Assembly: GCA_949948715.1 (NCBI GenBank)
Contig: CATLGW010000005.1
Coordinates: 21,951-85,950, forward strand
Source of the DNA: an uncultured Lachnospiraceae bacterium
GTDB taxonomy: Bacteria; Bacillota; Clostridia; Lachnospirales; Lachnospiraceae
Reading direction: 5' to 3'
DNA length: 64,000 nt
Below the pieces are notes generated by a model. That model saw only the letters and a program-made list of their open reading frames with translations. It did not search any database and had not been told where the DNA came from. A program made the translations under genes and the position numbers. Below, one piece after another: positions 1 through 64,000 of this stretch. The number at the start of each line of letters is the position of its first letter. Within the stretch, counting starts at the first letter, position 1.

Positions 1-10
1 AGACGGATGT

Positions 11-1024
11 ATGATTCTGGCGCTGTTAGAGATCTATCAGGCCACGGGGGAGGAGAAGTACTATCGGTTTGCCGACGCTTTTATCGACGCCAGGGTGCTG
101 GAGGACGGCACGATCAAGAATTACTCCGTGGAGGAATACAACATTGACAATGTGAACGCGGGCAAGACCCTATTTGCGCTCTATGAGCTGAACGGGAAGG
201 AGAAATACAGAAAGGCCATCGATCTGATCTACAGTCAGGTTCGCAACCAGCCCCGTACCCAGGAGGGGAATTTCTGGCATAAGAAGATTTATCCCAACCA
301 GGTGTGGCTGGACGGTATGTATATGGGCCAGCCCTTCTACATGGAATATGAGACCAAGTTCAACGGTAAGAAGAATTACAACGATATTTTCAGGCAGTTC
401 GGGAATGTGATCAGATGTATGCGGGACCCGCAGACAGGGCTTTATTATCACGGCTACGACGCCTCCCGGAAAGTGTTCTGGTGCGACAAGGAGACGGGGC
501 TGTCCAGGAATTTCTGGCTCAGAGCGCTGGGCTGGTATTCCATGGCGCTTTTGGATACCCTGAACAAATGCGAGCCGGACGAGAGTTGTCAGGGGGAGTA
601 TGACCGCCTGAAGGAGGCGTTTTTGGATCTCATAGATTCCATGCTGAAGTTTCAGGACGAGAGCGGGATGTGGTATCAGCTTCCGGCTCTGGCCGGCAGG
701 GAGCCCAACTATCTGGAGACCAGCGGGAGCGCCATCATGGCTTACAGCCTCTTGAAGGGAGTGAGGCAGGGAGTTCTGCCCCAGAGCTACAGGGAGCATG
801 GTCTGAAGGCGTTTCAGGGCATCTGCGACCGGTATCTGAAGGAGACGGATGGACATCTGGGGCTGGGAGGCATCTGTCTGGTGGCAGGCTTGGGACCGGA
901 GGATAATCCCAGGAGGGACGGCAGCTTTGAATACTATATGTCGGAGCCCATTGTGGAGAACGACGCCAAGGGCGTGGGGCCGTTGCTTTTAGCGTACACG
1001 GAGCTGCGCAGGCTGCCCGGCTGA
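11..1024 (+). CDS. GH105/GH88-type unsaturated rhamnogalacturonyl hydrolase, probably 5' truncated by the window edge
   Basis: ORF with YteR/YesR-like motifs (NQVWLDGMYMGQPFYMEYE, FWLRALGWYSMALLD, SGSAIMAYSLLKGVR). Confidence 0.85.
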   Translation: MILALLEIYQATGEEKYYRFADAFIDARVLEDGTIKNYSVEEYNIDNVNAGKTLFALYELNGKEKYRKAIDLIYSQVRNQPRTQEGNFWHKKIYPNQVWLDGMYMGQPFYMEYETKFNGKKNYNDIFRQFGNVIRCMRDPQTGLYYHGYDASRKVFWCDKETGLSRNFWLRALGWYSMALLDTLNKCEPDESCQGEYDRLKEAFLDLIDSMLKFQDESGMWYQLPALAGREPNYLETSGSAIMAYSLLKGVRQGVLPQSYREHGLKAFQGICDRYLKETDGHLGLGGICLVAGLGPEDNPRRDGSFEYYMSEPIVENDAKGVGPLLLAYTELRRLPG

Positions 1025-1040
1025 GTCCTGGAGGAAATAA

Positions 1041-1080
1041 AATGACGCACCTGCGGCAAAGTCGCAGGTGCGTCATTATT
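1041..1080. terminator. Rho-independent (bidirectional) terminator between convergent genes
   Basis: aatgacgcacctgcg / cgcaggtgcgtcatt 15-bp stem with A- and T-rich flanks. Confidence 0.9.
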
Positions 1081-1091
1081 TTGGCTTTCGC

Positions 1092-1307
1092 TTAAGCAAC
1101 TACGGTAACATTGGTAGCGCGTACCTTGCTGCTGTTCTGAGGATCGGTCTCGGTGTCAAAGGTCACCTTCTGGCCCTCTTCCAGGGACTTGAAACCATCA
1201 GCATTGATAGCGGAGAAATGTACGAACACTTCCTCTCCGTTGGAATCATTGGTGATGAAACCATAACCCTTCTGTGCGTTAAACCACTTTACTGTACCGT
1301 TATTCAT
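1092..1307 (-). CDS. csp: Cold shock protein (CspA family)
   Basis: 71 aa [37 protein letters not shown]1 and RNP2 motifs. Confidence 0.97.
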
Positions 1308-1600
1308 GTAGGTACCTCCTTTTTATAATGCGGGAAAACCCTTTTTTAGTAAGCTGAATTCTAAAACGTTTGACAAAAAAATCACATATTTTTGTAAACC
1401 ATCACAAAAATCAATAATGACTTACAAAAATATGTGAGTTCAATGACTTTCATTTAGAATACATTCTGAGTATAGCATTCTCTCCACGGAAATGTCAACA
1501 TTTATTTTATGAAAAAGCAGGGTTTTATGCATATTTTTTTCAGACTTTGCAGAAAGTAGAAAAAGGTAGTTTAAGTCTGTTTGGATAGAGGAGAGAGAAA

Positions 1601-2476
1601 GTGTCGGATTGGTTTATGGCAGCGGCGTCAGGAATTGTGGCGATTATGGCGGGATTTTGGATCGGCCGGTGGAGCACTCCCCTGGAGGAGGGGATTTTGC
1701 AGGAAGAAGGGGAGAACGGGGGCGATTCCTCTCCCCGCGGGGAGCGCCCCGGGCAGAGGATTTCCGGGGAACGCCCCGGGCAGAGGATTTCCGGGAAGGG
1801 TTCCGGGCAGAGGATATCCGGGGAACGCCCCGGGCAGAGGATATCCGGGGAGCGCTCTGAGCAGAGGATTTCCGGGGAGCGCCCCGGGCAGAGGATTTCC
1901 GGGGAGCGCCCCGGGCAGAGAGTTTCCGGGGAGCGCTCCGGCCGGGAGGAGTCCCGGTGGGTGCGCGGCAGAGGCCGTCGGGACAGAGGGATCTATCTGG
2001 AGAACGGAAAGAAGCATATCGGCAGGGAAAAGAGAATCCCTCTGGGATGGGCCATCGGAAGCCCTGTGGAAGGGCAGGTCAGCACCTTTTACGAGGGCAG
2101 CCGAAAGGGGGCTTTAATCGACTCCGACAAGGGACAGGTGTACGCGCCCGCCTCCGGCAAGATCACCCGCCTGTATCCCATAGGAAACCGCATGACATTG
2201 TGCACGGACTCCGGAGTGGAGCTGCTTTTACAGGTGGGCGGTCCCCTGGACGAGCTGTGCAGCGTCTACTTCCGCCCCAGAGTGGTGCAGAATGAGATTG
2301 TGGGCAAGGGGAAGCTGCTTCTGGAGTATGACAGGGACGGGCTTCTGGGGGAAGGGGCTGACACCGGGGTGTCCATCAGCGTGGAGGCCGCGGAGGATAT
2401 GAGCAATATCACGGTCACAGGTCAGGAGAGCGTTAAGGTGGGGGAGGCCTTACTGTGGGTGCGGGAGTATCTGTGA
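1601..2476 (+). CDS. Membrane-anchored EIIA-Glc-like domain protein with repetitive linker, lacking both catalytic His residues
   Basis: N-terminal TM; 9-aa repeat RISGERPGQ; C-terminal half aligns by eye with Crr (NHAFSIESDSGVELFVHFG vs NRMTLCTDSGVELLLQVG). Confidence 0.75.
   Translation: MSDWFMAAASGIVAIMAGFWIGRWSTPLEEGILQEEGENGGDSSPRGERPGQRISGERPGQRISGKGSGQRISGERPGQRISGERSEQRISGERPGQRISGERPGQRVSGERSGREESRWVRGRGRRDRGIYLENGKKHIGREKRIPLGWAIGSPVEGQVSTFYEGSRKGALIDSDKGQVYAPASGKITRLYPIGNRMTLCTDSGVELLLQVGGPLDELCSVYFRPRVVQNEIVGKGKLLLEYDRDGLLGEGADTGVSISVEAAEDMSNITVTGQESVKVGEALLWVREYL
1742..1957 (+). repeat. 27-bp in-frame tandem repeat, about 8 units
   Basis: Unit gagcgccccgggcagaggatttccggg repeated with point variants. 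Confidence 0.92.
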
Positions 2477-2535
2477 GGGAGAAAAACGCCCTTCCAAAAA
2501 CGGTATTTGACGCATATGTTATTGTTTAAGCACAT

Positions 2536-2564
2536 TTGACTTTGACGTAGGTTTGTGAGACAAT
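2536..2564 (+). promoter_or_regulatory. Sigma-70/SigA-type promoter upstream of the GH43 gene
   Basis: TTGACT, 17-nt spacer, GACAAT. Confidence 0.55.
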
Positions 2565-2604
2565 AGAAAAAAGCATCGTCAATTTTTGGAAAGGGAGGCC
2601 ATTT

Positions 2605-4149
2605 ATGGACAAGTCAAAAATTTCTAAAATGTGGATTGCCGATCAGGGGGACGGCACCTATACAAACCCGATTCTGTACACGGATTACTCGGATCCGGAC
2701 GCTATCCGCGTGGGGACAGATTACTTTATGATCGCATCCAGCTTCTGCAATACGCCGGCTGTGCCGCTTCTGCACTCAAAGGATCTGGTGAACTGGAAGG
2801 TTGTAAATTATATTATTGATAAGCTTCCCTTCCCCTATTATGATAAGCCCAAGCACGGGTGCGGTACCTGGGCGCCGTCCATCCGCTTCCACGAGGGCGT
2901 TTACTATGCGTTTATTCCCCTGCCCGACGAGGGGATTATGATGTGTAAGACCGAGGATCCCTTCGGGAAATGGAGCGAGCCCTCCTATGTGCGCAAGGTG
3001 GTGGGCTGGATCGACCCCTGCCCTCTGTGGGACGACGACGGGAAGGCTTATATGGCCACGGCCTTTGCCAGAAGCCGCATCGGATTTAAGAGTATGCTGT
3101 ATATGTCGCCCATCGAGCCGGATTGCTCCGGAGTGCTGGACGACGGCCGGTTCATCTACGACGGCCATGAGACCCAGCCCACCATAGAGGGTCCAAAGCT
3201 GTACAAGAGAAACGGCTATTATTACATATTTGCCCCGGCGGGGGGCGTGAAGCCGGGCTGGCAGACGGTTCTGCGCTCAAAGAATATCTACGGCCCCTAC
3301 GAGGAGCGTATCGTGATGCGCCAGGGGAACACATCGGTGAACGGCCCTCACCAGGGCGCATGGGTGGACACGCCAAGCGGCGAGGATTGGTTTATCCACT
3401 TCCAGGATGTGGGAAACGCGGGCCGCATTATCCATCTGCAGCCCATGCGCTGGGAGGACGACTGGCCCATCATCGGAGTCAACGATACGGAGGGCTGCGG
3501 CGAGCCTGTGATGCGATACAAAAAGCCTGACGTGGGCGGCGTCTTTCCCGTCGACGCGCCGGAGGACAGTGATTTCTTCGAGGGGGACAGGCTGGGACTG
3601 CAGTGGCAGTGGAACGCCAACTACAGGGAGGAATGGTATCATGTGGGCGGAGGGAAGCTGACGCTGTACTCTCAGATTTCCGATGAGGCGTCCCAGCTCT
3701 GCGATGTGAAGAATCTTCTGATCCAGAAATGGCCGGCCCCGGAGTTTCGGATCACCACCTGCCTCCATCTGGGGCAGATGAAGGACGGGGATGTGGCCGG
3801 GCTGGTATCTCAGTGCGGGCATTACACCGGTCTGATGGTTGTGAAGGAGGGGGACAGACTTGCCCTGCAGCAGCGCACCGGGCATTGGACCAAGGACGAC
3901 GAGGTGCGGGAGAAGCTGGGGGAGGTGACCCAGGATACGGTGTATCTGCGCATGACGGTAAAGGATTCCAAGACCGTGTCCTTTGAGATCGGACAGGATG
4001 AGGAGCATTTTGCCCCTGTGGGAAGCCCTGTGGAGGCCGCGCCGGGACGCTGGGTAGGTGTGAAAGCCGGATTGACCGTCTTTAATGAGAAGGGACAGAC
4101 GGGGGGCAGCATCCAGGCGGATTATTTCGTGTTTGAGTCCCTGGACTGA
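2605..4149 (+). CDS. GH43 family glycoside hydrolase (beta-xylosidase/arabinofuranosidase type)
   Basis: YTNPILYTDYSDPDAIRVGTDYFMIASSF, GTWAPSIRFHEGVYYAF, IEGPKLYKRNGYYYIF; C-terminal beta-sandwich region; no signal peptide seen. Confidence 0.93.
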   Translation: MDKSKISKMWIADQGDGTYTNPILYTDYSDPDAIRVGTDYFMIASSFCNTPAVPLLHSKDLVNWKVVNYIIDKLPFPYYDKPKHGCGTWAPSIRFHEGVYYAFIPLPDEGIMMCKTEDPFGKWSEPSYVRKVVGWIDPCPLWDDDGKAYMATAFARSRIGFKSMLYMSPIEPDCSGVLDDGRFIYDGHETQPTIEGPKLYKRNGYYYIFAPAGGVKPGWQTVLRSKNIYGPYEERIVMRQGNTSVNGPHQGAWVDTPSGEDWFIHFQDVGNAGRIIHLQPMRWEDDWPIIGVNDTEGCGEPVMRYKKPDVGGVFPVDAPEDSDFFEGDRLGLQWQWNANYREEWYHVGGGKLTLYSQISDEASQLCDVKNLLIQKWPAPEFRITTCLHLGQMKDGDVAGLVSQCGHYTGLMVVKEGDRLALQQRTGHWTKDDEVREKLGEVTQDTVYLRMTVKDSKTVSFEIGQDEEHFAPVGSPVEAAPGRWVGVKAGLTVFNEKGQTGGSIQADYFVFESLD

Positions 4150-4177
4150 GAGGAGGCAAAGGATTCGGAAATACCTC

Positions 4178-4206
4178 TTGCTTTTTCTCCTCCTGTCCGC
4201 TATAAT
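4178..4206 (+). promoter_or_regulatory. Promoter driving a long leader upstream of nrdD
   Basis: TTGCTT, 17-nt spacer, TATAAT. Confidence 0.65.
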
Positions 4207-4213
4207 GAGGTAC

Positions 4214-4440
4214 AAGATATAGGAGTTGTTGAGATTTTTATCACTAAATCTAGTGCCTGTGCTTGGGAGGAATGGACGAGGGGTACGAACCGGAGGACTT
4301 TGCCCCGCGTATCCCGGATTTCACGGGCTGATTGGGGCTGTCGCAAGAAGCGCGCATACAACATAGGGAGAGTTAGGGTCTGAAAAGCTTTGATGTGTTG
4401 TGTGCTTTCCGCTTTTTGCGGCATTTCTCAATTTATTTAA
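4214..4440 (+). ncRNA. Candidate structured leader RNA or independent ncRNA, class unknown
   Basis: About 230 nt noncoding with several local stems (cacta/tagtg; ggggtacg/cgtatccc; gcatacaacat/atgtgttgtgtgc) downstream of a strong promoter. Confidence 0.4.
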
Positions 4441-4471
4441 GTCACGGCAAAGCCGTGACATGGAGGTTAGC

Positions 4472-6604
4472 ATGAGGATTCAAAAGCGAGACGGCCGGGT
4501 GGTTTCCTTCGAGGAGGAAAAGATAGTGGACGCTATCAACAAGGCCAACAATGAGGTGGAGAAAAGGGAGCGGGCTTCCCAGGAGCTGATCCGGGAGATT
4601 CTGGACATCGTGAGGAAGGACGGCTGGGACAAGGAGCAGCTCACCGTGGAGCATGTCCAGGATCTGATCGAGGAGTGTCTGGTGGAGCACAACAAATACG
4701 TTCTTGCCAAAAAATATATTCTGTACCGCTACCAGAGAAGTCTGCTCCGGAAGTCCAACACCACCGACGAATCCATCTTAAGGCTGATCCGCAATGAAAA
4801 CAAGGAGCTGGCGGAGGAAAATTCCAACAAGAACACCCGTCTGGCCTCCACTCAGCGGGATTATATCGCCGGGGAGGTGTCCCGGGATGTCACCAGGCGA
4901 CTGCTTCTGCCGGAGCACATCGCCCTGGCCCATGACAACGGGGTGATTCATTTTCACGACGCGGATTATTTTATACAGCCTATTTTCAACTGCTGCCTCA
5001 TCAACATTCAGGATATGCTGGACAACGGCACCTCCATCAACGGGAAGATGATCGAGTCGCCCAAGAGCTTTCAGGTGGCGTGTACCGTCACCACTCAGAT
5101 CATCGCTGCCGTGGCCAGCAATCAGTACGGCGGCCAGTCCGTGAATATCAGGCACTTAGGCAAGTATCTGCGGAAGAGCCGGGAGAAATTCAGAGAGCAG
5201 TTGGACAGGGAGTTTGGGGATTCCATGGATTCCGCCACCAAGGAGACGGTGGTGGGGCTGCGGGTGCAGGATGAGTTAAAGAGCGGCGTACAGACCATTC
5301 AGTACCAGATTAATACTCTGATGACCACCAACGGCCAGTCGCCCTTTGTCACCCTCTTTCTGCATATAGACGATGCCGATCCTTATGTGGAGGAGACGGT
5401 GCAGATTATTGAGGAGATATTGGAACAGCGCATCCGGGGGACGAAGAACGAAAAGGGAGTCTATGTGACCCCCGCCTTTCCCAAGCTGGTGTATGTGTTG
5501 GATGAAAATAACTGCCTGAAGGGCGGGAAATATGACCATGTGACCAGGTTGGCAGCCAGATGCTCCGCAAGGAGAATGTACCCCGATTATATCTCCGCCA
5601 GGAAAATGCGGGAGAATTACGAGGGCAATGTGTTTTCCTGCATGGGCTGCCGTTCCTTCCTGTCGCCCTGGAAGGATGCCCGGGGAAATTACAAATGGGA
5701 GGGCCGGTTCAATCAGGGCGTTGTGAGCCTGAATCTACCTCAGATCGGTATTCTGGCCAAGGGGGATGAGGAGAAGTTCTGGAAGCTTCTGGATGAGCGG
5801 CTGGAGCTGTGCCGCGAGGCGTTGATGTGCAGGCATAAGGCGCTCCAGGGCATTGTCTCCGATGTGAGCCCCATCCACTGGCAGTACGGCGCCATCGCCC
5901 GGCTGAAGAAGGGGGAGAGAATCGATCCCTATCTGGAGGGCGGGTACTCCACCCTCTCCCTGGGATATATCGGTCTGTATGAGACCACTTTCCTGATGAA
6001 GGGGATGAGTCATACGGCTCCCCAGGGAAAGGAGTTTGCCCTGAGGGTTATGGACCGCATGAAGGATGCCGCCGCCGGGTGGAAGGAGGAGACGGGGCTG
6101 GGATTTAGCCTCTACGGCACTCCGGCGGAGTCTCTGTGTTACCGCTTCGCCCGCATCGACCGGGAAAAGTTCGGGGATATCGAGAATGTGACGGACAAGG
6201 GCTACTACACCAATTCTTATCATGTGGATGTGAGGGAGCCCATAGACGCTTTCACAAAATTTACCTTTGAGAGCGAATTTCAGAATAAATCCTTGGGCGG
6301 GGCCATCTCCTATGTGGAGGTTCCCAATCTGACAAACAACCCGGAGGCCGTGGAGGAAGTGATTCGTTTTATCTACGACAATATTCAGTACGGGGAGTTT
6401 AACACCAAATCCGATTACTGCCATGTGTGCGGTTATGACGGGGAGATTCAGATCAACGACAACAACGAGTGGGAGTGTCCCCAGTGCCATAACAGGGATC
6501 ATTCCAGGATGAATGTCACCAGGAGGACCTGCGGCTATCTGGGAGAAAATTTCTGGAATTCGGGAAAGACGAAGGAGATCAAGGCGAGGGTGCTTCATCT
6601 ATGA
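4472..6604 (+). CDS. nrdD: Anaerobic ribonucleoside-triphosphate reductase
   Basis: ATP-cone N-terminus MRIQKRDGRVVSFEEEKIVDAI; glycyl radical C-terminus RRTCGYLGENFWNSGKTKEI; ORF extends upstream to 4400 but SD ggagg precedes ATG 4472. Confidence 0.96.
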   Translation: MRIQKRDGRVVSFEEEKIVDAINKANNEVEKRERASQELIREILDIVRKDGWDKEQLTVEHVQDLIEECLVEHNKYVLAKKYILYRYQRSLLRKSNTTDESILRLIRNENKELAEENSNKNTRLASTQRDYIAGEVSRDVTRRLLLPEHIALAHDNGVIHFHDADYFIQPIFNCCLINIQDMLDNGTSINGKMIESPKSFQVACTVTTQIIAAVASNQYGGQSVNIRHLGKYLRKSREKFREQLDREFGDSMDSATKETVVGLRVQDELKSGVQTIQYQINTLMTTNGQSPFVTLFLHIDDADPYVEETVQIIEEILEQRIRGTKNEKGVYVTPAFPKLVYVLDENNCLKGGKYDHVTRLAARCSARRMYPDYISARKMRENYEGNVFSCMGCRSFLSPWKDARGNYKWEGRFNQGVVSLNLPQIGILAKGDEEKFWKLLDERLELCREALMCRHKALQGIVSDVSPIHWQYGAIARLKKGERIDPYLEGGYSTLSLGYIGLYETTFLMKGMSHTAPQGKEFALRVMDRMKDAAAGWKEETGLGFSLYGTPAESLCYRFARIDREKFGDIENVTDKGYYTNSYHVDVREPIDAFTKFTFESEFQNKSLGGAISYVEVPNLTNNPEAVEEVIRFIYDNIQYGEFNTKSDYCHVCGYDGEIQINDNNEWECPQCHNRDHSRMNVTRRTCGYLGENFWNSGKTKEIKARVLHL

Positions 6605-7125
6605 ATTATGCCGAAATCAAAAAGACCGATGTGGCCAACGGGCCGGGGATCCGGGTGTCGCTGTTTGTCAGCGGCTGTACCCATCGCTGCCCGGGCTGTT
6701 TTAATGCAGAGGCTTGGGATTTTAAATATGGAAGACCCTATACGGAGGAGACGGAGCGGGAGATTCTGGAGGCGCTTCGTCTCCCCTATGTCAGGGGCTT
6801 AAGCGTGCTGGGCGGGGAGCCCTGGGAGCCGGAAAATCTCCCGGAGGTGCTGAAGCTTTTAAGGCGCGTGCGCGCCCTTTGCCCGGGAAAGGACGTCTGG
6901 TGCTACACCGGCTATGACTATGAGCGGGATCTGCTCAGATGGGTGTCGGAGGGCCGCAGGGAGGCGGAGGAGATGCTTGGGCTGGTGGATGTGCTGGTGG
7001 ACGGGGAATTTGTGGAGGGGAAGAAAAACCTGCGGCTTTCCTTTCGGGGTTCGGAGAATCAGAGACTGATCGACGTCCCTTCCTCCCTGCGGGAGGGACG
7101 GACGGTTCTTTTATCGGTGGAATAG
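6601..7125 (+). CDS. nrdG: Anaerobic ribonucleotide reductase activating protein (radical SAM)
   Basis: GPGIRVSLFVSGCTHRCPGCFN (CxxxCxxC); ATGA overlap with nrdD stop. Confidence 0.96.
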   Translation: MNYAEIKKTDVANGPGIRVSLFVSGCTHRCPGCFNAEAWDFKYGRPYTEETEREILEALRLPYVRGLSVLGGEPWEPENLPEVLKLLRRVRALCPGKDVWCYTGYDYERDLLRWVSEGRREAEEMLGLVDVLVDGEFVEGKKNLRLSFRGSENQRLIDVPSSLREGRTVLLSVE

Positions 7126-7151
7126 GAGAAGTGTCCGCTCAGGGCGGACAG

Positions 7152-8570
7152 ATGGGAGTGGATATGGCGGAATCAATGGCTGTGTCAAAATGTGGAAATG
7201 TGTTTCTGGAAAATGAAGCGGAGGCAAATAAATACGCTGCCAGATGTCTGACAGCCTGTGCCGCCGTGGGTGCGGCGGCGTGGCTGCTAAACATCCTGGG
7301 CATCTTTATTGTGCCGGGGATGATTATGAATATTGCCATGCCGGTAATGATTTTTTTCTATCTGTTTCCCACCCTTATCTGCAAGCTGACGGAGGGCAAG
7401 GGCAGATGGGTCAAATACGCGGTGCTGTTCTGCGGCACTGTGGGCGTTTTTATTCTCTCCGCCGCCATGCCCAAGCATGGGGTTCTGGCGTGGCTGCTGC
7501 CCCTGATGCTGAGCAGCCATTATTATTCCATCGGCTTCACCAGGCTTACCCTTGTGGTGTCCCAGCTTTTGTTATCCGCGTCGATTTACATAGGGATGTA
7601 TTTCGGGGAGTGGGATCAGATTCTTTTGAACGCCCCGTACTATGTCGGGGAGAGGGTGATAGACGGGAAGCTTCTTTTGGACAACACGCTGTTTATCATA
7701 GTGCCCCGGGCAGGTATCCTGCTGGGGCTCTCGGTAATCTGCACCACTCTGGCCAAGAGGACCCGGTCCCTCTTGGAAAAGCAGGCAAAGGACAGCGAGG
7801 AGCGCCAGCGCATCGAGACGGAGCTGGATGTGGCCAAGCGCATACAGGCGGATATGCTGCCCTGCATTTTCCCGGCCTTTCCGGGGCGGCAGGAGTTTGA
7901 AGTCTATGCCACCATGAATCCCGCCAAGGAGGTGGGAGGGGATTTCTATGATTTCTTTATGGTGGATGAAAGACATCTTGCCATCGTTGTGGCGGATGTG
8001 TCTGGCAAGGGGGTTCCCGCGGCCCTCTTTATGGTGATCGGGAAGACCCTCATCAAGGACCACACAAAGCCGGGAACCGGCCTGGGGGAGGTGTTTGCCG
8101 AGGTGAACGATCTGCTGTGCGAATCCAACAGCGAGGGACTGTTTATCACCGCCTTTGAGGGGGTTCTGGATTTGGTGACCGGGGAGTTTTCCTTTGTCAA
8201 CGCCGGGCATGAGATTCCCTTTATCTCCCGGGGCGGAATGGCCTATGAGCCCCACAAGATACGCCCGGGCTTCGTGCTGGCGGGAATGGAGGGCATGAAG
8301 TATGAGGTGGGACATTTCAGCCTGGAGCCCGGGGATAAGATTTTCCAGTATACCGACGGTGTGACGGAGGCCCAAAACAAAGGCGAAATGCTGTATGGGA
8401 TGGAGCGTCTGACCCGGGTGCTCTCGGCCTGCGGGGATAAGCCCCCGGCGAAGCTTCTGGCCGCCGTGAAGGAGGATATCGACGGGTTTGTGGGGGAGGC
8501 GCCCCAGTTTGACGATATCACCATGCTGTGTCTGGAGTACAGGGAGAGGATGGCCCCTGCAAAGGAATAG
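7152..8570 (+). CDS. Membrane-associated PP2C-type phosphatase (SpoIIE/RsbU family)
   Basis: N-terminal TM segments; AKRIQADMLPCIFP, EVGGDFYDFF, VADVSGKGVPAALFM, QYTDGVTEAQN. Confidence 0.9.
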   Translation: MGVDMAESMAVSKCGNVFLENEAEANKYAARCLTACAAVGAAAWLLNILGIFIVPGMIMNIAMPVMIFFYLFPTLICKLTEGKGRWVKYAVLFCGTVGVFILSAAMPKHGVLAWLLPLMLSSHYYSIGFTRLTLVVSQLLLSASIYIGMYFGEWDQILLNAPYYVGERVIDGKLLLDNTLFIIVPRAGILLGLSVICTTLAKRTRSLLEKQAKDSEERQRIETELDVAKRIQADMLPCIFPAFPGRQEFEVYATMNPAKEVGGDFYDFFMVDERHLAIVVADVSGKGVPAALFMVIGKTLIKDHTKPGTGLGEVFAEVNDLLCESNSEGLFITAFEGVLDLVTGEFSFVNAGHEIPFISRGGMAYEPHKIRPGFVLAGMEGMKYEVGHFSLEPGDKIFQYTDGVTEAQNKGEMLYGMERLTRVLSACGDKPPAKLLAAVKEDIDGFVGEAPQFDDITMLCLEYRERMAPAKE

Positions 8571-8575
8571 ATGTT

Positions 8576-8604
8576 TTGACAGGCCCTTTTTTGTGCGATA
8601 CAAT
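8576..8604 (+). promoter_or_regulatory. Strong SigA-type promoter of the restriction-modification operon
   Basis: TTGACA, 17-nt spacer, TACAAT. Confidence 0.8.
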
Positions 8605-8635
8605 AGGGAAAGAAAACAACGGCAAGGGTGTGGAT

Positions 8636-10552
8636 ATGCGTTACCTGGGAAACAAGACAAAGCTGCTCCCCTTTATCGAGAGCGTGATGAAAAAATATCA
8701 TATCCAGGGTCAGGTGTTTGCGGATCTCTTTGCGGGCACGGGCTCCGTGGGGGATTTCTTTAAGGACAGGTATCATGTGGTGGCAAACGACTATATGCGT
8801 TTCTCCGGAGTGCTGTGCGCGGCGAAGCTTTGGAACAGGCGGCCCCCCGCCTTTACCAGGTTTAAGAGGCTGTATGGGTCGGAGCCCTTTTCCTGGCTGA
8901 ATGCCAGGGAGTACGGCCCCCGGGAGGATTTTTTTCTCTATGAGAACTACACGCCCCGGGGGGGACGGATGTATCTGACGGAGAAAAACGCGGCCAGGAT
9001 AGACGGGATGCGCCAGGACATTGAGGAATTTTACAGGGATAAGGATATAAAGGAGGAGGAATATGTGTTCCTTCTGGCCTCTCTACTGGAATCCGTGCTG
9101 AAGGTGTCCAACACCTCCGGCACCTACCAGGCTTATTTCAAGTTCTGGGAGCAGCGCTCCCTGAAGGACTTTGTGCTGGAGCCCCTGGAGATGAGGGAGG
9201 TGGCGGGCAGGGGATCCCTTAGGAGGGTCAACCGGATCTACAGCGAGGACTCCAACGCTCTGGTCCGCAGGATTTCCGGGGACATCGCCTACATAGACCC
9301 TCCCTACACCATCACCCAGTACGCCAATTCCTATCATCTTCTGGAGACCTTGGCCTGCAATGACAGGCCGGAGATCTTCGGGAAGACCGGGAGGCGCTCG
9401 TCCAGAGAGCTTTCGGGCTACTCCAATAAGCAGCAGGCCATCATAGAGTTTGAGGATCTGTTCCGGCAGCTTGACTTTGACCATGTGTTGGTGAGCTACA
9501 GCAATCAGTCCATTGTGCCCCTGGAGAAGCTGGTGGAGCTTGCCAGGCTTTTTGCCGTGGATCACGCGGTGTATGTGGAGACCAACGACTACAGGGAGTA
9601 TGCCACCAACAATTTGAGCGGCAAGGGGGCGGAGGAGGGACTGAAGGAGGCCTTGATCTATTTCAGAAAGGACCGCACCATTCACAAGTCCCCCCTAAAT
9701 TACTCCGGCAGCAAGGATAAGCTCCTGCCTCTGATCTATAAGCTTCTGCCCAAGCGGGTGAGTACCTTTGTGGACGCCATGGGGGGAGCCTTCAATGTGG
9801 GAGCCAATGTCCTTGCCACCGGGCGGGTGGTGTACAATGAATATAATCCTTACGTATACGGGATTGTGGATATGCTGGTGAACACTCCCAGGGAGGAACT
9901 CATCGGCCGGGTGGATCGTCTGGTGGCGGAGTACGGGCTTTGCAGGGAGAACAGGGAGGCCTACCTTGCGCTGCGGACGGCCTTCAATGAGAACAAGGCC
10001 CCCCTGTATCTGTTCACCCTTCAGATTCACGCCTTTCAGAATATGATTCGGTTCAACAGCCGGATGCAGATGAACACGCCTGTGGGCAACAATGAGTGGA
10101 ACGAGGGCACCAGGGACCGCATCCGGAATTTCCGGGTAAAGGCCCCGGAATATGAGATGCGCCTGGGTCCCTATGAGGAACTGCTGGAGGCGCTCCCGGA
10201 GGTTTTGGGACTTTCGGAAATCCCGGCGGATACGGTGTTTTATTTTGACCCTCCCTATTTTATCACCAACGCGGAGTACAACGACGGAAAACGGGGGCTG
10301 GAAGGATGGGACGCAGGTCAGGAGCGGGCGCTTTTGGACTTTTTGTCCGTACTCCATCAGCGGGGGTACCGCTTCCTGCTCTCCAATGTGCTGAAGCACA
10401 ACGGCAGGGAGCACGGGATGTTAAAGGAGTGGATTGCGGAAAACGGATTCCATGTGACCCAGATCGGCCGGACGGGCATCAAATATCCCCGGACGGAGGT
10501 GGTGGTGACCAATTACAGGCCTGTGGGAGCAAGAGAAGAGTTTCTGATTTGA
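8636..10552 (+). CDS. Tandem (two-domain) D12-class N6-adenine DNA methyltransferase, M.FokI/M.LlaI-like
   Basis: Domain 1 FADLFAGTG and YIDPPYT; domain 2 FVDAMGGAFNVG and YFDPPYF; about 638 aa. Confidence 0.9.
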   Translation: MRYLGNKTKLLPFIESVMKKYHIQGQVFADLFAGTGSVGDFFKDRYHVVANDYMRFSGVLCAAKLWNRRPPAFTRFKRLYGSEPFSWLNAREYGPREDFFLYENYTPRGGRMYLTEKNAARIDGMRQDIEEFYRDKDIKEEEYVFLLASLLESVLKVSNTSGTYQAYFKFWEQRSLKDFVLEPLEMREVAGRGSLRRVNRIYSEDSNALVRRISGDIAYIDPPYTITQYANSYHLLETLACNDRPEIFGKTGRRSSRELSGYSNKQQAIIEFEDLFRQLDFDHVLVSYSNQSIVPLEKLVELARLFAVDHAVYVETNDYREYATNNLSGKGAEEGLKEALIYFRKDRTIHKSPLNYSGSKDKLLPLIYKLLPKRVSTFVDAMGGAFNVGANVLATGRVVYNEYNPYVYGIVDMLVNTPREELIGRVDRLVAEYGLCRENREAYLALRTAFNENKAPLYLFTLQIHAFQNMIRFNSRMQMNTPVGNNEWNEGTRDRIRNFRVKAPEYEMRLGPYEELLEALPEVLGLSEIPADTVFYFDPPYFITNAEYNDGKRGLEGWDAGQERALLDFLSVLHQRGYRFLLSNVLKHNGREHGMLKEWIAENGFHVTQIGRTGIKYPRTEVVVTNYRPVGAREEFLI

Positions 10553-10583
10553 GATTCCGCGAAGCGGAAGTCTGGAGGGGAAA

Positions 10584-11570
10584 ATGAAGCTGATGCTGGA
10601 CAATCGGAGGGATAACGGGTATCCGTCCGTCTTTGAGAAGGCGGATGTGACGCTGCCTGCGGGGGAGGACAGGAGGGCGTGGTTTGAGGAGCGGATTCTG
10701 GCGGCTCTCAACAGGTACAATCCCAGGCTGCAGGTGACGGAGGTGGTTTACGGGGATATCAGGGCTCGCTTTCCCTCCGCCAGGGCGGGCATCACCTCCG
10801 GCGTGATTTACCAGGAGCGGGAAATTGCGTTTGAGGAGATGGAAAATTACCGGATCAGGGGCTATGCCTCCTGGGTCGAGGGCGGCTCCTTTATAGCCGG
10901 GCGGATCAGGGCCTATGTCTATATGCCGCTGCCGGCAGTACAGGGAAAGAGCGAGGGCAGAAACACCCTGGTGGCTCAGACCTTGTTTCCCACGCTCATC
11001 GACTATATGGGGGAATATCTGGATTCCCCCGGCTATGAGCCCGCCAATCATCCTGTCTTTTTTGTAAATGTCAGAACGCAGGAGATCTCTGCCTCCAGCA
11101 CCAGGAAGGATTTGGCCTCTCTGGCTCTGGTGGGGATTCGCTATGTCGACGTTTTTGGGGAGGAGCGCAGGAGGCCTCTTTACTTAGAAGAAGTGCCCGG
11201 GGAGCTGAGGGAATTTCTGATGCAGTATGACGAGAGATTTCAGGCAAACTATGACCAGGGGGCAGAGCGTTATGAGAATCCGTATCTGCGCATCTTCTTT
11301 AGAGAAAAAAGGCTTATAATCAAAAGCGACGCAGCGGTGGAGAAGCTGGTCTTTAAGGAAGGGCTGTATGATTTCGGCGGCAGCGGGGAGAAATTCTATT
11401 GGATGAATATCTATCCCATGGCCATAGCGGCCTATGAGCAGGGATATCAGGTGGATATCACGGCCTACAGGGAGTTTGTGGAATATTATGAGGCGCGGTT
11501 TTCGCCCTACAGTGAGAAGATGGCAAGGTGCAGGACGCTGCTTCTCTACTTTGAGAAATATATGGTGTGA
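10584..11570 (+). CDS. Uncharacterised restriction-associated protein, 328 aa
   Basis: ORF inside the methyltransferase/McrB-like operon with SD ggagggg; no motif recognised. Confidence 0.7.
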   Translation: MKLMLDNRRDNGYPSVFEKADVTLPAGEDRRAWFEERILAALNRYNPRLQVTEVVYGDIRARFPSARAGITSGVIYQEREIAFEEMENYRIRGYASWVEGGSFIAGRIRAYVYMPLPAVQGKSEGRNTLVAQTLFPTLIDYMGEYLDSPGYEPANHPVFFVNVRTQEISASSTRKDLASLALVGIRYVDVFGEERRRPLYLEEVPGELREFLMQYDERFQANYDQGAERYENPYLRIFFREKRLIIKSDAAVEKLVFKEGLYDFGGSGEKFYWMNIYPMAIAAYEQGYQVDITAYREFVEYYEARFSPYSEKMARCRTLLLYFEKYMV

Positions 11571-11669
11571 GGGAAGCCGGAAGGCGAACAAATCATTGCG
11601 CATATGATTTTTACAAGAGCCGGAGCATGGATACCGGAATGCAGGCTGCAGATAAAGGAGAGTGTGGAT

Positions 11670-12668
11670 ATGCACGAACAGAAAATTTATTTCGGAGCCC
11701 CCGGCACGGGGAAGAGCCATCTGATTCGGGAAAGATTACAAGGCATGAGAGGGGACAAAATTTTTCGGGTGACCATTCACCCGGAGTACGCCTACTCTGA
11801 CTTTGTGGGACAGCTTCTGCCGGAGAACAGGCGGGAGGGCGGCGTGCACTTCCCCTTCCGCCCGGGTCCCTTTACGGAGGCCCTGGCGGAGGCTTTCGCC
11901 GATTTCGCCCAGGATGTGTGCCTGGTGCTGGAGGAGCTCTCCCGGGGAAATGTGTCGGCTATCTTCGGCGATATCTTTCAGTTGTTAGACAGGGACGGGC
12001 ATTTTAGGAGCAAATACCCCGTGAGGAACAAGAATGTCGCCGACCGGATACCGGAGCTATCCACCGACGAGATTTGGCTGCCTTCCAATCTGAGCATCCT
12101 GTGCACCGTGAACATGAACGACCAGAACGTGTTTCCCATGGACACGGCTTTCAAGAGGCGTTTTGACTGGGAGTATGTGTCCGCGGAGCCGGCCAGGAAT
12201 CCGGAAACGGGGGAGGTTTTGGCGAGGCTCAATAACCCCGGGATTTCGGTGGCGGTGGACGGGGAGAGGGAGAATGACCTGGAAACCACCTGGCAGTCCT
12301 TCTATATGGCCCTGAACCGCTTTATCACCGACAGGAGAGAGGGGCTGGGCCGCAGCGAGGACAAGCAGGTGGGGCAGTTTTTCATTGACTTTGGGGACAG
12401 CCTTACGAAAAGCTCCCACTCTCATGACCCGCAGGAGACGCAGGGGGCAAAACAACGGGTGGACGAGCTGATCCGCAATAAGCTCCTTTTGTATCTGTGG
12501 CAGGATGTGCAGGGAAACTCCGCCTTTCAGGGCAGGGCCAGGCTGTTTGACGATTCCGTGAACAGCTATGATGATCTGTACGGCAGGTACGGCCGGGAGA
12601 GGGTCTTTGGGGAGGTTTTCCTGGAGCGATTTCTCAGGCCCCAGAGGGAGCGGTATCCCTATGTCTGA
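11670..12668 (+). CDS. McrB-like AAA+ GTPase restriction subunit
   Basis: Walker A YFGAPGTGKSHLI; Walker B VCLVLEELSRGN; TVNMNDQNVFPMDTAFKRRFDW. Confidence 0.92.
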   Translation: MHEQKIYFGAPGTGKSHLIRERLQGMRGDKIFRVTIHPEYAYSDFVGQLLPENRREGGVHFPFRPGPFTEALAEAFADFAQDVCLVLEELSRGNVSAIFGDIFQLLDRDGHFRSKYPVRNKNVADRIPELSTDEIWLPSNLSILCTVNMNDQNVFPMDTAFKRRFDWEYVSAEPARNPETGEVLARLNNPGISVAVDGERENDLETTWQSFYMALNRFITDRREGLGRSEDKQVGQFFIDFGDSLTKSSHSHDPQETQGAKQRVDELIRNKLLLYLWQDVQGNSAFQGRARLFDDSVNSYDDLYGRYGRERVFGEVFLERFLRPQRERYPYV

Positions 12669-12765
12669 GAAGGGGTGCGGGAGAGGTTTTTATTCTGCAG
12701 GCTTTGCGCCGTGCAAGGCCTGAACCGTCGGCCGCTTTCAAAGGGCAGCGGCAGGGAGGATAGAG

Positions 12766-14092
12766 ATGATCATTGTCTGGGCCAACGACGGACAGCCCTG
12801 TGAAAAGAGAAGAATAGAGGAATTGGGATTTTCCATAAATCCTGCCAGGGATTTGAGAAGCGGACGCCCGGGGGAGATTTCTGTTTGGGGGGGAGGTCTT
12901 TGTCGGGGGAAGCGATTCCGGCCGGGAGCTTTCGGCTCCGGGGGATACCGCGGCATTGCAGGTTCGGGAGAACGCTTCCTGTGAGGTCTACGATTTTGTG
13001 GGTTTTCTCACCAATGAGGACAATGATTTGATGGCGGTGTTTCCCAAGCATTTTGCGGTGCAGAATCCGGAGGCGGACGCGGCCCTTTTATTCCGTGTGA
13101 TCAACCGGCACCGGCAGCGCAGACCGGATTGCTACATAGGGGAGAGGTACGGGGAGGCCTTTTCCTCCGACTATCCCTTTGCGGCCTTTTTCGGCATCTA
13201 TGAATATTACAGCAGATTCGGGCTGTATGTGCAAAGCAGGCAGTTTGTGAAGCCGGGCACGGGGGGAAGGGTAAGCTGGCGGGATACCCTGAGGCTGGCG
13301 GGAATATATCTGTCGGGGGAAGAGCCGGTCCTTTACCCCTTGTACCACAGGACAAAATACGTGTTCTCCGATTTCCTGACGGAGTGCATGATCTTTGCCA
13401 TCGACTATACCCTGGAGAAGTTCGGGTGTTTTCTGGGGCTGCCCCGGACGGGGAGGGCGTTTCCCGAGACGGATTTTCTAAGTGAGAGGGAAGCCGTGAC
13501 GGAGACGCTGATACGCCTGAGAGAGGGGGAGTTTCGGGATGAGCAGCGGGGGCTTTTTGATCACTTGATCGCCTATTTTTCCTCGATTCGGGAGGGAGGC
13601 GGCTTCTATTTCAAATTCTACGGTTTTTCTTCCGTGTGGGAGGATATGGTGCGGGAATATCTCAACCGGAATTTCAGCAGGGCTACGGAACAGGGGATGG
13701 TCTTTGACAGAAGGAGGGCGGCGGGGCTTACCTTTGAGAAGACGGCCTTTTGTGTAAATCTGGCGGCGCCGGGTCAGAGGATAGAGCCGGACGCTTACGC
13801 CGTGTGGGGGGAGGAACAGTATATCCTGGACGCCAAGTATTACACGGCAGTGGGCGGACTGGATTACAAGCAGACGGTATACCATATGTTCCTGTGCGGT
13901 ATGAAAAGGGGAGCGGATGGTGAAAATCCGCTCTTTCGAAGGACGCACACGGCCCTGGTACTGCCGGGTAGGAAGCGGGAAAGCAGGCTGCATTTAAAAC
14001 CGGATCCCCGCTTCGGCAGGGGCCTGGAGGGCGTGAGGATATGGGAGGAATACCTGGATATCCGGGAGGTAATGGAGGACTACGACAGATAG
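12766..14092 (+). pseudogene. LlaJI/McrC-like restriction endonuclease subunit, frame-interrupted at a G7 tract (frame 1 12766-12984, frame 2 12857-14092)
   Basis: ATG 12766 has an SD (gggagg); removing one G at 12887-12893 joins ...EISVWG to GEVFVGGSDSGREL...; nuclease motif IEPDAYAVWGEEQYILDAKYY. Confidence 0.75.
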
Positions 14093-14127
14093 CCCCGGGC
14101 AAAAAGCGGGGTTCATTGGCGAACGAA

Positions 14128-15549
14128 TCACCGGGTCGTTCCCGGAGGCAGCATGGCGCACAGGGCCTGGTAGATTTCCAGGGTGGCCTCCTCGGTGTAG
14201 CCGCTGAAATAGTAGACATTGCTTTCCGTCTCAATCCGCAGGAAGGCCTCGGCCATGGGATTTAAGCATTTTTCCACTCTGCCCTCGGCGCTGTTTCGGA
14301 AGGTTCCCTTCTCCAGGGTGCTCATGTTGGTGCCGTGGACCTTGGAGCCCTTGGGCAGCTCCGTGCAGAGAGCAGCCGAGAGGATGGAGTCCAAGGGGAC
14401 GGCGTACTCCGTGTTCAGATGCTCCGCCACCAGCGTCTCTCCCTGCAGGGTCAGGTTTAGGGGGGTAAATTCCTCCAGAAGGAGCCATACGCAGGACAGG
14501 GGGATGGCCAAGAGCGCCAGGACGGTGAGGGCGCTGAAGGTCTTGCCTATGGGGGTGGCCATATTCACGGTGGTTCCCAGGCCCACTCTTTTCTCCACTA
14601 TGGCGCGGCGGTCCCCGGGGTTGTAGTACAATATGCCGCCGATCCAGCCTTTTTCCTCCTGTTCCTCCAGAAGCGGGTCCCGTTTATCCGCGTACAGCCG
14701 CTTCAGCTTTTCCTTCCTGGCTCCCAGGAGGCAGGTAAAGGCCAGGGAGATGAGACAGAGAGTAATGCTTCCCAGCATACAGAGCCAGAAGCCGGTCCGG
14801 TCCGAGGGATGGGGACGCAGGAAATAGAACAGCAGGACGGCTGTGAACCCGGTCATGAGGCAGCAGTTTGCCAGCCAGAACCTTTTCCAGAGCTTCTTGT
14901 TGGCCCGGGAGAAGTTTACGTTCACATCGCTGTCCCTGCTGATGACCTGGGCTTTCATGCGGTCCGTCCACAGGGCGCAGCCCATAAGAAACAGATTGAA
15001 AGCGGCGTAGACCGCGATGATTACCCCGTAGGACCAGAGTCTCTGTCCGTGGAGGCAAAGGAGCGCGCAGGCGGCCAGGCCCAGATTCAGGGCGGCCAGG
15101 GGCAAAAGCTCTCCGGGGCGCAGGGTGCGTATATGGCCCGCCTCCCGGATCTCGTAAAAGCTGGGGGTCTCGCATTCCGAAGGGACGGCCCGGGACTGCT
15201 TGATTGCCTTCACCCGGTTAAAACTCTGGGCGTAGGGCAGACAGCACACCCCGATCAGGGCCAGGGTCCAGATCATCCAGACGGTGAGGGAGACGGAGGT
15301 ATAGGGGATGAGCGGGGTGGCCAGGGGGATCAGGGCCATGACTGCCAGAATCCGCTTCATTTTCTTTTTGTAGGTCTGAATGATTTCTTCTTTCTCCTGG
15401 TCGGTGAGCCATTCCCGGGAGATCCGGATTCCGAACAGAGAACCCTTCTGCTCTTCCAGGGCGGCCATCTGGAAGAAATACAGGATGGGGAGCACGGGGT
15501 ACAGCCCCACGAACATAATGACGGTCAGTATGATATTTGTTTCTTGCAT
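14128..15549 (-). CDS. Multi-TM membrane protein (possibly DUF1648/DUF5808-type)
   Basis: 473 aa with multiple hydrophobic segments; downstream of a short GntR regulator. Confidence 0.65.
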   Translation of the reverse strand: MQETNIILTVIMFVGLYPVLPILYFFQMAALEEQKGSLFGIRISREWLTDQEKEEIIQTYKKKMKRILAVMALIPLATPLIPYTSVSLTVWMIWTLALIGVCCLPYAQSFNRVKAIKQSRAVPSECETPSFYEIREAGHIRTLRPGELLPLAALNLGLAACALLCLHGQRLWSYGVIIAVYAAFNLFLMGCALWTDRMKAQVISRDSDVNVNFSRANKKLWKRFWLANCCLMTGFTAVLLFYFLRPHPSDRTGFWLCMLGSITLCLISLAFTCLLGARKEKLKRLYADKRDPLLEEQEEKGWIGGILYYNPGDRRAIVEKRVGLGTTVNMATPIGKTFSALTVLALLAIPLSCVWLLLEEFTPLNLTLQGETLVAEHLNTEYAVPLDSILSAALCTELPKGSKVHGTNMSTLEKGTFRNSAEGRVEKCLNPMAEAFLRIETESNVYYFSGYTEEATLEIYQALCAMLPPGTTR

Positions 15550-15574
15550 TGTGACTCCTTTCTGCGGTCCGGGG

Positions 15575-15943
15575 CTATGGGTAGAGCTCTCTGCAGAGAC
15601 TTGCGAATTCTTCCCCGGTCATTCCGCTTACCTTGGCTTCCGAAATAATCTGCTTTAAGAGCTCCCTGCTCTGGGCGGAAAGCCCCCTGACCTGGGAGAA
15701 ATCCTCCCGCACTCGGGCGCCGTTTCGCCTGTCCGCCAGAATGTAGCCCTCCTGCTTCAGGGCCTGGTAGGCCTTGCTGACGGTCATGGCGTTGATGCCG
15801 ATCTCGTCCGCCAGGGCCCGAACCGTGGGCAGCGGCTCGCCGGGACTTAAGCTTCCGTCCGAGATGCCCTGTATGATTTGATTGCGTATCTGTTGATAGA
15901 TGGGAATGTCCGAGGACTCCCGAATTGCGATGATCAAAGGCAT
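15575..15943 (-). CDS. GntR-family (YtrA-like, short) transcriptional regulator
   Basis: PIYQQIRNQIIQGISDGSLSPGEPLPTVRALADEIGINAMTVSKAYQALKQEGY. Confidence 0.93.
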   Translation of the reverse strand: MPLIIAIRESSDIPIYQQIRNQIIQGISDGSLSPGEPLPTVRALADEIGINAMTVSKAYQALKQEGYILADRRNGARVREDFSQVRGLSAQSRELLKQIISEAKVSGMTGEEFASLCRELYP

Positions 15944-15970
15944 TCCTCCTCTCTGTGCCGGTAACGGCGC

Positions 15971-16015
15971 TTTTGTATTATTTGTATTAATTAGAATAAT
16001 ACAAATAATACAAAA
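15971..16015. promoter_or_regulatory. Candidate GntR operator: perfect 19-bp inverted repeat
   Basis: TTTTGTATTATTTGTATTA - attagaa - TAATACAAATAATACAAAA. Confidence 0.8.
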
Positions 16016-16132
16016 TGTCAAGGGGGAAAGGAACGGATTGTATTTTCGACGGTTGATGATATAATGAGAGGAAGAGCGGAGCTCATCGGCACAGGGGCGA
16101 ATGCGGAATATAAAAAGGAGGAATAGGTTCAC

Positions 16133-17788
16133 ATGACGGAAAGCAAATCTCTTCCCTGGTGGAAGGAAGCGGTGGTTTACCAGATCTATCCCAGAAGTTT
16201 TCAAGACAGCGACGGCGACGGGGTGGGCGATCTCAAGGGAATCACGGACAGGCTTGACTATTTGAAGGAGCTGGGCATCGACGTGATCTGGCTCTCGCCG
16301 GTGTACCGGTCTCCCAATGCGGACAACGGCTACGACATCTCCGACTACCGGGCCATACAGGAGGAATTCGGCGGCATGGAGGATTTTGACAGGCTGCTGG
16401 AAAAAGCCCACGGGCTGGGGATTCGGATTATGATGGATCTGGTGGTGAACCACACCTCCGACGAGCATTTTTGGTTTGCGGAGAGCCGGAAAGGGAAGGA
16501 CAATCCCTACCGGGACTATTATATCTGGAGAGAGGGAAGGGCGGGAGGCCCTCCCAACGACTGGAAGGCCTCCTTCGGGGGTTCGGCCTGGGAGTACGAT
16601 GAAATTACGGGTATGTACTATCTCCACTCCTTCCACAAAAAGCAGCCGGACTTAAATTGGGAGAACGAAGCCGTGCGTCATGCCGTCTACGATATGATGC
16701 GCTGGTGGTTTGACAAGGGGATTGACGGCTTCCGCATGGATGTGATCAGCATGATTTCCAAGGACTGGAGGTATTTTGACCGGCATCCAAAGGACGGAAG
16801 TCTGTGGGAGTTTTCCGTGAACGGCCCCAGGGTCCATGAGTTCCTGCAGGAGATGAACAAAGAGGTGCTCTCCCGGTACGACTGCATAACCGTGGGGGAG
16901 ACCGCGGGCGTCACCATAGAGGAGGCGAAGCGCTACGCCGGGGAGACTGGGGGAGAGCTGAATATGGTCTTCCAGTTTGAGCATGTCTGTCTGGGGGACG
17001 GCAGGTTTGGGAAATGGAACGATACCCCGGTGGATTTGCGGGAATTCAAGGCCGTCATGGGAAAGTGGCAGACCCTTCTTGCGGGGAAGGCCTGGAACAG
17101 CCTTTACCTGGGCAATCACGACCAGCCTCGCTCCGTCTCCCGTTTTGGGGACGACAGGCCGGAATATCGCGAGCTGTCCGCCAAGATGCTGGCCCTGTGC
17201 CTGCATTTTATGCAGGGCACTCCCTATATCTACCAGGGGGAGGAGCTGGGAATGACCAATCCTTATTTTGAGAGACTGGAGGATTACAGAGACGTGGAGA
17301 GCCTGAACGCTTACCGCGAGCTGACGGAGGCGGGGCTTGTGGACGGGAAGGATATGCTTCGCTATATCGGGCAAAAGAGCAGGGACAACGCCAGGACTCC
17401 CATGCAGTGGGACGCCGGGGAGAATGCCGGATTTACCGGGGGAACTCCATGGATCGGCTTAAATCCCAATTACGGGCAGGTAAACGCCGAGGTTCAGAGA
17501 CGGGATCCGGATTCCGTGTTTCATTTCTATCGGAAGCTCATCCGGCTTCGGAAGGAGCACGAGATTATCATCCGCGGTTCCTTCCGGGATCTTTCCCCCG
17601 AGGATGAGAGCGTCTATGCCTACGAGAGGGAATATCGGGGGAAGCGGGTGAGGGTCCTGTGCAATTTCACGGACCGGACGGTCCCCTGTGAATGGAAGCT
17701 TTTGGATTCCGAAAGGCTGCTGATTCAAAACCGCGAGAACACGGAGAAGACCCTTCTGCCCTATGAGGCCCTGGCCTTTTGGGTGTGA
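16133..17788 (+). CDS. GH13 oligo-1,6-glucosidase/alpha-glucosidase
   Basis: WWKEAVVYQIYPRSFQDSDGDGVGDLKGI, DLVVNHTSDEH, GFRMDVISMI, YLGNHDQPRSVSRFG. Confidence 0.94.
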   Translation: MTESKSLPWWKEAVVYQIYPRSFQDSDGDGVGDLKGITDRLDYLKELGIDVIWLSPVYRSPNADNGYDISDYRAIQEEFGGMEDFDRLLEKAHGLGIRIMMDLVVNHTSDEHFWFAESRKGKDNPYRDYYIWREGRAGGPPNDWKASFGGSAWEYDEITGMYYLHSFHKKQPDLNWENEAVRHAVYDMMRWWFDKGIDGFRMDVISMISKDWRYFDRHPKDGSLWEFSVNGPRVHEFLQEMNKEVLSRYDCITVGETAGVTIEEAKRYAGETGGELNMVFQFEHVCLGDGRFGKWNDTPVDLREFKAVMGKWQTLLAGKAWNSLYLGNHDQPRSVSRFGDDRPEYRELSAKMLALCLHFMQGTPYIYQGEELGMTNPYFERLEDYRDVESLNAYRELTEAGLVDGKDMLRYIGQKSRDNARTPMQWDAGENAGFTGGTPWIGLNPNYGQVNAEVQRRDPDSVFHFYRKLIRLRKEHEIIIRGSFRDLSPEDESVYAYEREYRGKRVRVLCNFTDRTVPCEWKLLDSERLLIQNRENTEKTLLPYEALAFWV

Positions 17789-17795
17789 GAGCCCG

Positions 17796-18827
17796 TCATT
17801 TCTCTGTGGTCTCCCTCCGGAAGAAGACAGGCGGTATCACCTTGTGGACGGGATTTTCTAAGGCGGCGGGCCTTCTTTTCTTCTGCTCGTTCATCTGCTC
17901 CACCAGAAGGCTTACCGCCTCAAATGCCAGCTTGTCGACCTGCTGCCCCATGGTGCTGATGGGCAGCACCGCCTCCCTGGATATGGGGGAGTTGTCAAAT
18001 CCGATGATCAGATAATCCTCCGGCAGACGGCCGTATTTGCGCACCAGAAGATTTAAGAGAACATTTGCGTGGGTGTCGCTGGAGAGGAAGATTCCCTTCT
18101 TAAGGCCGGCGTAGGCGGTCTCCAGGTGCTCAAACAGGGAGGAGATCTGCGCCTCGGCGGACTCGTAGGAAATGCCCAGCTCTCGGATGAGGATCTCGTG
18201 CTTCAGGTCATGCTCCGTGCAGAAATCGGAAAACGCCCGGATGCGCCCGTAGGCGGGAACCTCCTTCGGGGTGGGGGTGTTGATATGGATCAGAACGTCG
18301 CAGCGGTGCCTGGACAGTAGGCTTGTGGCCTGGTAGCCGCCCATGTAGTTGTCCGTGTTCACGCTGCTCACATATTCGTCCTCCCTCTCGATGGTCACGA
18401 TGGGGATGGGAAGCTTTGCCAGTTCCAGGGAGGGCATGGTATGGCTCAATATAATCATGCCCTCGATCTTGTAGGCCAGAAGTTCTCTGATGTACTGTCT
18501 CTCTGTCTCCTCATTCTCATTTCCGATAAACACAAGGAATTTGTATCCGAAGGTCTCATAGGTGGCCAGAATCCGGTTGAGGATCTCCGAATAAAAGTGG
18601 TGGTACAGATCCGGTATGATGATTCCCACGAACTCGGTTTTGCCGTTGGCCAGGATTCGGGCCACCTTGTTCTCCTTGTAATTGAGCTTGACCAAAGCCT
18701 CCGATATGATCTGCTGATTCTCCAGGGTGAGAGAGTCGGGATTGTTGAAATACCGGGATATGGTAGTCTTGGAAAAATTTGTGTATTTTGCAATGTCGTC
18801 AAAGGTTACGTTTTTTTTCTGTGCCAT
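17796..18827 (-). CDS. LacI-family transcriptional regulator
   Basis: VTFDDIAKYTNFSKTTISRYFNNPDSLTLE HTH and periplasmic-binding-like domain. Confidence 0.95.
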   Translation of the reverse strand: MAQKKNVTFDDIAKYTNFSKTTISRYFNNPDSLTLENQQIISEALVKLNYKENKVARILANGKTEFVGIIIPDLYHHFYSEILNRILATYETFGYKFLVFIGNENEETERQYIRELLAYKIEGMIILSHTMPSLELAKLPIPIVTIEREDEYVSSVNTDNYMGGYQATSLLSRHRCDVLIHINTPTPKEVPAYGRIRAFSDFCTEHDLKHEILIRELGISYESAEAQISSLFEHLETAYAGLKKGIFLSSDTHANVLLNLLVRKYGRLPEDYLIIGFDNSPISREAVLPISTMGQQVDKLAFEAVSLLVEQMNEQKKRRPAALENPVHKVIPPVFFRRETTEK

Positions 18828-19051
18828 AATTGCCGTGCCTTTCTCCGGTCAACGGCATTAGATTTTAATGTCGTCGACGATATATCCTGCTTTCATCATA
18901 GCAAAACAGAAAATAAATGGCAAGACGGAATCGGTTAAGTGACCGGTTTTGCAACATTTGCATAATTTGCGGCTCCCGAAATCAGCGTTTTTCACAAAAA
19001 TAAAGTTCCCCGTTGACGTATTTTACCCTAAATGTTACCATATACTTACAA

Positions 19052-19067
19052 AAGTAACCGGTTACTT
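19052..19067. promoter_or_regulatory. LacI-type operator palindrome
   Basis: AAGTAACCGGTTACTT, perfect 16-bp palindrome between lacI-like gene and the sugar operon. Confidence 0.8.
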
Positions 19068-19117
19068 TACCGGTTGCGAAAAAGGTAGGAAAAAGTAGAT
19101 ATGAGGAGGAAAGAGCA

Positions 19118-20488
19118 ATGAAAAGAAAAGCGGTATCACGCATTTCGCTGGGACTTTCACTGGCGCTTCTGTCAACCGCGCTGTCAGGGTGCACCTTCGG
19201 TTTCGCAAGTGATCCGGACGACCCCAACGAGGCGGTAAAGGAAGAAACCATCGACACCTCGGTGGACACCTTCCAGTATGACAGCTCTCTGGAGGGGACT
19301 CAGATCACGCTGTTAAACACAAAGGCGGAAATCCAGGTGGCCCTTGAGAAGGTGGGAGCTGTCTTTGAGGAGCGGTCGGGAGTCCATGTGGAGGTCATGC
19401 CGGTGACGGACGGAGATTCGCCCTACACCAAGATGGTCAGCCTGTACAATTCGGGGAATCCCCCTACTTTGTCCATCCTGGACACCACGGATGTAATAGC
19501 CCTGGCCCAGGAGAAGGCGGCAGACCTGTCGGAGGAGGCCTGGATCGCGGAGGCGGAGGGGTATCTCACGGAGGTAAACGGAAAGGTCTACAGTCTGCCT
19601 CTGTGTATTGAGGGCAGAGGAATTATCTACAACAAGACCGTCATCGAGGAGACGCTGGGAGAGCCCTTTGATCCGGCTTCCATCTCCACCCTGGAGGAGT
19701 TTGAGGCTCTGCTTAAGAGACTGGCAGCGGCGGGAATGGAGAGGCCTCTTTCCCTGGCGAAGGAGGACTGGTCCCTGGGGGCCCATCAGCTCCAGTACAT
19801 CTACGAGACCTATGACGGCACCTCCGAGGGAGCCCGGGAAGTGATCGAGCAGATCAAGGCAGGGGAGCTTGACCTGGCAGGCTATGACCGTTTGAACGAG
19901 TTTCTCAATGCCTTTGACATTTTGAAGCAGTACAATGTGTCCGCCAAGGATCCTCTGGGGGCGGATTACGACGAGATGGCCATCGATCTGGCGGACGGCA
20001 AGACGGCCCTGTGGTTCAACGGGAACTGGGCGTGGCCGAACCTGGCGGAGGCGGGGGCCGAGACCGAGGACGAATACGGCTTCCTGCCCTATTTCCTGAA
20101 CAATGATCCCACGGATTTTGCCAATCAGATGATTCAGGGCTCTCCCTCCAAGCAGGTGATGCTGGACGGGCAGATGGCCACGGAGAAGCAGCAGGCCGCC
20201 GCCAAGGAGTTTTTAAACTGGCTGGTCTACAGTGAGATCGGACAGCAGATGTTAGCCAGGACCTGCAATATCATTCCGCCCTTTCAGAACAACCCTTACG
20301 AGCCGGCGGACCCCCTTAGCCGGGATATCTATGAGAAGGTGCATCAGGGAATGGCGTTCAACGCTTCCGCCATTGTGCCCAACGACCACTGGGCCATTTT
20401 GGGGGCGGCCATGCAGAAATACCTGGCGGGCCGCAGTGACAGGCAGGAGCTCACGGAATCCATCCAGGCCTATTGGGATGAGCAGTAA
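19118..20488 (+). CDS. ABC transporter sugar-binding lipoprotein
   Basis: Lipobox LSGC; extracellular solute-binding family 1 pattern. Confidence 0.93.
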   Translation: MKRKAVSRISLGLSLALLSTALSGCTFGFASDPDDPNEAVKEETIDTSVDTFQYDSSLEGTQITLLNTKAEIQVALEKVGAVFEERSGVHVEVMPVTDGDSPYTKMVSLYNSGNPPTLSILDTTDVIALAQEKAADLSEEAWIAEAEGYLTEVNGKVYSLPLCIEGRGIIYNKTVIEETLGEPFDPASISTLEEFEALLKRLAAAGMERPLSLAKEDWSLGAHQLQYIYETYDGTSEGAREVIEQIKAGELDLAGYDRLNEFLNAFDILKQYNVSAKDPLGADYDEMAIDLADGKTALWFNGNWAWPNLAEAGAETEDEYGFLPYFLNNDPTDFANQMIQGSPSKQVMLDGQMATEKQQAAAKEFLNWLVYSEIGQQMLARTCNIIPPFQNNPYEPADPLSRDIYEKVHQGMAFNASAIVPNDHWAILGAAMQKYLAGRSDRQELTESIQAYWDEQ

Positions 20489-20615
20489 AAGCTTGAGCAT
20501 CTGCCCGGACAGCGCCCAGAACAATGACCGGCTATGCCTTTCAGCCGGGCCATGTTCTGCCAGGCAAGGCGCAGGAAGGGAAGATGCGGAACTATATTAG
20601 TAGGAGGATAAGGAT

Positions 20616-21488
20616 ATGAAATCAAAAAGTAATGGGAAGGATTTCTGCATATTTGCATTGCCCGGGCTGTTCTGCTTTCTGGCGGTTCTCATCGTTCCCT
20701 TTCTCTACGGCGTGTATCTGACGCTCACGGACTGGAACGGCGTATCCCAGGAGAAAAACTTTACGGGGCTTAAAAATTTTGCGGCGGTGATGCGGGACGG
20801 TCAGTTTTGGAGCTCGCTGCTTCTGACCTTTAAATATGTGATCTTTGTGGTGGTGATCGTGAATGTGCTTGCCTTCGGAATCGCATGGCTTCTGACCCGG
20901 GGCATGAAAGGGCAGAACTTTTTCCGGGCCGGGTTTTTTACTCCGAACCTGATCGGAGGCATTGTGCTGGGATATATCTGGCAGTTTGTGTTTTCCAGAG
21001 TGTTCGTGAGCATAGGCGAGGCCACGGGATGGAGTATGTTCGAGGCCTCCTGGCTCTCGGATCCGGGAAAGGCCTTCGCGGCCTTGGTGCTGGTGAGTGT
21101 GTGGCAGCTTTCCGGGTACATGATACTGATCTATGTGGCAGGGTTCATGGGGCTCTCCGAGGATGTGATGGAGGCGGCCAGCATAGACGGGGCGGCGGGT
21201 TTGGTCAAGCTGAAGAATATAATCATGCCCCTGATGATGTCCTCCATCACCATCTGTCTGTTTTTGACCCTCTCCCGGGCGTTCATGGTGTATGACGTGA
21301 ACCTTTCCCTCACCGGGGGGGCGCCCTACGGAACCACGGAGATGGCGGCCATGCATGTGTATGAGAAGGCCTTCACCTCCAGGCAGTTCGGGGTAGGCCA
21401 GGCGGAGGCCCTGATTTTGTTTGTGATTACCGCGTGCATCAGCGGACTTCAGGTATATCTGACCAAGAGAAAGGAGGTCGAGGCGTAA
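20616..21488 (+). CDS. ABC sugar transporter permease (MalF/UgpA-like)
   Basis: Six TM; EAASIDGAAGLVKLKNIIMPLM motif. Confidence 0.94.
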   Translation: MKSKSNGKDFCIFALPGLFCFLAVLIVPFLYGVYLTLTDWNGVSQEKNFTGLKNFAAVMRDGQFWSSLLLTFKYVIFVVVIVNVLAFGIAWLLTRGMKGQNFFRAGFFTPNLIGGIVLGYIWQFVFSRVFVSIGEATGWSMFEASWLSDPGKAFAALVLVSVWQLSGYMILIYVAGFMGLSEDVMEAASIDGAAGLVKLKNIIMPLMMSSITICLFLTLSRAFMVYDVNLSLTGGAPYGTTEMAAMHVYEKAFTSRQFGVGQAEALILFVITACISGLQVYLTKRKEVEA

Positions 21489-22348
21489 TGGCACAGACAC
21501 AGGTGGGTGGAAACAGGAAAAAAGCCGGCAATCTGCTGTCCTTCTTAATTTTGATCGCGGTGTTTATCGCGTTCATGTTCCCCTTCGTCATGGTGGTGAT
21601 CAACTCCTTAAAGCAGAAGAGGGACATTATCAAAAGCCCCTTCTCCTGGCTTTTCACCATCAAGGGACTGTCCTTCGACAACTTTGTCAAGGCCTTTACC
21701 CAGATGGATTTCCTCAATGCGTTTATGAATTCTCTGATCGTCACCGTCTCGTCTACGGTGCTGGTGACGGTGCTGGCCTCCATGCTGGCGTACTATATTG
21801 TCCGTCACAAAAATAAGCTGTCCCAGGTGATGTTCGCCCTGATGGTGGCGTCCATGATCATACCCTTCCAGGCGATCATGATCCCCCTGGTGAGCATATA
21901 CGGGGGCACCTTGAACATACTGAACCACAGACTGACGCTGATTTTCATGCACACCGGATTCTCCATGGCCATGTCCGTGTTTATGTTCCACGGATTTATC
22001 AACGGAAATATTCCCATCGCCCTGGAGGAGGCGGCTTACATCGACGGCTGCACCCATGTGCAGACTTATTTCGGAATTGTGTTCCCGTTGCTCAAACCCA
22101 TTATCTCCACCATGGTGATCTTAAACGCGCTGGCTTTCTGGAATGACTTCCTGCTGCCGTCGCTGGTGCTGACGGACAAAAAGCTTTTGACGCTGCCTCT
22201 GTCCACCTACAGCTTTTACGGGACCTATTCCGCGGATTACGGCACCATTATGGCAGGGCTTCTGCTGTGCGTCATTCCCATTCTGGTGCTGTATGTGGTG
22301 CTGCAGAAGCAGATTATCAACGGCGTGGTAGCGGGCGCGGTGAAATAA
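21488..22348 (+). CDS. ABC sugar transporter permease (MalG/UgpE-like)
   Basis: EEAAYIDGCTHVQTYFGIVFPLLKP motif; multi-TM. Confidence 0.94.
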   Translation: MAQTQVGGNRKKAGNLLSFLILIAVFIAFMFPFVMVVINSLKQKRDIIKSPFSWLFTIKGLSFDNFVKAFTQMDFLNAFMNSLIVTVSSTVLVTVLASMLAYYIVRHKNKLSQVMFALMVASMIIPFQAIMIPLVSIYGGTLNILNHRLTLIFMHTGFSMAMSVFMFHGFINGNIPIALEEAAYIDGCTHVQTYFGIVFPLLKPIISTMVILNALAFWNDFLLPSLVLTDKKLLTLPLSTYSFYGTYSADYGTIMAGLLLCVIPILVLYVVLQKQIINGVVAGAVK

Positions 22349-22359
22349 GGGAGAAAACT

Positions 22360-23685
22360 ATGAGGAAAAACACACTGCATTTGAAGGCCCCGGGGAACTG
22401 GCTCAACGACCCCAACGGATTTATCTATTATAAAGGGAAATACCATCTGTTCTACCAGCATTTTCCCTATGCGCCTGTGTGGGGAACCATGCACTGGGGC
22501 CATGCGGTGAGCGAGGATCTGGTGCACTGGGAGCATCAGGACATCGCGCTGTTTCCCACGAAGGAGTACGACAAAAACGGAGTTTTCTCGGGCAGCGCCC
22601 TGGAGAAGGAGGGCAGGCTCTTCCTCTACTACTCGGCGGTGCGGTATCTGGAGACGGACCGGGAGGATATCCACAGAGCGGTGAAGGACCGCTACGAGAC
22701 CAGCCAGGCCATGCTGATTTCGGAGGACGGACTCCACTTTGACAACTGGGGAGCCAAGAGGCAGATACTTCCTGTGAGCCGGGACGAGGCCCTGGCCCAC
22801 AGGACCCACACCAGGGACCCGAAGGTGTGGCGGGAGGGAGAGTGCTATTATATGGCCCTGGGCAGCACCTTCTTGGAAAAGGAGGGGCGGGTGCTCTTTT
22901 ACCGAAGCTTGGACGGGGAGCGCTGGGAGTATGCCAGCCAGTGCAGGGACGAGAGGCTGGGGCGAATTGTGGAATGCCCGGATGTGTTCAGACTGGGGGA
23001 CAGAGATGTCTTTCTGGCCTCCCTCATGTATGTCGGCAGGGCGCAGGAGGGGTATGAGCATCTGTCGGTCTGCGGTTTGGCGGAATTTGACAGAAAAACC
23101 TGTGAGCTGACGCTGCCCGGGGAACTGAGGCTTGTGGATTACGGGAAGGATCTGTATGCTCCCCAGACCGCCCTGGACGAGGACGGCAGACGGGTGATGA
23201 TAGGATGGATGCGGATGCCCGGGGCCGTGGAGGGAGAGGAGAAGCCCTGGAACGGGATGATGTGTCTCCCCAGGGTGGTGGAGGAAAAGGACGGGCATAT
23301 TTTCTTCCGGGTACATCCTCAGGCGGACCGGGCCTTTTCCGAAAAATGTCAGGAGAGCAGGCTGCTGCCGGGGGACGCTCCCTGTCGGATACGGACGACT
23401 CTGGGGGAGGGGGAAAGCCTGGATATCGGCGGCTTTCTCATCCGGATGGAGGAGGGCTGTGTGAGGACGGACAGGAGCAGGGTGTTTCGGGGATTTTCCG
23501 GGGCAGCCCTGGACTGCGCCGCCCCAAAGAGCCCGGGGCGCTGCAGCCTGGATATCTTCGTGGATCCCAATTTGATCGAAGTTTTCATCAACGACGGGGA
23601 ATATGTGATCAGCAATGTGGTGTACGGCCTGGGAAATCACATTGCCGGGAATATAAATGAAATTTGTACGGAAAATAAGAAATAG
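22360..23685 (+). CDS. GH32 beta-fructofuranosidase/sucrose(-6-phosphate) hydrolase
   Basis: NWLNDPNG, THTRDPKV, VECPDVF catalytic motifs. Confidence 0.95.
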   Translation: MRKNTLHLKAPGNWLNDPNGFIYYKGKYHLFYQHFPYAPVWGTMHWGHAVSEDLVHWEHQDIALFPTKEYDKNGVFSGSALEKEGRLFLYYSAVRYLETDREDIHRAVKDRYETSQAMLISEDGLHFDNWGAKRQILPVSRDEALAHRTHTRDPKVWREGECYYMALGSTFLEKEGRVLFYRSLDGERWEYASQCRDERLGRIVECPDVFRLGDRDVFLASLMYVGRAQEGYEHLSVCGLAEFDRKTCELTLPGELRLVDYGKDLYAPQTALDEDGRRVMIGWMRMPGAVEGEEKPWNGMMCLPRVVEEKDGHIFFRVHPQADRAFSEKCQESRLLPGDAPCRIRTTLGEGESLDIGGFLIRMEEGCVRTDRSRVFRGFSGAALDCAAPKSPGRCSLDIFVDPNLIEVFINDGEYVISNVVYGLGNHIAGNINEICTENKK

Positions 23686-23734
23686 AGCCGCAGCCAAATT
23701 GCGGGAGAGAACGGGCGGGACAAGGAGAGAAAAA

Positions 23735-25909
23735 ATGGCGATTATATTTGATGAGGAGAGGCAGGTATTTTCACTGCACACGAAGAACACCACCTATCAG
23801 ATGATGGCGGACCGATATGGGTATCTGCTGCATTTGTATTACGGAAAAAGGGTGGATGACCCCATGGAGTATATGCTCACCTATTTTGACAGGGGTTTTT
23901 CCGGCAATCCCTATGATGCCGGCAGGGACCGAACCTATTCCCTGGATGTGCTGCCCCAGGAGTTTCCCGTGCTGGGTGTCGGGGATTACCGAAGCGCGGC
24001 TTTTAAGGTCCGGGAAGAGAACGGATGTTACGGATGTGACCTGCGCTATAAAGGGCACCGCGTATTAAATGAAAAGTACAGACTGCCGGGCCTGCCGGCA
24101 GTATATGGAGAGCAGATACAGACCTTGGAAATCCTGCTGGAGGATGAGCGCCTGGGGCTGGAGGTGACGCTTCTGTACGGCGTGATTGAGGAATGCGATA
24201 TACTCACCAGGAGCGTCAAAATTCAAAATGTCTCGGGAGAGCGGGTTTATCTGGAAAAGGTATCCAGCGCCTGCCTGGATTTCCTCTACGGAAGATATGA
24301 TTTTCTCACATTTTATGGCAGACACGCCATGGAGCGGAATAGACAGCGGATGCCTGTGGCTCACGGAAAGCAGTCTGTGGGAAGTACCAGGGGATGCTCC
24401 GGCCATCAGTACAATCCCTTTGTGATCCTGGCCCACTCCGATGCCACGGAGAGCGCCGGGGAATGCTACGGGGTCTCCTTTGTGTACAGCGGAAGCTTCA
24501 CCGCGGAGGTGGAGGCGGATCAGTTTAACCAGATCCGTCTAATCATGGGAATTTCCGAGGAACAGTTTTCCTATCCCCTGGAACGGGGAGAGACCTTCTA
24601 TGCTCCGGAGGCGGCGCTGTCCTACTCCGCGGAGGGGCTTGGGGAGTTGTCCCATCATTTTCACCGGTGCATCAGGGAGCATATCTGCCGGGGAAAATAC
24701 AAGGATCAGGTGAGGCCGGTTTTGGTGAACAGTTGGGAGGCCTGCTACTTTGACTTCGACGGGGACGCCATTGTGAGGCTGGCAAAGCAGGCGGCGCAGC
24801 TTGGGATAGAGCTGGTGGTGATGGACGACGGCTGGTTTGGCCGCAGGGAGGACGACAATTCCTCTCTGGGAGACTGGGATGTGAACGAGGGAAAGCTGGG
24901 CTGTTCCCTTCAGGAGCTGTCGAAAAGAATCCATGAGACGGGTCTGCAGTTTGGGATTTGGATTGAGCCGGAGATGGTTTCCGAGGACAGCGAGCTGTAC
25001 CGCAGACATCCGGAGTGGGCCATGCAGATACCGGGGAAGCCTCCGGTGAGAGGCCGCAATCAGCTTGTGCTGGACTTTGCCAATCCCGAGGTGGTGGGCT
25101 ACATCTATGAGAAGATAAGAGATGTTTTGATACAGGGTAATGTGGAATATGTAAAATGGGACATGAACCGCTCTCTTGCGGATGTCTTCTCGGGGAGAGC
25201 GGACTGGCAGGGCAAGGTTCTGTATGATTATATGCTGGGTGTGTATTCTCTGCTGGAGCGGCTGACGGCGGAATTCCCGGATGTATTGTGGGAGGGCTGT
25301 TCCGGGGGAGGCGGACGGTTTGACATGGGAATGCTTTTTTACACACCCCAGATTTGGTGCAGTGACAACACGGATGCGATTGACCGGGTGCGCATTCAAT
25401 ATGGGACCTCCTTCGGATATCCATTGTCCGCCATGGGCTCCCATGTGTCCGCCGTGCCCAACCATCAGACGGGGAGAGTCACGGATATGCGTACCAGAGG
25501 CGTGGTGGCCATGACGGGAGCCTTTGGATACGAGCTGGATCTGGGGAAGCTGGACGAAGAGGAAAAGAGACAGGTGCGGGAGCAGGTGGCCATGTATCAC
25601 AAGGTGGCTCCCCTGCTCTTACACGGGCGATATTACAGGCTGAGCGATCCCTTCACGGATGCGCTGGGGGCCTGGATGGTGGTGGATGAGGAGAAAAAGC
25701 ATGCGCTGTGCAGCGTGGTATGCCTGGAAAATCACGCCAATATGCCGGTGGCCTACGTGAGACTGCAGGGACTTTCAAGGAACGGTAAATACCGGGATCA
25801 GGAGACGGGGAAGGTGTACTCCGGCGCGGCGCTGATGTCCTGCGGCATACCGGTATTGACGGAATTTGGCGAGTACCGGTCCTGGCAGATTCTCCTGGAG
25901 AAAATGTGA
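23735..25909 (+). CDS. GH36 alpha-galactosidase
   Basis: VVMDDGWFG, GIWIEPEMVSEDSELY, VKWDMNRSL, WEGCSGGGGRFDMGML. Confidence 0.96.
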   Translation: MAIIFDEERQVFSLHTKNTTYQMMADRYGYLLHLYYGKRVDDPMEYMLTYFDRGFSGNPYDAGRDRTYSLDVLPQEFPVLGVGDYRSAAFKVREENGCYGCDLRYKGHRVLNEKYRLPGLPAVYGEQIQTLEILLEDERLGLEVTLLYGVIEECDILTRSVKIQNVSGERVYLEKVSSACLDFLYGRYDFLTFYGRHAMERNRQRMPVAHGKQSVGSTRGCSGHQYNPFVILAHSDATESAGECYGVSFVYSGSFTAEVEADQFNQIRLIMGISEEQFSYPLERGETFYAPEAALSYSAEGLGELSHHFHRCIREHICRGKYKDQVRPVLVNSWEACYFDFDGDAIVRLAKQAAQLGIELVVMDDGWFGRREDDNSSLGDWDVNEGKLGCSLQELSKRIHETGLQFGIWIEPEMVSEDSELYRRHPEWAMQIPGKPPVRGRNQLVLDFANPEVVGYIYEKIRDVLIQGNVEYVKWDMNRSLADVFSGRADWQGKVLYDYMLGVYSLLERLTAEFPDVLWEGCSGGGGRFDMGMLFYTPQIWCSDNTDAIDRVRIQYGTSFGYPLSAMGSHVSAVPNHQTGRVTDMRTRGVVAMTGAFGYELDLGKLDEEEKRQVREQVAMYHKVAPLLLHGRYYRLSDPFTDALGAWMVVDEEKKHALCSVVCLENHANMPVAYVRLQGLSRNGKYRDQETGKVYSGAALMSCGIPVLTEFGEYRSWQILLEKM

Positions 25910-25927
25910 ATCGGAGGTAAGTAAGCG

Positions 25928-26893
25928 ATGAAAAAATATGATGTGGTGGCGCTGGGGGAATTGTTGATGGACATGACGGACAACGGGGTGTCCGCCCAGG
26001 GGAATACGCTGTTTGAGGCCAATCCCGGCGGGGCGCCCTGCAATGTCCTCGCCCTGCTTGCCGGTCTGTCACATCGGACCGCCTTCATCGGCAAGGTGGG
26101 GGAGGATCTGTTCGGAAGGAAGCTTAAGGGGGCCCTGGAGGAGCTGGGGATCGACTCCTCGGGCCTGTGTGTGGACCCGAAGTGCAGAACCACCTTGGCC
26201 TTTGTGGAGACAAAGGCGGACGGGGACAGGGACTTTTCCTTTTACAGAAATCCCGGCGCGGATATGATGCTTGAGAAGAGTGATATTCGGGAAGAACTGC
26301 TGTGCGAGACACAGATCTTTCACTTCGGCACCTTGTCCATGACCCATGAGGGGGTGAGGGAGGCCACCCGCCATGCGGCGGAGTGCGCCAAGGCCCGGGG
26401 AGCGCTTATCTCCTTTGATCCCAATATCAGGGAGCCTTTGTGGGATTCCATGGAGGAGGCCAGGAAACAGACGGAGTACGGACTCGGAATCTGCGATATT
26501 TTGAAAATTTCCGACAACGAGATTACCTGGCTCACGGGGGAGGAGGATTACGACAGGGGTGTGGAGTGGATCCGGGAGAGGTATTATGTCCCTCTCATAC
26601 TTGTCTCCATGGGAAAGGCCGGGAGCCGGGCATATTATAAGGATCTGGCGGTGGAGCGGCCGGCGTTTCTTCAGGAGGGAACCATAGAGACCACGGGAGC
26701 GGGAGACACCTTTATGGGCTGCATGCTTCATGGGGTGCTGCGCACGGGACTGGAGGGGCTGACGGAGGAGTCTCTGGGGGAGATGCTTACCTTTGCCAAC
26801 GCCGCGGCCTCTTTGGTAACCACCAGGAAGGGGGCGCTGCGGGTGATGCCGAAGGAGCAGGAAATCCGGAAGGTGGTGAGCAGCCGTGGGTAA
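25928..26893 (+). CDS. PfkB-family carbohydrate kinase, probable fructokinase
   Basis: NPGGAPCNVLALLAGL, GKVGEDLFG, ETTGAGDTFMGCML. Confidence 0.92.
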   Translation: MKKYDVVALGELLMDMTDNGVSAQGNTLFEANPGGAPCNVLALLAGLSHRTAFIGKVGEDLFGRKLKGALEELGIDSSGLCVDPKCRTTLAFVETKADGDRDFSFYRNPGADMMLEKSDIREELLCETQIFHFGTLSMTHEGVREATRHAAECAKARGALISFDPNIREPLWDSMEEARKQTEYGLGICDILKISDNEITWLTGEEDYDRGVEWIRERYYVPLILVSMGKAGSRAYYKDLAVERPAFLQEGTIETTGAGDTFMGCMLHGVLRTGLEGLTEESLGEMLTFANAAASLVTTRKGALRVMPKEQEIRKVVSSRG

Positions 26894-28715
26894 GGAGAAG
26901 GAAGATTTCACAAAGAGGCTTGAGAGACATCACGACGAGCTGCGCTGGCTCTATATGGAGCTGTATGGGAACGGATCCATGTTTGCGGAGCTGTGTGATC
27001 AGATGGGCCGTTTTTACCGGGAGCGCAGGGAGGCGCTTAGGGAGAGGGACGCCCGCAGGGAGGCTGACCCTGGCTGGTACAGAAAGAACGATATGTTGGG
27101 AATGATGTTCTATATCGACAATTTCGCGGGCCATTTAAAGGGAGTGGAGGAAAAGCTGGAATATATTGAGCGCTGCAGCGTGAATTATATCCATCTGATG
27201 CCCTTTCTGGACACGGTGGAGGGCCGTTCCGACGGCGGGTACGCGGTGAAGGATTTCAGAAAGGTGCAGGAGAAGCTGGGGTCCATGGAGGATCTGGAAA
27301 GCCTGACGGAGGCCTGCCATAAGAGAGAGATCAATGTCTGCATGGATTTTGTGATGAACCATACCTCCGAGGACCACGAGTGGGCCAGAAGGGCCAGGCG
27401 GGGGGAGGGAGAGTACATGAGCCGGTACTTTTTCTTCGACAACTGGGAGGAGCCCTCCCGGTATGAGAGAACGGTTCCCCAGGTCTTTCCCACAACGGCC
27501 CCGGGAAACTTTACTTATCTGGCCGATGCCGGTCACTATGTCATGACCTCCTTTTATCCCTATCAGTGGGATTTGAACTACAGGAACCCCAGGGTTTTTA
27601 ATGAGATGATGTACAATTTTCTGTATCTGGCCAACAGGGGCGTTGACATCATCCGCATCGATGCGGTGCCTTATATCTGGAAGGAGCTGGGCACTCAGTG
27701 TCGAAACCTCCCCCAGGTCCACACCATTGTGCGCATGATGCGTATGATCAGTGAGGTGGTCTGCCCCTCCGTCCTTCTGCTGGGGGAGGTGGTAATGGAG
27801 CCGGAGAAGGTGGCTCCCTATTTCGGCACGGTGGAGAAGCCGGAATGTCATATGCTCTACAATGTCACCACCATGGCCACTACCTGGCACACGGTGGCCA
27901 CCAGGGATGCGGGGCTTTTGAAACGGCAGCTCGACACGGTGAGCGCCCTTCCCAAGGAATACCTCTTCTTAAATTACCTTCGGTGCCACGACGATATCGG
28001 CTGGGGGCTGGACTATAAGGCTCTGGCCAAGGAAGGAATCGGGGAGCGCTCCCACAAGCAGTACCTGAACGATTATTTCCAGGGATTGGCGGGGGAGAGC
28101 AGCAGCAGAGGAGAACTCTACAATGCCGACCCCGTCACCGGGGACGCCAGGTTCTGCGGGACCACCGCCTCCATGTGCGGCATTGAGAAGGCGGGATTTG
28201 AGAAGGATCCGGAGGCCATGGAGCGGGCCCTTCGGCTGGACCTGATGCTTCACGCCTATATGTTCATGCAGTCGGGGATTCCGGTGCTGTACAGCGGGGA
28301 TGAGATCGGTCAGATCAATGATTACAGCTATAAGGAGGATCCCTTAAAGGCGGCGGACTCCCGATATCTTCACCGGGGAAAAATGAACTGGGAGCTGGTG
28401 GAAAATATCAAAAAGCCGGGGACGGTGGAGGCGGAAATTTTTTCCGGACTCAAAAAGCTTCTGCAGATCCGCAGGTCGGAGAGCGTGTTTGTTTCCCATG
28501 CGGATATGCGCACGATTGAGACGGGGGACCGCTCCGTGCTGTGTATCGGCAGGTATTACGGGGGAGAGACGGTGATCGGGCTGTTTAATTTCAGCGAGGC
28601 CGACAGACAGATTCGGCTGGGCCAGGGGGAGTGCACGGAGCTTGTCACCGGCAGGAAAATACGGACGGAAGAGCTGAAACTGGCGGGATATGGTTTTTAC
28701 TATCTGAAGAAATAA
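26886..28715 (+). CDS. GH13 amylosucrase-like (GH13_4) sucrose-active enzyme
   Basis: GTG start overlapping the kinase stop; GVDIIRIDAVPYIWKELG, LLLGEVVMEPEKVAPYFG, LNYLRCHDDIGWG. Confidence 0.85.
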   Translation: MGKEKEDFTKRLERHHDELRWLYMELYGNGSMFAELCDQMGRFYRERREALRERDARREADPGWYRKNDMLGMMFYIDNFAGHLKGVEEKLEYIERCSVNYIHLMPFLDTVEGRSDGGYAVKDFRKVQEKLGSMEDLESLTEACHKREINVCMDFVMNHTSEDHEWARRARRGEGEYMSRYFFFDNWEEPSRYERTVPQVFPTTAPGNFTYLADAGHYVMTSFYPYQWDLNYRNPRVFNEMMYNFLYLANRGVDIIRIDAVPYIWKELGTQCRNLPQVHTIVRMMRMISEVVCPSVLLLGEVVMEPEKVAPYFGTVEKPECHMLYNVTTMATTWHTVATRDAGLLKRQLDTVSALPKEYLFLNYLRCHDDIGWGLDYKALAKEGIGERSHKQYLNDYFQGLAGESSSRGELYNADPVTGDARFCGTTASMCGIEKAGFEKDPEAMERALRLDLMLHAYMFMQSGIPVLYSGDEIGQINDYSYKEDPLKAADSRYLHRGKMNWELVENIKKPGTVEAEIFSGLKKLLQIRRSESVFVSHADMRTIETGDRSVLCIGRYYGGETVIGLFNFSEADRQIRLGQGECTELVTGRKIRTEELKLAGYGFYYLKK

Positions 28716-28783
28716 TGTTGCCCCGTGACAGGGAAATTGGGCGGATGATCTGAGAGAGCTATGATCTCACCGCTTTGGCAAAG

Positions 28784-28829
28784 AAAAAGGGACGGCCGCG
28801 CTGGTGTCTGGCGCGGCTGCCCTTTTTTG
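28784..28829. terminator. Rho-independent terminator
   Basis: aaaaagggacggccgcgc / gcgcggctgccctttttt stem. Confidence 0.85.
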
Positions 28830-28910
28830 CGAGATGCATCGGCTTAGGGAGGAAAGGCCCGGGCCGGCACACCTGCGCGCTGATTTTGAGGTGATCCGTG
28901 GGCGGAGGTA

Positions 28911-31361
28911 TTAACTGTAATAAATGACAAAATTGCCGATTTCCGTGTCCCACAGCAGGGACAGGTCGTTGGTGACGCCGTTGTCCAGCTTGCCTCTTTT
29001 TAACAGGAAATTCATGGCTGTGACGCTGTGAACGGAGGTTTCCTCCAGGGGGATACCCCGGAAGGACAGCTCCTTTTGATCCTCCGGTCCGGGCCCCGGC
29101 TGTATGGTTTTTACCCTCAGATCCGCCGTGCGCCGTTTAAAGTGCAGGGCGATCTCCACCTGATACCGGCCCTCGCCCGAAAGTCCCAGATCCACCGCCC
29201 GGGTGCCCTCGTACTCATGGAAGCCGTCGCCGGTCAGATAGGCGGTGTCCGTCTCGTCGTAATTGCCTGTGACAAAGCCGATATGGCCGTTGCAGGAGGT
29301 CTTCATGGAGAACAGTCTGTCATCCCCGCCGTAAAACTCGATTTCCGTGCAGTTTCTTTTGTCGGGGATGCCCGGATGCCATTCGAAGGCCACGGTCATG
29401 CACCGAGGGTCTATCTCCGGAGCCTGGGGAAATTCCTTGCGGACAAAGCGTTCCCCCGAGGCCTCCACATATAGGCGGAGACTTCGTCTGCCCTTTTCGT
29501 CCATCCGGCAGGAGAGCAGGTCCCTGTTTTTCCCTGTGACGCCCCAGGGAGCGGTCTTTAGGGGTTCCCGCCCAAAATCCTCCCGGACCAAAAATCGAGC
29601 CTGGGGCTTGAGGGAGGAGACGGCGGCCTCCAGGGCGTGAAGGGCGGCGGAAATATGGGACCGGTCCGCCTGACAGCCCAGGGCGCTTTCCGCCTCCCCC
29701 AGGGCTTTCGCCAGGGCTTCCCAGGAGGCCGGGGCGAAGGCGTGCTCCGGGTAGTAAGAGCTGTGCAGCTTTTCCGTAAGCTCCCGCAGCAGATAGGCGT
29801 CGTCAGGGGCAAAGACAGGCACATCCACGGGTTCGGACAGCGGGCCGTCCCCGTTTACCCCGCCGCAGGCCACGAAATACTGACAGGCCTTGTCCCCGGA
29901 GGCCTCCAGAGTGGCCCGCATCTTAGGCCCTGTCATGCCTGCGGACACATAGGCCGTGGGGGAGGCCGTCAGTACGGGGGCGGCCTCAGGGCTGTCTTTT
30001 CGGAAAATGCGAAAGCAGGTAATCAGGTTTTCGGGCAGATAGAGGGAATCCTCATGGATCTCCCAGGACACAGTGACGCTGTCCCGGGTCCTGGCGGCGA
30101 TGCGAAGCCCCTCCGGCCGCACGCCGGGCGGCTGGTCGCACACAGGAAGTCTGAGGATATGCCCGCTGAAAGAGTATCCCTCCAGACCGGCGATGGCGTT
30201 TGCCACAAGCTGGGCGGCCACGATGCCCCCGACCCGTTTTAAGTGAACGCCGTCCACCGTCAGATCTAAGGGGCTGCGGGCCTTCAGGTATTCCTGCCAG
30301 AGGCGCAGAAGCTCCACATAGGGCAGGCGGTATTCCTCTGCCAGGGCGGCGATCCGCTCCACATATTCGGGGGCGGAGCCGGTGCCGGAGCTTAAGACTA
30401 CCTTCAGGCCGAAGGCCTGGCAGCATTCCAGGAGATAGCGCAGCCTTTCCTCAAACTCTCCGGCATCGCTGAAGCGTCTGCCGGGGGCGTTGTCGTTGAT
30501 GCCGCTCTCGATGATCACCGCGTCGCCGGGGTGGCTTCGAAGGAAAAAGTCGTTGAAGAAGCCCTCGTAGAGATAGCTCTTTAAGGAGCTGCCGGCCACG
30601 GCGCTGTTATCCAGCATAAGCTCCCGGTCCGTAAATTTCCCCATGGAGAAATCCTCGCCCCAGCCTGTCCGCTCCGGGATGGGAGCCCAGGGGCCGCCGT
30701 CCTGGGGAGGGTACTTGGCCAGGGTGGAATCTCCGATAAAACGGAGGGTGGGCCGGGGGGAGGGCTGTGAAATCTGTTCCTTCCGGGTGACGGAGATCTC
30801 CCTTAGATAGAAAACTCCGGATTCCCCGCTGTCCTTAAGCCAGGTGGTGAGCTGTATTTTCAGCCGTCCCTTGGGGACGGCCGTCAGGCAGAGGCTTTCC
30901 CTTGTACCGCCTGCCTGAGTCCAGACCCAGTCCTTCTCCAGGGGCTCCGCGTAAGAGGTGGGGATGCCTCCCTCAAACCAGCGGACCGCATAGAGATTGC
31001 CCTGGAGGCAGGCTCCGTTTACCGCCCGCTGCCGCCCGTCGGTGACCTGCAGCAGGCGGACCTCATATACTCCCGGGGGTACATCCAGGGTGAAGGAGGG
31101 GTATTCCCATTCCACCCGGGTCAGGTTCCCCTCCCGGTCCCGGGATTCCCTTCGGGCGTTGGTGCCGGCCACATAGCCGGGGCCGTCAAAAAGGCGCACC
31201 TTTTCCCGGGCCTCCCAGCCGAAGCCGGAGAGGGGGCTGTACAGGGTGGCGGAGGAGACGGGAAAGACCGGGTTTTCCGGCTCCCGTTCCCCGGGGGAGC
31301 CGAAGCGGAAGGTGAGGGTGTCCCCCTCGGAAAGAATTTGTGTGATTGGGGCTGTTTTCAT
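28911..31361 (-). CDS. SGNH/GDSL esterase (rhamnogalacturonan acetylesterase-like), multidomain, 816 aa
   Basis: FIGDSTLAKYPPQ, NSAVAGSSLKSYL, ESGINDNAPG, VDGVHLKRVGG; Fn3-like segment; no signal peptide seen. Confidence 0.85.
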   Translation of the reverse strand: MKTAPITQILSEGDTLTFRFGSPGEREPENPVFPVSSATLYSPLSGFGWEAREKVRLFDGPGYVAGTNARRESRDREGNLTRVEWEYPSFTLDVPPGVYEVRLLQVTDGRQRAVNGACLQGNLYAVRWFEGGIPTSYAEPLEKDWVWTQAGGTRESLCLTAVPKGRLKIQLTTWLKDSGESGVFYLREISVTRKEQISQPSPRPTLRFIGDSTLAKYPPQDGGPWAPIPERTGWGEDFSMGKFTDRELMLDNSAVAGSSLKSYLYEGFFNDFFLRSHPGDAVIIESGINDNAPGRRFSDAGEFEERLRYLLECCQAFGLKVVLSSGTGSAPEYVERIAALAEEYRLPYVELLRLWQEYLKARSPLDLTVDGVHLKRVGGIVAAQLVANAIAGLEGYSFSGHILRLPVCDQPPGVRPEGLRIAARTRDSVTVSWEIHEDSLYLPENLITCFRIFRKDSPEAAPVLTASPTAYVSAGMTGPKMRATLEASGDKACQYFVACGGVNGDGPLSEPVDVPVFAPDDAYLLRELTEKLHSSYYPEHAFAPASWEALAKALGEAESALGCQADRSHISAALHALEAAVSSLKPQARFLVREDFGREPLKTAPWGVTGKNRDLLSCRMDEKGRRSLRLYVEASGERFVRKEFPQAPEIDPRCMTVAFEWHPGIPDKRNCTEIEFYGGDDRLFSMKTSCNGHIGFVTGNYDETDTAYLTGDGFHEYEGTRAVDLGLSGEGRYQVEIALHFKRRTADLRVKTIQPGPGPEDQKELSFRGIPLEETSVHSVTAMNFLLKRGKLDNGVTNDLSLLWDTEIGNFVIYYS

Positions 31362-31385
31362 GGCAATTCCTCTTTTCTTATATTA

Positions 31386-32423
31386 TTATCCCAATATTTC
31401 CTTGACTGCGGCCCGGTATCCGGGCAGATCGGCGGCCTTTCGTATCTGTTTCAGAGCTTTGCCGCATTGAGGGAAGGAATCGCCCCAATAGCTCCAGAGC
31501 TCCTTCATTTTGAATAGAGTGTTCCGGTCTCCGGACATGACCTCCTGATAGCCACCAAAAAGTTCCTCATGAAAGGCGCGCAGAACTTTCGTCTGGGAAG
31601 ATGAGTCCGGGGCGGCCGCCGGGAGGTTCCCTGCCGAGGCCGCAAGCTGCCTTGTCAGAAGGGGGTTTTTCAGAACGCCTCTGCCAAGCATTACCCTTCC
31701 GATCTGGGGGAATCGCTCCCGGAGGGTCTCAAAGTCCGCCGGGCTGTGGATATCGCCGTTATAGCAAAAGGGGGTGGGACTGCCCTTTTTCGCCAGGCAG
31801 GTCAGGGCGGCAGCCGCAGCCTCAGGTCGGACCGGGTTTCGGTAAAAATCCTGCTGCAGACGGGGATGGAGGATCAGTTCCTCCAAGGGATATTCTGTGA
31901 AGAGGGCTGACAGTCTCTCCCACTCCGCCGTGTCCTCCACGCCGATCCGGGTCTTGATGGAGATGCGCAGGGGGCATCTGTCAAATATTTCATCCAGGAA
32001 GGCCTCTAGCCGCTCCGGGAAGCCGAGAAACCCTGCGCCCCGCCCCTTGGAAGCCACCGTGCCGGAGGGACAGCCCAGGTTCAGGTTCACATGGGTGTAG
32101 CCCATCTGTCCCAGGCTGTCCGCCACGGCCAGGAAATCCTCGGTTCGGTTGGAAAGAATCTGCGGGATCAGCCGGGGGCGGGCCGGATTCTGCGCTTCAC
32201 TGTCCCCGGCCTGATGCCCGGCCTTGCCGTCGTTTTCTTCCTCCCCCAGCACAAATGCCCGGTTGTGCTCCGGCAGCACGTCCTGCAGTTGTCTGTGTCC
32301 AAAGCCCGCGCCGGCGATAAAGGGGGTATAGTACCGCTCCATGCCTCCGAAGTGTCTGGCGTAGGCGTTGCGGTAGATATATCCCGTGATCCCCTCCATG
32401 GGGGCCAGCTCAAAAATTATCAT
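31386..32423 (-). CDS. dus: tRNA-dihydrouridine synthase
   Basis: LAPMEGITGYIYRNAYARHFGG, VNLNLGCPSGTVASKGRGAG, ISIKTRIGVED. Confidence 0.93.
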   Translation of the reverse strand: MIIFELAPMEGITGYIYRNAYARHFGGMERYYTPFIAGAGFGHRQLQDVLPEHNRAFVLGEEENDGKAGHQAGDSEAQNPARPRLIPQILSNRTEDFLAVADSLGQMGYTHVNLNLGCPSGTVASKGRGAGFLGFPERLEAFLDEIFDRCPLRISIKTRIGVEDTAEWERLSALFTEYPLEELILHPRLQQDFYRNPVRPEAAAAALTCLAKKGSPTPFCYNGDIHSPADFETLRERFPQIGRVMLGRGVLKNPLLTRQLAASAGNLPAAAPDSSSQTKVLRAFHEELFGGYQEVMSGDRNTLFKMKELWSYWGDSFPQCGKALKQIRKAADLPGYRAAVKEILG

Positions 32424-32573
32424 ATGTTATATTGCCTTTCATATATAGGTTGCCGCAGTGCGGATTTATTAGCATTATATATGAATTTAACGGATGCTGC
32501 CAGAAAAATTTTAATTTTGCAACTTTTTGACATCCTAATTTATCTATAAGTTAAAAGGAGGAGAGGAGTTGAT

Positions 32574-33071
32574 TTGTTGAAAGAGGAGCTTTATGACAAG
32601 CTGGTTGCCTACATTGTGGAGAACCAGAACAAATTTTACCGTTTGGCTTACAGCTATGTAAAGAATCAGGATGACGCTCTGGACGTGGTGCAAAATGCGG
32701 TCTGTAAAGCGCTGGAGCATTATGGTGATTTGAGAAATGAGCAGGCAATCAAAACATGGTTTTATAAGATCGTGCTCAATGAGTGCTTTGCCCTCCTAAG
32801 GGCAAAAAATCGGATGGTTTTAACAGATGAAGACAGTTGTTGTGAAACGCCCTACGAGGAAACGGGTTTTCAATCCCACGATGATTTATACGCTGAAATT
32901 AATCGGATGGAGAACGATGTTCAAAACATAATTAAACTGAGGTTTTTCGAGGAATTACAGCTCAGTGAAATTGCCGGGATTTTGAAAATGAATTTAAACA
33001 CGGTAAAGGCAAAATTGTATCGTGGCTTAAAGACTTTGAGGGTGGCAATCGGAGAGGAGGGAGGAGTATGA
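32574..33071 (+). CDS. ECF sigma factor (SigV-like)
   Basis: FYRLAYSYVKNQDDALDVVQNAVCKAL; LRFFEELQLSEIAGILKMNLNTVKAKLYRGLKTL; TTG start with SD. Confidence 0.93.
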   Translation: MLKEELYDKLVAYIVENQNKFYRLAYSYVKNQDDALDVVQNAVCKALEHYGDLRNEQAIKTWFYKIVLNECFALLRAKNRMVLTDEDSCCETPYEETGFQSHDDLYAEINRMENDVQNIIKLRFFEELQLSEIAGILKMNLNTVKAKLYRGLKTLRVAIGEEGGV

Positions 33072-33940
33072 GACGTATGGCGCAGGCAAAGCAAAAGTAT
33101 GACAGCATTCCGATACCCGGAGAGCTGTCGGAGAGGGTTATGCAGGAGGTAGAGAAAGCAAATATCCAAAGGAGCGGAAAAAAGAAAAGGATGAGGAGGA
33201 TACAGCGTATGAGAAGAGCGGTTGTGGCAGCGGCGTCAGCGGCGGCGGTCCTGTTTATGGTGGGAGTCAACACCAGTGAGGTTTTTGCAAGGGAAATGAG
33301 TGACGTTCCGGTGCTTGGAGCGATAGCCCGTATCGTTACCTTCCGTTCCTATGATACGGAGACGGAAGATATGAATATTTCCGTGGAAATACCCGGCGTT
33401 GAGATGATCTCGGAAGAATTGTCGGGGCTGGAAGACAAGATAAATGAAGAAATCCACGGTTTCTGTGAGCAGTATGCGGAGGGGGCAGTGGAGAGGGCTG
33501 AGGAATATAAAAAAGCTTTTTTGGAAACCGGAGGCACGCAAGAAGAATGGGCAGAGCACCATATTGCGATCAAGGTATGGTATGAGGTTAAATCCTACAC
33601 GGACCGGTATCTGTCTCTGGCGGTGGCAGGGTCCGAGAACTGGAGCAACGCGTATCATGAGACCAAGTATTATAACCTGGATTTAAGAGAGGGCAAGTGG
33701 GTAACCCTTGAGGATATTTTGGGCGAGGATTACGCCCGGATTGCCGGGAAGAGTATCCTGCAGCAAACGGAGCAGAGAGAGAAGGAGACGGGCTTGGAAT
33801 TTTGGACCGACCAATGGGACGGGGTAGACGAAAGTACTAAGTTTTATATAAACGATGCCGGGAATCCCGTGATCGTGTTTGAAAAATACGAGATAGCGCC
33901 GGGAGCTGCAGGCGAACAGGAATTCGAGATTGTAAAATAA
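33068..33940 (+). CDS. RsiV-like membrane anti-sigma factor (DUF4179/DUF3298-type)
   Basis: ATGA overlap with the sigma gene; single TM; extracytoplasmic LREGKWVTLEDILG...FYINDAGNPVIVFEKYEIAPGAAG. Confidence 0.88.
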   Translation: MRRMAQAKQKYDSIPIPGELSERVMQEVEKANIQRSGKKKRMRRIQRMRRAVVAAASAAAVLFMVGVNTSEVFAREMSDVPVLGAIARIVTFRSYDTETEDMNISVEIPGVEMISEELSGLEDKINEEIHGFCEQYAEGAVERAEEYKKAFLETGGTQEEWAEHHIAIKVWYEVKSYTDRYLSLAVAGSENWSNAYHETKYYNLDLREGKWVTLEDILGEDYARIAGKSILQQTEQREKETGLEFWTDQWDGVDESTKFYINDAGNPVIVFEKYEIAPGAAGEQEFEIVK

Positions 33941-33968
33941 TAATTAAGATGAAAAGAGGAATCACAGG

Positions 33969-34550
33969 ATGAAAAAGAGATGGGTATCGGTAATTGCCAC
34001 AGTCATTATGCTGTCGATGACAGGGTGCGGTCAAAAGGAGGGTCAGGAAAGCAGTTCTGGACACAGCAGCCCCGAGCAGGTCCGTGATTCTGCCTTTGAA
34101 ACAGGGCAGATTGAATCTTCCCCGGCGGCCGGAGCGGAAATAAGCACCGGACAGCAGGATCCTGCAAATCCGCCTGCGGCAAATTCGGAGGAAAAGAAGT
34201 GGTATGAGGACAACTTTGCCGTGGACAACGAGGCGGCAGCGGAATACGGAAACCTGATAAAGGAGGCTGTGGCGGAAAAGAATCTCGAAAAACTGGCTGA
34301 TTTGACAGGATTTCCGGTTTACGTAGGTTTTTCCGACGGCGGACTGGTCGTGGAAACGAGGGAGGATTTTATTGCTCTGGGCGGGGAGCGGATTTTTACG
34401 GATGAGATGGTGAGTTCCATAGACGGCGCTGACGTCACAGGACTGATGCCCAGCATGGCTGGCTTCACCATGTATGACGGAGACGGGGCCCCCAATATTA
34501 TTTTCGGTGTGCGGGACGGAAGTCTGGCTATAAGCGGGATAAATTATTAG
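33969..34550 (+). CDS. Small lipoprotein of unknown function in the ECF operon
   Basis: Lipobox MTGC; follows the RsiV-like gene. Confidence 0.75.
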   Translation: MKKRWVSVIATVIMLSMTGCGQKEGQESSSGHSSPEQVRDSAFETGQIESSPAAGAEISTGQQDPANPPAANSEEKKWYEDNFAVDNEAAAEYGNLIKEAVAEKNLEKLADLTGFPVYVGFSDGGLVVETREDFIALGGERIFTDEMVSSIDGADVTGLMPSMAGFTMYDGDGAPNIIFGVRDGSLAISGINY

Positions 34551-34561
34551 GGTCTGGAGGG

Positions 34562-34620
34562 GATACGGCAGTTCGGTTTGATGTGCGGCACATTATTCCG
34601 AATTGCCGTATCTGATTTTT
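34562..34620 (+). terminator. Terminator after the ECF operon
   Basis: gatacggcagttcgg / ccgaattgccgtatc 15-bp stem (one G-U) followed by tgattttt. Confidence 0.7.
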
Positions 34621-34824
34621 GTGTGGGAATGGACTGCGGAAAGGTCGAGTTGCACAATAAAACGCGCGGAAACTGCGCGTTTTACACAAAGTTTATATGG
34701 AACACAAAAATAGACTGACATTTGTCGGTTTATTTTGTTATAATATGGATAGAATAGTATTAAAATACAGTGGGGCAATACCGCTTTCACTGTCGGCTGC
34801 TTAGATGCGGAAAGGAATAGTCGA

Positions 34825-35367
34825 GTGTTTGAAAAGGGCGAGTATGTAGTGTGTGGAAACAAAGGGGTGTGCCGGGTGGAGGACATCACTACCTTGAATA
34901 TTTCCGGCGTGGAAAAGGAGCGGGAGTACTATATTCTGAAACCTGTGTATGTGAACGGGAGCACGGTGTATGTGCCGGTGGACGCGGCCGGGGAATCCAT
35001 ACGCCCTGTGCTGAGCAGGGAAGAAGCAAGGGAGTTAATCAGGGTGATACCCGAGATTCCCCTGATCACAATATCCAACGATAAGCTTTTGGAGCAGGAA
35101 TACCGTGTCTGTATGCGGTCCAACAACTGCGAGGAGTGGGTGAGGATTATCAAGACCGTCCACCTGAGGAAGCAAAAGCGCATCGAGGCGGGGAGGAAGG
35201 TGACCGCGGTGGATGCCAAATACTTCCGTCTGGCGGAGGACAGCCTCTACGGAGAGCTGGCGGTGGCCCTGGGAATACCCAAGGAGGAGGTGCAGGACTT
35301 TATCGCCGGCGAAATCTCCGTCTCAGAAAAAACACTTTACATTCCCGGGAAAGAGTACTATAATTAG
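34825..35367 (+). CDS. CarD-family transcriptional regulator
   Basis: MFEKGEYVVCGNKGVCRVEDI; CarD_CdnL_TRCF N-terminal domain. Confidence 0.9.
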   Translation: MFEKGEYVVCGNKGVCRVEDITTLNISGVEKEREYYILKPVYVNGSTVYVPVDAAGESIRPVLSREEARELIRVIPEIPLITISNDKLLEQEYRVCMRSNNCEEWVRIIKTVHLRKQKRIEAGRKVTAVDAKYFRLAEDSLYGELAVALGIPKEEVQDFIAGEISVSEKTLYIPGKEYYN

Positions 35368-35379
35368 AAAAAAGTTTCA

Positions 35380-35640
35380 GGCAATAGAGAAAGCGTTGAT
35401 GAGAACAGTAGGCAGGGGAAGATAACAGAGAGGATTGCCGTTTTCCCGCGGGGAGCGGGGGCGTGCTGGGAGCAATCCTGTCGGAAGCTGTCGAAGACCG
35501 TCTCGGAGTGGCTTTAATACAGCCCGGATGCTCCCGTTACGAGCGAATGAAGGCGGCGGCCGGTTTTTGGGCCGCAAGAAGGGTGGAACCGCGTATATTA
35601 CGTCCCTTGCAAGCAGGATATTGCAAGGGACTTTTTTTGT
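35380..35640 (+). promoter_or_regulatory. T-box riboswitch leader of thrS, with terminator
   Basis: GGGTGGAACCGCG T-box core and gtcccttgcaa/ttgcaagggac-T7 terminator immediately upstream of thrS. Confidence 0.95.
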
Positions 35641-35671
35641 GTAAATTTATATCAGAAAGGAAGCGGAGAAT

Positions 35672-37633
35672 ATGAAAATTACCTTGAAGGACGGCTCTGT
35701 GAAGGAGTACGGGGAAGCGAAAAGCGTGTATGAGATCGCACTGGACATCAGCGAGGGACTGGCGAGAGCCGCCTGCTGCGGAAAAGTGGACGGAAAGGCG
35801 GTGGACCTGCGCACGGTGATCGATCAGGACTGCGAGCTGACCATCTGCACGGCGGAGGACGAGGACGGGCTTCGCACTCTGCGCCACACCGCCTCCCATG
35901 TTCTGGCGGAGGCGGTAAAGCACCTGTTCCCCGACGCCAAGGTTACCATCGGTCCCAGCATCGACACGGGATTTTATTATGATTTCGACCACGCGCCTTT
36001 CTCCAGGGAGGATCTGGACGCCCTGGAGGCCGAGATGAAGAAGATTATCAAGAAGGGGGCAAAGCTGGAAAGATTCACCCTCCCCAGGCAGGAGGCCATC
36101 CGGTATATGGAGGAGAGGCAGGAGCCCTATAAGGCGGAGCTGATCCGGGATCTCCCCGAGGACGCCGAGATCTCCTTCTACAGCCAGGGAGATTTCGTGG
36201 ATCTCTGCGCCGGGCCTCATCTGATGAGTACCAAGGGAATCAAGGCCTTTAAGCTGACCTCCTCCTCCATGGCTTATTGGAGGGGAAAGTCGGAGAATGC
36301 CATGCTGCAGCGCATTTACGGCACGGCTTTCCCCAAAAAGGAGCAGCTTGAGGAATATCTGGCATATTGGGAGAATGTGAAGAACCGGGATCACAATAAG
36401 CTGGGCCGGGAGATGGAGCTGTTTACCACGGTGGACGTGGTGGGACAGGGACTGCCCCTGCTGATGCCCAAGGGGGCGAAGATCGTCCAGACCCTGCAGC
36501 GGTGGATCGAGGACCTGGAGGACAACGAGTGGGGTTATGTGCGCACCAAGACGCCCCTGATGGCAAAGAGCGACCTCTACAAGCTCTCCGGCCACTGGGA
36601 TCATTATACGGACGGTATGTTTGTGCTGGGCGATGAGGCGAAGGACAAGGAAGTGCTGGCTCTGCGCCCCATGACCTGTCCCTTCCAGTACTTTGTGTAC
36701 AAGGCGGGACAGCATTCCTACAGGGATTTGCCCCTGCGCTACAGCGAGACCTCCACTCTGTTTCGAAACGAGGACTCCGGCGAGATGCACGGTCTGACGA
36801 GAGTCCGTCAGTTCACCATCTCCGAGGGTCATCTCATCGTGAGGCCGGACCAGATGGTGGAGGAGTTCAAGGGCTGCCTGGCCCTGGCAAAGTATTGCCT
36901 GGGGGTTTTGGGGGTGGGGGAGGATGTGACCTACCGTCTCTCCAAATGGGATCCGAATGACCGTGAAAAATATATCGGTGATCCGGATGTGTGGGAGGAG
37001 ACCCAGGATCATATCCGCAGGATTTTGCAGGAGCTTCAGATTCCCTTCTACGAGGAGGAGGGGGAAGCGGCCTTCTACGGGCCCAAGGTGGATATCCAGG
37101 CCAGGAACGTGTACGGCAAGGAAGACACCATGATCACCATCCAGTGGGACGCGCTCTTGGCGGAGCAGTTTGATATGTACTATATCGATCAGGACGGCGA
37201 GAAGAAGCGGCCCTACATTATCCATCGGACCTCCATGGGCTGCTATGAGCGGACGCTGGCCTGGCTCATCGAGAAATACGAGGGCAAATTCCCCACCTGG
37301 CTGTGTCCCGAGCAGGTGAGAGTGCTGCCCATCTCCGAGAAGTATGCCGACTATGCGGCGCAGGTGGAGGCTTCCCTGAAAAAGAACGGCATTCTGGCGT
37401 CGACGGACAGCCGTTCCGAAAAGATCGGCTTTAAGATCAGAGAGGCCAGGATGGACCGGATTCCCTATATGCTGATCGTGGGCCAGAAGGAGGCGGAGGA
37501 TGGCGTGGTCTCCGTCAGAAGCCGCTTTGCGGGGGATGAGGGGCAGAAGCCTCTGGAGGAGTTTATCGGACAGATCTCTCAGGAGATCCGGACAAAGGAG
37601 ATTCGCAGGGAGCTTCCCCAGGAGAACGCATAG
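35672..37633 (+). CDS. thrS: Threonyl-tRNA synthetase
   Basis: TGS domain; RHTASHVLAEAVKHLFP; MTCPFQYFVYKAGQHSYRDLPLRYSE. Confidence 0.98.
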   Translation: MKITLKDGSVKEYGEAKSVYEIALDISEGLARAACCGKVDGKAVDLRTVIDQDCELTICTAEDEDGLRTLRHTASHVLAEAVKHLFPDAKVTIGPSIDTGFYYDFDHAPFSREDLDALEAEMKKIIKKGAKLERFTLPRQEAIRYMEERQEPYKAELIRDLPEDAEISFYSQGDFVDLCAGPHLMSTKGIKAFKLTSSSMAYWRGKSENAMLQRIYGTAFPKKEQLEEYLAYWENVKNRDHNKLGREMELFTTVDVVGQGLPLLMPKGAKIVQTLQRWIEDLEDNEWGYVRTKTPLMAKSDLYKLSGHWDHYTDGMFVLGDEAKDKEVLALRPMTCPFQYFVYKAGQHSYRDLPLRYSETSTLFRNEDSGEMHGLTRVRQFTISEGHLIVRPDQMVEEFKGCLALAKYCLGVLGVGEDVTYRLSKWDPNDREKYIGDPDVWEETQDHIRRILQELQIPFYEEEGEAAFYGPKVDIQARNVYGKEDTMITIQWDALLAEQFDMYYIDQDGEKKRPYIIHRTSMGCYERTLAWLIEKYEGKFPTWLCPEQVRVLPISEKYADYAAQVEASLKKNGILASTDSRSEKIGFKIREARMDRIPYMLIVGQKEAEDGVVSVRSRFAGDEGQKPLEEFIGQISQEIRTKEIRRELPQENA

Positions 37634-37770
37634 GGCGGCAGCCCCGGTAATTTCATAAATTTTAGGATACAGAGCCGTATAAACGCTCCGGGCCCGGGGC
37701 AGACTATCTCTGCACCCTGTCCATACAGGCGCTGCCCTTAAGTGGAACAAGGTGCGGAAGGAGGGCTTGT

Positions 37771-38091
37771 ATGGCTGAATTGAAATGCGCAGTGGAAAAC
37801 TGCAGCTACAACCAGGACTGCCTGTGCTGCAAGGGCGATATCATGGTGGGAGGCAGGCATGCCTGCGAATGTGAGGGAACCTGCTGCGAGAGCTTTGCCA
37901 GACAAAAGGAGGGCATGGACTCTTTCACCAGCTCCCTGTCACACCCCAGCAGAACCATCAGCATCGACTGCGAGGCGGTGAAATGTATCTACAACAGCAA
38001 TTACAAATGTGTGGCTGACCATGTGGACATCAGGGGCTGCGGCGCCTGTGACTGTGAGGAGACAGCCTGTGCGACCTTCAAGGAGCGGTAA
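37771..38091 (+). CDS. DUF1540 cysteine-rich protein (two repeats)
   Basis: Two C-x-Y-N-x(n)-C-x-C repeats: CAVENCSYNQDCLCC and CEAVKCIYNSNYKCVAD. Confidence 0.85.
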   Translation: MAELKCAVENCSYNQDCLCCKGDIMVGGRHACECEGTCCESFARQKEGMDSFTSSLSHPSRTISIDCEAVKCIYNSNYKCVADHVDIRGCGACDCEETACATFKER

Positions 38092-38249
38092 GGGGTGGGC
38101 AGGACAGTGTGCGGACGCTGTCCTGCCTTTCTCAAAGGGGGCGGCAGGCCTAAACCTCGGGAGGGACGGTCTGAGCTGTTTCAAAACATTGCACAGTTGT
38201 AAAAATAGTGGTTGACACGGCTCTATTTTTATGCTAATCTATATCAGTG

Positions 38250-38410
38250 TGTGAAGAACACCAATAACAAGCAGAGTATCCACTCTCACCTTGGGGCAAT
38301 CGGGCTGGCAGGGTTGATATCCTTTCTTCCATACAGACTGCACATGGGGGGCTGTATTTGGGTGAAAATGCGATGTGGATAGTTATGCTATCCGCTTTTT
38401 TATTTTTCTT
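38250..38410 (+). promoter_or_regulatory. Ribosomal protein L20-type leader with attenuator terminator
   Basis: Structured leader before infC-rpmI-rplT ending in gtggatag-ttatg-ctatccgc-T-run. Confidence 0.75.
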
Positions 38411-38426
38411 ATGGAGGTGCAGGAAC

Positions 38427-38933
38427 ATTAGCGATTTAATGATTAACGAACAAATCAGGGACAAAGAGATCCGTCTGGTGGGCGAGGGCGGACAGCAGCT
38501 TGGCATTATGTCCTCCCGGGAGGCAATGAAGCTTGCCGAGGACGCGGGGCTGGATTTGGTGAAGATTGCGCCCACAGCCAATCCTCCCGTCTGCAAGATT
38601 GTCGATTATGGGAAGTACAAGTACGAGCAGCTCCGCAGGGAGAAGGAAGCGAGGAAGAAGCAGCGCACGGTGGAGCTCAAGGAGATCCGGCTGTCACCCA
38701 ATATCGACACCAACGATTTGAACACCAAGATTTCCGCGGCCAGGAAGTTTCTGTCCAAGGGCGACAAAGTGAAAATCACCCTGCGTTTCCGGGGCAGAGA
38801 GATGGCACATATGAATAACAGCAGACATATTCTCGACGATATCGCCGAGAGCCTGTCCGATATCGCCGTTGTGGATAAGCCGCCCAAGGTGGAGGGCAGG
38901 AGCATGACCATGTTTTTAACTGAAAAGCGGTAA
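38427..38933 (+). CDS. infC: Translation initiation factor IF-3, likely ATT start
   Basis: ISDLMINEQIRDKEIRLV; SD ggaggtg is 7 nt from ATT at 38427, too far from ATG 38439. Confidence 0.95.
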   Translation: MSDLMINEQIRDKEIRLVGEGGQQLGIMSSREAMKLAEDAGLDLVKIAPTANPPVCKIVDYGKYKYEQLRREKEARKKQRTVELKEIRLSPNIDTNDLNTKISAARKFLSKGDKVKITLRFRGREMAHMNNSRHILDDIAESLSDIAVVDKPPKVEGRSMTMFLTEKR

Positions 38934-38979
38934 TCGCGTAAGTTAAAATAGACTATGATAAGTTTAGGAGGAAACCGTT

Positions 38980-39177
38980 ATGCCAAAAATGAAGTCAAGC
39001 AAATCAGCAGCTAAGCGTTTCAAATTGACCGGAACCGGTAAGTTAAAGAGAGCGAAAGCGTACAAGAGCCATATTCTGACGAAAAAGAGCACCAAGAGAA
39101 AGCGCAATCTCAGGAAATCGACGATCACTGATGCAACCAATGTAAAGAACATGAAGAAGATTTTACCTTATCTGTAA
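38980..39177 (+). CDS. rpmI: Ribosomal protein L35
   Basis: [33 protein letters not shown]. Confidence 0.98.
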
Positions 39178-39202
39178 TTTCTGGCAAGGAGGAGAGTAGA
39201 CA

Positions 39203-39559
39203 ATGGCAAGAGTGAAAGGTGGCTTACATGCCAAAAAGAGACATAATAGAGTATTGAAGCTTGCGAAAGGCTACAGAGGAGCCAGAAGTAAGCAGTACAG
39301 AGTGGCCAAGCAGTCTGTTATGAGAGCGCTGACCAGCTCCTATGCGGGCAGGAAGGAGAGGAAGCGTCAGTTCAGAAATCTGTGGATTGCACGTATCAAT
39401 GCGGCGGCCCGTCTCAACGGTTTATCCTACAGCAGATTCATGTACGGCCTGAAGCTGGCGGAGATTGACATCAACAGGAAGATGCTGGCTGAATTGGCGG
39501 TGAATGACGCGGAAGGGTTTAAGACGCTGGCGGAGCTTGCAAAGGCAAAGCTGGCATAA
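39203..39559 (+). CDS. rplT: Ribosomal protein L20
   Basis: [29 protein letters not shown]. Confidence 0.98.
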
Positions 39560-39651
39560 GTGTAGAGAGGGAGTGCTGCGGCACTCTCCCTTTTATTTTC
39601 AGGGAAGCGTCCGGAGATTCCTCCGGGGCTACGGACTTGTGGGAGAATCAG

Positions 39652-40446
39652 ATGATAGGAGACAAGAAGGCAATCTTTTTTGACATAGACGGAACCCTGA
39701 TGGCGGACGCTTTCTCACCAATGCCCGGGAGCGCCGTGGAAGCCGTCAGAAGGGCCAGGGAGAACGGGCACCTGTGCTTTATCGACACGGGGCGCACCTG
39801 GCGGCTGGTGAGAGGAATCTTTGACGGGCAGGCGGAATTTGACGGATATCTGCTGGGATGCGGGACCATGATCCTGTATCAGGGTGAAGTGCTGGCGCAC
39901 AGCAGCTTTTCTCCCGGACTGTCGCAGCGCATCCTGGGCGCGCTGGAGCGGTATCGGATTGACGCCATATTGGAGGGGCCCCGGGAAGTTTTCTGCAGGA
40001 CAGCGGAGGAGATATACTCCGATTATTTCAGGAAGTACGCCGAAAAGTACAGACGGTTGAACTTTCCGGATTATACCGGCGCCGAGGGGGAGTATGACAA
40101 ACTCTTTGCCAGAGGTGACACAGCGGCGGATATGGAGCGGTTTCGGGAGGAGTTTCGGGAGGAGCTGGAATTCATCGACAGGGGAAAAGGCTTTTACGAG
40201 ATTCTGCCCAAGGGCTGTTCCAAGGCCGCGGCTATCCGATTTATCGCGGAACATCTGGGAATTCCCATGGAGAACACGGCTGCCATCGGCGACGGCAACA
40301 ACGACCTTCCGATGTTGGCCTGCGCCCACAGGGCTGTGGCCATGGGCAATTCCACGCCGGAGGTGTTAAGGATGGCGGATTATGTCACGGGCACGGTGGA
40401 GGAAGACGGCATCAGGGACGCTCTGCAGTGGCTGGGCGTTTTGTAG
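39652..40446 (+). CDS. Cof-type HAD hydrolase
   Basis: AIFFDIDGTL; AAIGDGNNDLPMLACAHRAVAMGNS. Confidence 0.94.
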   Translation: MIGDKKAIFFDIDGTLMADAFSPMPGSAVEAVRRARENGHLCFIDTGRTWRLVRGIFDGQAEFDGYLLGCGTMILYQGEVLAHSSFSPGLSQRILGALERYRIDAILEGPREVFCRTAEEIYSDYFRKYAEKYRRLNFPDYTGAEGEYDKLFARGDTAADMERFREEFREELEFIDRGKGFYEILPKGCSKAAAIRFIAEHLGIPMENTAAIGDGNNDLPMLACAHRAVAMGNSTPEVLRMADYVTGTVEEDGIRDALQWLGVL

Positions 40447-40460
40447 GAGGACGGCAGGGG

Positions 40461-40703
40461 ATGAACAAAAATCCGAATCTGATCTTAAAGCTTTTAAGCG
40501 CAAAAAATGAATTTAAGAGGAATCATCCGAAATTTGAGGCCTTTGTCCGCAGGGTGCTCTTAGACGGGAAGGGAATCACGGAGGGCACGGTGGTGGAGAT
40601 CACCGTCACGCGCCCGGGGGAGGAACCCATCACCTCCAATCTGCGGATCAAACAGTCGGATATGGAGCTGGTGGAGGCAATCAGCGAGGCGTACAAAGTT
40701 TAA
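40461..40703 (+). CDS. Small conserved hypothetical protein
   Basis: 80-aa ORF with upstream SD (aggagga). Confidence 0.65.
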   Translation: MNKNPNLILKLLSAKNEFKRNHPKFEAFVRRVLLDGKGITEGTVVEITVTRPGEEPITSNLRIKQSDMELVEAISEAYKV

Positions 40704-40797
40704 AAATGCATTGAACAACCGATTCTTTTTAGGTATAATTGTAGCAACTATGCTATACAGAATTTTCCATGTTTAATGAGGCAGGGAGGAAGGACAT

Positions 40798-43700
40798 ATG
40801 AAAAGGACAATTGCGCTTTTACTGACGGCAGCGCTTACAATGTGTGCGGGTATACCCACCCACGCCGCCGGCAGGGGCACAGGGGGGCAGACCCGGACGG
40901 AAGCTGCGGAGGGATTGGGGCAGGTGGATGTCTCCATAGGAGCGGCCCTCAAGCTGAACAGTCCTGTGGAGTTTTCCGTCAGGCTGACGGACGCACAAAA
41001 CAAGACCTTGACGGATACATACGTCCTGGGGGACGGCAGCAGCGAAGGGGGCAGGAGAAGTTTTGAGGGGCTGGCCAGGGGAGAGTACACTCTTACTGTG
41101 TCCGCCAGAGGCTTTGCCGATTATACCCAGAAAATTTCTGTGGAGGATAAGGCCTATGCCGTGAATCTGACCACGGGTTTTTTGAGCGGGGTAAATTATG
41201 AGGCCGGCGCCGCCCACCCGGGGGTGCTTTTGATCGGGGACGTCAACGGCGACGGCAGGATTGATATGGCGGACCGGACGGAGTTAGTGGATGCCATCGA
41301 CGGGGCCGTGTCCCCCGGCAGAGCGGGCTCCTGCACGGATTTGAACGGAGACGGGGCGGTGAACCTGGTGGATTTGGATTACTTTGCCAGGGGCTATAAT
41401 GTGACCAAGGATACCCTGGCTCAGATCGAGAGATTTGTTCCGGCGGCAGCCATTACGCCTCAGGGCGCGGCCGGCACCAGGGTGGAAGGGGATTTGGGAG
41501 AACTTTTAAGGAACAAATCTTCCGTGACCCTGACGCCCGCCGGCGGCGGAGCCATCTCCCAGGAGTCCCCTGTTTCGCTGGAGTTTTCCTTCAGTGACTC
41601 CGGGGCGGCCGCCATGGCGGACGGAATCATTATAGAGACGGGAGGAGACAATCCCATCGGCAAGGCTTTGGTGGAGGTCTCCTACACGGACGGAAGCGGT
41701 GCGCTTCACGAGGAAAAGATTCCCGTGGCGGATGTGCATTACTTGCTGAACAGCTCCCAGGTGCGGGTGGAGAGGGACGGACAGGGCAATATCCAGATCC
41801 ATCTCGGCTCCCAGGTGGCGGTAAAAAAGGTGACGCTGACCATTGTGGGAATGCAGAAGAACAATAACCTGGCGGAGATCTCCAAGGTGGAGTTTGTCAA
41901 CGGCATGGAGGAGCGGATTCCGGAGCCTGAGATGGATATTCCCACCAATTTAAGCGCCTCTGTGGGAAGCAAGCGAATCAGCCTGACCTGGGATGCTTGC
42001 GTCAATGTCACGGGCTATGAGGTCCTCATAAAGCAGGGGGACACTCAGGAGATCGTTTCCACAGTCAGGAATGCGCTGGACATCACCTCCTTTGGCGGCA
42101 AGGAGCTGACCAATTATCTGGAATACAGGATCAGGGTGCAGTCTGTCAACGGCACCTGGAGCAGCGGCTACGGGGAAGAGGTGACCGCGGTTCCCAAGCC
42201 TAACGGCAAGCCGGATAAGCCGGACAATGTGAAGGCTGTGGGAAAGCATCAGAGTATCGTGGTATCCTGGAAGAATATGAAGGACACCGTCTCCTACAAT
42301 CTTTATTACAAGGAGAGCAGCGCCGGGGAATACACCAAGATTGAGGGGATCGAGGGCAGCAGCTATACCCTGGAGGGGCTGAAGGAGCTGACGGAATACA
42401 CGGTCTATGTGACGGGTGTGAACGAGTTTGGCGAGAGCGATCCCTCTCTCTCGGCAGCGGCCACTACCACGGATATGAATCCCGCCGTGATGCCCAAATA
42501 CAACCTGATCAATGTGGGTGAACCGGGCAAGGCAGGAGCCCATATTGAAAGCACCACTATGTGGGGCAGCATGAAGGACAGCCCCTTGGACACCCAGTCG
42601 GGCACCGCATGGGGGACTGTGGACCATAATCCCGCGTCCTATTATCTGCGGAGCACGTGGGATGACGGAGGCTTCAATCCCATGGGCAAGCACGGGCTTG
42701 TGTATGAGTTTGACCAGTCCTACAAGATAGATACCATCGCTTTCCAGGAGGCGGTACCCCAGAGTCCGGCGTATTCCTACGTGAAGGTGCGCTACTGGGA
42801 TGAGAACGGAACACAGACGGATGTGGCCGGGAGCAAGATTTCTCTCCAGCAGAAGCAGGATGGAGACGGCCGTATCTATTATGTGCTGAAGCTCTCGGAG
42901 CCGATCAATGCCAAAAAGATACAGTTTGGTTTGGCCCGGTATGTGGCTTCGGGCACCGTGACCGTATCGGAGGTTTATTTCTACTATTATGACACTTTGA
43001 TGGAGGAGATCATGTCTCTCTATGCGGATGATCTTCACACGGTTCTCAAGGCCGGCGTGACGCAGGCCACCATAGACGGGCTGCGGGTAAAGATCAATAC
43101 CGTGGATGAGGTGAGCGGAGAGTATCATCCCGACAGGGAGCTTTTGGAGCGTGAGCTGCAGACGGCGGAGGCGATCCTGCACGATGCCGGATTGAAGGAT
43201 TCCGTGGAGATTCACGGGGGAATCAGTACAAATGATGTGGGCAGAGGCTTTGGCGGACTGAACGCATGGCAGCCCCTGGGAATTGTGGCGGCGGCCCAGG
43301 AAGAACTCATGGTTTATGTGGGGCACGGCTCCAAGAAAACCGGGCAGGACACGGAGCTCCAGTTGGTGGCTACGCAGTATCATGCGGAGGCAAGTGCTTT
43401 CAGCTCCACCGTGGTAAAGCTGAAGGTGGGCGCCAATAAGGTAACGATTCCCAAGATATGGACTACCACGGGATTTGAGTCCGGCGGCGCGCTGTATGTA
43501 CAGTATACGGGAGGCAACCCTGACGACAGATACGCGGTGCGAGTCAGCGGGGGCGTACAGGTTCCCGTCCTGGATCTGTATCAGGTGACGGACGAAAGCG
43601 AGAGGCTTGCGCGGGCGGAGGCCTATGTGACCGAGCTTGAGAGCTATGTGAGCCGGATGCAGGAGAACCATGGGCAGTTCCATCAAAATTCCGGAAATTC

Positions 43701-45942
43701 TCTGGTGGCCTACAGTTACGACGAGAGGAACTGTATTCTGGGAGCGTCAGACATCCTGCTTGATACCATGATGCTCTCCCTGCCGGCAAATCAGATCTTA
43801 AGCGGCGCGGGAAGCGGAAGCGCCCAGGAGAAGGCCCGGAAGATTTTGAATTCCATGGACTCCATGGAGGACATGATGTACCTGTTCTATCAGCACAAGG
43901 GATTGAACCGAAGTGCGGCGGAGGCGCAGAATCAGATACCCAAGGGGCATTTGAACATCCGCTATCAGAGAATGTTCTCGGGTGCGTTTATGTACGCCTC
44001 GGGCAACCACATCGGCATTGAATGGCCGGAGACTGCGGGAATGGTGAGTTCGTCGCCGGTTGTGGCCGACAGCGAGGGCAGATATCAAAGCGGCGCTTAT
44101 TTCGGCTGGGGCATTGCCCATGAGATCGGACACTGTATCAATCAGGGGACCTATGCGGTAGCCGAGGTCACCAACAACTATTTCGCGGTGCTGGCCCAGG
44201 CGAAGGACCGAAACGACAGTGTACGTTTCAAGTACGAGGAGGTCTACAAAAAGGTTACGTCGGGTGCAAGGGGCTCCGCCTCCAATGTGTTCACTCAGCT
44301 TGGTATGTACTGGCAGCTTCACCTGGCCTATGACAGAGGATATAATTACAAAACCTACGCGGGTCATGAGGAGCAGCTTGCGAACCTGTTCTTCGCCAGA
44401 GTGGATACCTACGCAAGAAATGTGCAGGCAGCTCCGGCTCCGGGCGGCGTTGCTCTGACCCTTGCAGGGGACAGGGATCAGGATTTGATGCGTCTGTCCT
44501 GTGCGGCGGCGGAGAAGAATGTTTTGGAGTTCTTTGAGAGATGGGGGAAGACTCCCGACAGCGGCACCCGCAGTTACGCGGAGCAGTTTGCCACGGAGAC
44601 CCGGGCCATCTGCTATGTGAACGACGATGCCCGAGTGTACACTCTCCAGGGAGGAAGCAGCAGTCTGGGGACCCAGGGCGATGTGGAAGCTGTGGGCGAC
44701 GATACAGGGGCTTTCGTGAACCCGGGGATCGCCAACCAGGTGGACTTCACCTTAAGCTCCAAGGGTATTCCCCAGGAGGATGTGCTGGGGTATGAGATCG
44801 TGCGCTGCACCTTCTCCGGAGGCGAGATTCAGAAGGAGCCTGTGGGATTTGCCACGGGAAATACCTTCAGCGATGTGATTTACTCCATGAATAACCGCAC
44901 GGTTTTCTATGAGATCACATTGATTGACAAGTATTTGAACCGTTCCGCGGTAAAGACTTTGGAGACCATTAAGATTTCCCATGACGGGAGCCTTGACAAG
45001 ACCTTCTGGACGGCTGTCACGCAGAACCTGGCTTGCGAGGACGACGCGTTGATTTCGGGTAATAAGGATTCCCTCTGCACACCGGGAGCGGAGGAGGCTT
45101 CCGAAAAGGTGATCGGCATCAGAAAGGCTCTGGACAACGACGCGGGTACCGTTTACACGGCGACGGCGGACGGCAACGGAGAGATTACCCTGGAATTCAA
45201 CAAGACCCTCACGGTCAGCGGCTTCAAATTTACGGCCGGAGACGGAAGCGCCAGGGGCGGATACGAGATTTCAGTCCGCAGCGCAGGAGAGTGGATCAAG
45301 GTCGCGGAGGGAAGCTTTGCGCCGACGGCTGTGAATACCGTATACTTTGCAAATGAGGACGGAAGGTATGTGAGCACCTACAGCACGGATGCCCTGAAGC
45401 TGGTTCTGAGGGATCAGGGAGGCGCGGTGTCCATCGCGGAGCTGGATGTGCTGGGTGTGACGGGCGATAACGTGGACTTCAGGTATGCGGACGACGGAAC
45501 GGCGGCCATAGGGCGGCTGACTCAGGATTACCGGTACGGCGAGGGAGAAGGTGATGTGATTCCTGCGGGTTCCATTGTGTTTACGGGTATGTACAAGGGA
45601 AATCCGGCTTACAATGCGGTGATTCTTTACGACCAGAGCGGAAATATCGTGGGCGGAATGGATGAGACCGGGAATCTGAAGGCTCAGCAGATCATCCTGG
45701 CAGATGTGCCGGATCAGGGAGAGATACAGAATGTTTCGGACGGCACCTGGATTTATTGGATAGAACCGTCCCAGCAGACGGATATGACCGGAACGGAGCG
45801 GGTGAGGGCGGAGCTTTACCGCGTCAACAACGCCCTGACCAACGAAGGGCAGAGGCTTGTCAGCGACTCCCTGTTTATGGCTATGCCCGCGCCGGATGCA
45901 TTGCCGGATATTACCCTGGGCGGCGGCGCAGTGCAAGAATAG
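40798..45942 (+). CDS. Secreted M60-family metalloprotease with dockerin, Fn3 and F5/8C-like modules, 1714 aa
   Basis: Signal peptide; dockerin GDVNGDGRIDMADRTELVDAIDG...TDLNGDGAVNLVDLDYFARGYN; zinc motif HEIGHCINQGTYAVAEVTNNYF. Confidence 0.9.
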   Translation: MKRTIALLLTAALTMCAGIPTHAAGRGTGGQTRTEAAEGLGQVDVSIGAALKLNSPVEFSVRLTDAQNKTLTDTYVLGDGSSEGGRRSFEGLARGEYTLTVSARGFADYTQKISVEDKAYAVNLTTGFLSGVNYEAGAAHPGVLLIGDVNGDGRIDMADRTELVDAIDGAVSPGRAGSCTDLNGDGAVNLVDLDYFARGYNVTKDTLAQIERFVPAAAITPQGAAGTRVEGDLGELLRNKSSVTLTPAGGGAISQESPVSLEFSFSDSGAAAMADGIIIETGGDNPIGKALVEVSYTDGSGALHEEKIPVADVHYLLNSSQVRVERDGQGNIQIHLGSQVAVKKVTLTIVGMQKNNNLAEISKVEFVNGMEERIPEPEMDIPTNLSASVGSKRISLTWDACVNVTGYEVLIKQGDTQEIVSTVRNALDITSFGGKELTNYLEYRIRVQSVNGTWSSGYGEEVTAVPKPNGKPDKPDNVKAVGKHQSIVVSWKNMKDTVSYNLYYKESSAGEYTKIEGIEGSSYTLEGLKELTEYTVYVTGVNEFGESDPSLSAAATTTDMNPAVMPKYNLINVGEPGKAGAHIESTTMWGSMKDSPLDTQSGTAWGTVDHNPASYYLRSTWDDGGFNPMGKHGLVYEFDQSYKIDTIAFQEAVPQSPAYSYVKVRYWDENGTQTDVAGSKISLQQKQDGDGRIYYVLKLSEPINAKKIQFGLARYVASGTVTVSEVYFYYYDTLMEEIMSLYADDLHTVLKAGVTQATIDGLRVKINTVDEVSGEYHPDRELLERELQTAEAILHDAGLKDSVEIHGGISTNDVGRGFGGLNAWQPLGIVAAAQEELMVYVGHGSKKTGQDTELQLVATQYHAEASAFSSTVVKLKVGANKVTIPKIWTTTGFESGGALYVQYTGGNPDDRYAVRVSGGVQVPVLDLYQVTDESERLARAEAYVTELESYVSRMQENHGQFHQNSGNSLVAYSYDERNCILGASDILLDTMMLSLPANQILSGAGSGSAQEKARKILNSMDSMEDMMYLFYQHKGLNRSAAEAQNQIPKGHLNIRYQRMFSGAFMYASGNHIGIEWPETAGMVSSSPVVADSEGRYQSGAYFGWGIAHEIGHCINQGTYAVAEVTNNYFAVLAQAKDRNDSVRFKYEEVYKKVTSGARGSASNVFTQLGMYWQLHLAYDRGYNYKTYAGHEEQLANLFFARVDTYARNVQAAPAPGGVALTLAGDRDQDLMRLSCAAAEKNVLEFFERWGKTPDSGTRSYAEQFATETRAICYVNDDARVYTLQGGSSSLGTQGDVEAVGDDTGAFVNPGIANQVDFTLSSKGIPQEDVLGYEIVRCTFSGGEIQKEPVGFATGNTFSDVIYSMNNRTVFYEITLIDKYLNRSAVKTLETIKISHDGSLDKTFWTAVTQNLACEDDALISGNKDSLCTPGAEEASEKVIGIRKALDNDAGTVYTATADGNGEITLEFNKTLTVSGFKFTAGDGSARGGYEISVRSAGEWIKVAEGSFAPTAVNTVYFANEDGRYVSTYSTDALKLVLRDQGGAVSIAELDVLGVTGDNVDFRYADDGTAAIGRLTQDYRYGEGEGDVIPAGSIVFTGMYKGNPAYNAVILYDQSGNIVGGMDETGNLKAQQIILADVPDQGEIQNVSDGTWIYWIEPSQQTDMTGTERVRAELYRVNNALTNEGQRLVSDSLFMAMPAPDALPDITLGGGAVQE
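41236..41410 (+). other. Dockerin type I-like duplicated Ca2+-binding loops within the M60 gene
   Basis: Two DxNxDGxxxxxD-type loops about 33 residues apart. Confidence 0.85.
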
Positions 45943-45979
45943 AGACAGTGTCCGCCGCGGCGGACGAAAGGTGGCATAC

Positions 45980-46996
45980 ATGAGGAAATATTTGATTCAT
46001 ATGATCGCGGGGATCTTTATGCTGGCAGTGTTTTTGCCCATGCAGGTCTCGGCGGAAAGCGGTGAGCTTAAGCTGGACGGAAACGGTATGGTGACATTTG
46101 TTTCCAAAGAAGCGGCGGGGGAGGGGAGCACCTCCCTTGCCTTCAGCCTGTCTGTGGAGGCGGCGGAAGGATCCACAGTGGAATTTCAGTTCGGGGAGAA
46201 CAATGCCAAGGTGGCGGAATTCCGTTACCATGAGGCGGAGGGAAAGCTGAATATTTATATGGCGGGGACTGAGGCGCTCATCCCGGAGGAGTCCGGCTCC
46301 CTGACCGTGGGAAGAGTTGTGGTACTCGACGGGGGCGGGAACAGCGCTGCCGCCACGGTGGGCGTGGTGCCGGGGTCTGTGCAGTATGTCTCCGGGGCGG
46401 AGCTGAAAAGTCCGGAGGATTTAAAGCTTCCGGAGGCGGTGCAGATGGGAGCTGCGACCGGAGGCAAGCCGGGAGATGACAATTCCGGAGGAAACGATTC
46501 TGCGGGACACGATGAGGACGACAAGGACGACGAGGATGAGGAAGATACCCCCATAGCATCTCAGCCCGGCAATAACGGGCAGGGGAGCTCCTCGGGCAAG
46601 CCCGGGAGCGGCGGAACCGGCAGTTCGGGAAGACCCGGCAGCGGAACCGGAAGCGGCACAGTCAAGCCGGGGAGCAATAAACCTGGGAGCGGCGGGAACG
46701 GCAGTTCAAGCAATGGGGGAAGCACGGGGGAAAGCGGCGGCCCAAGCAAGCCTGAAAGCTCCGCCGGTAAAGAGGATTCCCCCTCGTCGGAGGGCATAAC
46801 GGGCAGCGACACCCCCGACAGGACTCCTGAGGAAACCGTTCCCGTGATCGGAGGAGATGTCAGGAAAGAGGACAGCGCGGGAGCCGGCAGAATGACCTGG
46901 ATCTATGTTGTGGCGGCGGTAGCGGCTTTGCTGGCCCTGGCCGTGGTCGCATTGGCGGTTATAGAAGTGAGAAAGCATCGGAGGGATTCTCTGTAA
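45980..46996 (+). CDS. TM-anchored surface protein with possible cohesin-like domain and G/S/P-rich linker
   Basis: Signal peptide; beta-rich about 120-aa domain (TSLAFSLSVEA...FRYHEAEGKLNIYMAGTEAL...GSLTVGRVVVL); about 150-aa linker; C-terminal TM then RKHRRDSL. Confidence 0.6.
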   Translation: MRKYLIHMIAGIFMLAVFLPMQVSAESGELKLDGNGMVTFVSKEAAGEGSTSLAFSLSVEAAEGSTVEFQFGENNAKVAEFRYHEAEGKLNIYMAGTEALIPEESGSLTVGRVVVLDGGGNSAAATVGVVPGSVQYVSGAELKSPEDLKLPEAVQMGAATGGKPGDDNSGGNDSAGHDEDDKDDEDEEDTPIASQPGNNGQGSSSGKPGSGGTGSSGRPGSGTGSGTVKPGSNKPGSGGNGSSSNGGSTGESGGPSKPESSAGKEDSPSSEGITGSDTPDRTPEETVPVIGGDVRKEDSAGAGRMTWIYVVAAVAALLALAVVALAVIEVRKHRRDSL

Positions 46997-47133
46997 GGGG
47001 AAGAGGTAAAATAATCAGGAAAAGCACTAAAAACCCTTTACAGTTTCTGGTAATTTGTGCTATAGTAGAGGTGAAATAGAGGCATGGAGGCCGATTTTCG
47101 GACTGACGGATACAGTCGACAAGGAGGTAGCTT

Positions 47134-47928
47134 ATGAGCATAAATATTCCGATGAAAAACGATTATTCTTTCTTATTTTCCGGTTTGGGCGGCAATAAGG
47201 GTTCTTCCCTGAGCAGTCTCCTGGCTGATTATGCCAGCATCAAGAACGGCACCTACGGCAAGCTGATGAAGGCATACTTCAACGAAAACAGCAGCGAGTC
47301 CGTTAAGGAAGCCACGAAGGATGCCCTTTCCGAGAGGAAAAACAGGAATGCCAGCAGCTTAAGCAAGGCCGAGACCAAGGCATACACTGCGGTGCAGGAG
47401 GCCACAGACGACTTAAAGGAGTCTGCGGACGCACTGCTTAAGACGGGAACCAAATCTCTGTTCAATAAAAAGGACATCACCACCAAGGATGAGAATGGGG
47501 TGGAGAGCACGACAAAGGGCTATGACACCAATGCGATCTACAATGCGGTGAACAGCTTCGTGCAGGATTACAATTCCGTGGTAAAGGCGGCGGCATCCGG
47601 AGATGTGGACAATAACTCTCTCACCAACCGCGTCAATCATATGCAGAATACCACGGCCATCAATTCCAAAGCTTTGGCAGAGGTGGGTATCACGGTGAAC
47701 AAGGACAAAACCCTTTCTCTTGACAAGGATACCTTCCAAAAGGCAGATATGGGTAAGGTTCAAAATCTGTTCAACGGAACCGGATCCTACGGCTACAGCG
47801 TGTCGTCGTCTGCGTCCATGATCAACCATACGGCAGACTATGCGCTCTCTAAGGCCAATACTTACACAGGCGCGGGAAGCTATCATAATGCGTTTAACGC
47901 AGGAAATATGTTTAACAGCTATTTCTGA
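47134..47928 (+). CDS. FliD-like (hook-associated protein 2 C-terminal-like) protein
   Basis: VQDYNSVVKAA...NSKALAEVGITVNKDKTLSLDKDTFQKADMGKVQNLFNG. Confidence 0.6.
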   Translation: MSINIPMKNDYSFLFSGLGGNKGSSLSSLLADYASIKNGTYGKLMKAYFNENSSESVKEATKDALSERKNRNASSLSKAETKAYTAVQEATDDLKESADALLKTGTKSLFNKKDITTKDENGVESTTKGYDTNAIYNAVNSFVQDYNSVVKAAASGDVDNNSLTNRVNHMQNTTAINSKALAEVGITVNKDKTLSLDKDTFQKADMGKVQNLFNGTGSYGYSVSSSASMINHTADYALSKANTYTGAGSYHNAFNAGNMFNSYF

Positions 47929-48195
47929 CGGTTGGCGGCCGGAATAATACAGGATTCTTTGACGGCACTGAGGGCAAAAGAGTCTTCGGTGCCGTTTTCG
48001 CTGTGTGCAGCAAGTATGGCACAGTTGATATGCAGGGTCTGGCAAATTGCGGCACTCTAAGTAAACGAAAAGCCAGTATATATGAGGGTTGGAGGATCAC
48101 GGAGCAAGTCAAAAATAAAAGGTACAAAAAATTTCAAAAAACTTCAAAATATATATTGACTTTTTGAAAGATATCCCTTATAATAAGTTTTGTTC

Positions 48196-48279
48196 GCAGG
48201 AATGGCGGAATTGGCAGACGCGCACGGTTCAGGTCCGTGTGGTAGCAATACCATGAGAGTTCAAGTCTCTTTTCCTGCA
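48196..48279 (+). tRNA. tRNA-Leu (CAG anticodon)
   Basis: Acceptor GCAGGAA/TTCCTGC; anticodon arm CACGG-TTCAGGT-CCGTG; long variable arm; TTCAAGT T-loop. Confidence 0.93.
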
Positions 48280-48286
48280 GCTTACA

Positions 48287-48330
48287 GCGCGAGATCGAAT
48301 CATCATGATTCAGGTCCCGCGTTGTTTTTT
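48287..48330 (+). terminator. Terminator downstream of tRNA-Leu
   Basis: gcgcgagatcgaatcat-c-atgattcaggtcccgcg imperfect stem then ttgtttttt. Confidence 0.75.
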
Positions 48331-48338
48331 GATTTGTG

Positions 48339-49619
48339 TCATTTTGATTCCAGGGCTTGTATCCTTTCTTCCAATGCTTCGATCCTTTTTTCCTGTAGCT
48401 GAATCATTTTTGTGTTTAACGCGATAAATTCGTCATATCTCAAAGAATACTCATATATGGGATTGCCCTTCTCATCAATTACCTTTGTTTCTTTACGTTT
48501 TCCGTTTTGGTCCCGGGAAACGATGATTTTTTGATCTTTACAAAGGCCGGCAAATTCCAGAGAAGACATGCCAAGTCGTTTCATGGCGTCTTCCACATCC
48601 TGGCTGATGAAGCCGATATGAGTTCTGCCGGAGGTTCCCTTCTTAAACTTAAAAGATACTGGGTTTAATAAGCGGAAGAGCCCGACATAGTTTTCATCTA
48701 GTGGTATAATATTCTCTTTTTCATTTTTGTCTGATGTCTGTATCATACCGTTGGAAGCATAGATATTTTCCCATTTATCGTAGGGTGTCCCCAAATCTAC
48801 ATTTTTACTGCCAAATCTGGAGCCATAAAAACTGTTGTAGTTGATACCAAAGAGTGTTTTGCTATAATAATGAGAGTTTCCGCACAACATATCAGTATCA
48901 TATGCATCTACCAGGTAGATTTCCCAGGGATCTCCGTCTACTAAGGCACTATGTACTATGCCGTTTGCAAAGTATTCGGTAAAACTGGATCTGCTGTCTC
49001 CAGGTACGATATTTTTTATGACAGAAGCATCATTCACAATTTGGGAGGCAGTGATATATTGAAAGCTTCTGGCAGGGTCGTTCCAGAAGTTTTTTTCATA
49101 ATCCGAAACAAACCTGTGGCTGCTGTTCTGCGAGATCATATCTGCAGGGTGCGTGGGGGGATGAGTGTATACGGTATCTGCATCCTCCCTCCAGGCAGGA
49201 TTTCCCGCGGAATCTGTTTTCCACACTTTATTCGCCTGCCCCTTACCGGAAGCGACGTAACCCTCGCTGGACGAGGAATTCGCTTTCCAGGTATTGTGGT
49301 CGGTAATCTTAAAACCGCTGTCGTTTACTAGCTGGCTTGTTTTTGTTGGAATGGGCGGTTTGTTTTTGATAAAAGCGCCCGAGTTGATGTCTGCAATGTT
49401 CCAATCTGATTGAACGATTTTGTCCTCCAACTCGTCCCTCGTAACAAATAATGTTTTTAGTTTTTCAAAAAACTGCGACAGTCTTTCAAGATTTAAGTAG
49501 TTGTCTCTGAACATGGCTTCTCCTTTCCCATATATGATAAGAGATCTTGTGTTTTTCACTTTCAGCTCTTGCAAAAGCCGTAGATGCAGACTTTTGCAAG
49601 GCTTACGGTGAAATTTCAA
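48339..49619 (-). CDS. Phage tail fibre/tailspike with C-terminal S74 intramolecular chaperone domain
   Basis: [51 protein letters not shown] and terminal coiled coil. Confidence 0.88.
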
Positions 49620-49673
49620 ACGCTGTGGACTGTTAAAGGGGACGCCGCAAAAGGAGCGGCCCCGGGTTTAGCG

Positions 49674-49940
49674 TTATGAAACAAAAAGTGCATTGATTTC
49701 CGCCTCGGTAATGGGCGTAAAGGCGGTAGACAGGATGGCTTCGGTCTGCCCGTCCGTATAGGTCCTGGCGTTCTCAAGGGCCTGACTGGCCTTTGCCGAC
49801 GCATCCAGGGCTGCGGCGGAAACGGTTTTCGATTCGCTGGCGCTGATGTCGGCGGAAAGCTTTGCCTTTACCAAGGAGTCGTAGAACTGTAGGCCCTCCA
49901 TGTCTAAGTATTGTGTATTCGCGTTTGTCTCTGTGGTCAT
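49674..49940 (-). CDS. Small phage tail-associated protein
   Basis: ORF in tail module: MTTETNANTQYLDMEGLQFYDSLVKAKLS. Confidence 0.6.
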   Translation of the reverse strand: MTTETNANTQYLDMEGLQFYDSLVKAKLSADISASESKTVSAAALDASAKASQALENARTYTDGQTEAILSTAFTPITEAEINALFVS

Positions 49941-49963
49941 AAAGCACCTCCCTTCTTTCGCTT

Positions 49964-50290
49964 TCATGCAGGAAACAGATCCTGGATGGAGGAAGGGGGA
50001 ATGGGCTCTATCCTGTTTTCTTCCCCCTCTCCGGGGGTCCCGGACGAGGAAGCGGCCTTTCGTCTGACCCATTGATCCGTGTCTTTTCCCAGCAGCCAGA
50101 CAGACCAGTCCTCCTGGCACAGGCATTGTGACCCGGGACTGCATTTGCTGCTGCTGACGTTGTCAGACGGTTGGAGAAGTCCTTCCTTTGCTGCGGTTGG
50201 CAGATTTTTCACGTCCGACAGATAATCGCACATGAAAAAGCGCCACAATAAATCGCTCTTATTTCCGGCTGTATGGATCCAATAAGCCAT
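49964..50290 (-). CDS. Hypothetical phage protein
   Basis: ORF co-linear with tail module, start MAYWIHTAGNKS. Confidence 0.5.
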   Translation of the reverse strand: MAYWIHTAGNKSDLLWRFFMCDYLSDVKNLPTAAKEGLLQPSDNVSSSKCSPGSQCLCQEDWSVWLLGKDTDQWVRRKAASSSGTPGEGEENRIEPIPPSSIQDLFPA

Positions 50291-50295
50291 AAAAT

Positions 50296-51441
50296 TCACC
50301 TCCCCCTGTCAAATACCGTCACATTGTCGGCAATAACCTTTGTACAGTCTGTTTGATTGAAAATCACTTTCTGCACCCGAACGCCGTTAAAGTAGATATT
50401 TGACAAAAGACTGGGCTTCACAAAGGTGATTTTTGCGTAGGGAGCATAGAGCTGCCGCTTTCTCTCGATGCCGGAGGCGAACATTTGCCCGTACAATGAG
50501 CTGTCCCCGTACCGGCAGGAGGGGCCTGCAGTGGTCCCTCCCTCCGGGCAGCCGCCGAAATAGCTGGAGCCGCCTGCTCCGGCCTGATAAGGGGATAAGC
50601 CAAATTGGGGTGTACTTTCGCCATTACCGGCTCCTCCGTACCAGCCGGCCCCTCCTGCCGCCCCCAGAGAGTCGGCGCTTTTTCCGAATGAGCCGCAGTG
50701 AGGGGCAGTATGGTTTTCACCGCTATAGAATATATCTTCGATATTTCCCGTGTCCTCGTTTTCCACCGTTCGAAAACTCCAGAAGTATCCGCCGCAGTCC
50801 TGGTGGCCGCCCATGGTGTTGCGTCTGGCGGGACATTCTTCCGGATTCTTTATTCCGGCTGTGTCGGGAAGGTACACGGGACTTCCTCCGTCCAATCCTC
50901 CTCCGGGGAAGCCGTGGTGGGCTTCCAGCATATAAGAAAAACCGCCTCCTCCTCCGGCTCCTGCAATGAGTATTTCAGACTTATGGTCCTCATAATTCCG
51001 GAGGAGCCCTCTGTTTGAATTGAGGGCTATGTGGGTGGCGCCTCCGCCGCCTCCGTAGTGATGGCTGCCCAGCCATCCGTCTTGATTATTATTACCGGTT
51101 CCGCCGGTCCCGCCGCCGTTATACCCGCCAATTTCATTATTGGCATTTCCTCCCACACAGATATAAAGCGTATCTCCCTTTTTCAGGTTCACGTTTCCCC
51201 AAGCGTAACCTCCGGGCGCTCCCTCCGAATAAGTGTCGATTTCCTCATCATCGGCATCGCCCTTATCGTGAGAGGCGGAATCGCCGCCGACTCCGCCCCT
51301 CACTTCCAGCTTGTATATTCCGCTCTGGGGTACCTCCCAGGGTATGACGCTGTCTGTGCAGGTGAATTTAACCAGGTAATCGGAATTTCCTCCGTCCACG
51401 GTATCGTTTGTGAGACTGTCTGTAGGATCTGTAGTAGCCAT
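50296..51441 (-). CDS. Glycine-rich phage tail/receptor-binding candidate
   Basis: Gly-rich runs GGGGGATHIAL, IAGAGGGGGFSYM, GAGGSSYFGG in the tail module. Confidence 0.6.
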   Translation of the reverse strand: MATTDPTDSLTNDTVDGGNSDYLVKFTCTDSVIPWEVPQSGIYKLEVRGGVGGDSASHDKGDADDEEIDTYSEGAPGGYAWGNVNLKKGDTLYICVGGNANNEIGGYNGGGTGGTGNNNQDGWLGSHHYGGGGGATHIALNSNRGLLRNYEDHKSEILIAGAGGGGGFSYMLEAHHGFPGGGLDGGSPVYLPDTAGIKNPEECPARRNTMGGHQDCGGYFWSFRTVENEDTGNIEDIFYSGENHTAPHCGSFGKSADSLGAAGGAGWYGGAGNGESTPQFGLSPYQAGAGGSSYFGGCPEGGTTAGPSCRYGDSSLYGQMFASGIERKRQLYAPYAKITFVKPSLLSNIYFNGVRVQKVIFNQTDCTKVIADNVTVFDRGR

Positions 51442-51472
51442 AGTCGTTCTGTCCTTTCTTTGAAATCCTGGT

Positions 51473-51871
51473 TCAGTGTGTTGTGATATGGAGAGTGTCT
51501 CCGTCCAAAACCATGGTCGCCTGGGTTCCCATCTGTCCGGTGATGGAGGTGATCTGGTTTTGGACGGTTGTGACCTGGCCCACCAGGGAGGAGACCTGGT
51601 CCAGGGTGGCCGAGGCCTGGTTTTGCACCGTGGTGATCTGTGCCTGCAGATTACTGCCGGCCCCTGCCGACAGCGCGGTGGTGGCGCTCTGGGAGGTCAG
51701 GGAGCCGGTGATGCCGTCGATGGCTCCCAGCTTCTCCTGGGCGGTTTTTCCGTCGTCGAATTCCACGTCGGATGCCTTGGTCCAAAATGAAATACGCTGC
51801 CATATTTTGTTTGCCGCGTCAATACATTTCCTGAATTTTCTGCCTGTTACAATCGTTTCGTTAAGTGCCAT
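51473..51871 (-). CDS. Phage tail protein with coiled-coil C-terminus
   Basis: Repeated TTVQNQ heptad-like segments; tail module context. Confidence 0.55.
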   Translation of the reverse strand: MALNETIVTGRKFRKCIDAANKIWQRISFWTKASDVEFDDGKTAQEKLGAIDGITGSLTSQSATTALSAGAGSNLQAQITTVQNQASATLDQVSSLVGQVTTVQNQITSITGQMGTQATMVLDGDTLHITTH

Positions 51872-51896
51872 TGAAATCTCCTTTCTCTGTGTCGGC

Positions 51897-52256
51897 TTAC
51901 AGCCATATGGTTTCCTGGTTGAAGGAGTCGGGTTCGGAATCCGCCTCCTCTGTCACTGTAAAGTATTTTTTCTTTTCCTTTCCCTGCAGATAGGTCTGCA
52001 GACTGTAGATGCGGTTTTCTATGGCGTTGAAATAATCGGCGGCGTACCCGGGGAAGCCTTCCTGCCCACGGAAAAGGTCATGGGCCGCATCGTACTGTCC
52101 CCGATCTGTCAGAGCGCCGTATTCTTCCGCCGTCGGCAGCTTCTCAAGGTCGACGTCCTGAAAGAAAATCAGGGGATCAATCTGTTCGGGATAGTGGGAG
52201 TCCGGTATAAACAATGCATTCACCTCCCGCTGATCCAGATATCCTCCGTCTGGCAA
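51897..52256 (-). CDS. Hypothetical phage tail-module protein
   Basis: ORF overlapping the next gene; co-linear. Confidence 0.5.
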   Translation of the reverse strand: MPDGGYLDQREVNALFIPDSHYPEQIDPLIFFQDVDLEKLPTAEEYGALTDRGQYDAAHDLFRGQEGFPGYAADYFNAIENRIYSLQTYLQGKEKKKYFTVTEEADSEPDSFNQETIWL

Positions 52257-52546
52257 TCGGGCTCAGTCTCGCCGAAATAGACGGATTGCTGGATTTGCTT
52301 TGCGTATTTCTGTGTGTTGTAAATTTCTTCTTCCCATGTCCGGAAGGTTATGGCGTCCACCACATAGGGTGACAGCTCATCCTCGTGTTCCCGGAGGATG
52401 TCCGCCGCCTGCCGGTACAATCCCTGCGCCCGCAGGGCGTTGATCCGGTTGATCAGCGGAGCCGCCGTGTCGTCCACGTTTTTGTAATGGCGCTTTGTGA
52501 TTTTCCGGGAAGGAAAATTGCTGAATTCATTTTCGTATTCTGTCAT
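52220..52546 (-). CDS. Hypothetical phage tail-module protein
   Basis: ORF co-linear with tail module. Confidence 0.5.
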   Translation of the reverse strand: MTEYENEFSNFPSRKITKRHYKNVDDTAAPLINRINALRAQGLYRQAADILREHEDELSPYVVDAITFRTWEEEIYNTQKYAKQIQQSVYFGETEPDCQTEDIWISGR

Positions 52547-52600
52547 AATTCCTGTTCACCTTTCTTTTGTTTTTTGCCGCCAAAGCCGCGGCAGGGGCAG

Positions 52601-54277
52601 TCACCCTTCATACAGGGGATAAAAGCGGTACATAGTGATGGTGGATGTGAAGCTTGCAAAGTCATGGGACACGGAGCGGATGATATATTGCCTCACCCTG
52701 TCGGCATCCCTGGGCTGATAGGAAACCTTCTTGTTTACATCCAAAAAGGGCAGGAGGGCGGTGGTGACGGTGACGGCATCTGTCAGCCGACAGTTTTTCC
52801 GGTTCTCCCAACTTGCCCTGTCGGCAGCCAGACTGTCGGAGGTGATGGACTCATATTCGCCTCCGGTTTTCACATCCAGTATTTCCCCCAGCCGCTCCAC
52901 TGTGAAAGGAGAGTCTGGGACGACCGTCATGTCCACGCGCTGGCAGTTGTAAAACTTTTGAAAATATTCCCTCGAGTACAGCTCATAGGAATTTCCTTCC
53001 GGATCAGTCACGAGTCTGCCGCTCTTTTTCCCGTCCGTCAGGACATTGACTGCGTGGACCTGCCATTCCCCCAACAAATACGCCCGGATGACATCCTGTC
53101 CGTCTACCCTCCTTTTCTTGATTCTGAAAGCGTATACATGGCCGGGTTTAAGCTCCCCGGCCTTGATCGGCTCCTCGTCCGCCTCGCCGAATATCCCCAC
53201 GGCTCCCAGGCCGTTGATGTCGATCTGCGCGTTTGCAGCGTTGGTGTGAGGAATTTTCAGAGCAATGGTATCTTGGTTGCAATACTCCGATTCATATCCG
53301 GGGACATTGCCGCAATAGATGTTGTCAAGGAGCGAGCATTCCTCGCTGTAGAAATCCGCCTCAATGGTTTTTCCCCACACCTCGCAGATGTTTCTCACCG
53401 TCGTCATGTCCACGGAGGCGTTTTCCGATATCAGCACCCGTTTCAGAAAGCTGTTGTCCAGATACAGCTCATCCTCGTAACACAGGGGTGTGAGCTGGCA
53501 GACAAAGGTGTTTGTCTCCTTTTCAAAAAACATCTCATAATTGGGATACAGGTCGCGGAAGGTGGTCAGGATGGAGAGGACGCTGCTTCCGGAGGAAAAT
53601 TCCTGGTCATAGGGGATGGCGTTCCAGGTCACATTTTCTTCCCGGTATTGCTGCCAGTCATCGTTATACTCCGGAAGCCCCCTGTGCTCGCCCATATCGT
53701 CGATGCGGAAGTCCCGGATCCCGGCCAGATCCCGCAATATGCCGATGACGGCATCGCGGATGGTGTTGTATCTGATTACCTGTCCCGTCTCCCCATCCTC
53801 CTCATAGGCCGGGAAACGGACAGTCAATGCGCCCAACTGTCCGTTTTTGGTGCCGTCAAGCTTTTTCATAAAATCGCTGCAGTTGACCGTCAGCGTGTCG
53901 CCTGCCCCGTCCCGAACGCCGGCGGCGTCCGTGTAGACGTAATATCCCAGGGGATAGTATTTGTATTGCCCGGCGTTTGCGTGATACAGGCCCAGGGATA
54001 TGCGGAGATCTTTGTTGAGCCAGACCAGGCTGTCCTCTGCCAATTTGGCTTCTTCCCTCCTTGTGGGCCGCAGCTCCAGCTTTGCCGTGCGCCGTATGTC
54101 TGATTCACCGGATATGGATACGCTGCCTCCCGTCAATCCGCCTTCGAGGACTCCCATTACCCGTTTGTCTGAGTCCAGCACCTCAATTTTAAGCTTCATG
54201 GCGGGGGCCGCCGACTGTCTGAGAACAATCAGCAAATCTTCCTGTGTGATTTTGTCTGCCATTATACACCCCACCAT
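52601..54277 (-). CDS. Phage tail/baseplate protein
   Basis: 558 aa, tail-tip position downstream of the tape-measure gene. Confidence 0.65.
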   Translation of the reverse strand: MVGCIMADKITQEDLLIVLRQSAAPAMKLKIEVLDSDKRVMGVLEGGLTGGSVSISGESDIRRTAKLELRPTRREEAKLAEDSLVWLNKDLRISLGLYHANAGQYKYYPLGYYVYTDAAGVRDGAGDTLTVNCSDFMKKLDGTKNGQLGALTVRFPAYEEDGETGQVIRYNTIRDAVIGILRDLAGIRDFRIDDMGEHRGLPEYNDDWQQYREENVTWNAIPYDQEFSSGSSVLSILTTFRDLYPNYEMFFEKETNTFVCQLTPLCYEDELYLDNSFLKRVLISENASVDMTTVRNICEVWGKTIEADFYSEECSLLDNIYCGNVPGYESEYCNQDTIALKIPHTNAANAQIDINGLGAVGIFGEADEEPIKAGELKPGHVYAFRIKKRRVDGQDVIRAYLLGEWQVHAVNVLTDGKKSGRLVTDPEGNSYELYSREYFQKFYNCQRVDMTVVPDSPFTVERLGEILDVKTGGEYESITSDSLAADRASWENRKNCRLTDAVTVTTALLPFLDVNKKVSYQPRDADRVRQYIIRSVSHDFASFTSTITMYRFYPLYEG

Positions 54278-55221
54278 TCTGACTCCACCTGGGACAGACC
54301 CAAATAGTACAGGTCCTCCTCCGAGTCCACGCTTCCCACTTCCACCCAGGACCAGGACATGGCCCTGTCGTTGTAGGCATTGTCCGCAGAGTCCGAGGGA
54401 TTGGGCGTCACCTGAATCAGCCAGAGCCTCCCGTCCGGCAGCTTTAAGATCTTCGGAATGCCGTCGCAGATGAAATCCATGAATTCCCTTTGATATTTGA
54501 CCCGAGGATAATCGTAGCGTTCATCGTAGGCCGGCTCGCAGCCGTCTCCCTCCGCCAGGGGGACAAAGGAGCCCTGGCAGGTTCCGGTGTCGTAGTTGGC
54601 CAGGGAATTCCTGACGAAGATGGGGTATCTGCCGTTTAGCAGCTCCACCGTGGAGGAGGGGATATTGCGGGTAGTGTCGCAGTGTCCGTCCGTGATCTCG
54701 GTTCCCCACACCACATTTCCCTCCACCAAAAAGAGTTTGGAAAATTTGGAACAGGCTGTGGTGGTGGCATAGTTCCCTTCAAGCCCAAACAGTACGGGGA
54801 CAATGGCGTACTCCACAGACTGTCCGGACGCCACAAGGTAATCCGGACAGTTGATCACGAAATCCGCCAGAGTCCGGATCTCCTTCACCGCTATGGTTTT
54901 CCACCGGAAATTGCCCTCCGTTCTGCTCTTTAAAATGATGTGGGAGGTATTGTCCAAATCCCAGTCCACATTGCCCGCATTGGTGGTATCGTTGAATTTC
55001 GCCCACAGTATGGTGTCAAAATCCCATTCCTTCGGAAACGCGCCGGTCAACTCGAAGTCCGTTGCCTTGGTGATATACAAGTCGTCGTATATTCCGTTTT
55101 TCAGTTCCACGTAATTGATGTTTTCCACGCCGGTGGGAGTGGGGGCATACGCCAGCCCGTCACCGACAAAATTGCTTCCGCACAGAAACATAGCTTTAAT
55201 CACCTCCCAGCCATAAATCAT
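54262..55221 (-). CDS. Phage tail protein
   Basis: Co-linear overlapping ORF in tail module. Confidence 0.6.
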   Translation of the reverse strand: MIYGWEVIKAMFLCGSNFVGDGLAYAPTPTGVENINYVELKNGIYDDLYITKATDFELTGAFPKEWDFDTILWAKFNDTTNAGNVDWDLDNTSHIILKSRTEGNFRWKTIAVKEIRTLADFVINCPDYLVASGQSVEYAIVPVLFGLEGNYATTTACSKFSKLFLVEGNVVWGTEITDGHCDTTRNIPSSTVELLNGRYPIFVRNSLANYDTGTCQGSFVPLAEGDGCEPAYDERYDYPRVKYQREFMDFICDGIPKILKLPDGRLWLIQVTPNPSDSADNAYNDRAMSWSWVEVGSVDSEEDLYYLGLSQVESEWWGV

Positions 55222-56419
55222 TTAGCAGGGTATGCAGGGGTTCTGCCGCGTCTAAGCGGGCGGCGTAGGAATCCCTGCCCACCATGTAGGTGGTACCCTC
55301 CGTGTCAATCCAATCGTCGTTGTCGTGGGTCAGGCTCCTGTCCGGACGCTCTGTGCCATACCAGAGATCACCCTGGGGGGCGCCGTAAATCTCCGTGAAT
55401 ACTTTGAGCTGATACACATTGTTTTTTCTTCTGACGGCCACCGTGAGTATATCCGTGTTGTCAAAGGTCTGGGGAGCGGAATATAATAAGCAGCTCCCCG
55501 CGCCGCCCGGCACCAGCAGTCTGAAGCGCAGGGTTTTGTCGTTGTAGATGCGGGAACTCAGGGTCAGCTCCTCGCTGCCGTTTCTCATTTTGAGGAGTTG
55601 GGCAGTCTGCCAGAGGTTCTTTCCCCGAAGCAGCAGAGTGAAATCATCCCTGATCAGGAAGCCGCTGTCATAGTAGAGGGTTTTGTCCCTTAAGTCGATC
55701 ATGCCGTCGATATATTCGAAGCTGTCAGTCCCGTTGTACTGGATGATGACCAGATTGCTGGCAACCTGAATGCATCCCTGGGAGGGGACAGGAGTGGCGT
55801 AGATGCGGGCATAGACGTTGGGATTTTCATATTTTACAGTGATACCAACGTACCCGGTGTCCAGCTCCATGCCGTTTGCGGTGACGCCCGCGCATCGGAT
55901 AAAGTAGGCGGTATTGTTGTCCAGGCCCTGATAGGCATAGCTTAAGGCGCCGCCTGTCATCTCGCCGCTTTCCCGCAGCAGCTTTTTCGAGGCGTCATAC
56001 AAGTAGAAGACGCATTTTCCCATATCCTCCCAGTCGGGAGAGTAGTAGTGAACCGACGCGGTAAAGGAGGAATTCTCAATTACGGCGTTGTCCGGAAGGT
56101 TCTCGAAATAAAAATCCGGCGTCCCAAAGGTGTAGAACAGCGTCCTGTCGGACAGGGGGGACGGCTCGTCCGCCTCATTGAACACCTGGGCCTGCATCAC
56201 ATATCTGCGCCCGTTTGTGAGCGTGCGTGCGGGAATGGTGTGCCGGAGCACATAGGAGAGCGCTTTGCGGTCATACACAAGCGCATTCGTCTCATTGTCA
56301 TATATGATGACTCTGTTGGCACAGGCACGGCTGCCGGTCCAGGAAATTCCGATTTCCCAATCCCTGTCGGCGTCAAAGGGAATTATTTTTTTTATCAGTG
56401 GTTTAGTTATTTGAATCAC
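55196..56419 (-). CDS. Phage tail protein with Fn3-like repeats
   Basis: Repeated beta-sandwich pattern (FEIGISWTG-like openings, LDNNTAYFIRCAGVTANG); co-linear. Confidence 0.55.
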   Translation of the reverse strand: MIQITKPLIKKIIPFDADRDWEIGISWTGSRACANRVIIYDNETNALVYDRKALSYVLRHTIPARTLTNGRRYVMQAQVFNEADEPSPLSDRTLFYTFGTPDFYFENLPDNAVIENSSFTASVHYYSPDWEDMGKCVFYLYDASKKLLRESGEMTGGALSYAYQGLDNNTAYFIRCAGVTANGMELDTGYVGITVKYENPNVYARIYATPVPSQGCIQVASNLVIIQYNGTDSFEYIDGMIDLRDKTLYYDSGFLIRDDFTLLLRGKNLWQTAQLLKMRNGSEELTLSSRIYNDKTLRFRLLVPGGAGSCLLYSAPQTFDNTDILTVAVRRKNNVYQLKVFTEIYGAPQGDLWYGTERPDRSLTHDNDDWIDTEGTTYMVGRDSYAARLDAAEPLHTLLNDLWLGGD

Positions 56420-56697
56420 CCTCTCTCTGGTTTATATTTTTCCGCCACGCCGCATATGTGGAGGGAACCCAGGTTTCCCATGGGTTCCTTCACATATACG
56501 GGCTGGCCGACTCTCAGCGCGACGTTGGGAATGCAGCATGGCACGGTCCGCTTGTTACCGGTTTCGTCCAGAATCACATATCCCTTTTTGTCAATTTCCG
56601 TGACGACGGAACGATAGGTCTTGTCCGCTTTCAGTCGGCTGATCTTTCTGTCGATGGCCAGCTTCAATGAATTTAACAGTTCTGTCCTAAAATCCAT
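56416..56697 (-). CDS. Small phage tail-associated protein
   Basis: 93-aa ORF between the tape-measure and tail-tip genes. Confidence 0.55.
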   Translation of the reverse strand: MDFRTELLNSLKLAIDRKISRLKADKTYRSVVTEIDKKGYVILDETGNKRTVPCCIPNVALRVGQPVYVKEPMGNLGSLHICGVAEKYKPERG

Positions 56698-56714
56698 ATT
56701 TCCTTCCTTTCCTG

Positions 56715-59700
56715 TTATCCGATGCGGATCTGCTGATCCACAAAGTTGTGAAAACCGCTGAACTGTCGGTTCAGGGCTATCCCCACCTCCTTCATCACCT
56801 CCCTGCTGGTCACCCCTGGACAGGTAATGTTGATGCTGTCCACATGGACGCTGGGCCGGATATTCTTTTGATTGACGATGCTGCCGTGGTCGATCTGCCG
56901 CACAAGCTCCCGCATCTGGGTGCCGTGCTCGTACAGGGACCGGGGGGAGATGGGCGGCACCACCTTCCCCTCCGGGGTGAGGATTTTAAAGCCGCCCACC
57001 GCTCCGTCGGCGTAGGCTCTGCCCCGCCCGGAGAGGTGTCCCTTCTCCAGGAGCTGTACCGACTGTTCATGGCTGAAGACGATGTCCCCCTTTTTGACCG
57101 GGAACATCTCGGGGCCGTCGTTTCCCACGGTGAAGAAGCGGCCGTCCCTCACGATGATTTCGTAGCCCTCCTCCCCCACCAATGCGCGCCTTTGGGTGGA
57201 CTGTACGGGCCAGCTTCCGGATGCCAGGGCGCGGCCTTTTATGGGTTTGCTTTTGCCGGGGTCCGGGCTGTGCTCTTTGGTTTCCGGCCCCATGGCCCCC
57301 ACGGCGGCCCCTATGGCGGTCTCGGAAGCAATCCCGGGGAGTCCTCCCGTAGTCTCGATGTGTACGGTGATGGTGCAGTCCGCCGTCATGCCGTTCAAAT
57401 CTTCCATGGCCTTTTGGACGTTCACCACCTGATCCCTGGCTCCGGATACCGCCTCGTCCAGGTTCTCAAAGCTGCCGATGGTCCCTTCCCCTCCGGGTTC
57501 TCCCAGAGTTTCCTGTGTGGTCTCCCCCAGGGAAACCACGGAGCCGGAGAGGCTGCTCTCGGCCGCAGAGTCCCGGAGGTTTTTATGTTTTCCGGAGGAT
57601 TCGCCTCCCACGGCCTGGGCTGTGAGGTTCACGGCGGTTTTCAGGGAGCCGAAGGAGCCGATGGCGGTTCCGTCTCCCTGGGCCTCGGGCTCTCCGATGA
57701 CTGCCCCGGCGGTGTCTCTCATCTGGGAGAGGGCCCCGGTGAGGGAGCCGCTTCCCCCGCTGGGGGAGCCTGTCTGACTCTGGAAGCTGCCCTGGGAGGA
57801 GCCGTTCTCACCGCTGCCGTTTCCTGCGCCCGGCCCGGCCAGGGCACAGGAGGTCTCGCCCACCGCATTTTTCAGACCGGTGAACTGTCTCAGGACGCCG
57901 CCCTGGGTATCGCTGTCAAGGGACCATTGGTTTACGGCCGCCAGGGCTTCCCCGACACCGCTCAGAGCGTCGGCGTATTCCCGGGCGGAGTCGGTGCAGG
58001 AGCCAAGATCCTCCCGGGCAGTGCCTGCCGCCTGGGATACGCAGGAGAGCAGCAGCGCGTTGCCGTCGTACAGGTCGGTAAGGATGGCCAGGTATTCCCC
58101 CTTAAGCTGAGAGAAGGCCTCCTCCGACAGGTTTAACACCTGGTCGGGGGAGATGCCAAGCTGTTCCAGGGCGGAGAGGATCTTTGCCTGTTCCTCCACC
58201 TTTCCCAGCTCCTCCCAGCGGGCTTTGTACTCCTCCAGTGAGCGGATGAGGCCGTCCCAGTATTTTTCCGCTTCCCGGATCAGATTCTCATAGGAGGCCC
58301 GGGTCTGTTCCATCTGTTCCTCCAAAAGGCTGGTCTGCTGTTCCAGGGCCTCCCCCTGTTTTTCAAGCTGCCTGATGTCTTCTTCCACCAGGCGGATGTC
58401 TTCTTCCTTTCCGGCAACGGTCTGTTCCAGCCGGGCGTCCTCCAGCTTCTGCCTGGCGTCCTGCAGACCGGAGAGGTCCTGGACGTAGTGCATCCCCTTC
58501 TCTTTGCTGTAGCTCAGGACGGTGTGCTGGCTCTGCATCCGTTCCAGGTCGTACTTGGCCTTCTGCAGGCTGATTTCCCGTTTCCTGGCCTCGTTGGCCT
58601 CCTTAATGGCGTCGATCTCGTCCCGGATGCCCGCTATGGTCTCCTCCCTGGATTTTACCTGTTCCTCCAGAAGCTCCTTCTGGTCTTCCAGTTGTTCCTT
58701 CTGGGCTTCCAGGGCGGATACGGCGGCGTCCCGCTCCTCCTCCAGGGCGGACACGGCGGCTTCCTTTTGTTCCTCGTAGGAGGAGATCTGCTGATCCAGC
58801 AGGGAGGAGGCGGCGCTTATGGCGGACTCGTAGAGGGTTTTCATGCCCTGGAGGTACTGGAGCTCATATTTTTCGTATTCCTTCAGGTATTTCTTTTTGT
58901 CCCGGAAGTAGTCCTGATACAGGACCCGTAAGCCTTCCAGGTATTCTTTCTCCGTGAGGGTGTGGCTGTCCCGCAGGCGCTCCAGCTCTCCCAGCTCCTC
59001 CTCAAAGGCTTCCAGGTAGGCGTCGCCGGCCTCCGCTCCGGCCTGGGAGGCTGCCTCTTTTACATTCGGAAAGCCAAACTCCACCTCCTGCAGACTTGCG
59101 CCCATCTGGGACAGCAGGTCTTTTAAGGCGGTCTGGGCGTCGATCTCCCCTCCGGCCAGGCGGTCCGTCAGGGAGGCGGCCAGGGCAGCGGCAGCGGTGT
59201 CGCCGTAAGCTTCGGCCAGTTCCTTCAGGTTTTGTATTTTCTGTTCCGAGGTGAGGGAATTATGTCCCAAGGCAATCTCGGCGGCGGTGAGGCGGTAGAT
59301 CTGCTGTCTGGTCAGGCCGGCGGCCATACCCTCCTCCAGCAGGGCGGCGTAGAGGCCCTCCTCCTTCTGGGTCAGGTCATGGGAGGAAAGGAGGGCCCGG
59401 GCCTTGGCCTGGGCCAGGGCGTAATCCGCCACGGCGGCGGCGTTGGTCACCCCCATAGTTTCCAGAAGCTGCTCCGTCAGGTCTCTGGTCCCCTGGGTCA
59501 TGCCCTCCGTGGCCCCGGAGGCGTGGAGGAGGGTGGAGGCGAAGTCGTTGAAGGCCTGTCCGGCCTGCTCCTTGGTGACGTCGGCATCCGCCAGGACGGT
59601 GGAGAGGCGGTCGACGGCGGCGGTGTCTATGTGGATGTCCGCGCCCTCCAGGCGGTTCAGCTCCTCCAGGGAGGACATGACAGCCTCCAGCATGGGGATG

Positions 59701-61250
59701 TCCAGGGCCCCGGGATCGAAGCCGTCCTCGGAAAAGATGCTTTGGTAGGCCGTTTTCAAGGCGTCGAAGGCGGGCTTTAAGCGGTCGTTCAGCCGGTCAA
59801 TGACTTGGGACGGGGTGAGGGCGGAAGCGGCGGCGTGGGTGGCTGCAGCCTGCTGCTCGGCCAGGGCCGCAATTCCCTTGTAAAACGCCTCGAACTTGCC
59901 GGCCTCCGTCTCCGCCAGGATCTCGCTTTCCCGGATCGCTTCGCTCAATTTGGGGAAGGCTTCCAGGGCCTCCGGTGTGAGCTTTCCGGCCTGGTACAGC
60001 GCGACGAGCTCCTGTTTGGTCTTTTCAATTCCCTCTGAGTGGAAGATATCGGAAATCTCCATGTCGTTCCACGCATCCTGGTCCAGATATTCATAGATCA
60101 GTTTCATGGAATCATATATTTTTTTATAGCTGTTAAGAATGTCCTGGTCGGAGGAAGACAGGATTTCTACGCCGTTTTCTTGTTTCTCCACGATCCTGCG
60201 GTACTCGTCCTCCATGGCAAGACGCTTTTCCATGAGATCGTTGATGCTGGCCTCCAGCAGATTGGAGTAGTCCTCCACGTCTTCGGCGTAACCCTCCGCG
60301 TCCTGTTTGTACCAGGCGGCATCAGTGTCCTGGCCCTGGCGCAAGGCTTCCTCATACTGTTGGTAGGCTTCGTTGTAGAGCTCTTTCGCATTAATATACG
60401 TCACCAGGTTGTCTATGATGTTGTCTTTTTCGTTGTTCCACAGAGGTGTTTCGTTAAGGCTCTGTTCCAGGTTTTCTTCGGAAATGTTATATCTTCCAAA
60501 CTGTGTCTGGTAAGCGTTCACCGCTTTTTCGGCGGCTTCCCTGGAAGCGGCGGCCGCCTTCCGCTCCGCGATGTCCTGCTGAAGCAGGAGCTCTTTGGTG
60601 ATGTCCTGCAGCCTGGCAAGCTCTCCCTCCTCCACAATGGTCAGGGGGCCCTTTGCTTGCAGCTCGTCTATCCTCTGGCTGTGGCTGGCCAGTTCGGAAT
60701 TGATGTTCTCCAGATTGGACTTTGCGGATTGGTATTCGGAAAACGCGTCGCCCATGGCTTCGTTTGCCCTTTCCACCCTGTGGATCCAGTTGTCGATGCC
60801 TGTGGCGGCAAGTTCGATTACCTTGGCGACGGCCATCATGGCAAGCATATTTCCTGCCACGGCGAGGGCTTTGAACGCGGCTGCCCCAAGCTTAGTGGAG
60901 AGGGACATTCCCTCCACCGCCTCTTGAAAGCCCTTGGTGGTCATAGCGCCGTTTTTGCAGGTCTTGGCGTAGGCCATGATTCGGTCGTCCACCTCTCCCA
61001 TTGATTCTTTTACCGCTTCGGCGCTCAAGGTAGATGAATTAAAATAATTTGTAAATCTTTGAAATTGATTTAAGACCTCTGGATTTAAGATGGTTTTCGC
61101 CCTGTCGTTTGACAAGAAGGTGTCTATGACCCCGGAGGGACCGCTGATCCCTCCTTGCCGAAACGATTGGAACAGGTTCGTGACCTTCCCCTGCAATTCG
61201 CCGAGGGTCTTGCCAAAGAGGACTATTTCGTTGTGTTTTGCAGTGATAAT
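56715..61250 (-). CDS. Phage tail tape measure protein, C-terminal segment
   Basis: Very long Ala/Glu/Gln-rich coiled-coil ORF; the supplied ORF runs to 61628 but its start is antisense to the zinc-ribbon gene and probably not genuine. Confidence 0.75.
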   Translation of the reverse strand: MITAKHNEIVLFGKTLGELQGKVTNLFQSFRQGGISGPSGVIDTFLSNDRAKTILNPEVLNQFQRFTNYFNSSTLSAEAVKESMGEVDDRIMAYAKTCKNGAMTTKGFQEAVEGMSLSTKLGAAAFKALAVAGNMLAMMAVAKVIELAATGIDNWIHRVERANEAMGDAFSEYQSAKSNLENINSELASHSQRIDELQAKGPLTIVEEGELARLQDITKELLLQQDIAERKAAAASREAAEKAVNAYQTQFGRYNISEENLEQSLNETPLWNNEKDNIIDNLVTYINAKELYNEAYQQYEEALRQGQDTDAAWYKQDAEGYAEDVEDYSNLLEASINDLMEKRLAMEDEYRRIVEKQENGVEILSSSDQDILNSYKKIYDSMKLIYEYLDQDAWNDMEISDIFHSEGIEKTKQELVALYQAGKLTPEALEAFPKLSEAIRESEILAETEAGKFEAFYKGIAALAEQQAAATHAAASALTPSQVIDRLNDRLKPAFDALKTAYQSIFSEDGFDPGALDIPMLEAVMSSLEELNRLEGADIHIDTAAVDRLSTVLADADVTKEQAGQAFNDFASTLLHASGATEGMTQGTRDLTEQLLETMGVTNAAAVADYALAQAKARALLSSHDLTQKEEGLYAALLEEGMAAGLTRQQIYRLTAAEIALGHNSLTSEQKIQNLKELAEAYGDTAAAALAASLTDRLAGGEIDAQTALKDLLSQMGASLQEVEFGFPNVKEAASQAGAEAGDAYLEAFEEELGELERLRDSHTLTEKEYLEGLRVLYQDYFRDKKKYLKEYEKYELQYLQGMKTLYESAISAASSLLDQQISSYEEQKEAAVSALEEERDAAVSALEAQKEQLEDQKELLEEQVKSREETIAGIRDEIDAIKEANEARKREISLQKAKYDLERMQSQHTVLSYSKEKGMHYVQDLSGLQDARQKLEDARLEQTVAGKEEDIRLVEEDIRQLEKQGEALEQQTSLLEEQMEQTRASYENLIREAEKYWDGLIRSLEEYKARWEELGKVEEQAKILSALEQLGISPDQVLNLSEEAFSQLKGEYLAILTDLYDGNALLLSCVSQAAGTAREDLGSCTDSAREYADALSGVGEALAAVNQWSLDSDTQGGVLRQFTGLKNAVGETSCALAGPGAGNGSGENGSSQGSFQSQTGSPSGGSGSLTGALSQMRDTAGAVIGEPEAQGDGTAIGSFGSLKTAVNLTAQAVGGESSGKHKNLRDSAAESSLSGSVVSLGETTQETLGEPGGEGTIGSFENLDEAVSGARDQVVNVQKAMEDLNGMTADCTITVHIETTGGLPGIASETAIGAAVGAMGPETKEHSPDPGKSKPIKGRALASGSWPVQSTQRRALVGEEGYEIIVRDGRFFTVGNDGPEMFPVKKGDIVFSHEQSVQLLEKGHLSGRGRAYADGAVGGFKILTPEGKVVPPISPRSLYEHGTQMRELVRQIDHGSIVNQKNIRPSVHVDSINITCPGVTSREVMKEVGIALNRQFSGFHNFVDQQIRIG

Positions 61251-61310
61251 CGTACTGATAAGTAGGTGTGGCACAGAGCCGCTTGTGGTGACGGCATTTA
61301 CCTTCGCAGT

Positions 61311-61340
61311 AGTGACAGACTGCCCCCTTTGTGCTAAAAT
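61311..61340 (+). promoter_or_regulatory. Candidate promoter of the zinc-ribbon gene
   Basis: GTGACA, 18-nt spacer, TAAAAT. Confidence 0.5.
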
Positions 61341-61368
61341 AGTATAAAAAATAAAGGGGGAGAACCAT

Positions 61369-61860
61369 ATGGCCTTAATTACATGTCCCGAATGCGGGAA
61401 GGAAGTAAGCGATAAGTGCAGAGCCTGCATACACTGCGGATTTCCTCTTATTAACACCAAGTGCGACATCAATGGCGTAGTGTATGATTTTGAGAATGAA
61501 TTGCGGGTCGCCTTGCGTTTTAAAATGGAAGAATACATAGGTGCTGTTGGGATGATCCGGAAAAAGACGAAGCTAGATATGGAAGATGCCTGTAGGTTAC
61601 TTGATATCATCCGGGAAATACAGGCCATCCCTGCGAGCTATAAACCCTTGTACCCCTGTGAGGACCGTTCAAAATATTGTTATAGTGATACCAACGACGA
61701 CAACAGCGTCAGCAGCAGCGTCGAGTGCCCCTACTGTCACGGAAGGAACACCAGAAAGATCTCCGATGTCTCCAAGCTGGCAAATACGGCCTTTTTCGGG
61801 CTCCTGGGCACGAAACGCTATAAAGAGTGGCATTGCAATAACTGCGATTCCGACTTCTGA
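61369..61860 (+). CDS. Zinc-ribbon protein (two CxxC pairs at each end)
   Basis: MALITCPECGKEVSDKCRACIHCGFPL and C-terminal CPYCHGRNTR...WHCNNCDSDF; SD gggggag. Confidence 0.85.
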   Translation: MALITCPECGKEVSDKCRACIHCGFPLINTKCDINGVVYDFENELRVALRFKMEEYIGAVGMIRKKTKLDMEDACRLLDIIREIQAIPASYKPLYPCEDRSKYCYSDTNDDNSVSSSVECPYCHGRNTRKISDVSKLANTAFFGLLGTKRYKEWHCNNCDSDF

Positions 61861-61898
61861 CGGGAAAGCAGGGTTTATAAAAGGGCAGTCTTTGCTTA

Positions 61899-61937
61899 GG
61901 GGCGTCCACGGCTTTTTGCCGGGGACGCCCTTTCTCC
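61899..61937 (+). terminator. Terminator of the zinc-ribbon gene
   Basis: ggggcgtccacggc-ttttt-gccggggacgccc then ttt. Confidence 0.8.
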
Positions 61938-62246
61938 GTTTCTTCCACATGGGGCCAGGAGAGCTCCCCGCCTGGTTTTGCCGCCAGGAAACGGCCAGTA
62001 CCGAGCGCATCTTACCGGGGCGTCGTTGCAGACAGCCCCGGCCGCCTGTTGTCGCTGCAGTGAGGGCTTTTCTCAAAGAGAACTGTCCCTACGGACCATG
62101 GGAGCGTCACGTTGTTACGATTCCGTCCCTGTCGCCAGGGAGGAAGTGTAGTGATGCGCCGCCGTTACGCGGCCGTTGTACCCATTTCCCCGTATATTGA
62201 GGCTTCGTTTCTGCCTGTGTATCTCACAGGCAGCGGCAAGAAAACT

Positions 62247-63425
62247 TCAGTATCCCAAAGAACACTTGCCGCGGTCGGCATTTTCAAGACAACGAAAAAG
62301 GCCAGACATTTTAGGCCTACCGACGTTTTTCAGACCGGAGAGCAGTCCTGCTCCCAGTCCCAGGGAGCTTAGAGGTCCCAGGGCCTTCGTGAGTCCGTTT
62401 ACCAGAGAGAGGAGGCCGTTTAAGGCGTCCAGGGCGACGGTGACCGCTTCGGAGTCCAGCAGGTTTCCCATGGTGTCCGTCCAGGTGTTGGACAGACGGC
62501 CCAGGGAGCCCTCCCAGGAGTCCGCCGTCTTTGCCGCCAGCGTTTGCATGGCTCCCGCGCCGTCCGCATATTCCCGGAGCATCTCCTCATATAAACCGTA
62601 ATTTTCAAGAAGGGCTTTCAGGGCCTCAGAGGAGGAGCCTTCGCCCAGGGAGTTTAACAGTGCTGATCTTCTCTGGTCTCCGGGGGCAAGGCCTGCGTAG
62701 ACCTCCGCCAGCTCCTTTAACACCTCCATGGGGTCCCGCAGGGAGGCGACGCCGTTTCTTGTCTCCTTCAGGGAGACGTTCAGGGCCAGACAGGCCTCCC
62801 GGTATTGCCAGAGCCCTTCGCCGTCCACGCCGTTTTCCGCGTCCTTCACCTGCCGGATGTTTGACAGGATGGCCTGGAAGGCCCGGGCCGCCTGGTCCCC
62901 GTCCTGTCCGGTGGCTGCCATCATAGCGCCCAGGGCCGCGGCGGTCTCTCCGGCCTCCACGCCCAGGGAGGCGGCGGTTTCTCCGGCGGCAGTGCAGGCC
63001 CTTGTCAGCTCCGCCATGTCAAGGGCGTTCCGGCTGGCGATTTGGCTGGCGCCGTCCAGGATTTCCCGCAGTTTTTCCACGTCGCCGCCCAGGAGGTAGG
63101 CGTGGTTGGCGGCGTTAAGGTACTGGTCTGCCAGCGCGGCGGTGACACCCGCCGCGGTCTGCAGCTCCAGGGACAGCCCGGCGACGGCGGAGGCGTTTTC
63201 ATAGCCCGCCTTTGCCGCCGCCCGGTAGCTTTCCAGGTAGTCCGACGCCGCCTTGCCGTATCTGGCGGCGGCATCCACCGCGTCGTCTCCGATTTTTGTC
63301 AGGTCGGCCCTGGTCAGGAGGGCGTTGTCCTTGCCGATCTGCGTCAGGAGGGTGTCCACCTTCTGAAGCTCGGGTATGGCCTCCGTCGCCTTTTTCTGGA
63401 GCAGACTTAGAATGTTTTTACTCAT
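62247..63425 (-). CDS. Phage tail tape measure protein, N-terminal segment (TP901-like core)
   Basis: LYL-type repeats; ALGAMMAATGQDGDQAARAFQAILSNIRQ; SWEGSLGRLSNTWTDTMGNLLDSEAV. Confidence 0.8.
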   Translation of the reverse strand: MSKNILSLLQKKATEAIPELQKVDTLLTQIGKDNALLTRADLTKIGDDAVDAAARYGKAASDYLESYRAAAKAGYENASAVAGLSLELQTAAGVTAALADQYLNAANHAYLLGGDVEKLREILDGASQIASRNALDMAELTRACTAAGETAASLGVEAGETAAALGAMMAATGQDGDQAARAFQAILSNIRQVKDAENGVDGEGLWQYREACLALNVSLKETRNGVASLRDPMEVLKELAEVYAGLAPGDQRRSALLNSLGEGSSSEALKALLENYGLYEEMLREYADGAGAMQTLAAKTADSWEGSLGRLSNTWTDTMGNLLDSEAVTVALDALNGLLSLVNGLTKALGPLSSLGLGAGLLSGLKNVGRPKMSGLFRCLENADRGKCSLGY

Positions 63426-63470
63426 TTACAGTAGTTCTCCTTTCGTGAGGTATTTGGGGTTACAGGTCCC

Positions 63471-63674
63471 TCATTCCTCCGGGCGGACCGTCCTGGCCAG
63501 CTCGGCCATGAGGGCCTTCTGGAGCTCGTCCGCGGGAACGTCCTTTAGGGCCAGGTACATTTTCCGAAGAAATCCCAGCGTTTCCGCGCGGTTTTCGAGG
63601 AAGGCAGCGGCCGCGCCGTAGAGCGCCGCCTTGACCTTCCACTGGTTTCTTTTCATTTTCAGGTAAGTGATCAT
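63471..63674 (-). CDS. Small phage protein upstream of tape measure (tail assembly chaperone position)
   Basis: 67-aa ORF, MITYLKMKRNQWKVKAALYGAAAAFLENRAETLGFL. Confidence 0.5.
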   Translation of the reverse strand: MITYLKMKRNQWKVKAALYGAAAAFLENRAETLGFLRKMYLALKDVPADELQKALMAELARTVRPEE

Positions 63675-64000
63675 AGTTTTTCCTCCTGTGTGTTGTGTTT
63701 TAGATAGATTGCTTCCACTATCCCTATAGGAAAAATCCGGTTGGGGAGGAAGGGGCTTCTCTAACCTTGATTTTCCTGGGGTTATGGGGTGTTCTTTTTT
63801 GGGGGCAAATCAAACATGGTGATGAGATGGCTTGCTGCGTTTTTCTTTCTGGTCTTTTCGGTGGCACAGAGCCGCTAGTATAACGTTCGCCAATTAACTG
63901 GACTTTTTAATTGGTAGTGTATCTACAATGACTTCCTCTGATACATTGATATCATCAAGGTTATATTTCCAGTGGAATACCACTGGCTCTGCGTTGATCT

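What the first reader, a model, noticed from the sequence alone, without database searches (positions are those of the whole stretch)
8576..14092. LlaI-like restriction-modification operon: tandem adenine methyltransferase plus McrB-like motor and LlaJI/McrC-like nuclease
Seen: a promoter (TTGACA-N17-TACAAT) followed by four co-directional genes. The first encodes a methyltransferase with two complete D12-type domains (two DPPY motifs). It is followed by a 328-aa unknown protein, an AAA+ protein with GAPGTGKS, and a protein with a PD-(D/E)xK-like motif (EPDAY...YILDAKYY). Known: M.FokI/M.LlaI are two-domain adenine methyltransferases for asymmetric sites, and LlaI, LlaJI and BsuMI use McrB-like NTPases for restriction. 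Inference: this is a chromosomal, NTP-dependent, asymmetric-site system of LlaI type rather than a simple type IIS pair, and the 328-aa protein is an uncharacterised obligate subunit.
Basis: partly seen in the sequence, partly recalled or inferred. Interest (0 to 1): 0.8.

Follow-up and report, generated by a model that had tools for sequence, protein, structure and literature searches.

The report
Gut-bacterium LlaI-type restriction-modification operon
This is a chromosomal relative, in a gut Lachnospiraceae bacterium, of LlaI, a known phage-defence system of cheese bacteria that marks its own DNA and uses a motor-driven nuclease against unmarked DNA; the type is known, but here the nuclease gene is broken by a frameshift and one subunit still has no known fold.

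Summary
M (8636-10552), R1 (10584-11570), R2 (11670-12668) and R3 (12766-14092) each match, in the same order, the LlaI operon as found in an Enterococcus genome and, partly broken, on a Lactococcus plasmid next to abiA. Identities to the Enterococcus copy are M 61%, R1 29%, R2 56% and R3 39-43%. The R2 tree puts it with LlaI at 100/100 support, apart from LlaJI and McrB. The '328-aa unknown' is the counterpart of LlaI's first restriction gene, so it is not new.

Corrections: R2 starts at 11670, not 11604. R3 is not the 378-aa ORF from TTG 12956. Its conserved N-terminus lies in another frame (12766-12984) and the gene is frameshifted, best explained by one extra G at 12887-12893. As assembled, the nuclease is probably off; motor and methyltransferase are intact.

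The copy looks long-resident: host-like GC and the same chromosomal site in a sister genome. It lacks the XRE gene found upstream of M in the LlaI copies. R1 is the natural candidate for a separate DNA-recognition subunit; support is circumstantial (a fused protein in L. amylovorus) and no fold was recognised. New member of a known kind.

The parts
8576..8604 (+). sigma-70-like promoter TTGACA-N17-TACAAT
   Evidence: 11/12 match; consensus match only
8636..10552 (+). M: bifunctional D12-D12 N6-adenine methyltransferase, 638 aa (M.LlaI counterpart)
   Evidence: Pfam E=2e-62; 61% identity over full length to LlaI M of L063; PADLOC MTase_II PDLC03287 736 bits; N-terminal half 65% identical to phage C41431 'LlaI methylase'
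10584..11570 (+). R1: 328-aa counterpart of LlaI's first restriction gene; no Pfam/NCBIfam/PADLOC/PHROG family above cut-off, no recognised fold; proposed DNA-recognition subunit
   Evidence: 29-30% identity, E=2e-34 to LlaI R1
11670..12668 (+). R2: McrB-like AAA+ NTPase without an N-terminal domain, 332 aa (LlaIB, 337 aa, counterpart)
   Evidence: 56-58% identity to LlaI R2; McrB GTPase chains 6ut3, 6hz4 by profile; R2 tree 100/100 with LlaI
12766..12984 (+). R3 N-terminal part, frame 1 (72-aa ORF); the first 36 aa are conserved with intact R3 of L061
   Evidence: (67% over 36 aa)
12887..12893 (+). run of seven G inside an imperfect tandem repeat of about 18 nt; likeliest place of the +1 frame change
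   Evidence: R3 genes of L061, L062 and L034 have no run of five or more G in this region
12857..14092 (+). R3 main part, frame 2 (TTG 12956 is only the first possible start): PD-(D/E)xK nuclease, LlaJI family, EPDAY/DAKYY
   Evidence: Pfam RE_LlaJI E=4.4e-6, over the cut-off; 39-43% identity to LlaI R3

Best explanation
A chromosomal LlaI-type restriction-modification operon of an Acetatifactor-type Lachnospiraceae. M methylates adenines of an asymmetric site, one D12 domain per strand. R2, an McrB-like AAA+ ring, uses NTP to move on DNA and activates R3, a PD-(D/E)xK nuclease of the LlaJI/McrC kind, which cuts DNA lacking the methyl marks. R2 has no N-terminal DNA-binding domain, unlike McrB and LlaJI R1, so site recognition is most likely supplied in trans by R1. 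Shown here: homology and colinearity of all four genes with LlaI, intact catalytic motifs, the frameshift in R3, the absence of the XRE gene. Inferred: the biochemical steps (from LlaI, LlaJI and McrBC) and the role of R1. In the assembled sequence R3 is probably not made at full length, so this genome is predicted to methylate but to restrict little or not at all.
For: All four genes match LlaI in order. The yardstick is LlaI: R2 of L002 and L063 is 337 aa, the length published for LlaIB (PMC1459862); L002 carries the cassette beside abiA, and pTR2030 is known for both restriction-modification and abortive infection (reference titles in PMC4712225 and PMC11077055); a phage gene annotated 'LlaI methylase' is 98% identical to the N-terminal half of L063 M. 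The R2 tree puts window and LlaI in one 100/100 clade, apart from pNP40 LlaJI and the genus's own McrB-like proteins. M is 61% identical to LlaI M against 37% to a FokI-associated M. R1 as recognition subunit: an L. amylovorus plasmid has M, then one 590-aa protein with about 306 aa ahead of the AAA+ domain, then a LlaJI-family nuclease; that N-terminus shows weak similarity to R1 at a similar position (hhalign E=0.011, best of 8 shuffles 0.22; 27 of 5000 shuffles reach its HMMER score).
Against: The link of R1 to the fused N-terminal domain is not significant by HMMER (4.7 bits), and neither predicted model of R1 matches a known fold. Recognition sequence and NTP use are untested. The R3 frameshift means that this copy may not restrict. 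The XRE gene of other LlaI copies is missing.
Confidence: 0.88

Rival explanations
1. A simple FokI-like type IIS system whose methyltransferase happens to sit next to unrelated genes.
For: M also has relatives beside FokI-type nucleases (L004, 37% identity).
Against: Same four genes in the same order in window, L061, L062 and L063, and M-R1-R2 in L066; M is far closer to LlaI M.
Confidence: 0.02
2. A modification-dependent (McrBC-like) system whose methyltransferase is incidental: it cuts methylated, not unmethylated, DNA.
For: R2 matches McrB GTPases and R3 weakly matches the McrBC family.
Against: The methyltransferase heads every complete copy of the operon seen; R2 groups with LlaI and not with McrB-like proteins of the genus; R3 passes the LlaJI cut-off but not the McrBC cut-off; LlaI is described as recognising an unmodified sequence (PMC3874153).
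Confidence: 0.04
3. A decayed LlaI system: R3 was lost by mutation and M now acts as a solitary methylase. This is a statement about the state of this copy and is compatible with the best explanation of its kind.
For: R3 is frameshifted in the window and, at a different place just before the catalytic D..DAK, in L062; M, R1 and R2 are open in both.
Against: R1 and R2, useless without R3, are still open; both are MAG assemblies in which a one-base error is possible; L061 and L034 have R3 in one frame.
Confidence: 0.35
4. The run of seven G in R3 is a phase-variation switch that turns the nuclease on and off while M stays on.
For: One G fewer would join the two frames (GEISVW / GEVFVG repeat).
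Against: Seven G is short for a contingency tract; the tract is absent from other R3 genes; L062 is broken elsewhere.
Confidence: 0.07

Closest known systems
LlaI (Lactococcus plasmid pTR2030; copies in L063 Enterococcus and, broken, L002 pUCCL629C)
   Same: Four genes in the same order; two-domain adenine methyltransferase; R2 of about 335 aa without an N-terminal domain; LlaJI-like R3; homologous R1.
   Different: Chromosomal and at host GC here; no XRE gene before M; no fifth gene after R3; R3 frameshifted; R1 only 29% identical.
LlaJI (pNP40)
   Same: McrB-like motor plus LlaJI-family nuclease that restricts unmodified DNA.
   Different: Two 5mC methyltransferases; the motor carries its own N-terminal DNA-binding part (585 aa in all); R2 only 34%, R3 only 21% identical.
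BsuMI (B. subtilis)
   Same: Published as a three-ORF restriction cassette with a short (343 aa) LlaIB-like motor (PMC1459862).
   Different: Different methyltransferases (from own knowledge, C5-cytosine); YdiR could not be compared with R1 here.
FokI-type IIS systems (e.g. L004 pUCCL630B)
   Same: Fused two-domain D12 methyltransferase.
   Different: Single FokI-type nuclease, no motor; M only 37% identical.
McrBC
   Same: AAA+ motor and PD-(D/E)xK nuclease partner.
   Different: No methyltransferase; targets modified DNA; the motor has its own modified-base reader.

Membership tests
LlaI | Fused two-domain D12 adenine methyltransferase at the head of the operon | tested here: met
   two motif I/DPPY pairs, 61% identity to LlaI M over full length
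LlaI | Three restriction genes after M, homologous and in the order R1-R2-R3 | tested here: met
   R1 E=2e-34, R2 56%, R3 39%
LlaI | Short (about 335 aa) McrB-like R2 without an N-terminal domain | tested here: met
   332 aa; LlaIB 337 aa in PMC1459862
LlaI | Nuclease gene R3 in one open frame (needed for an active system, not for homology) | tested here: not met
   frameshift between 12857 and 12984; in one frame in L061 and L034. The claim is therefore 'LlaI-type locus', not 'active LlaI system'
LlaI | Small XRE gene directly upstream of M (accessory, not one of the three restriction genes) | tested here: not met
   present in L063, L002, L066 and phage C41431, absent in window, L061, L062
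LlaI | Restriction of unmethylated phage that needs all three genes; recognition site | not testable with these tools
   needs an experiment
LlaJI | Two C5-cytosine methyltransferases and a long R1 with N-terminal DNA-binding domain | tested here: not met
   one adenine D12 methyltransferase, 332-aa R2
LlaJI-family nuclease (Pfam RE_LlaJI) | Score above the curated cut-off and PD...DxK motif | tested here: met
   26.6 bits against cut-off 23.6; EPDAY/DAKYY
McrBC | McrC family match above cut-off; no methyltransferase | tested here: not met
   PF10117 15.2 bits against 23.9; M present
FokI-type IIS | FokI-type nuclease next to the fused methyltransferase | tested here: not met
   none of the four proteins matches one; compare L004

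The most novel reading that the evidence does not exclude
R1 is a free-standing DNA-recognition subunit of an undescribed fold that gives an McrB-type motor its site specificity in trans, a split version of what is one protein in LlaJI, McrB and the L. amylovorus plasmid system.
Probability: 0.45. Interest if true: 0.45.

Novelty: new member of a known kind. Interest (0 to 1): 0.32.

Why it matters
It extends LlaI, known from lactococci and reported in Listeria, to chromosomes of gut Lachnospiraceae, where it looks long-resident rather than newly acquired. It supplies diverged R1 sequences for a subunit that no family library or structure searched here covers, and a natural split/fused pair (window against L. 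amylovorus p2) that makes the question 'which subunit reads the site in LlaI-type enzymes' testable.

Tried and rejected
Single-sequence searches with R1 in viral contigs and genome contigs found nothing; the alignment found three loci; phages and viral contigs again gave none. By profile R1 is rare: 3 of 391 genomes of the class, the window's own included, and 1 of 130 in the family of G1120. R1 against PDB by sequence: none. Fold searches with two AlphaFold models of R1 (mean pLDDT 72 and 68): no match at E<=0.001; a weak MUS81/EME1 match (E=0.015, TM about 0.2) for LlaI R1 was not accepted. R1 against the LlaJI R1 N-terminus (pNP40): hhalign E=0.019 but rank 725 of 4552 in HMMER, so inconclusive. 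The weak GPW_gp25 hit of R1 (E=0.0065, below cut-off, one member of five) is taken as chance. A recent mobile island was rejected: operon GC 0.54-0.57 against 0.551 for the window and the same site in a sister genome. O'Sullivan 1995 is not held, so it is used by title only.

Full report
What is there. Four co-directional genes follow a good sigma-70-like promoter (8576-8604). M (8636-10552, 638 aa) has two full D12 methyltransferase domains. R1 (10584-11570, 328 aa) matches no family above cut-off. R2 (332 aa) starts at ATG 11670, not 11604, judged by its homologues, and is an McrB-like AAA+ protein. R3 carries the LlaJI/McrC-like nuclease motif.

R3 is frameshifted. The conserved R3 N-terminus is read at 12766-12984 in one frame, and the rest in a second frame that is open only from 12857 and has no ATG or GTG start before the conserved part. 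Homologues are 409 (L061), 422 (L034) and 464 aa (L063) in one frame. The change falls in a linker of variable length that here holds an imperfect tandem repeat (GGGGGAGATTTCTGTTT/GGGGGGGAGGTCTTTGTC). Unit one reads GEISVW in the first frame and unit two GEVFVG in the second, so one extra G in the run 12887-12893 is the simplest account (inference). The genome is an incomplete draft (67% complete, 54 contigs), so an assembly error cannot be excluded. In L062, from another genome of the genus, R3 is frameshifted at a different place, just before the catalytic D..DAK.

It is LlaI. R1 has one plasmid relative, on Lactococcus pUCCL629C, next to a LlaJI-family gene, an AAA ATPase of 337 aa and abiA. 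The 337 aa equals the published size of LlaIB, and LlaI and BsuMI are published as three-ORF cassettes with short motors (PMC1459862). An Enterococcus genome holds the same cassette intact (L063). All four window proteins match it in order: M 61%, R1 29% (E=2e-34), R2 56%, R3 39-43%. A phage gene annotated 'LlaI methylase' is 98% identical to the N-terminal half of L063 M and 65% identical to that of window M. The tree places window R2 with LlaI at 100/100, away from LlaJI and McrB-like proteins of the same genus. LlaI has also been reported in Listeria (PMC5417603, PMC12006667).

Context and history. The record titles of two sister loci name Acetatifactor. In L061 the operon sits at the same site, downstream of nrdD-nrdG and convergent with the DUF5808-GntR pair, but with another gene (feoB-like instead of a SpoIIE-type phosphatase) just upstream. 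In G033 an R3 gene sits beside the same DUF5808-GntR pair at a contig end. GC of the operon equals that of the window, while the Enterococcus copy is at 34% and the L066 copy at 27%. This fits long residence in one clade. Within the genus sample, four of 138 genomes, the window's own included, have the short LlaI-type motor (72-100% identity); the other 31 genomes with a match have longer McrB-like proteins of 37-49% identity. R1 is rare elsewhere.

Difference from LlaI. L063, L002, phage C41431 and L066 have a 72-78-aa XRE gene (broken in L002) directly before M; window, L061 and L062 do not, and in the window only 65 bp separate M from the gene before it. The title of O'Sullivan 1998 (reference in PMC3874153) concerns control of LlaI expression; that this XRE gene is that controller is my inference.

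What R1 may do. McrB and LlaJI R1 carry their DNA reader as an N-terminal domain (PMC7680126, PMC12707154). R2 of the LlaI type has none, so R1 or R3 must supply it. On L. amylovorus p2_CACC736 the M relative (46%) is followed by one 590-aa protein, about 306 aa plus the AAA+ domain, and a LlaJI-family nuclease: the place of R1 is taken by a fused N-terminal part of about the same length. Sequence similarity between the two is only suggestive (hhalign E=0.011; 27 of 5000 shuffles as good). R1 is also the fastest-changing subunit (50-53% between genus members, against 72-75% for M and R2). Models of R1 gave no fold match.

Verdict. A new chromosomal member of the LlaI kind, probably nuclease-deficient as assembled.

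Noticed in passing
L062:4573-5790: The R3 gene of a second Acetatifactor genome is also frameshifted, just before the catalytic residues, with M, R1 and R2 open.
   Followed up: partly
L066:3225-6763: A diverged LlaI-type operon (M 58%, R1 26%, R2 cut off after 179 aa) next to a helicase-like gene of what looks like a mobile element, in another Clostridia family, with its own XRE gene.
   Followed up: partly
L003/L083 (NZ_CP104881, across the record start): L. amylovorus plasmid with M, a fused 590-aa N-domain+AAA+ protein (not in the gene table, spans the record start), and a LlaJI-family nuclease.
   Followed up: partly
L082:2283-3592: Lactococcus phage C41431 carries the XRE gene and the N-terminal LlaI methylase domain only, a likely counter-defence.
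   Followed up: partly
L063:11441-13330: LlaI copies in Lactobacillales have a further gene after R3 with an HExxH-like stretch (MHECVHWH), which suggests an ImmA-type protein; absent in the window. Function not tested.
   Followed up: no
window 14128-15549: DUF5808 protein next to a GntR regulator, a pair kept together in several genomes of the genus.
   Followed up: partly

Follow-up and report, generated by a model that had tools for sequence, protein, structure and literature searches.

The question raised by this locus is whether a restriction nuclease gene that is read in two frames has been broken, has been misassembled, is switched on and off by a homopolymer, or is decoded across the break. 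The window (the whole stretch of 64,000 nucleotides that was analyzed) carries on its forward strand, as it does all features described below, an ATG at 12766 with a good Shine-Dalgarno sequence, GGGAGG (12754–12759), 6 nt before it. The frame opened by this ATG (12766–12984) encodes 72 aa, with a conserved part, MIIVWANDGQ...RDLRS, at about 12766–12861, and stops at TGA 12982–12984. The nuclease frame is offset from it by one base; it is preceded by TGA 12854–12856, is open from 12857 to 14092, and has as its first start codon TTG 12956, which lacks a clear Shine-Dalgarno sequence. The two frames overlap by 128 nt, and TTG 12956 lies 26 nt 5' of the stop codon of the upstream frame. Seven G residues (G7) occupy 12887–12893, and reading past one of them would fuse both frames into a protein of 442 aa. 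An earlier note on this DNA had given these coordinates, with TTG 12956 as the only nearby start and a fused product of about 440 aa, and all of this was reproduced.

Judged by its sequence, the operon is of the LlaI type, a restriction-modification system of a known kind that acts against phages, and has four genes. The first gene (8636–10552) encodes a double D12-class N6-adenine methyltransferase, the modification subunit, and is intact. It matches Pfam MethyltransfD12 over two stretches (2.5e-62) and PADLOC MTase_II (1.1e-221), and TIGR00571 (dam) matches its C-terminal half. Its start is ATG 8636, which opens the conserved MRYLGNK; the ORF lister places the start at GTG 8528, and relatives align from about residue 25–37. 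The second gene (10584–11570), also intact, encodes a protein of 328 aa that shares position and homology with the ORF that leads the restriction genes in LlaI-type cassettes, for which reason we presume it to be the specificity subunit. Searches of Pfam, NCBIfam, and PADLOC gave nothing above cut-off for it. It is kept at the same place in four related loci (L001, L002, L014, and L044), and the ORF that precedes the AAA gene of the Lactococcus plasmid pUCCL629C shares 33% identity with it across 171 aa. Its AF2 model is confident (pLDDT 84) and gave no match when compared with the PDB, so that the protein possibly has an undescribed specificity fold. The third gene (11670–12668) encodes an intact McrB-like AAA+ motor subunit of 332 aa, with homology from ATG 11670, matches to AAA_5 (3.6e-10) and PADLOC REase_II (3.7e-41), a McrB-type GTPase as its best solved relative (1.3e-13), and 55–73% identity to its relatives and the LlaI-like copy. 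The fourth is the nuclease gene, whose open frame (12857–14092) belongs by alignment and by matches to Pfam RE_LlaJI (5.8e-6) and PADLOC REase_II (9.5e-7) to the LlaJI family of PD-(D/E)xK nucleases. The PD motif EPD and the DAK motif are both present and are conserved in the alignment; an AF2 model built for the nuclease on few aligned sequences reached a pLDDT of 37, too low for use.

The window has these features of a LlaI-type system: an adenine methyltransferase that unites two D12 domains, a set of three restriction ORFs, one of which encodes a short McrB-like AAA protein (about 340 aa in this type), and a PD-(D/E)xK nuclease of the LlaJI/McrC family. One uninterrupted nuclease frame, a further feature of the type, is absent in the window. 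The locus is thus best described, from sequence comparison, as a homologous LlaI-type operon with a broken or misassembled subunit, at most a candidate for a working member. LlaIB (337 aa) and BsuMIB (343 aa) occur in cassettes of three restriction ORFs (PMC1459862), and on this ground we assign the block to the LlaI arrangement. Our search of plasmids gave one record, pUCCL629C (NZ_PP589679.1), in which this block lies next to a gene of the AbiA family. The comparison with LlaI was made through this block, whose LlaI identity rests on its layout and its AbiA-family neighbor rather than on comparison with pTR2030, and the details of LlaI come from secondary mentions and the pUCCL629C record. 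Read in this manner, the LlaI operon of Lactococcus plasmid pTR2030 has the same order of a D12-type adenine methyltransferase, a homologue of the 328-aa protein, a short AAA ATPase, and a LlaJI-family nuclease, and the nuclease of pUCCL629C is built like that of the window, with a short N-terminal element of the same kind, then the linker, and a main domain that begins with DFxGF. The window differs from the LlaI-like copy in sequence (39% identity for the nuclease and 55% for the AAA protein), and from LlaI in lying on a chromosomal contig rather than a plasmid and in its interrupted nuclease frame. The AAA and nuclease genes of the pUCCL629C record are intact. Its methyltransferase region (2979–4813), by contrast, gives an alignment of several separate segments, and the annotation there consists of short fragments; this region is possibly decayed, or the record may have a sequencing problem. 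LlaJI (pNP40) and McrBC likewise combine an AAA motor with a PD-(D/E)xK nuclease subunit, and the window nuclease matches Pfam RE_LlaJI. LlaJI, however, encodes a pair of 5mC methyltransferases, and its R1, of 585 aa, includes a specificity domain of its own, whereas the window has a double D12 methyltransferase, a short AAA protein, and a separate gene for the 328-aa protein before the AAA gene.

Does the short upstream piece belong to the nuclease? Each close homologue whose sequence was readable across the junction has an N-terminus like that of the window (MIIVWANDG...GF...RD) and stays in one frame from there. Both pieces are in one frame through the junction in L001, L002/L046, L004/L043, L005/L044, L006/L045, L014, and the LlaI-like copy of pUCCL629C (L047). 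The first piece, MIIVWANDGQPCEKRRIEELGFSINPARDLRS, is conserved among the close relatives, in which the reading frame continues unbroken from it to the (D/N)FxGF motif that opens the main domain, and the pattern MI...A..G......GF...D extends to the LlaI-like copy (MIVDYAIEGAPIDKSKYQELGFTFGDLDVRK). More distant homologues have a short N-terminal element and the same open frame through the junction. Since homologues carry the N-terminus in the same frame, the window gene is interrupted and not mis-started, and a nuclease that simply begins at TTG 12956 was ruled out. The earlier note had proposed a nuclease gene split by a one-base offset and had named a lack of any conserved N-terminus in homologues as evidence against it; the homologues instead match the MIIVWANDG... 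piece.

Among the relatives, the gene order is common to Mediterraneibacter massiliensis (L001), a congeneric genome (G045, locus L044), an assembly labelled Acetatifactor (L002), and a viral contig (L014). L002 is evidently one record with L046 of genome G095 (contig C97), since their lengths and their tblastn matches agree. In G045 and in a further genome, G033, the gene 3' of the nuclease is identical in kind to that of the window, so the site is stable in both. A second genome of the window species was not found, and the closest nuclease is 62% identical. From the start codon to the FVGF motif the distance in relatives varies from 47 to 99 aa, the longest being that of G033. The 99-aa N-terminal part of the G033 protein up to FVGF (L045, contig C67, 81–380) holds an internal repeat, DSGWTEERGAAEDAGWAEDSGWTEESGAA, in a length-variable linker. 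The lesion of the window gene sits in a linker whose length and sequence vary and which is tolerant of change. The nuclease gene of G095 has a separate one-base break at the PD motif (at about L002:5490–5515), outside any homopolymer, where it reads QYVSWMPMPP as compared with QYIELDAYA in relatives; this looks like loss (or error) and not like switching.

Conservation fixes the first frame to about 12861 and the second from about 12985. A codon-usage likelihood trained on this genome is flat within about 5 nats for switch points over 12857–12893, slightly favoring 12857–12881; the best switch point is 12857–12866, with 12881 worse by 1.5 nats and 12887 by 4.5 nats. The G7 run is the longest in the compatible interval (about 12857–12893) and is for this reason the likeliest site of slippage, and of the +1 offset. 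A second run, GGGGG at 12870–12874, lies inside the same interval, and it or non-homopolymer positions are possible sites as well.

We consider it somewhat better than an even chance that this is a recent single-base frameshift in a LlaI-type nuclease gene, an ordinary loss-of-function allele with restriction off or nearly off and the methyltransferase intact; the weights given to this and three other readings are a matter of judgement and not of calculation. One G would have been gained, most likely in a G run of the variable linker between the conserved N-terminal element and the main domain, so that translation from the proper start would terminate after 72 aa. The nuclease subunit would then be absent, or made in trace amounts only from the weak TTG 12956. 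Methylation would continue, as the earlier note had supposed, since the methyltransferase has a gene of its own and this gene is intact, and restriction would be lost or much reduced. The change would be recent, since the remainder of the nuclease gene is clean, and it would be reversed only through rare slippage, the allele not being an evolved switch. Restriction by LlaJI in vivo absolutely depends on each of its two restriction subunits, of which R2 is equivalent to the nuclease subunit here (PMC1459862). By analogy with this requirement, we expect the window allele to restrict weakly if at all and to retain methylation. We infer, rather than show, that activity is lost, that the change is young, and that it arose in the organism and not in the consensus. 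In support of loss, the other genes of the operon are intact and the same gene is independently broken in G095. Counting against it, a single lesion with retained catalytic residues also fits an error or a reversible state, and the predicted product of TTG 12956 would retain the whole nuclease domain.

The main rival is a sequencing or consensus error, by which the extra base would be an assembly artefact and the nuclease gene of the organism intact; we regard this as unlikely, yet it has more in its favor than the remaining two. It would account for a single lesion in an otherwise clean frame of 1.2 kb, there is a homopolymer within the interval, and the source assembly is a draft of 54 contigs that is 67% complete. 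Against it stands the behavior of other G runs in this genome, sampled in 20 stretches and the window (464 kb; 356 kb of coding DNA). On the coding strand G7 occurs at 0.056 per kb, and the chance of one in a given 123 nt is about 0.7% (3.6% for G6). Twenty other runs of G7 or longer are embedded in intact ORFs with a length of 250 aa or more, a frequency near one per 18 kb over the 356 kb of coding DNA, which argues against a systematic homopolymer error. A frame switch was found at none of the 15 scorable coding-strand G7 runs in the 464 kb, the run of the nuclease gene being unscorable by the same test. A general homopolymer error of the assembly was therefore ruled out; a local one is possible.

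A minor rival is that slippage in the G run toggles the nuclease on and off at constant methylation, the headline of the earlier note, and we consider it improbable. Restriction-modification genes are phase-variable in some other bacteria, and those switched by homopolymers in Campylobacter, Helicobacter, and Neisseria resemble the present case in that the reading frame of a restriction gene depends on how long the G run within it is. The run of the window is likewise inside a reading frame, within a tolerant linker. It differs from theirs in being only seven long, in not being conserved, in being common in intact genes, and in being seen at one length only, in the single genome found for its species. 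The linkers of all homologues checked, close or distant, lack a G run of six or longer ahead of the FxG motif, which speaks against a switch. Intact genes of this GC-rich, G-skewed genome contain G7 routinely, so that such a run is not a mark of hypervariability here and not by itself evidence of a switch. Another species, G095, has a non-homopolymer break in the same gene. As to length, seven meets the lowest published cut-off, that of a Campylobacter scan (at least 7), whose authors warn that mutability near it may be too low for true switching, and is below the Campylobacter tracts shown to switch, which have 8 or more Gs and mostly 9–10 (PMC6321876), and below the cut-off of a Neisseria study (at least 9; PMC5953494). 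A young, genuine contingency switch in a Lachnospiraceae-like gut bacterium, acting on the nuclease subunit only of a LlaI-type system, with the methylation mark kept, is in our estimate distinctly improbable. The alternatives that the earlier note had offered beside its switch, decay of the endonuclease and sequencing error, are likelier than the switch itself. A scan of IMG/VR with an 18-mer adjoining the tract gave one AT-rich phage match without extension, which was set aside as a chance match.

The last rival is that a low nuclease level is produced on purpose, by slippage of the ribosome or the RNA polymerase in the G run or by a restart at TTG 12956. Such decoding would make use of the overlap of the two frames and of the position of this TTG just before the upstream stop codon, but it is very improbable, because no homologue checked has overlapping frames, so that the arrangement is not conserved, because +1 shifting at GGG glycine codons is to our knowledge not common as a recoding signal in bacteria, and because the TTG has no clear Shine-Dalgarno sequence.

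If the break is real, as a recent frameshift would have it, the strain keeps methylation without restriction, which is a usual path to a lone methyltransferase. If G095 is counted as well, independent breaks would then affect two of the five copies at genus level, suggesting frequent loss of the nuclease.
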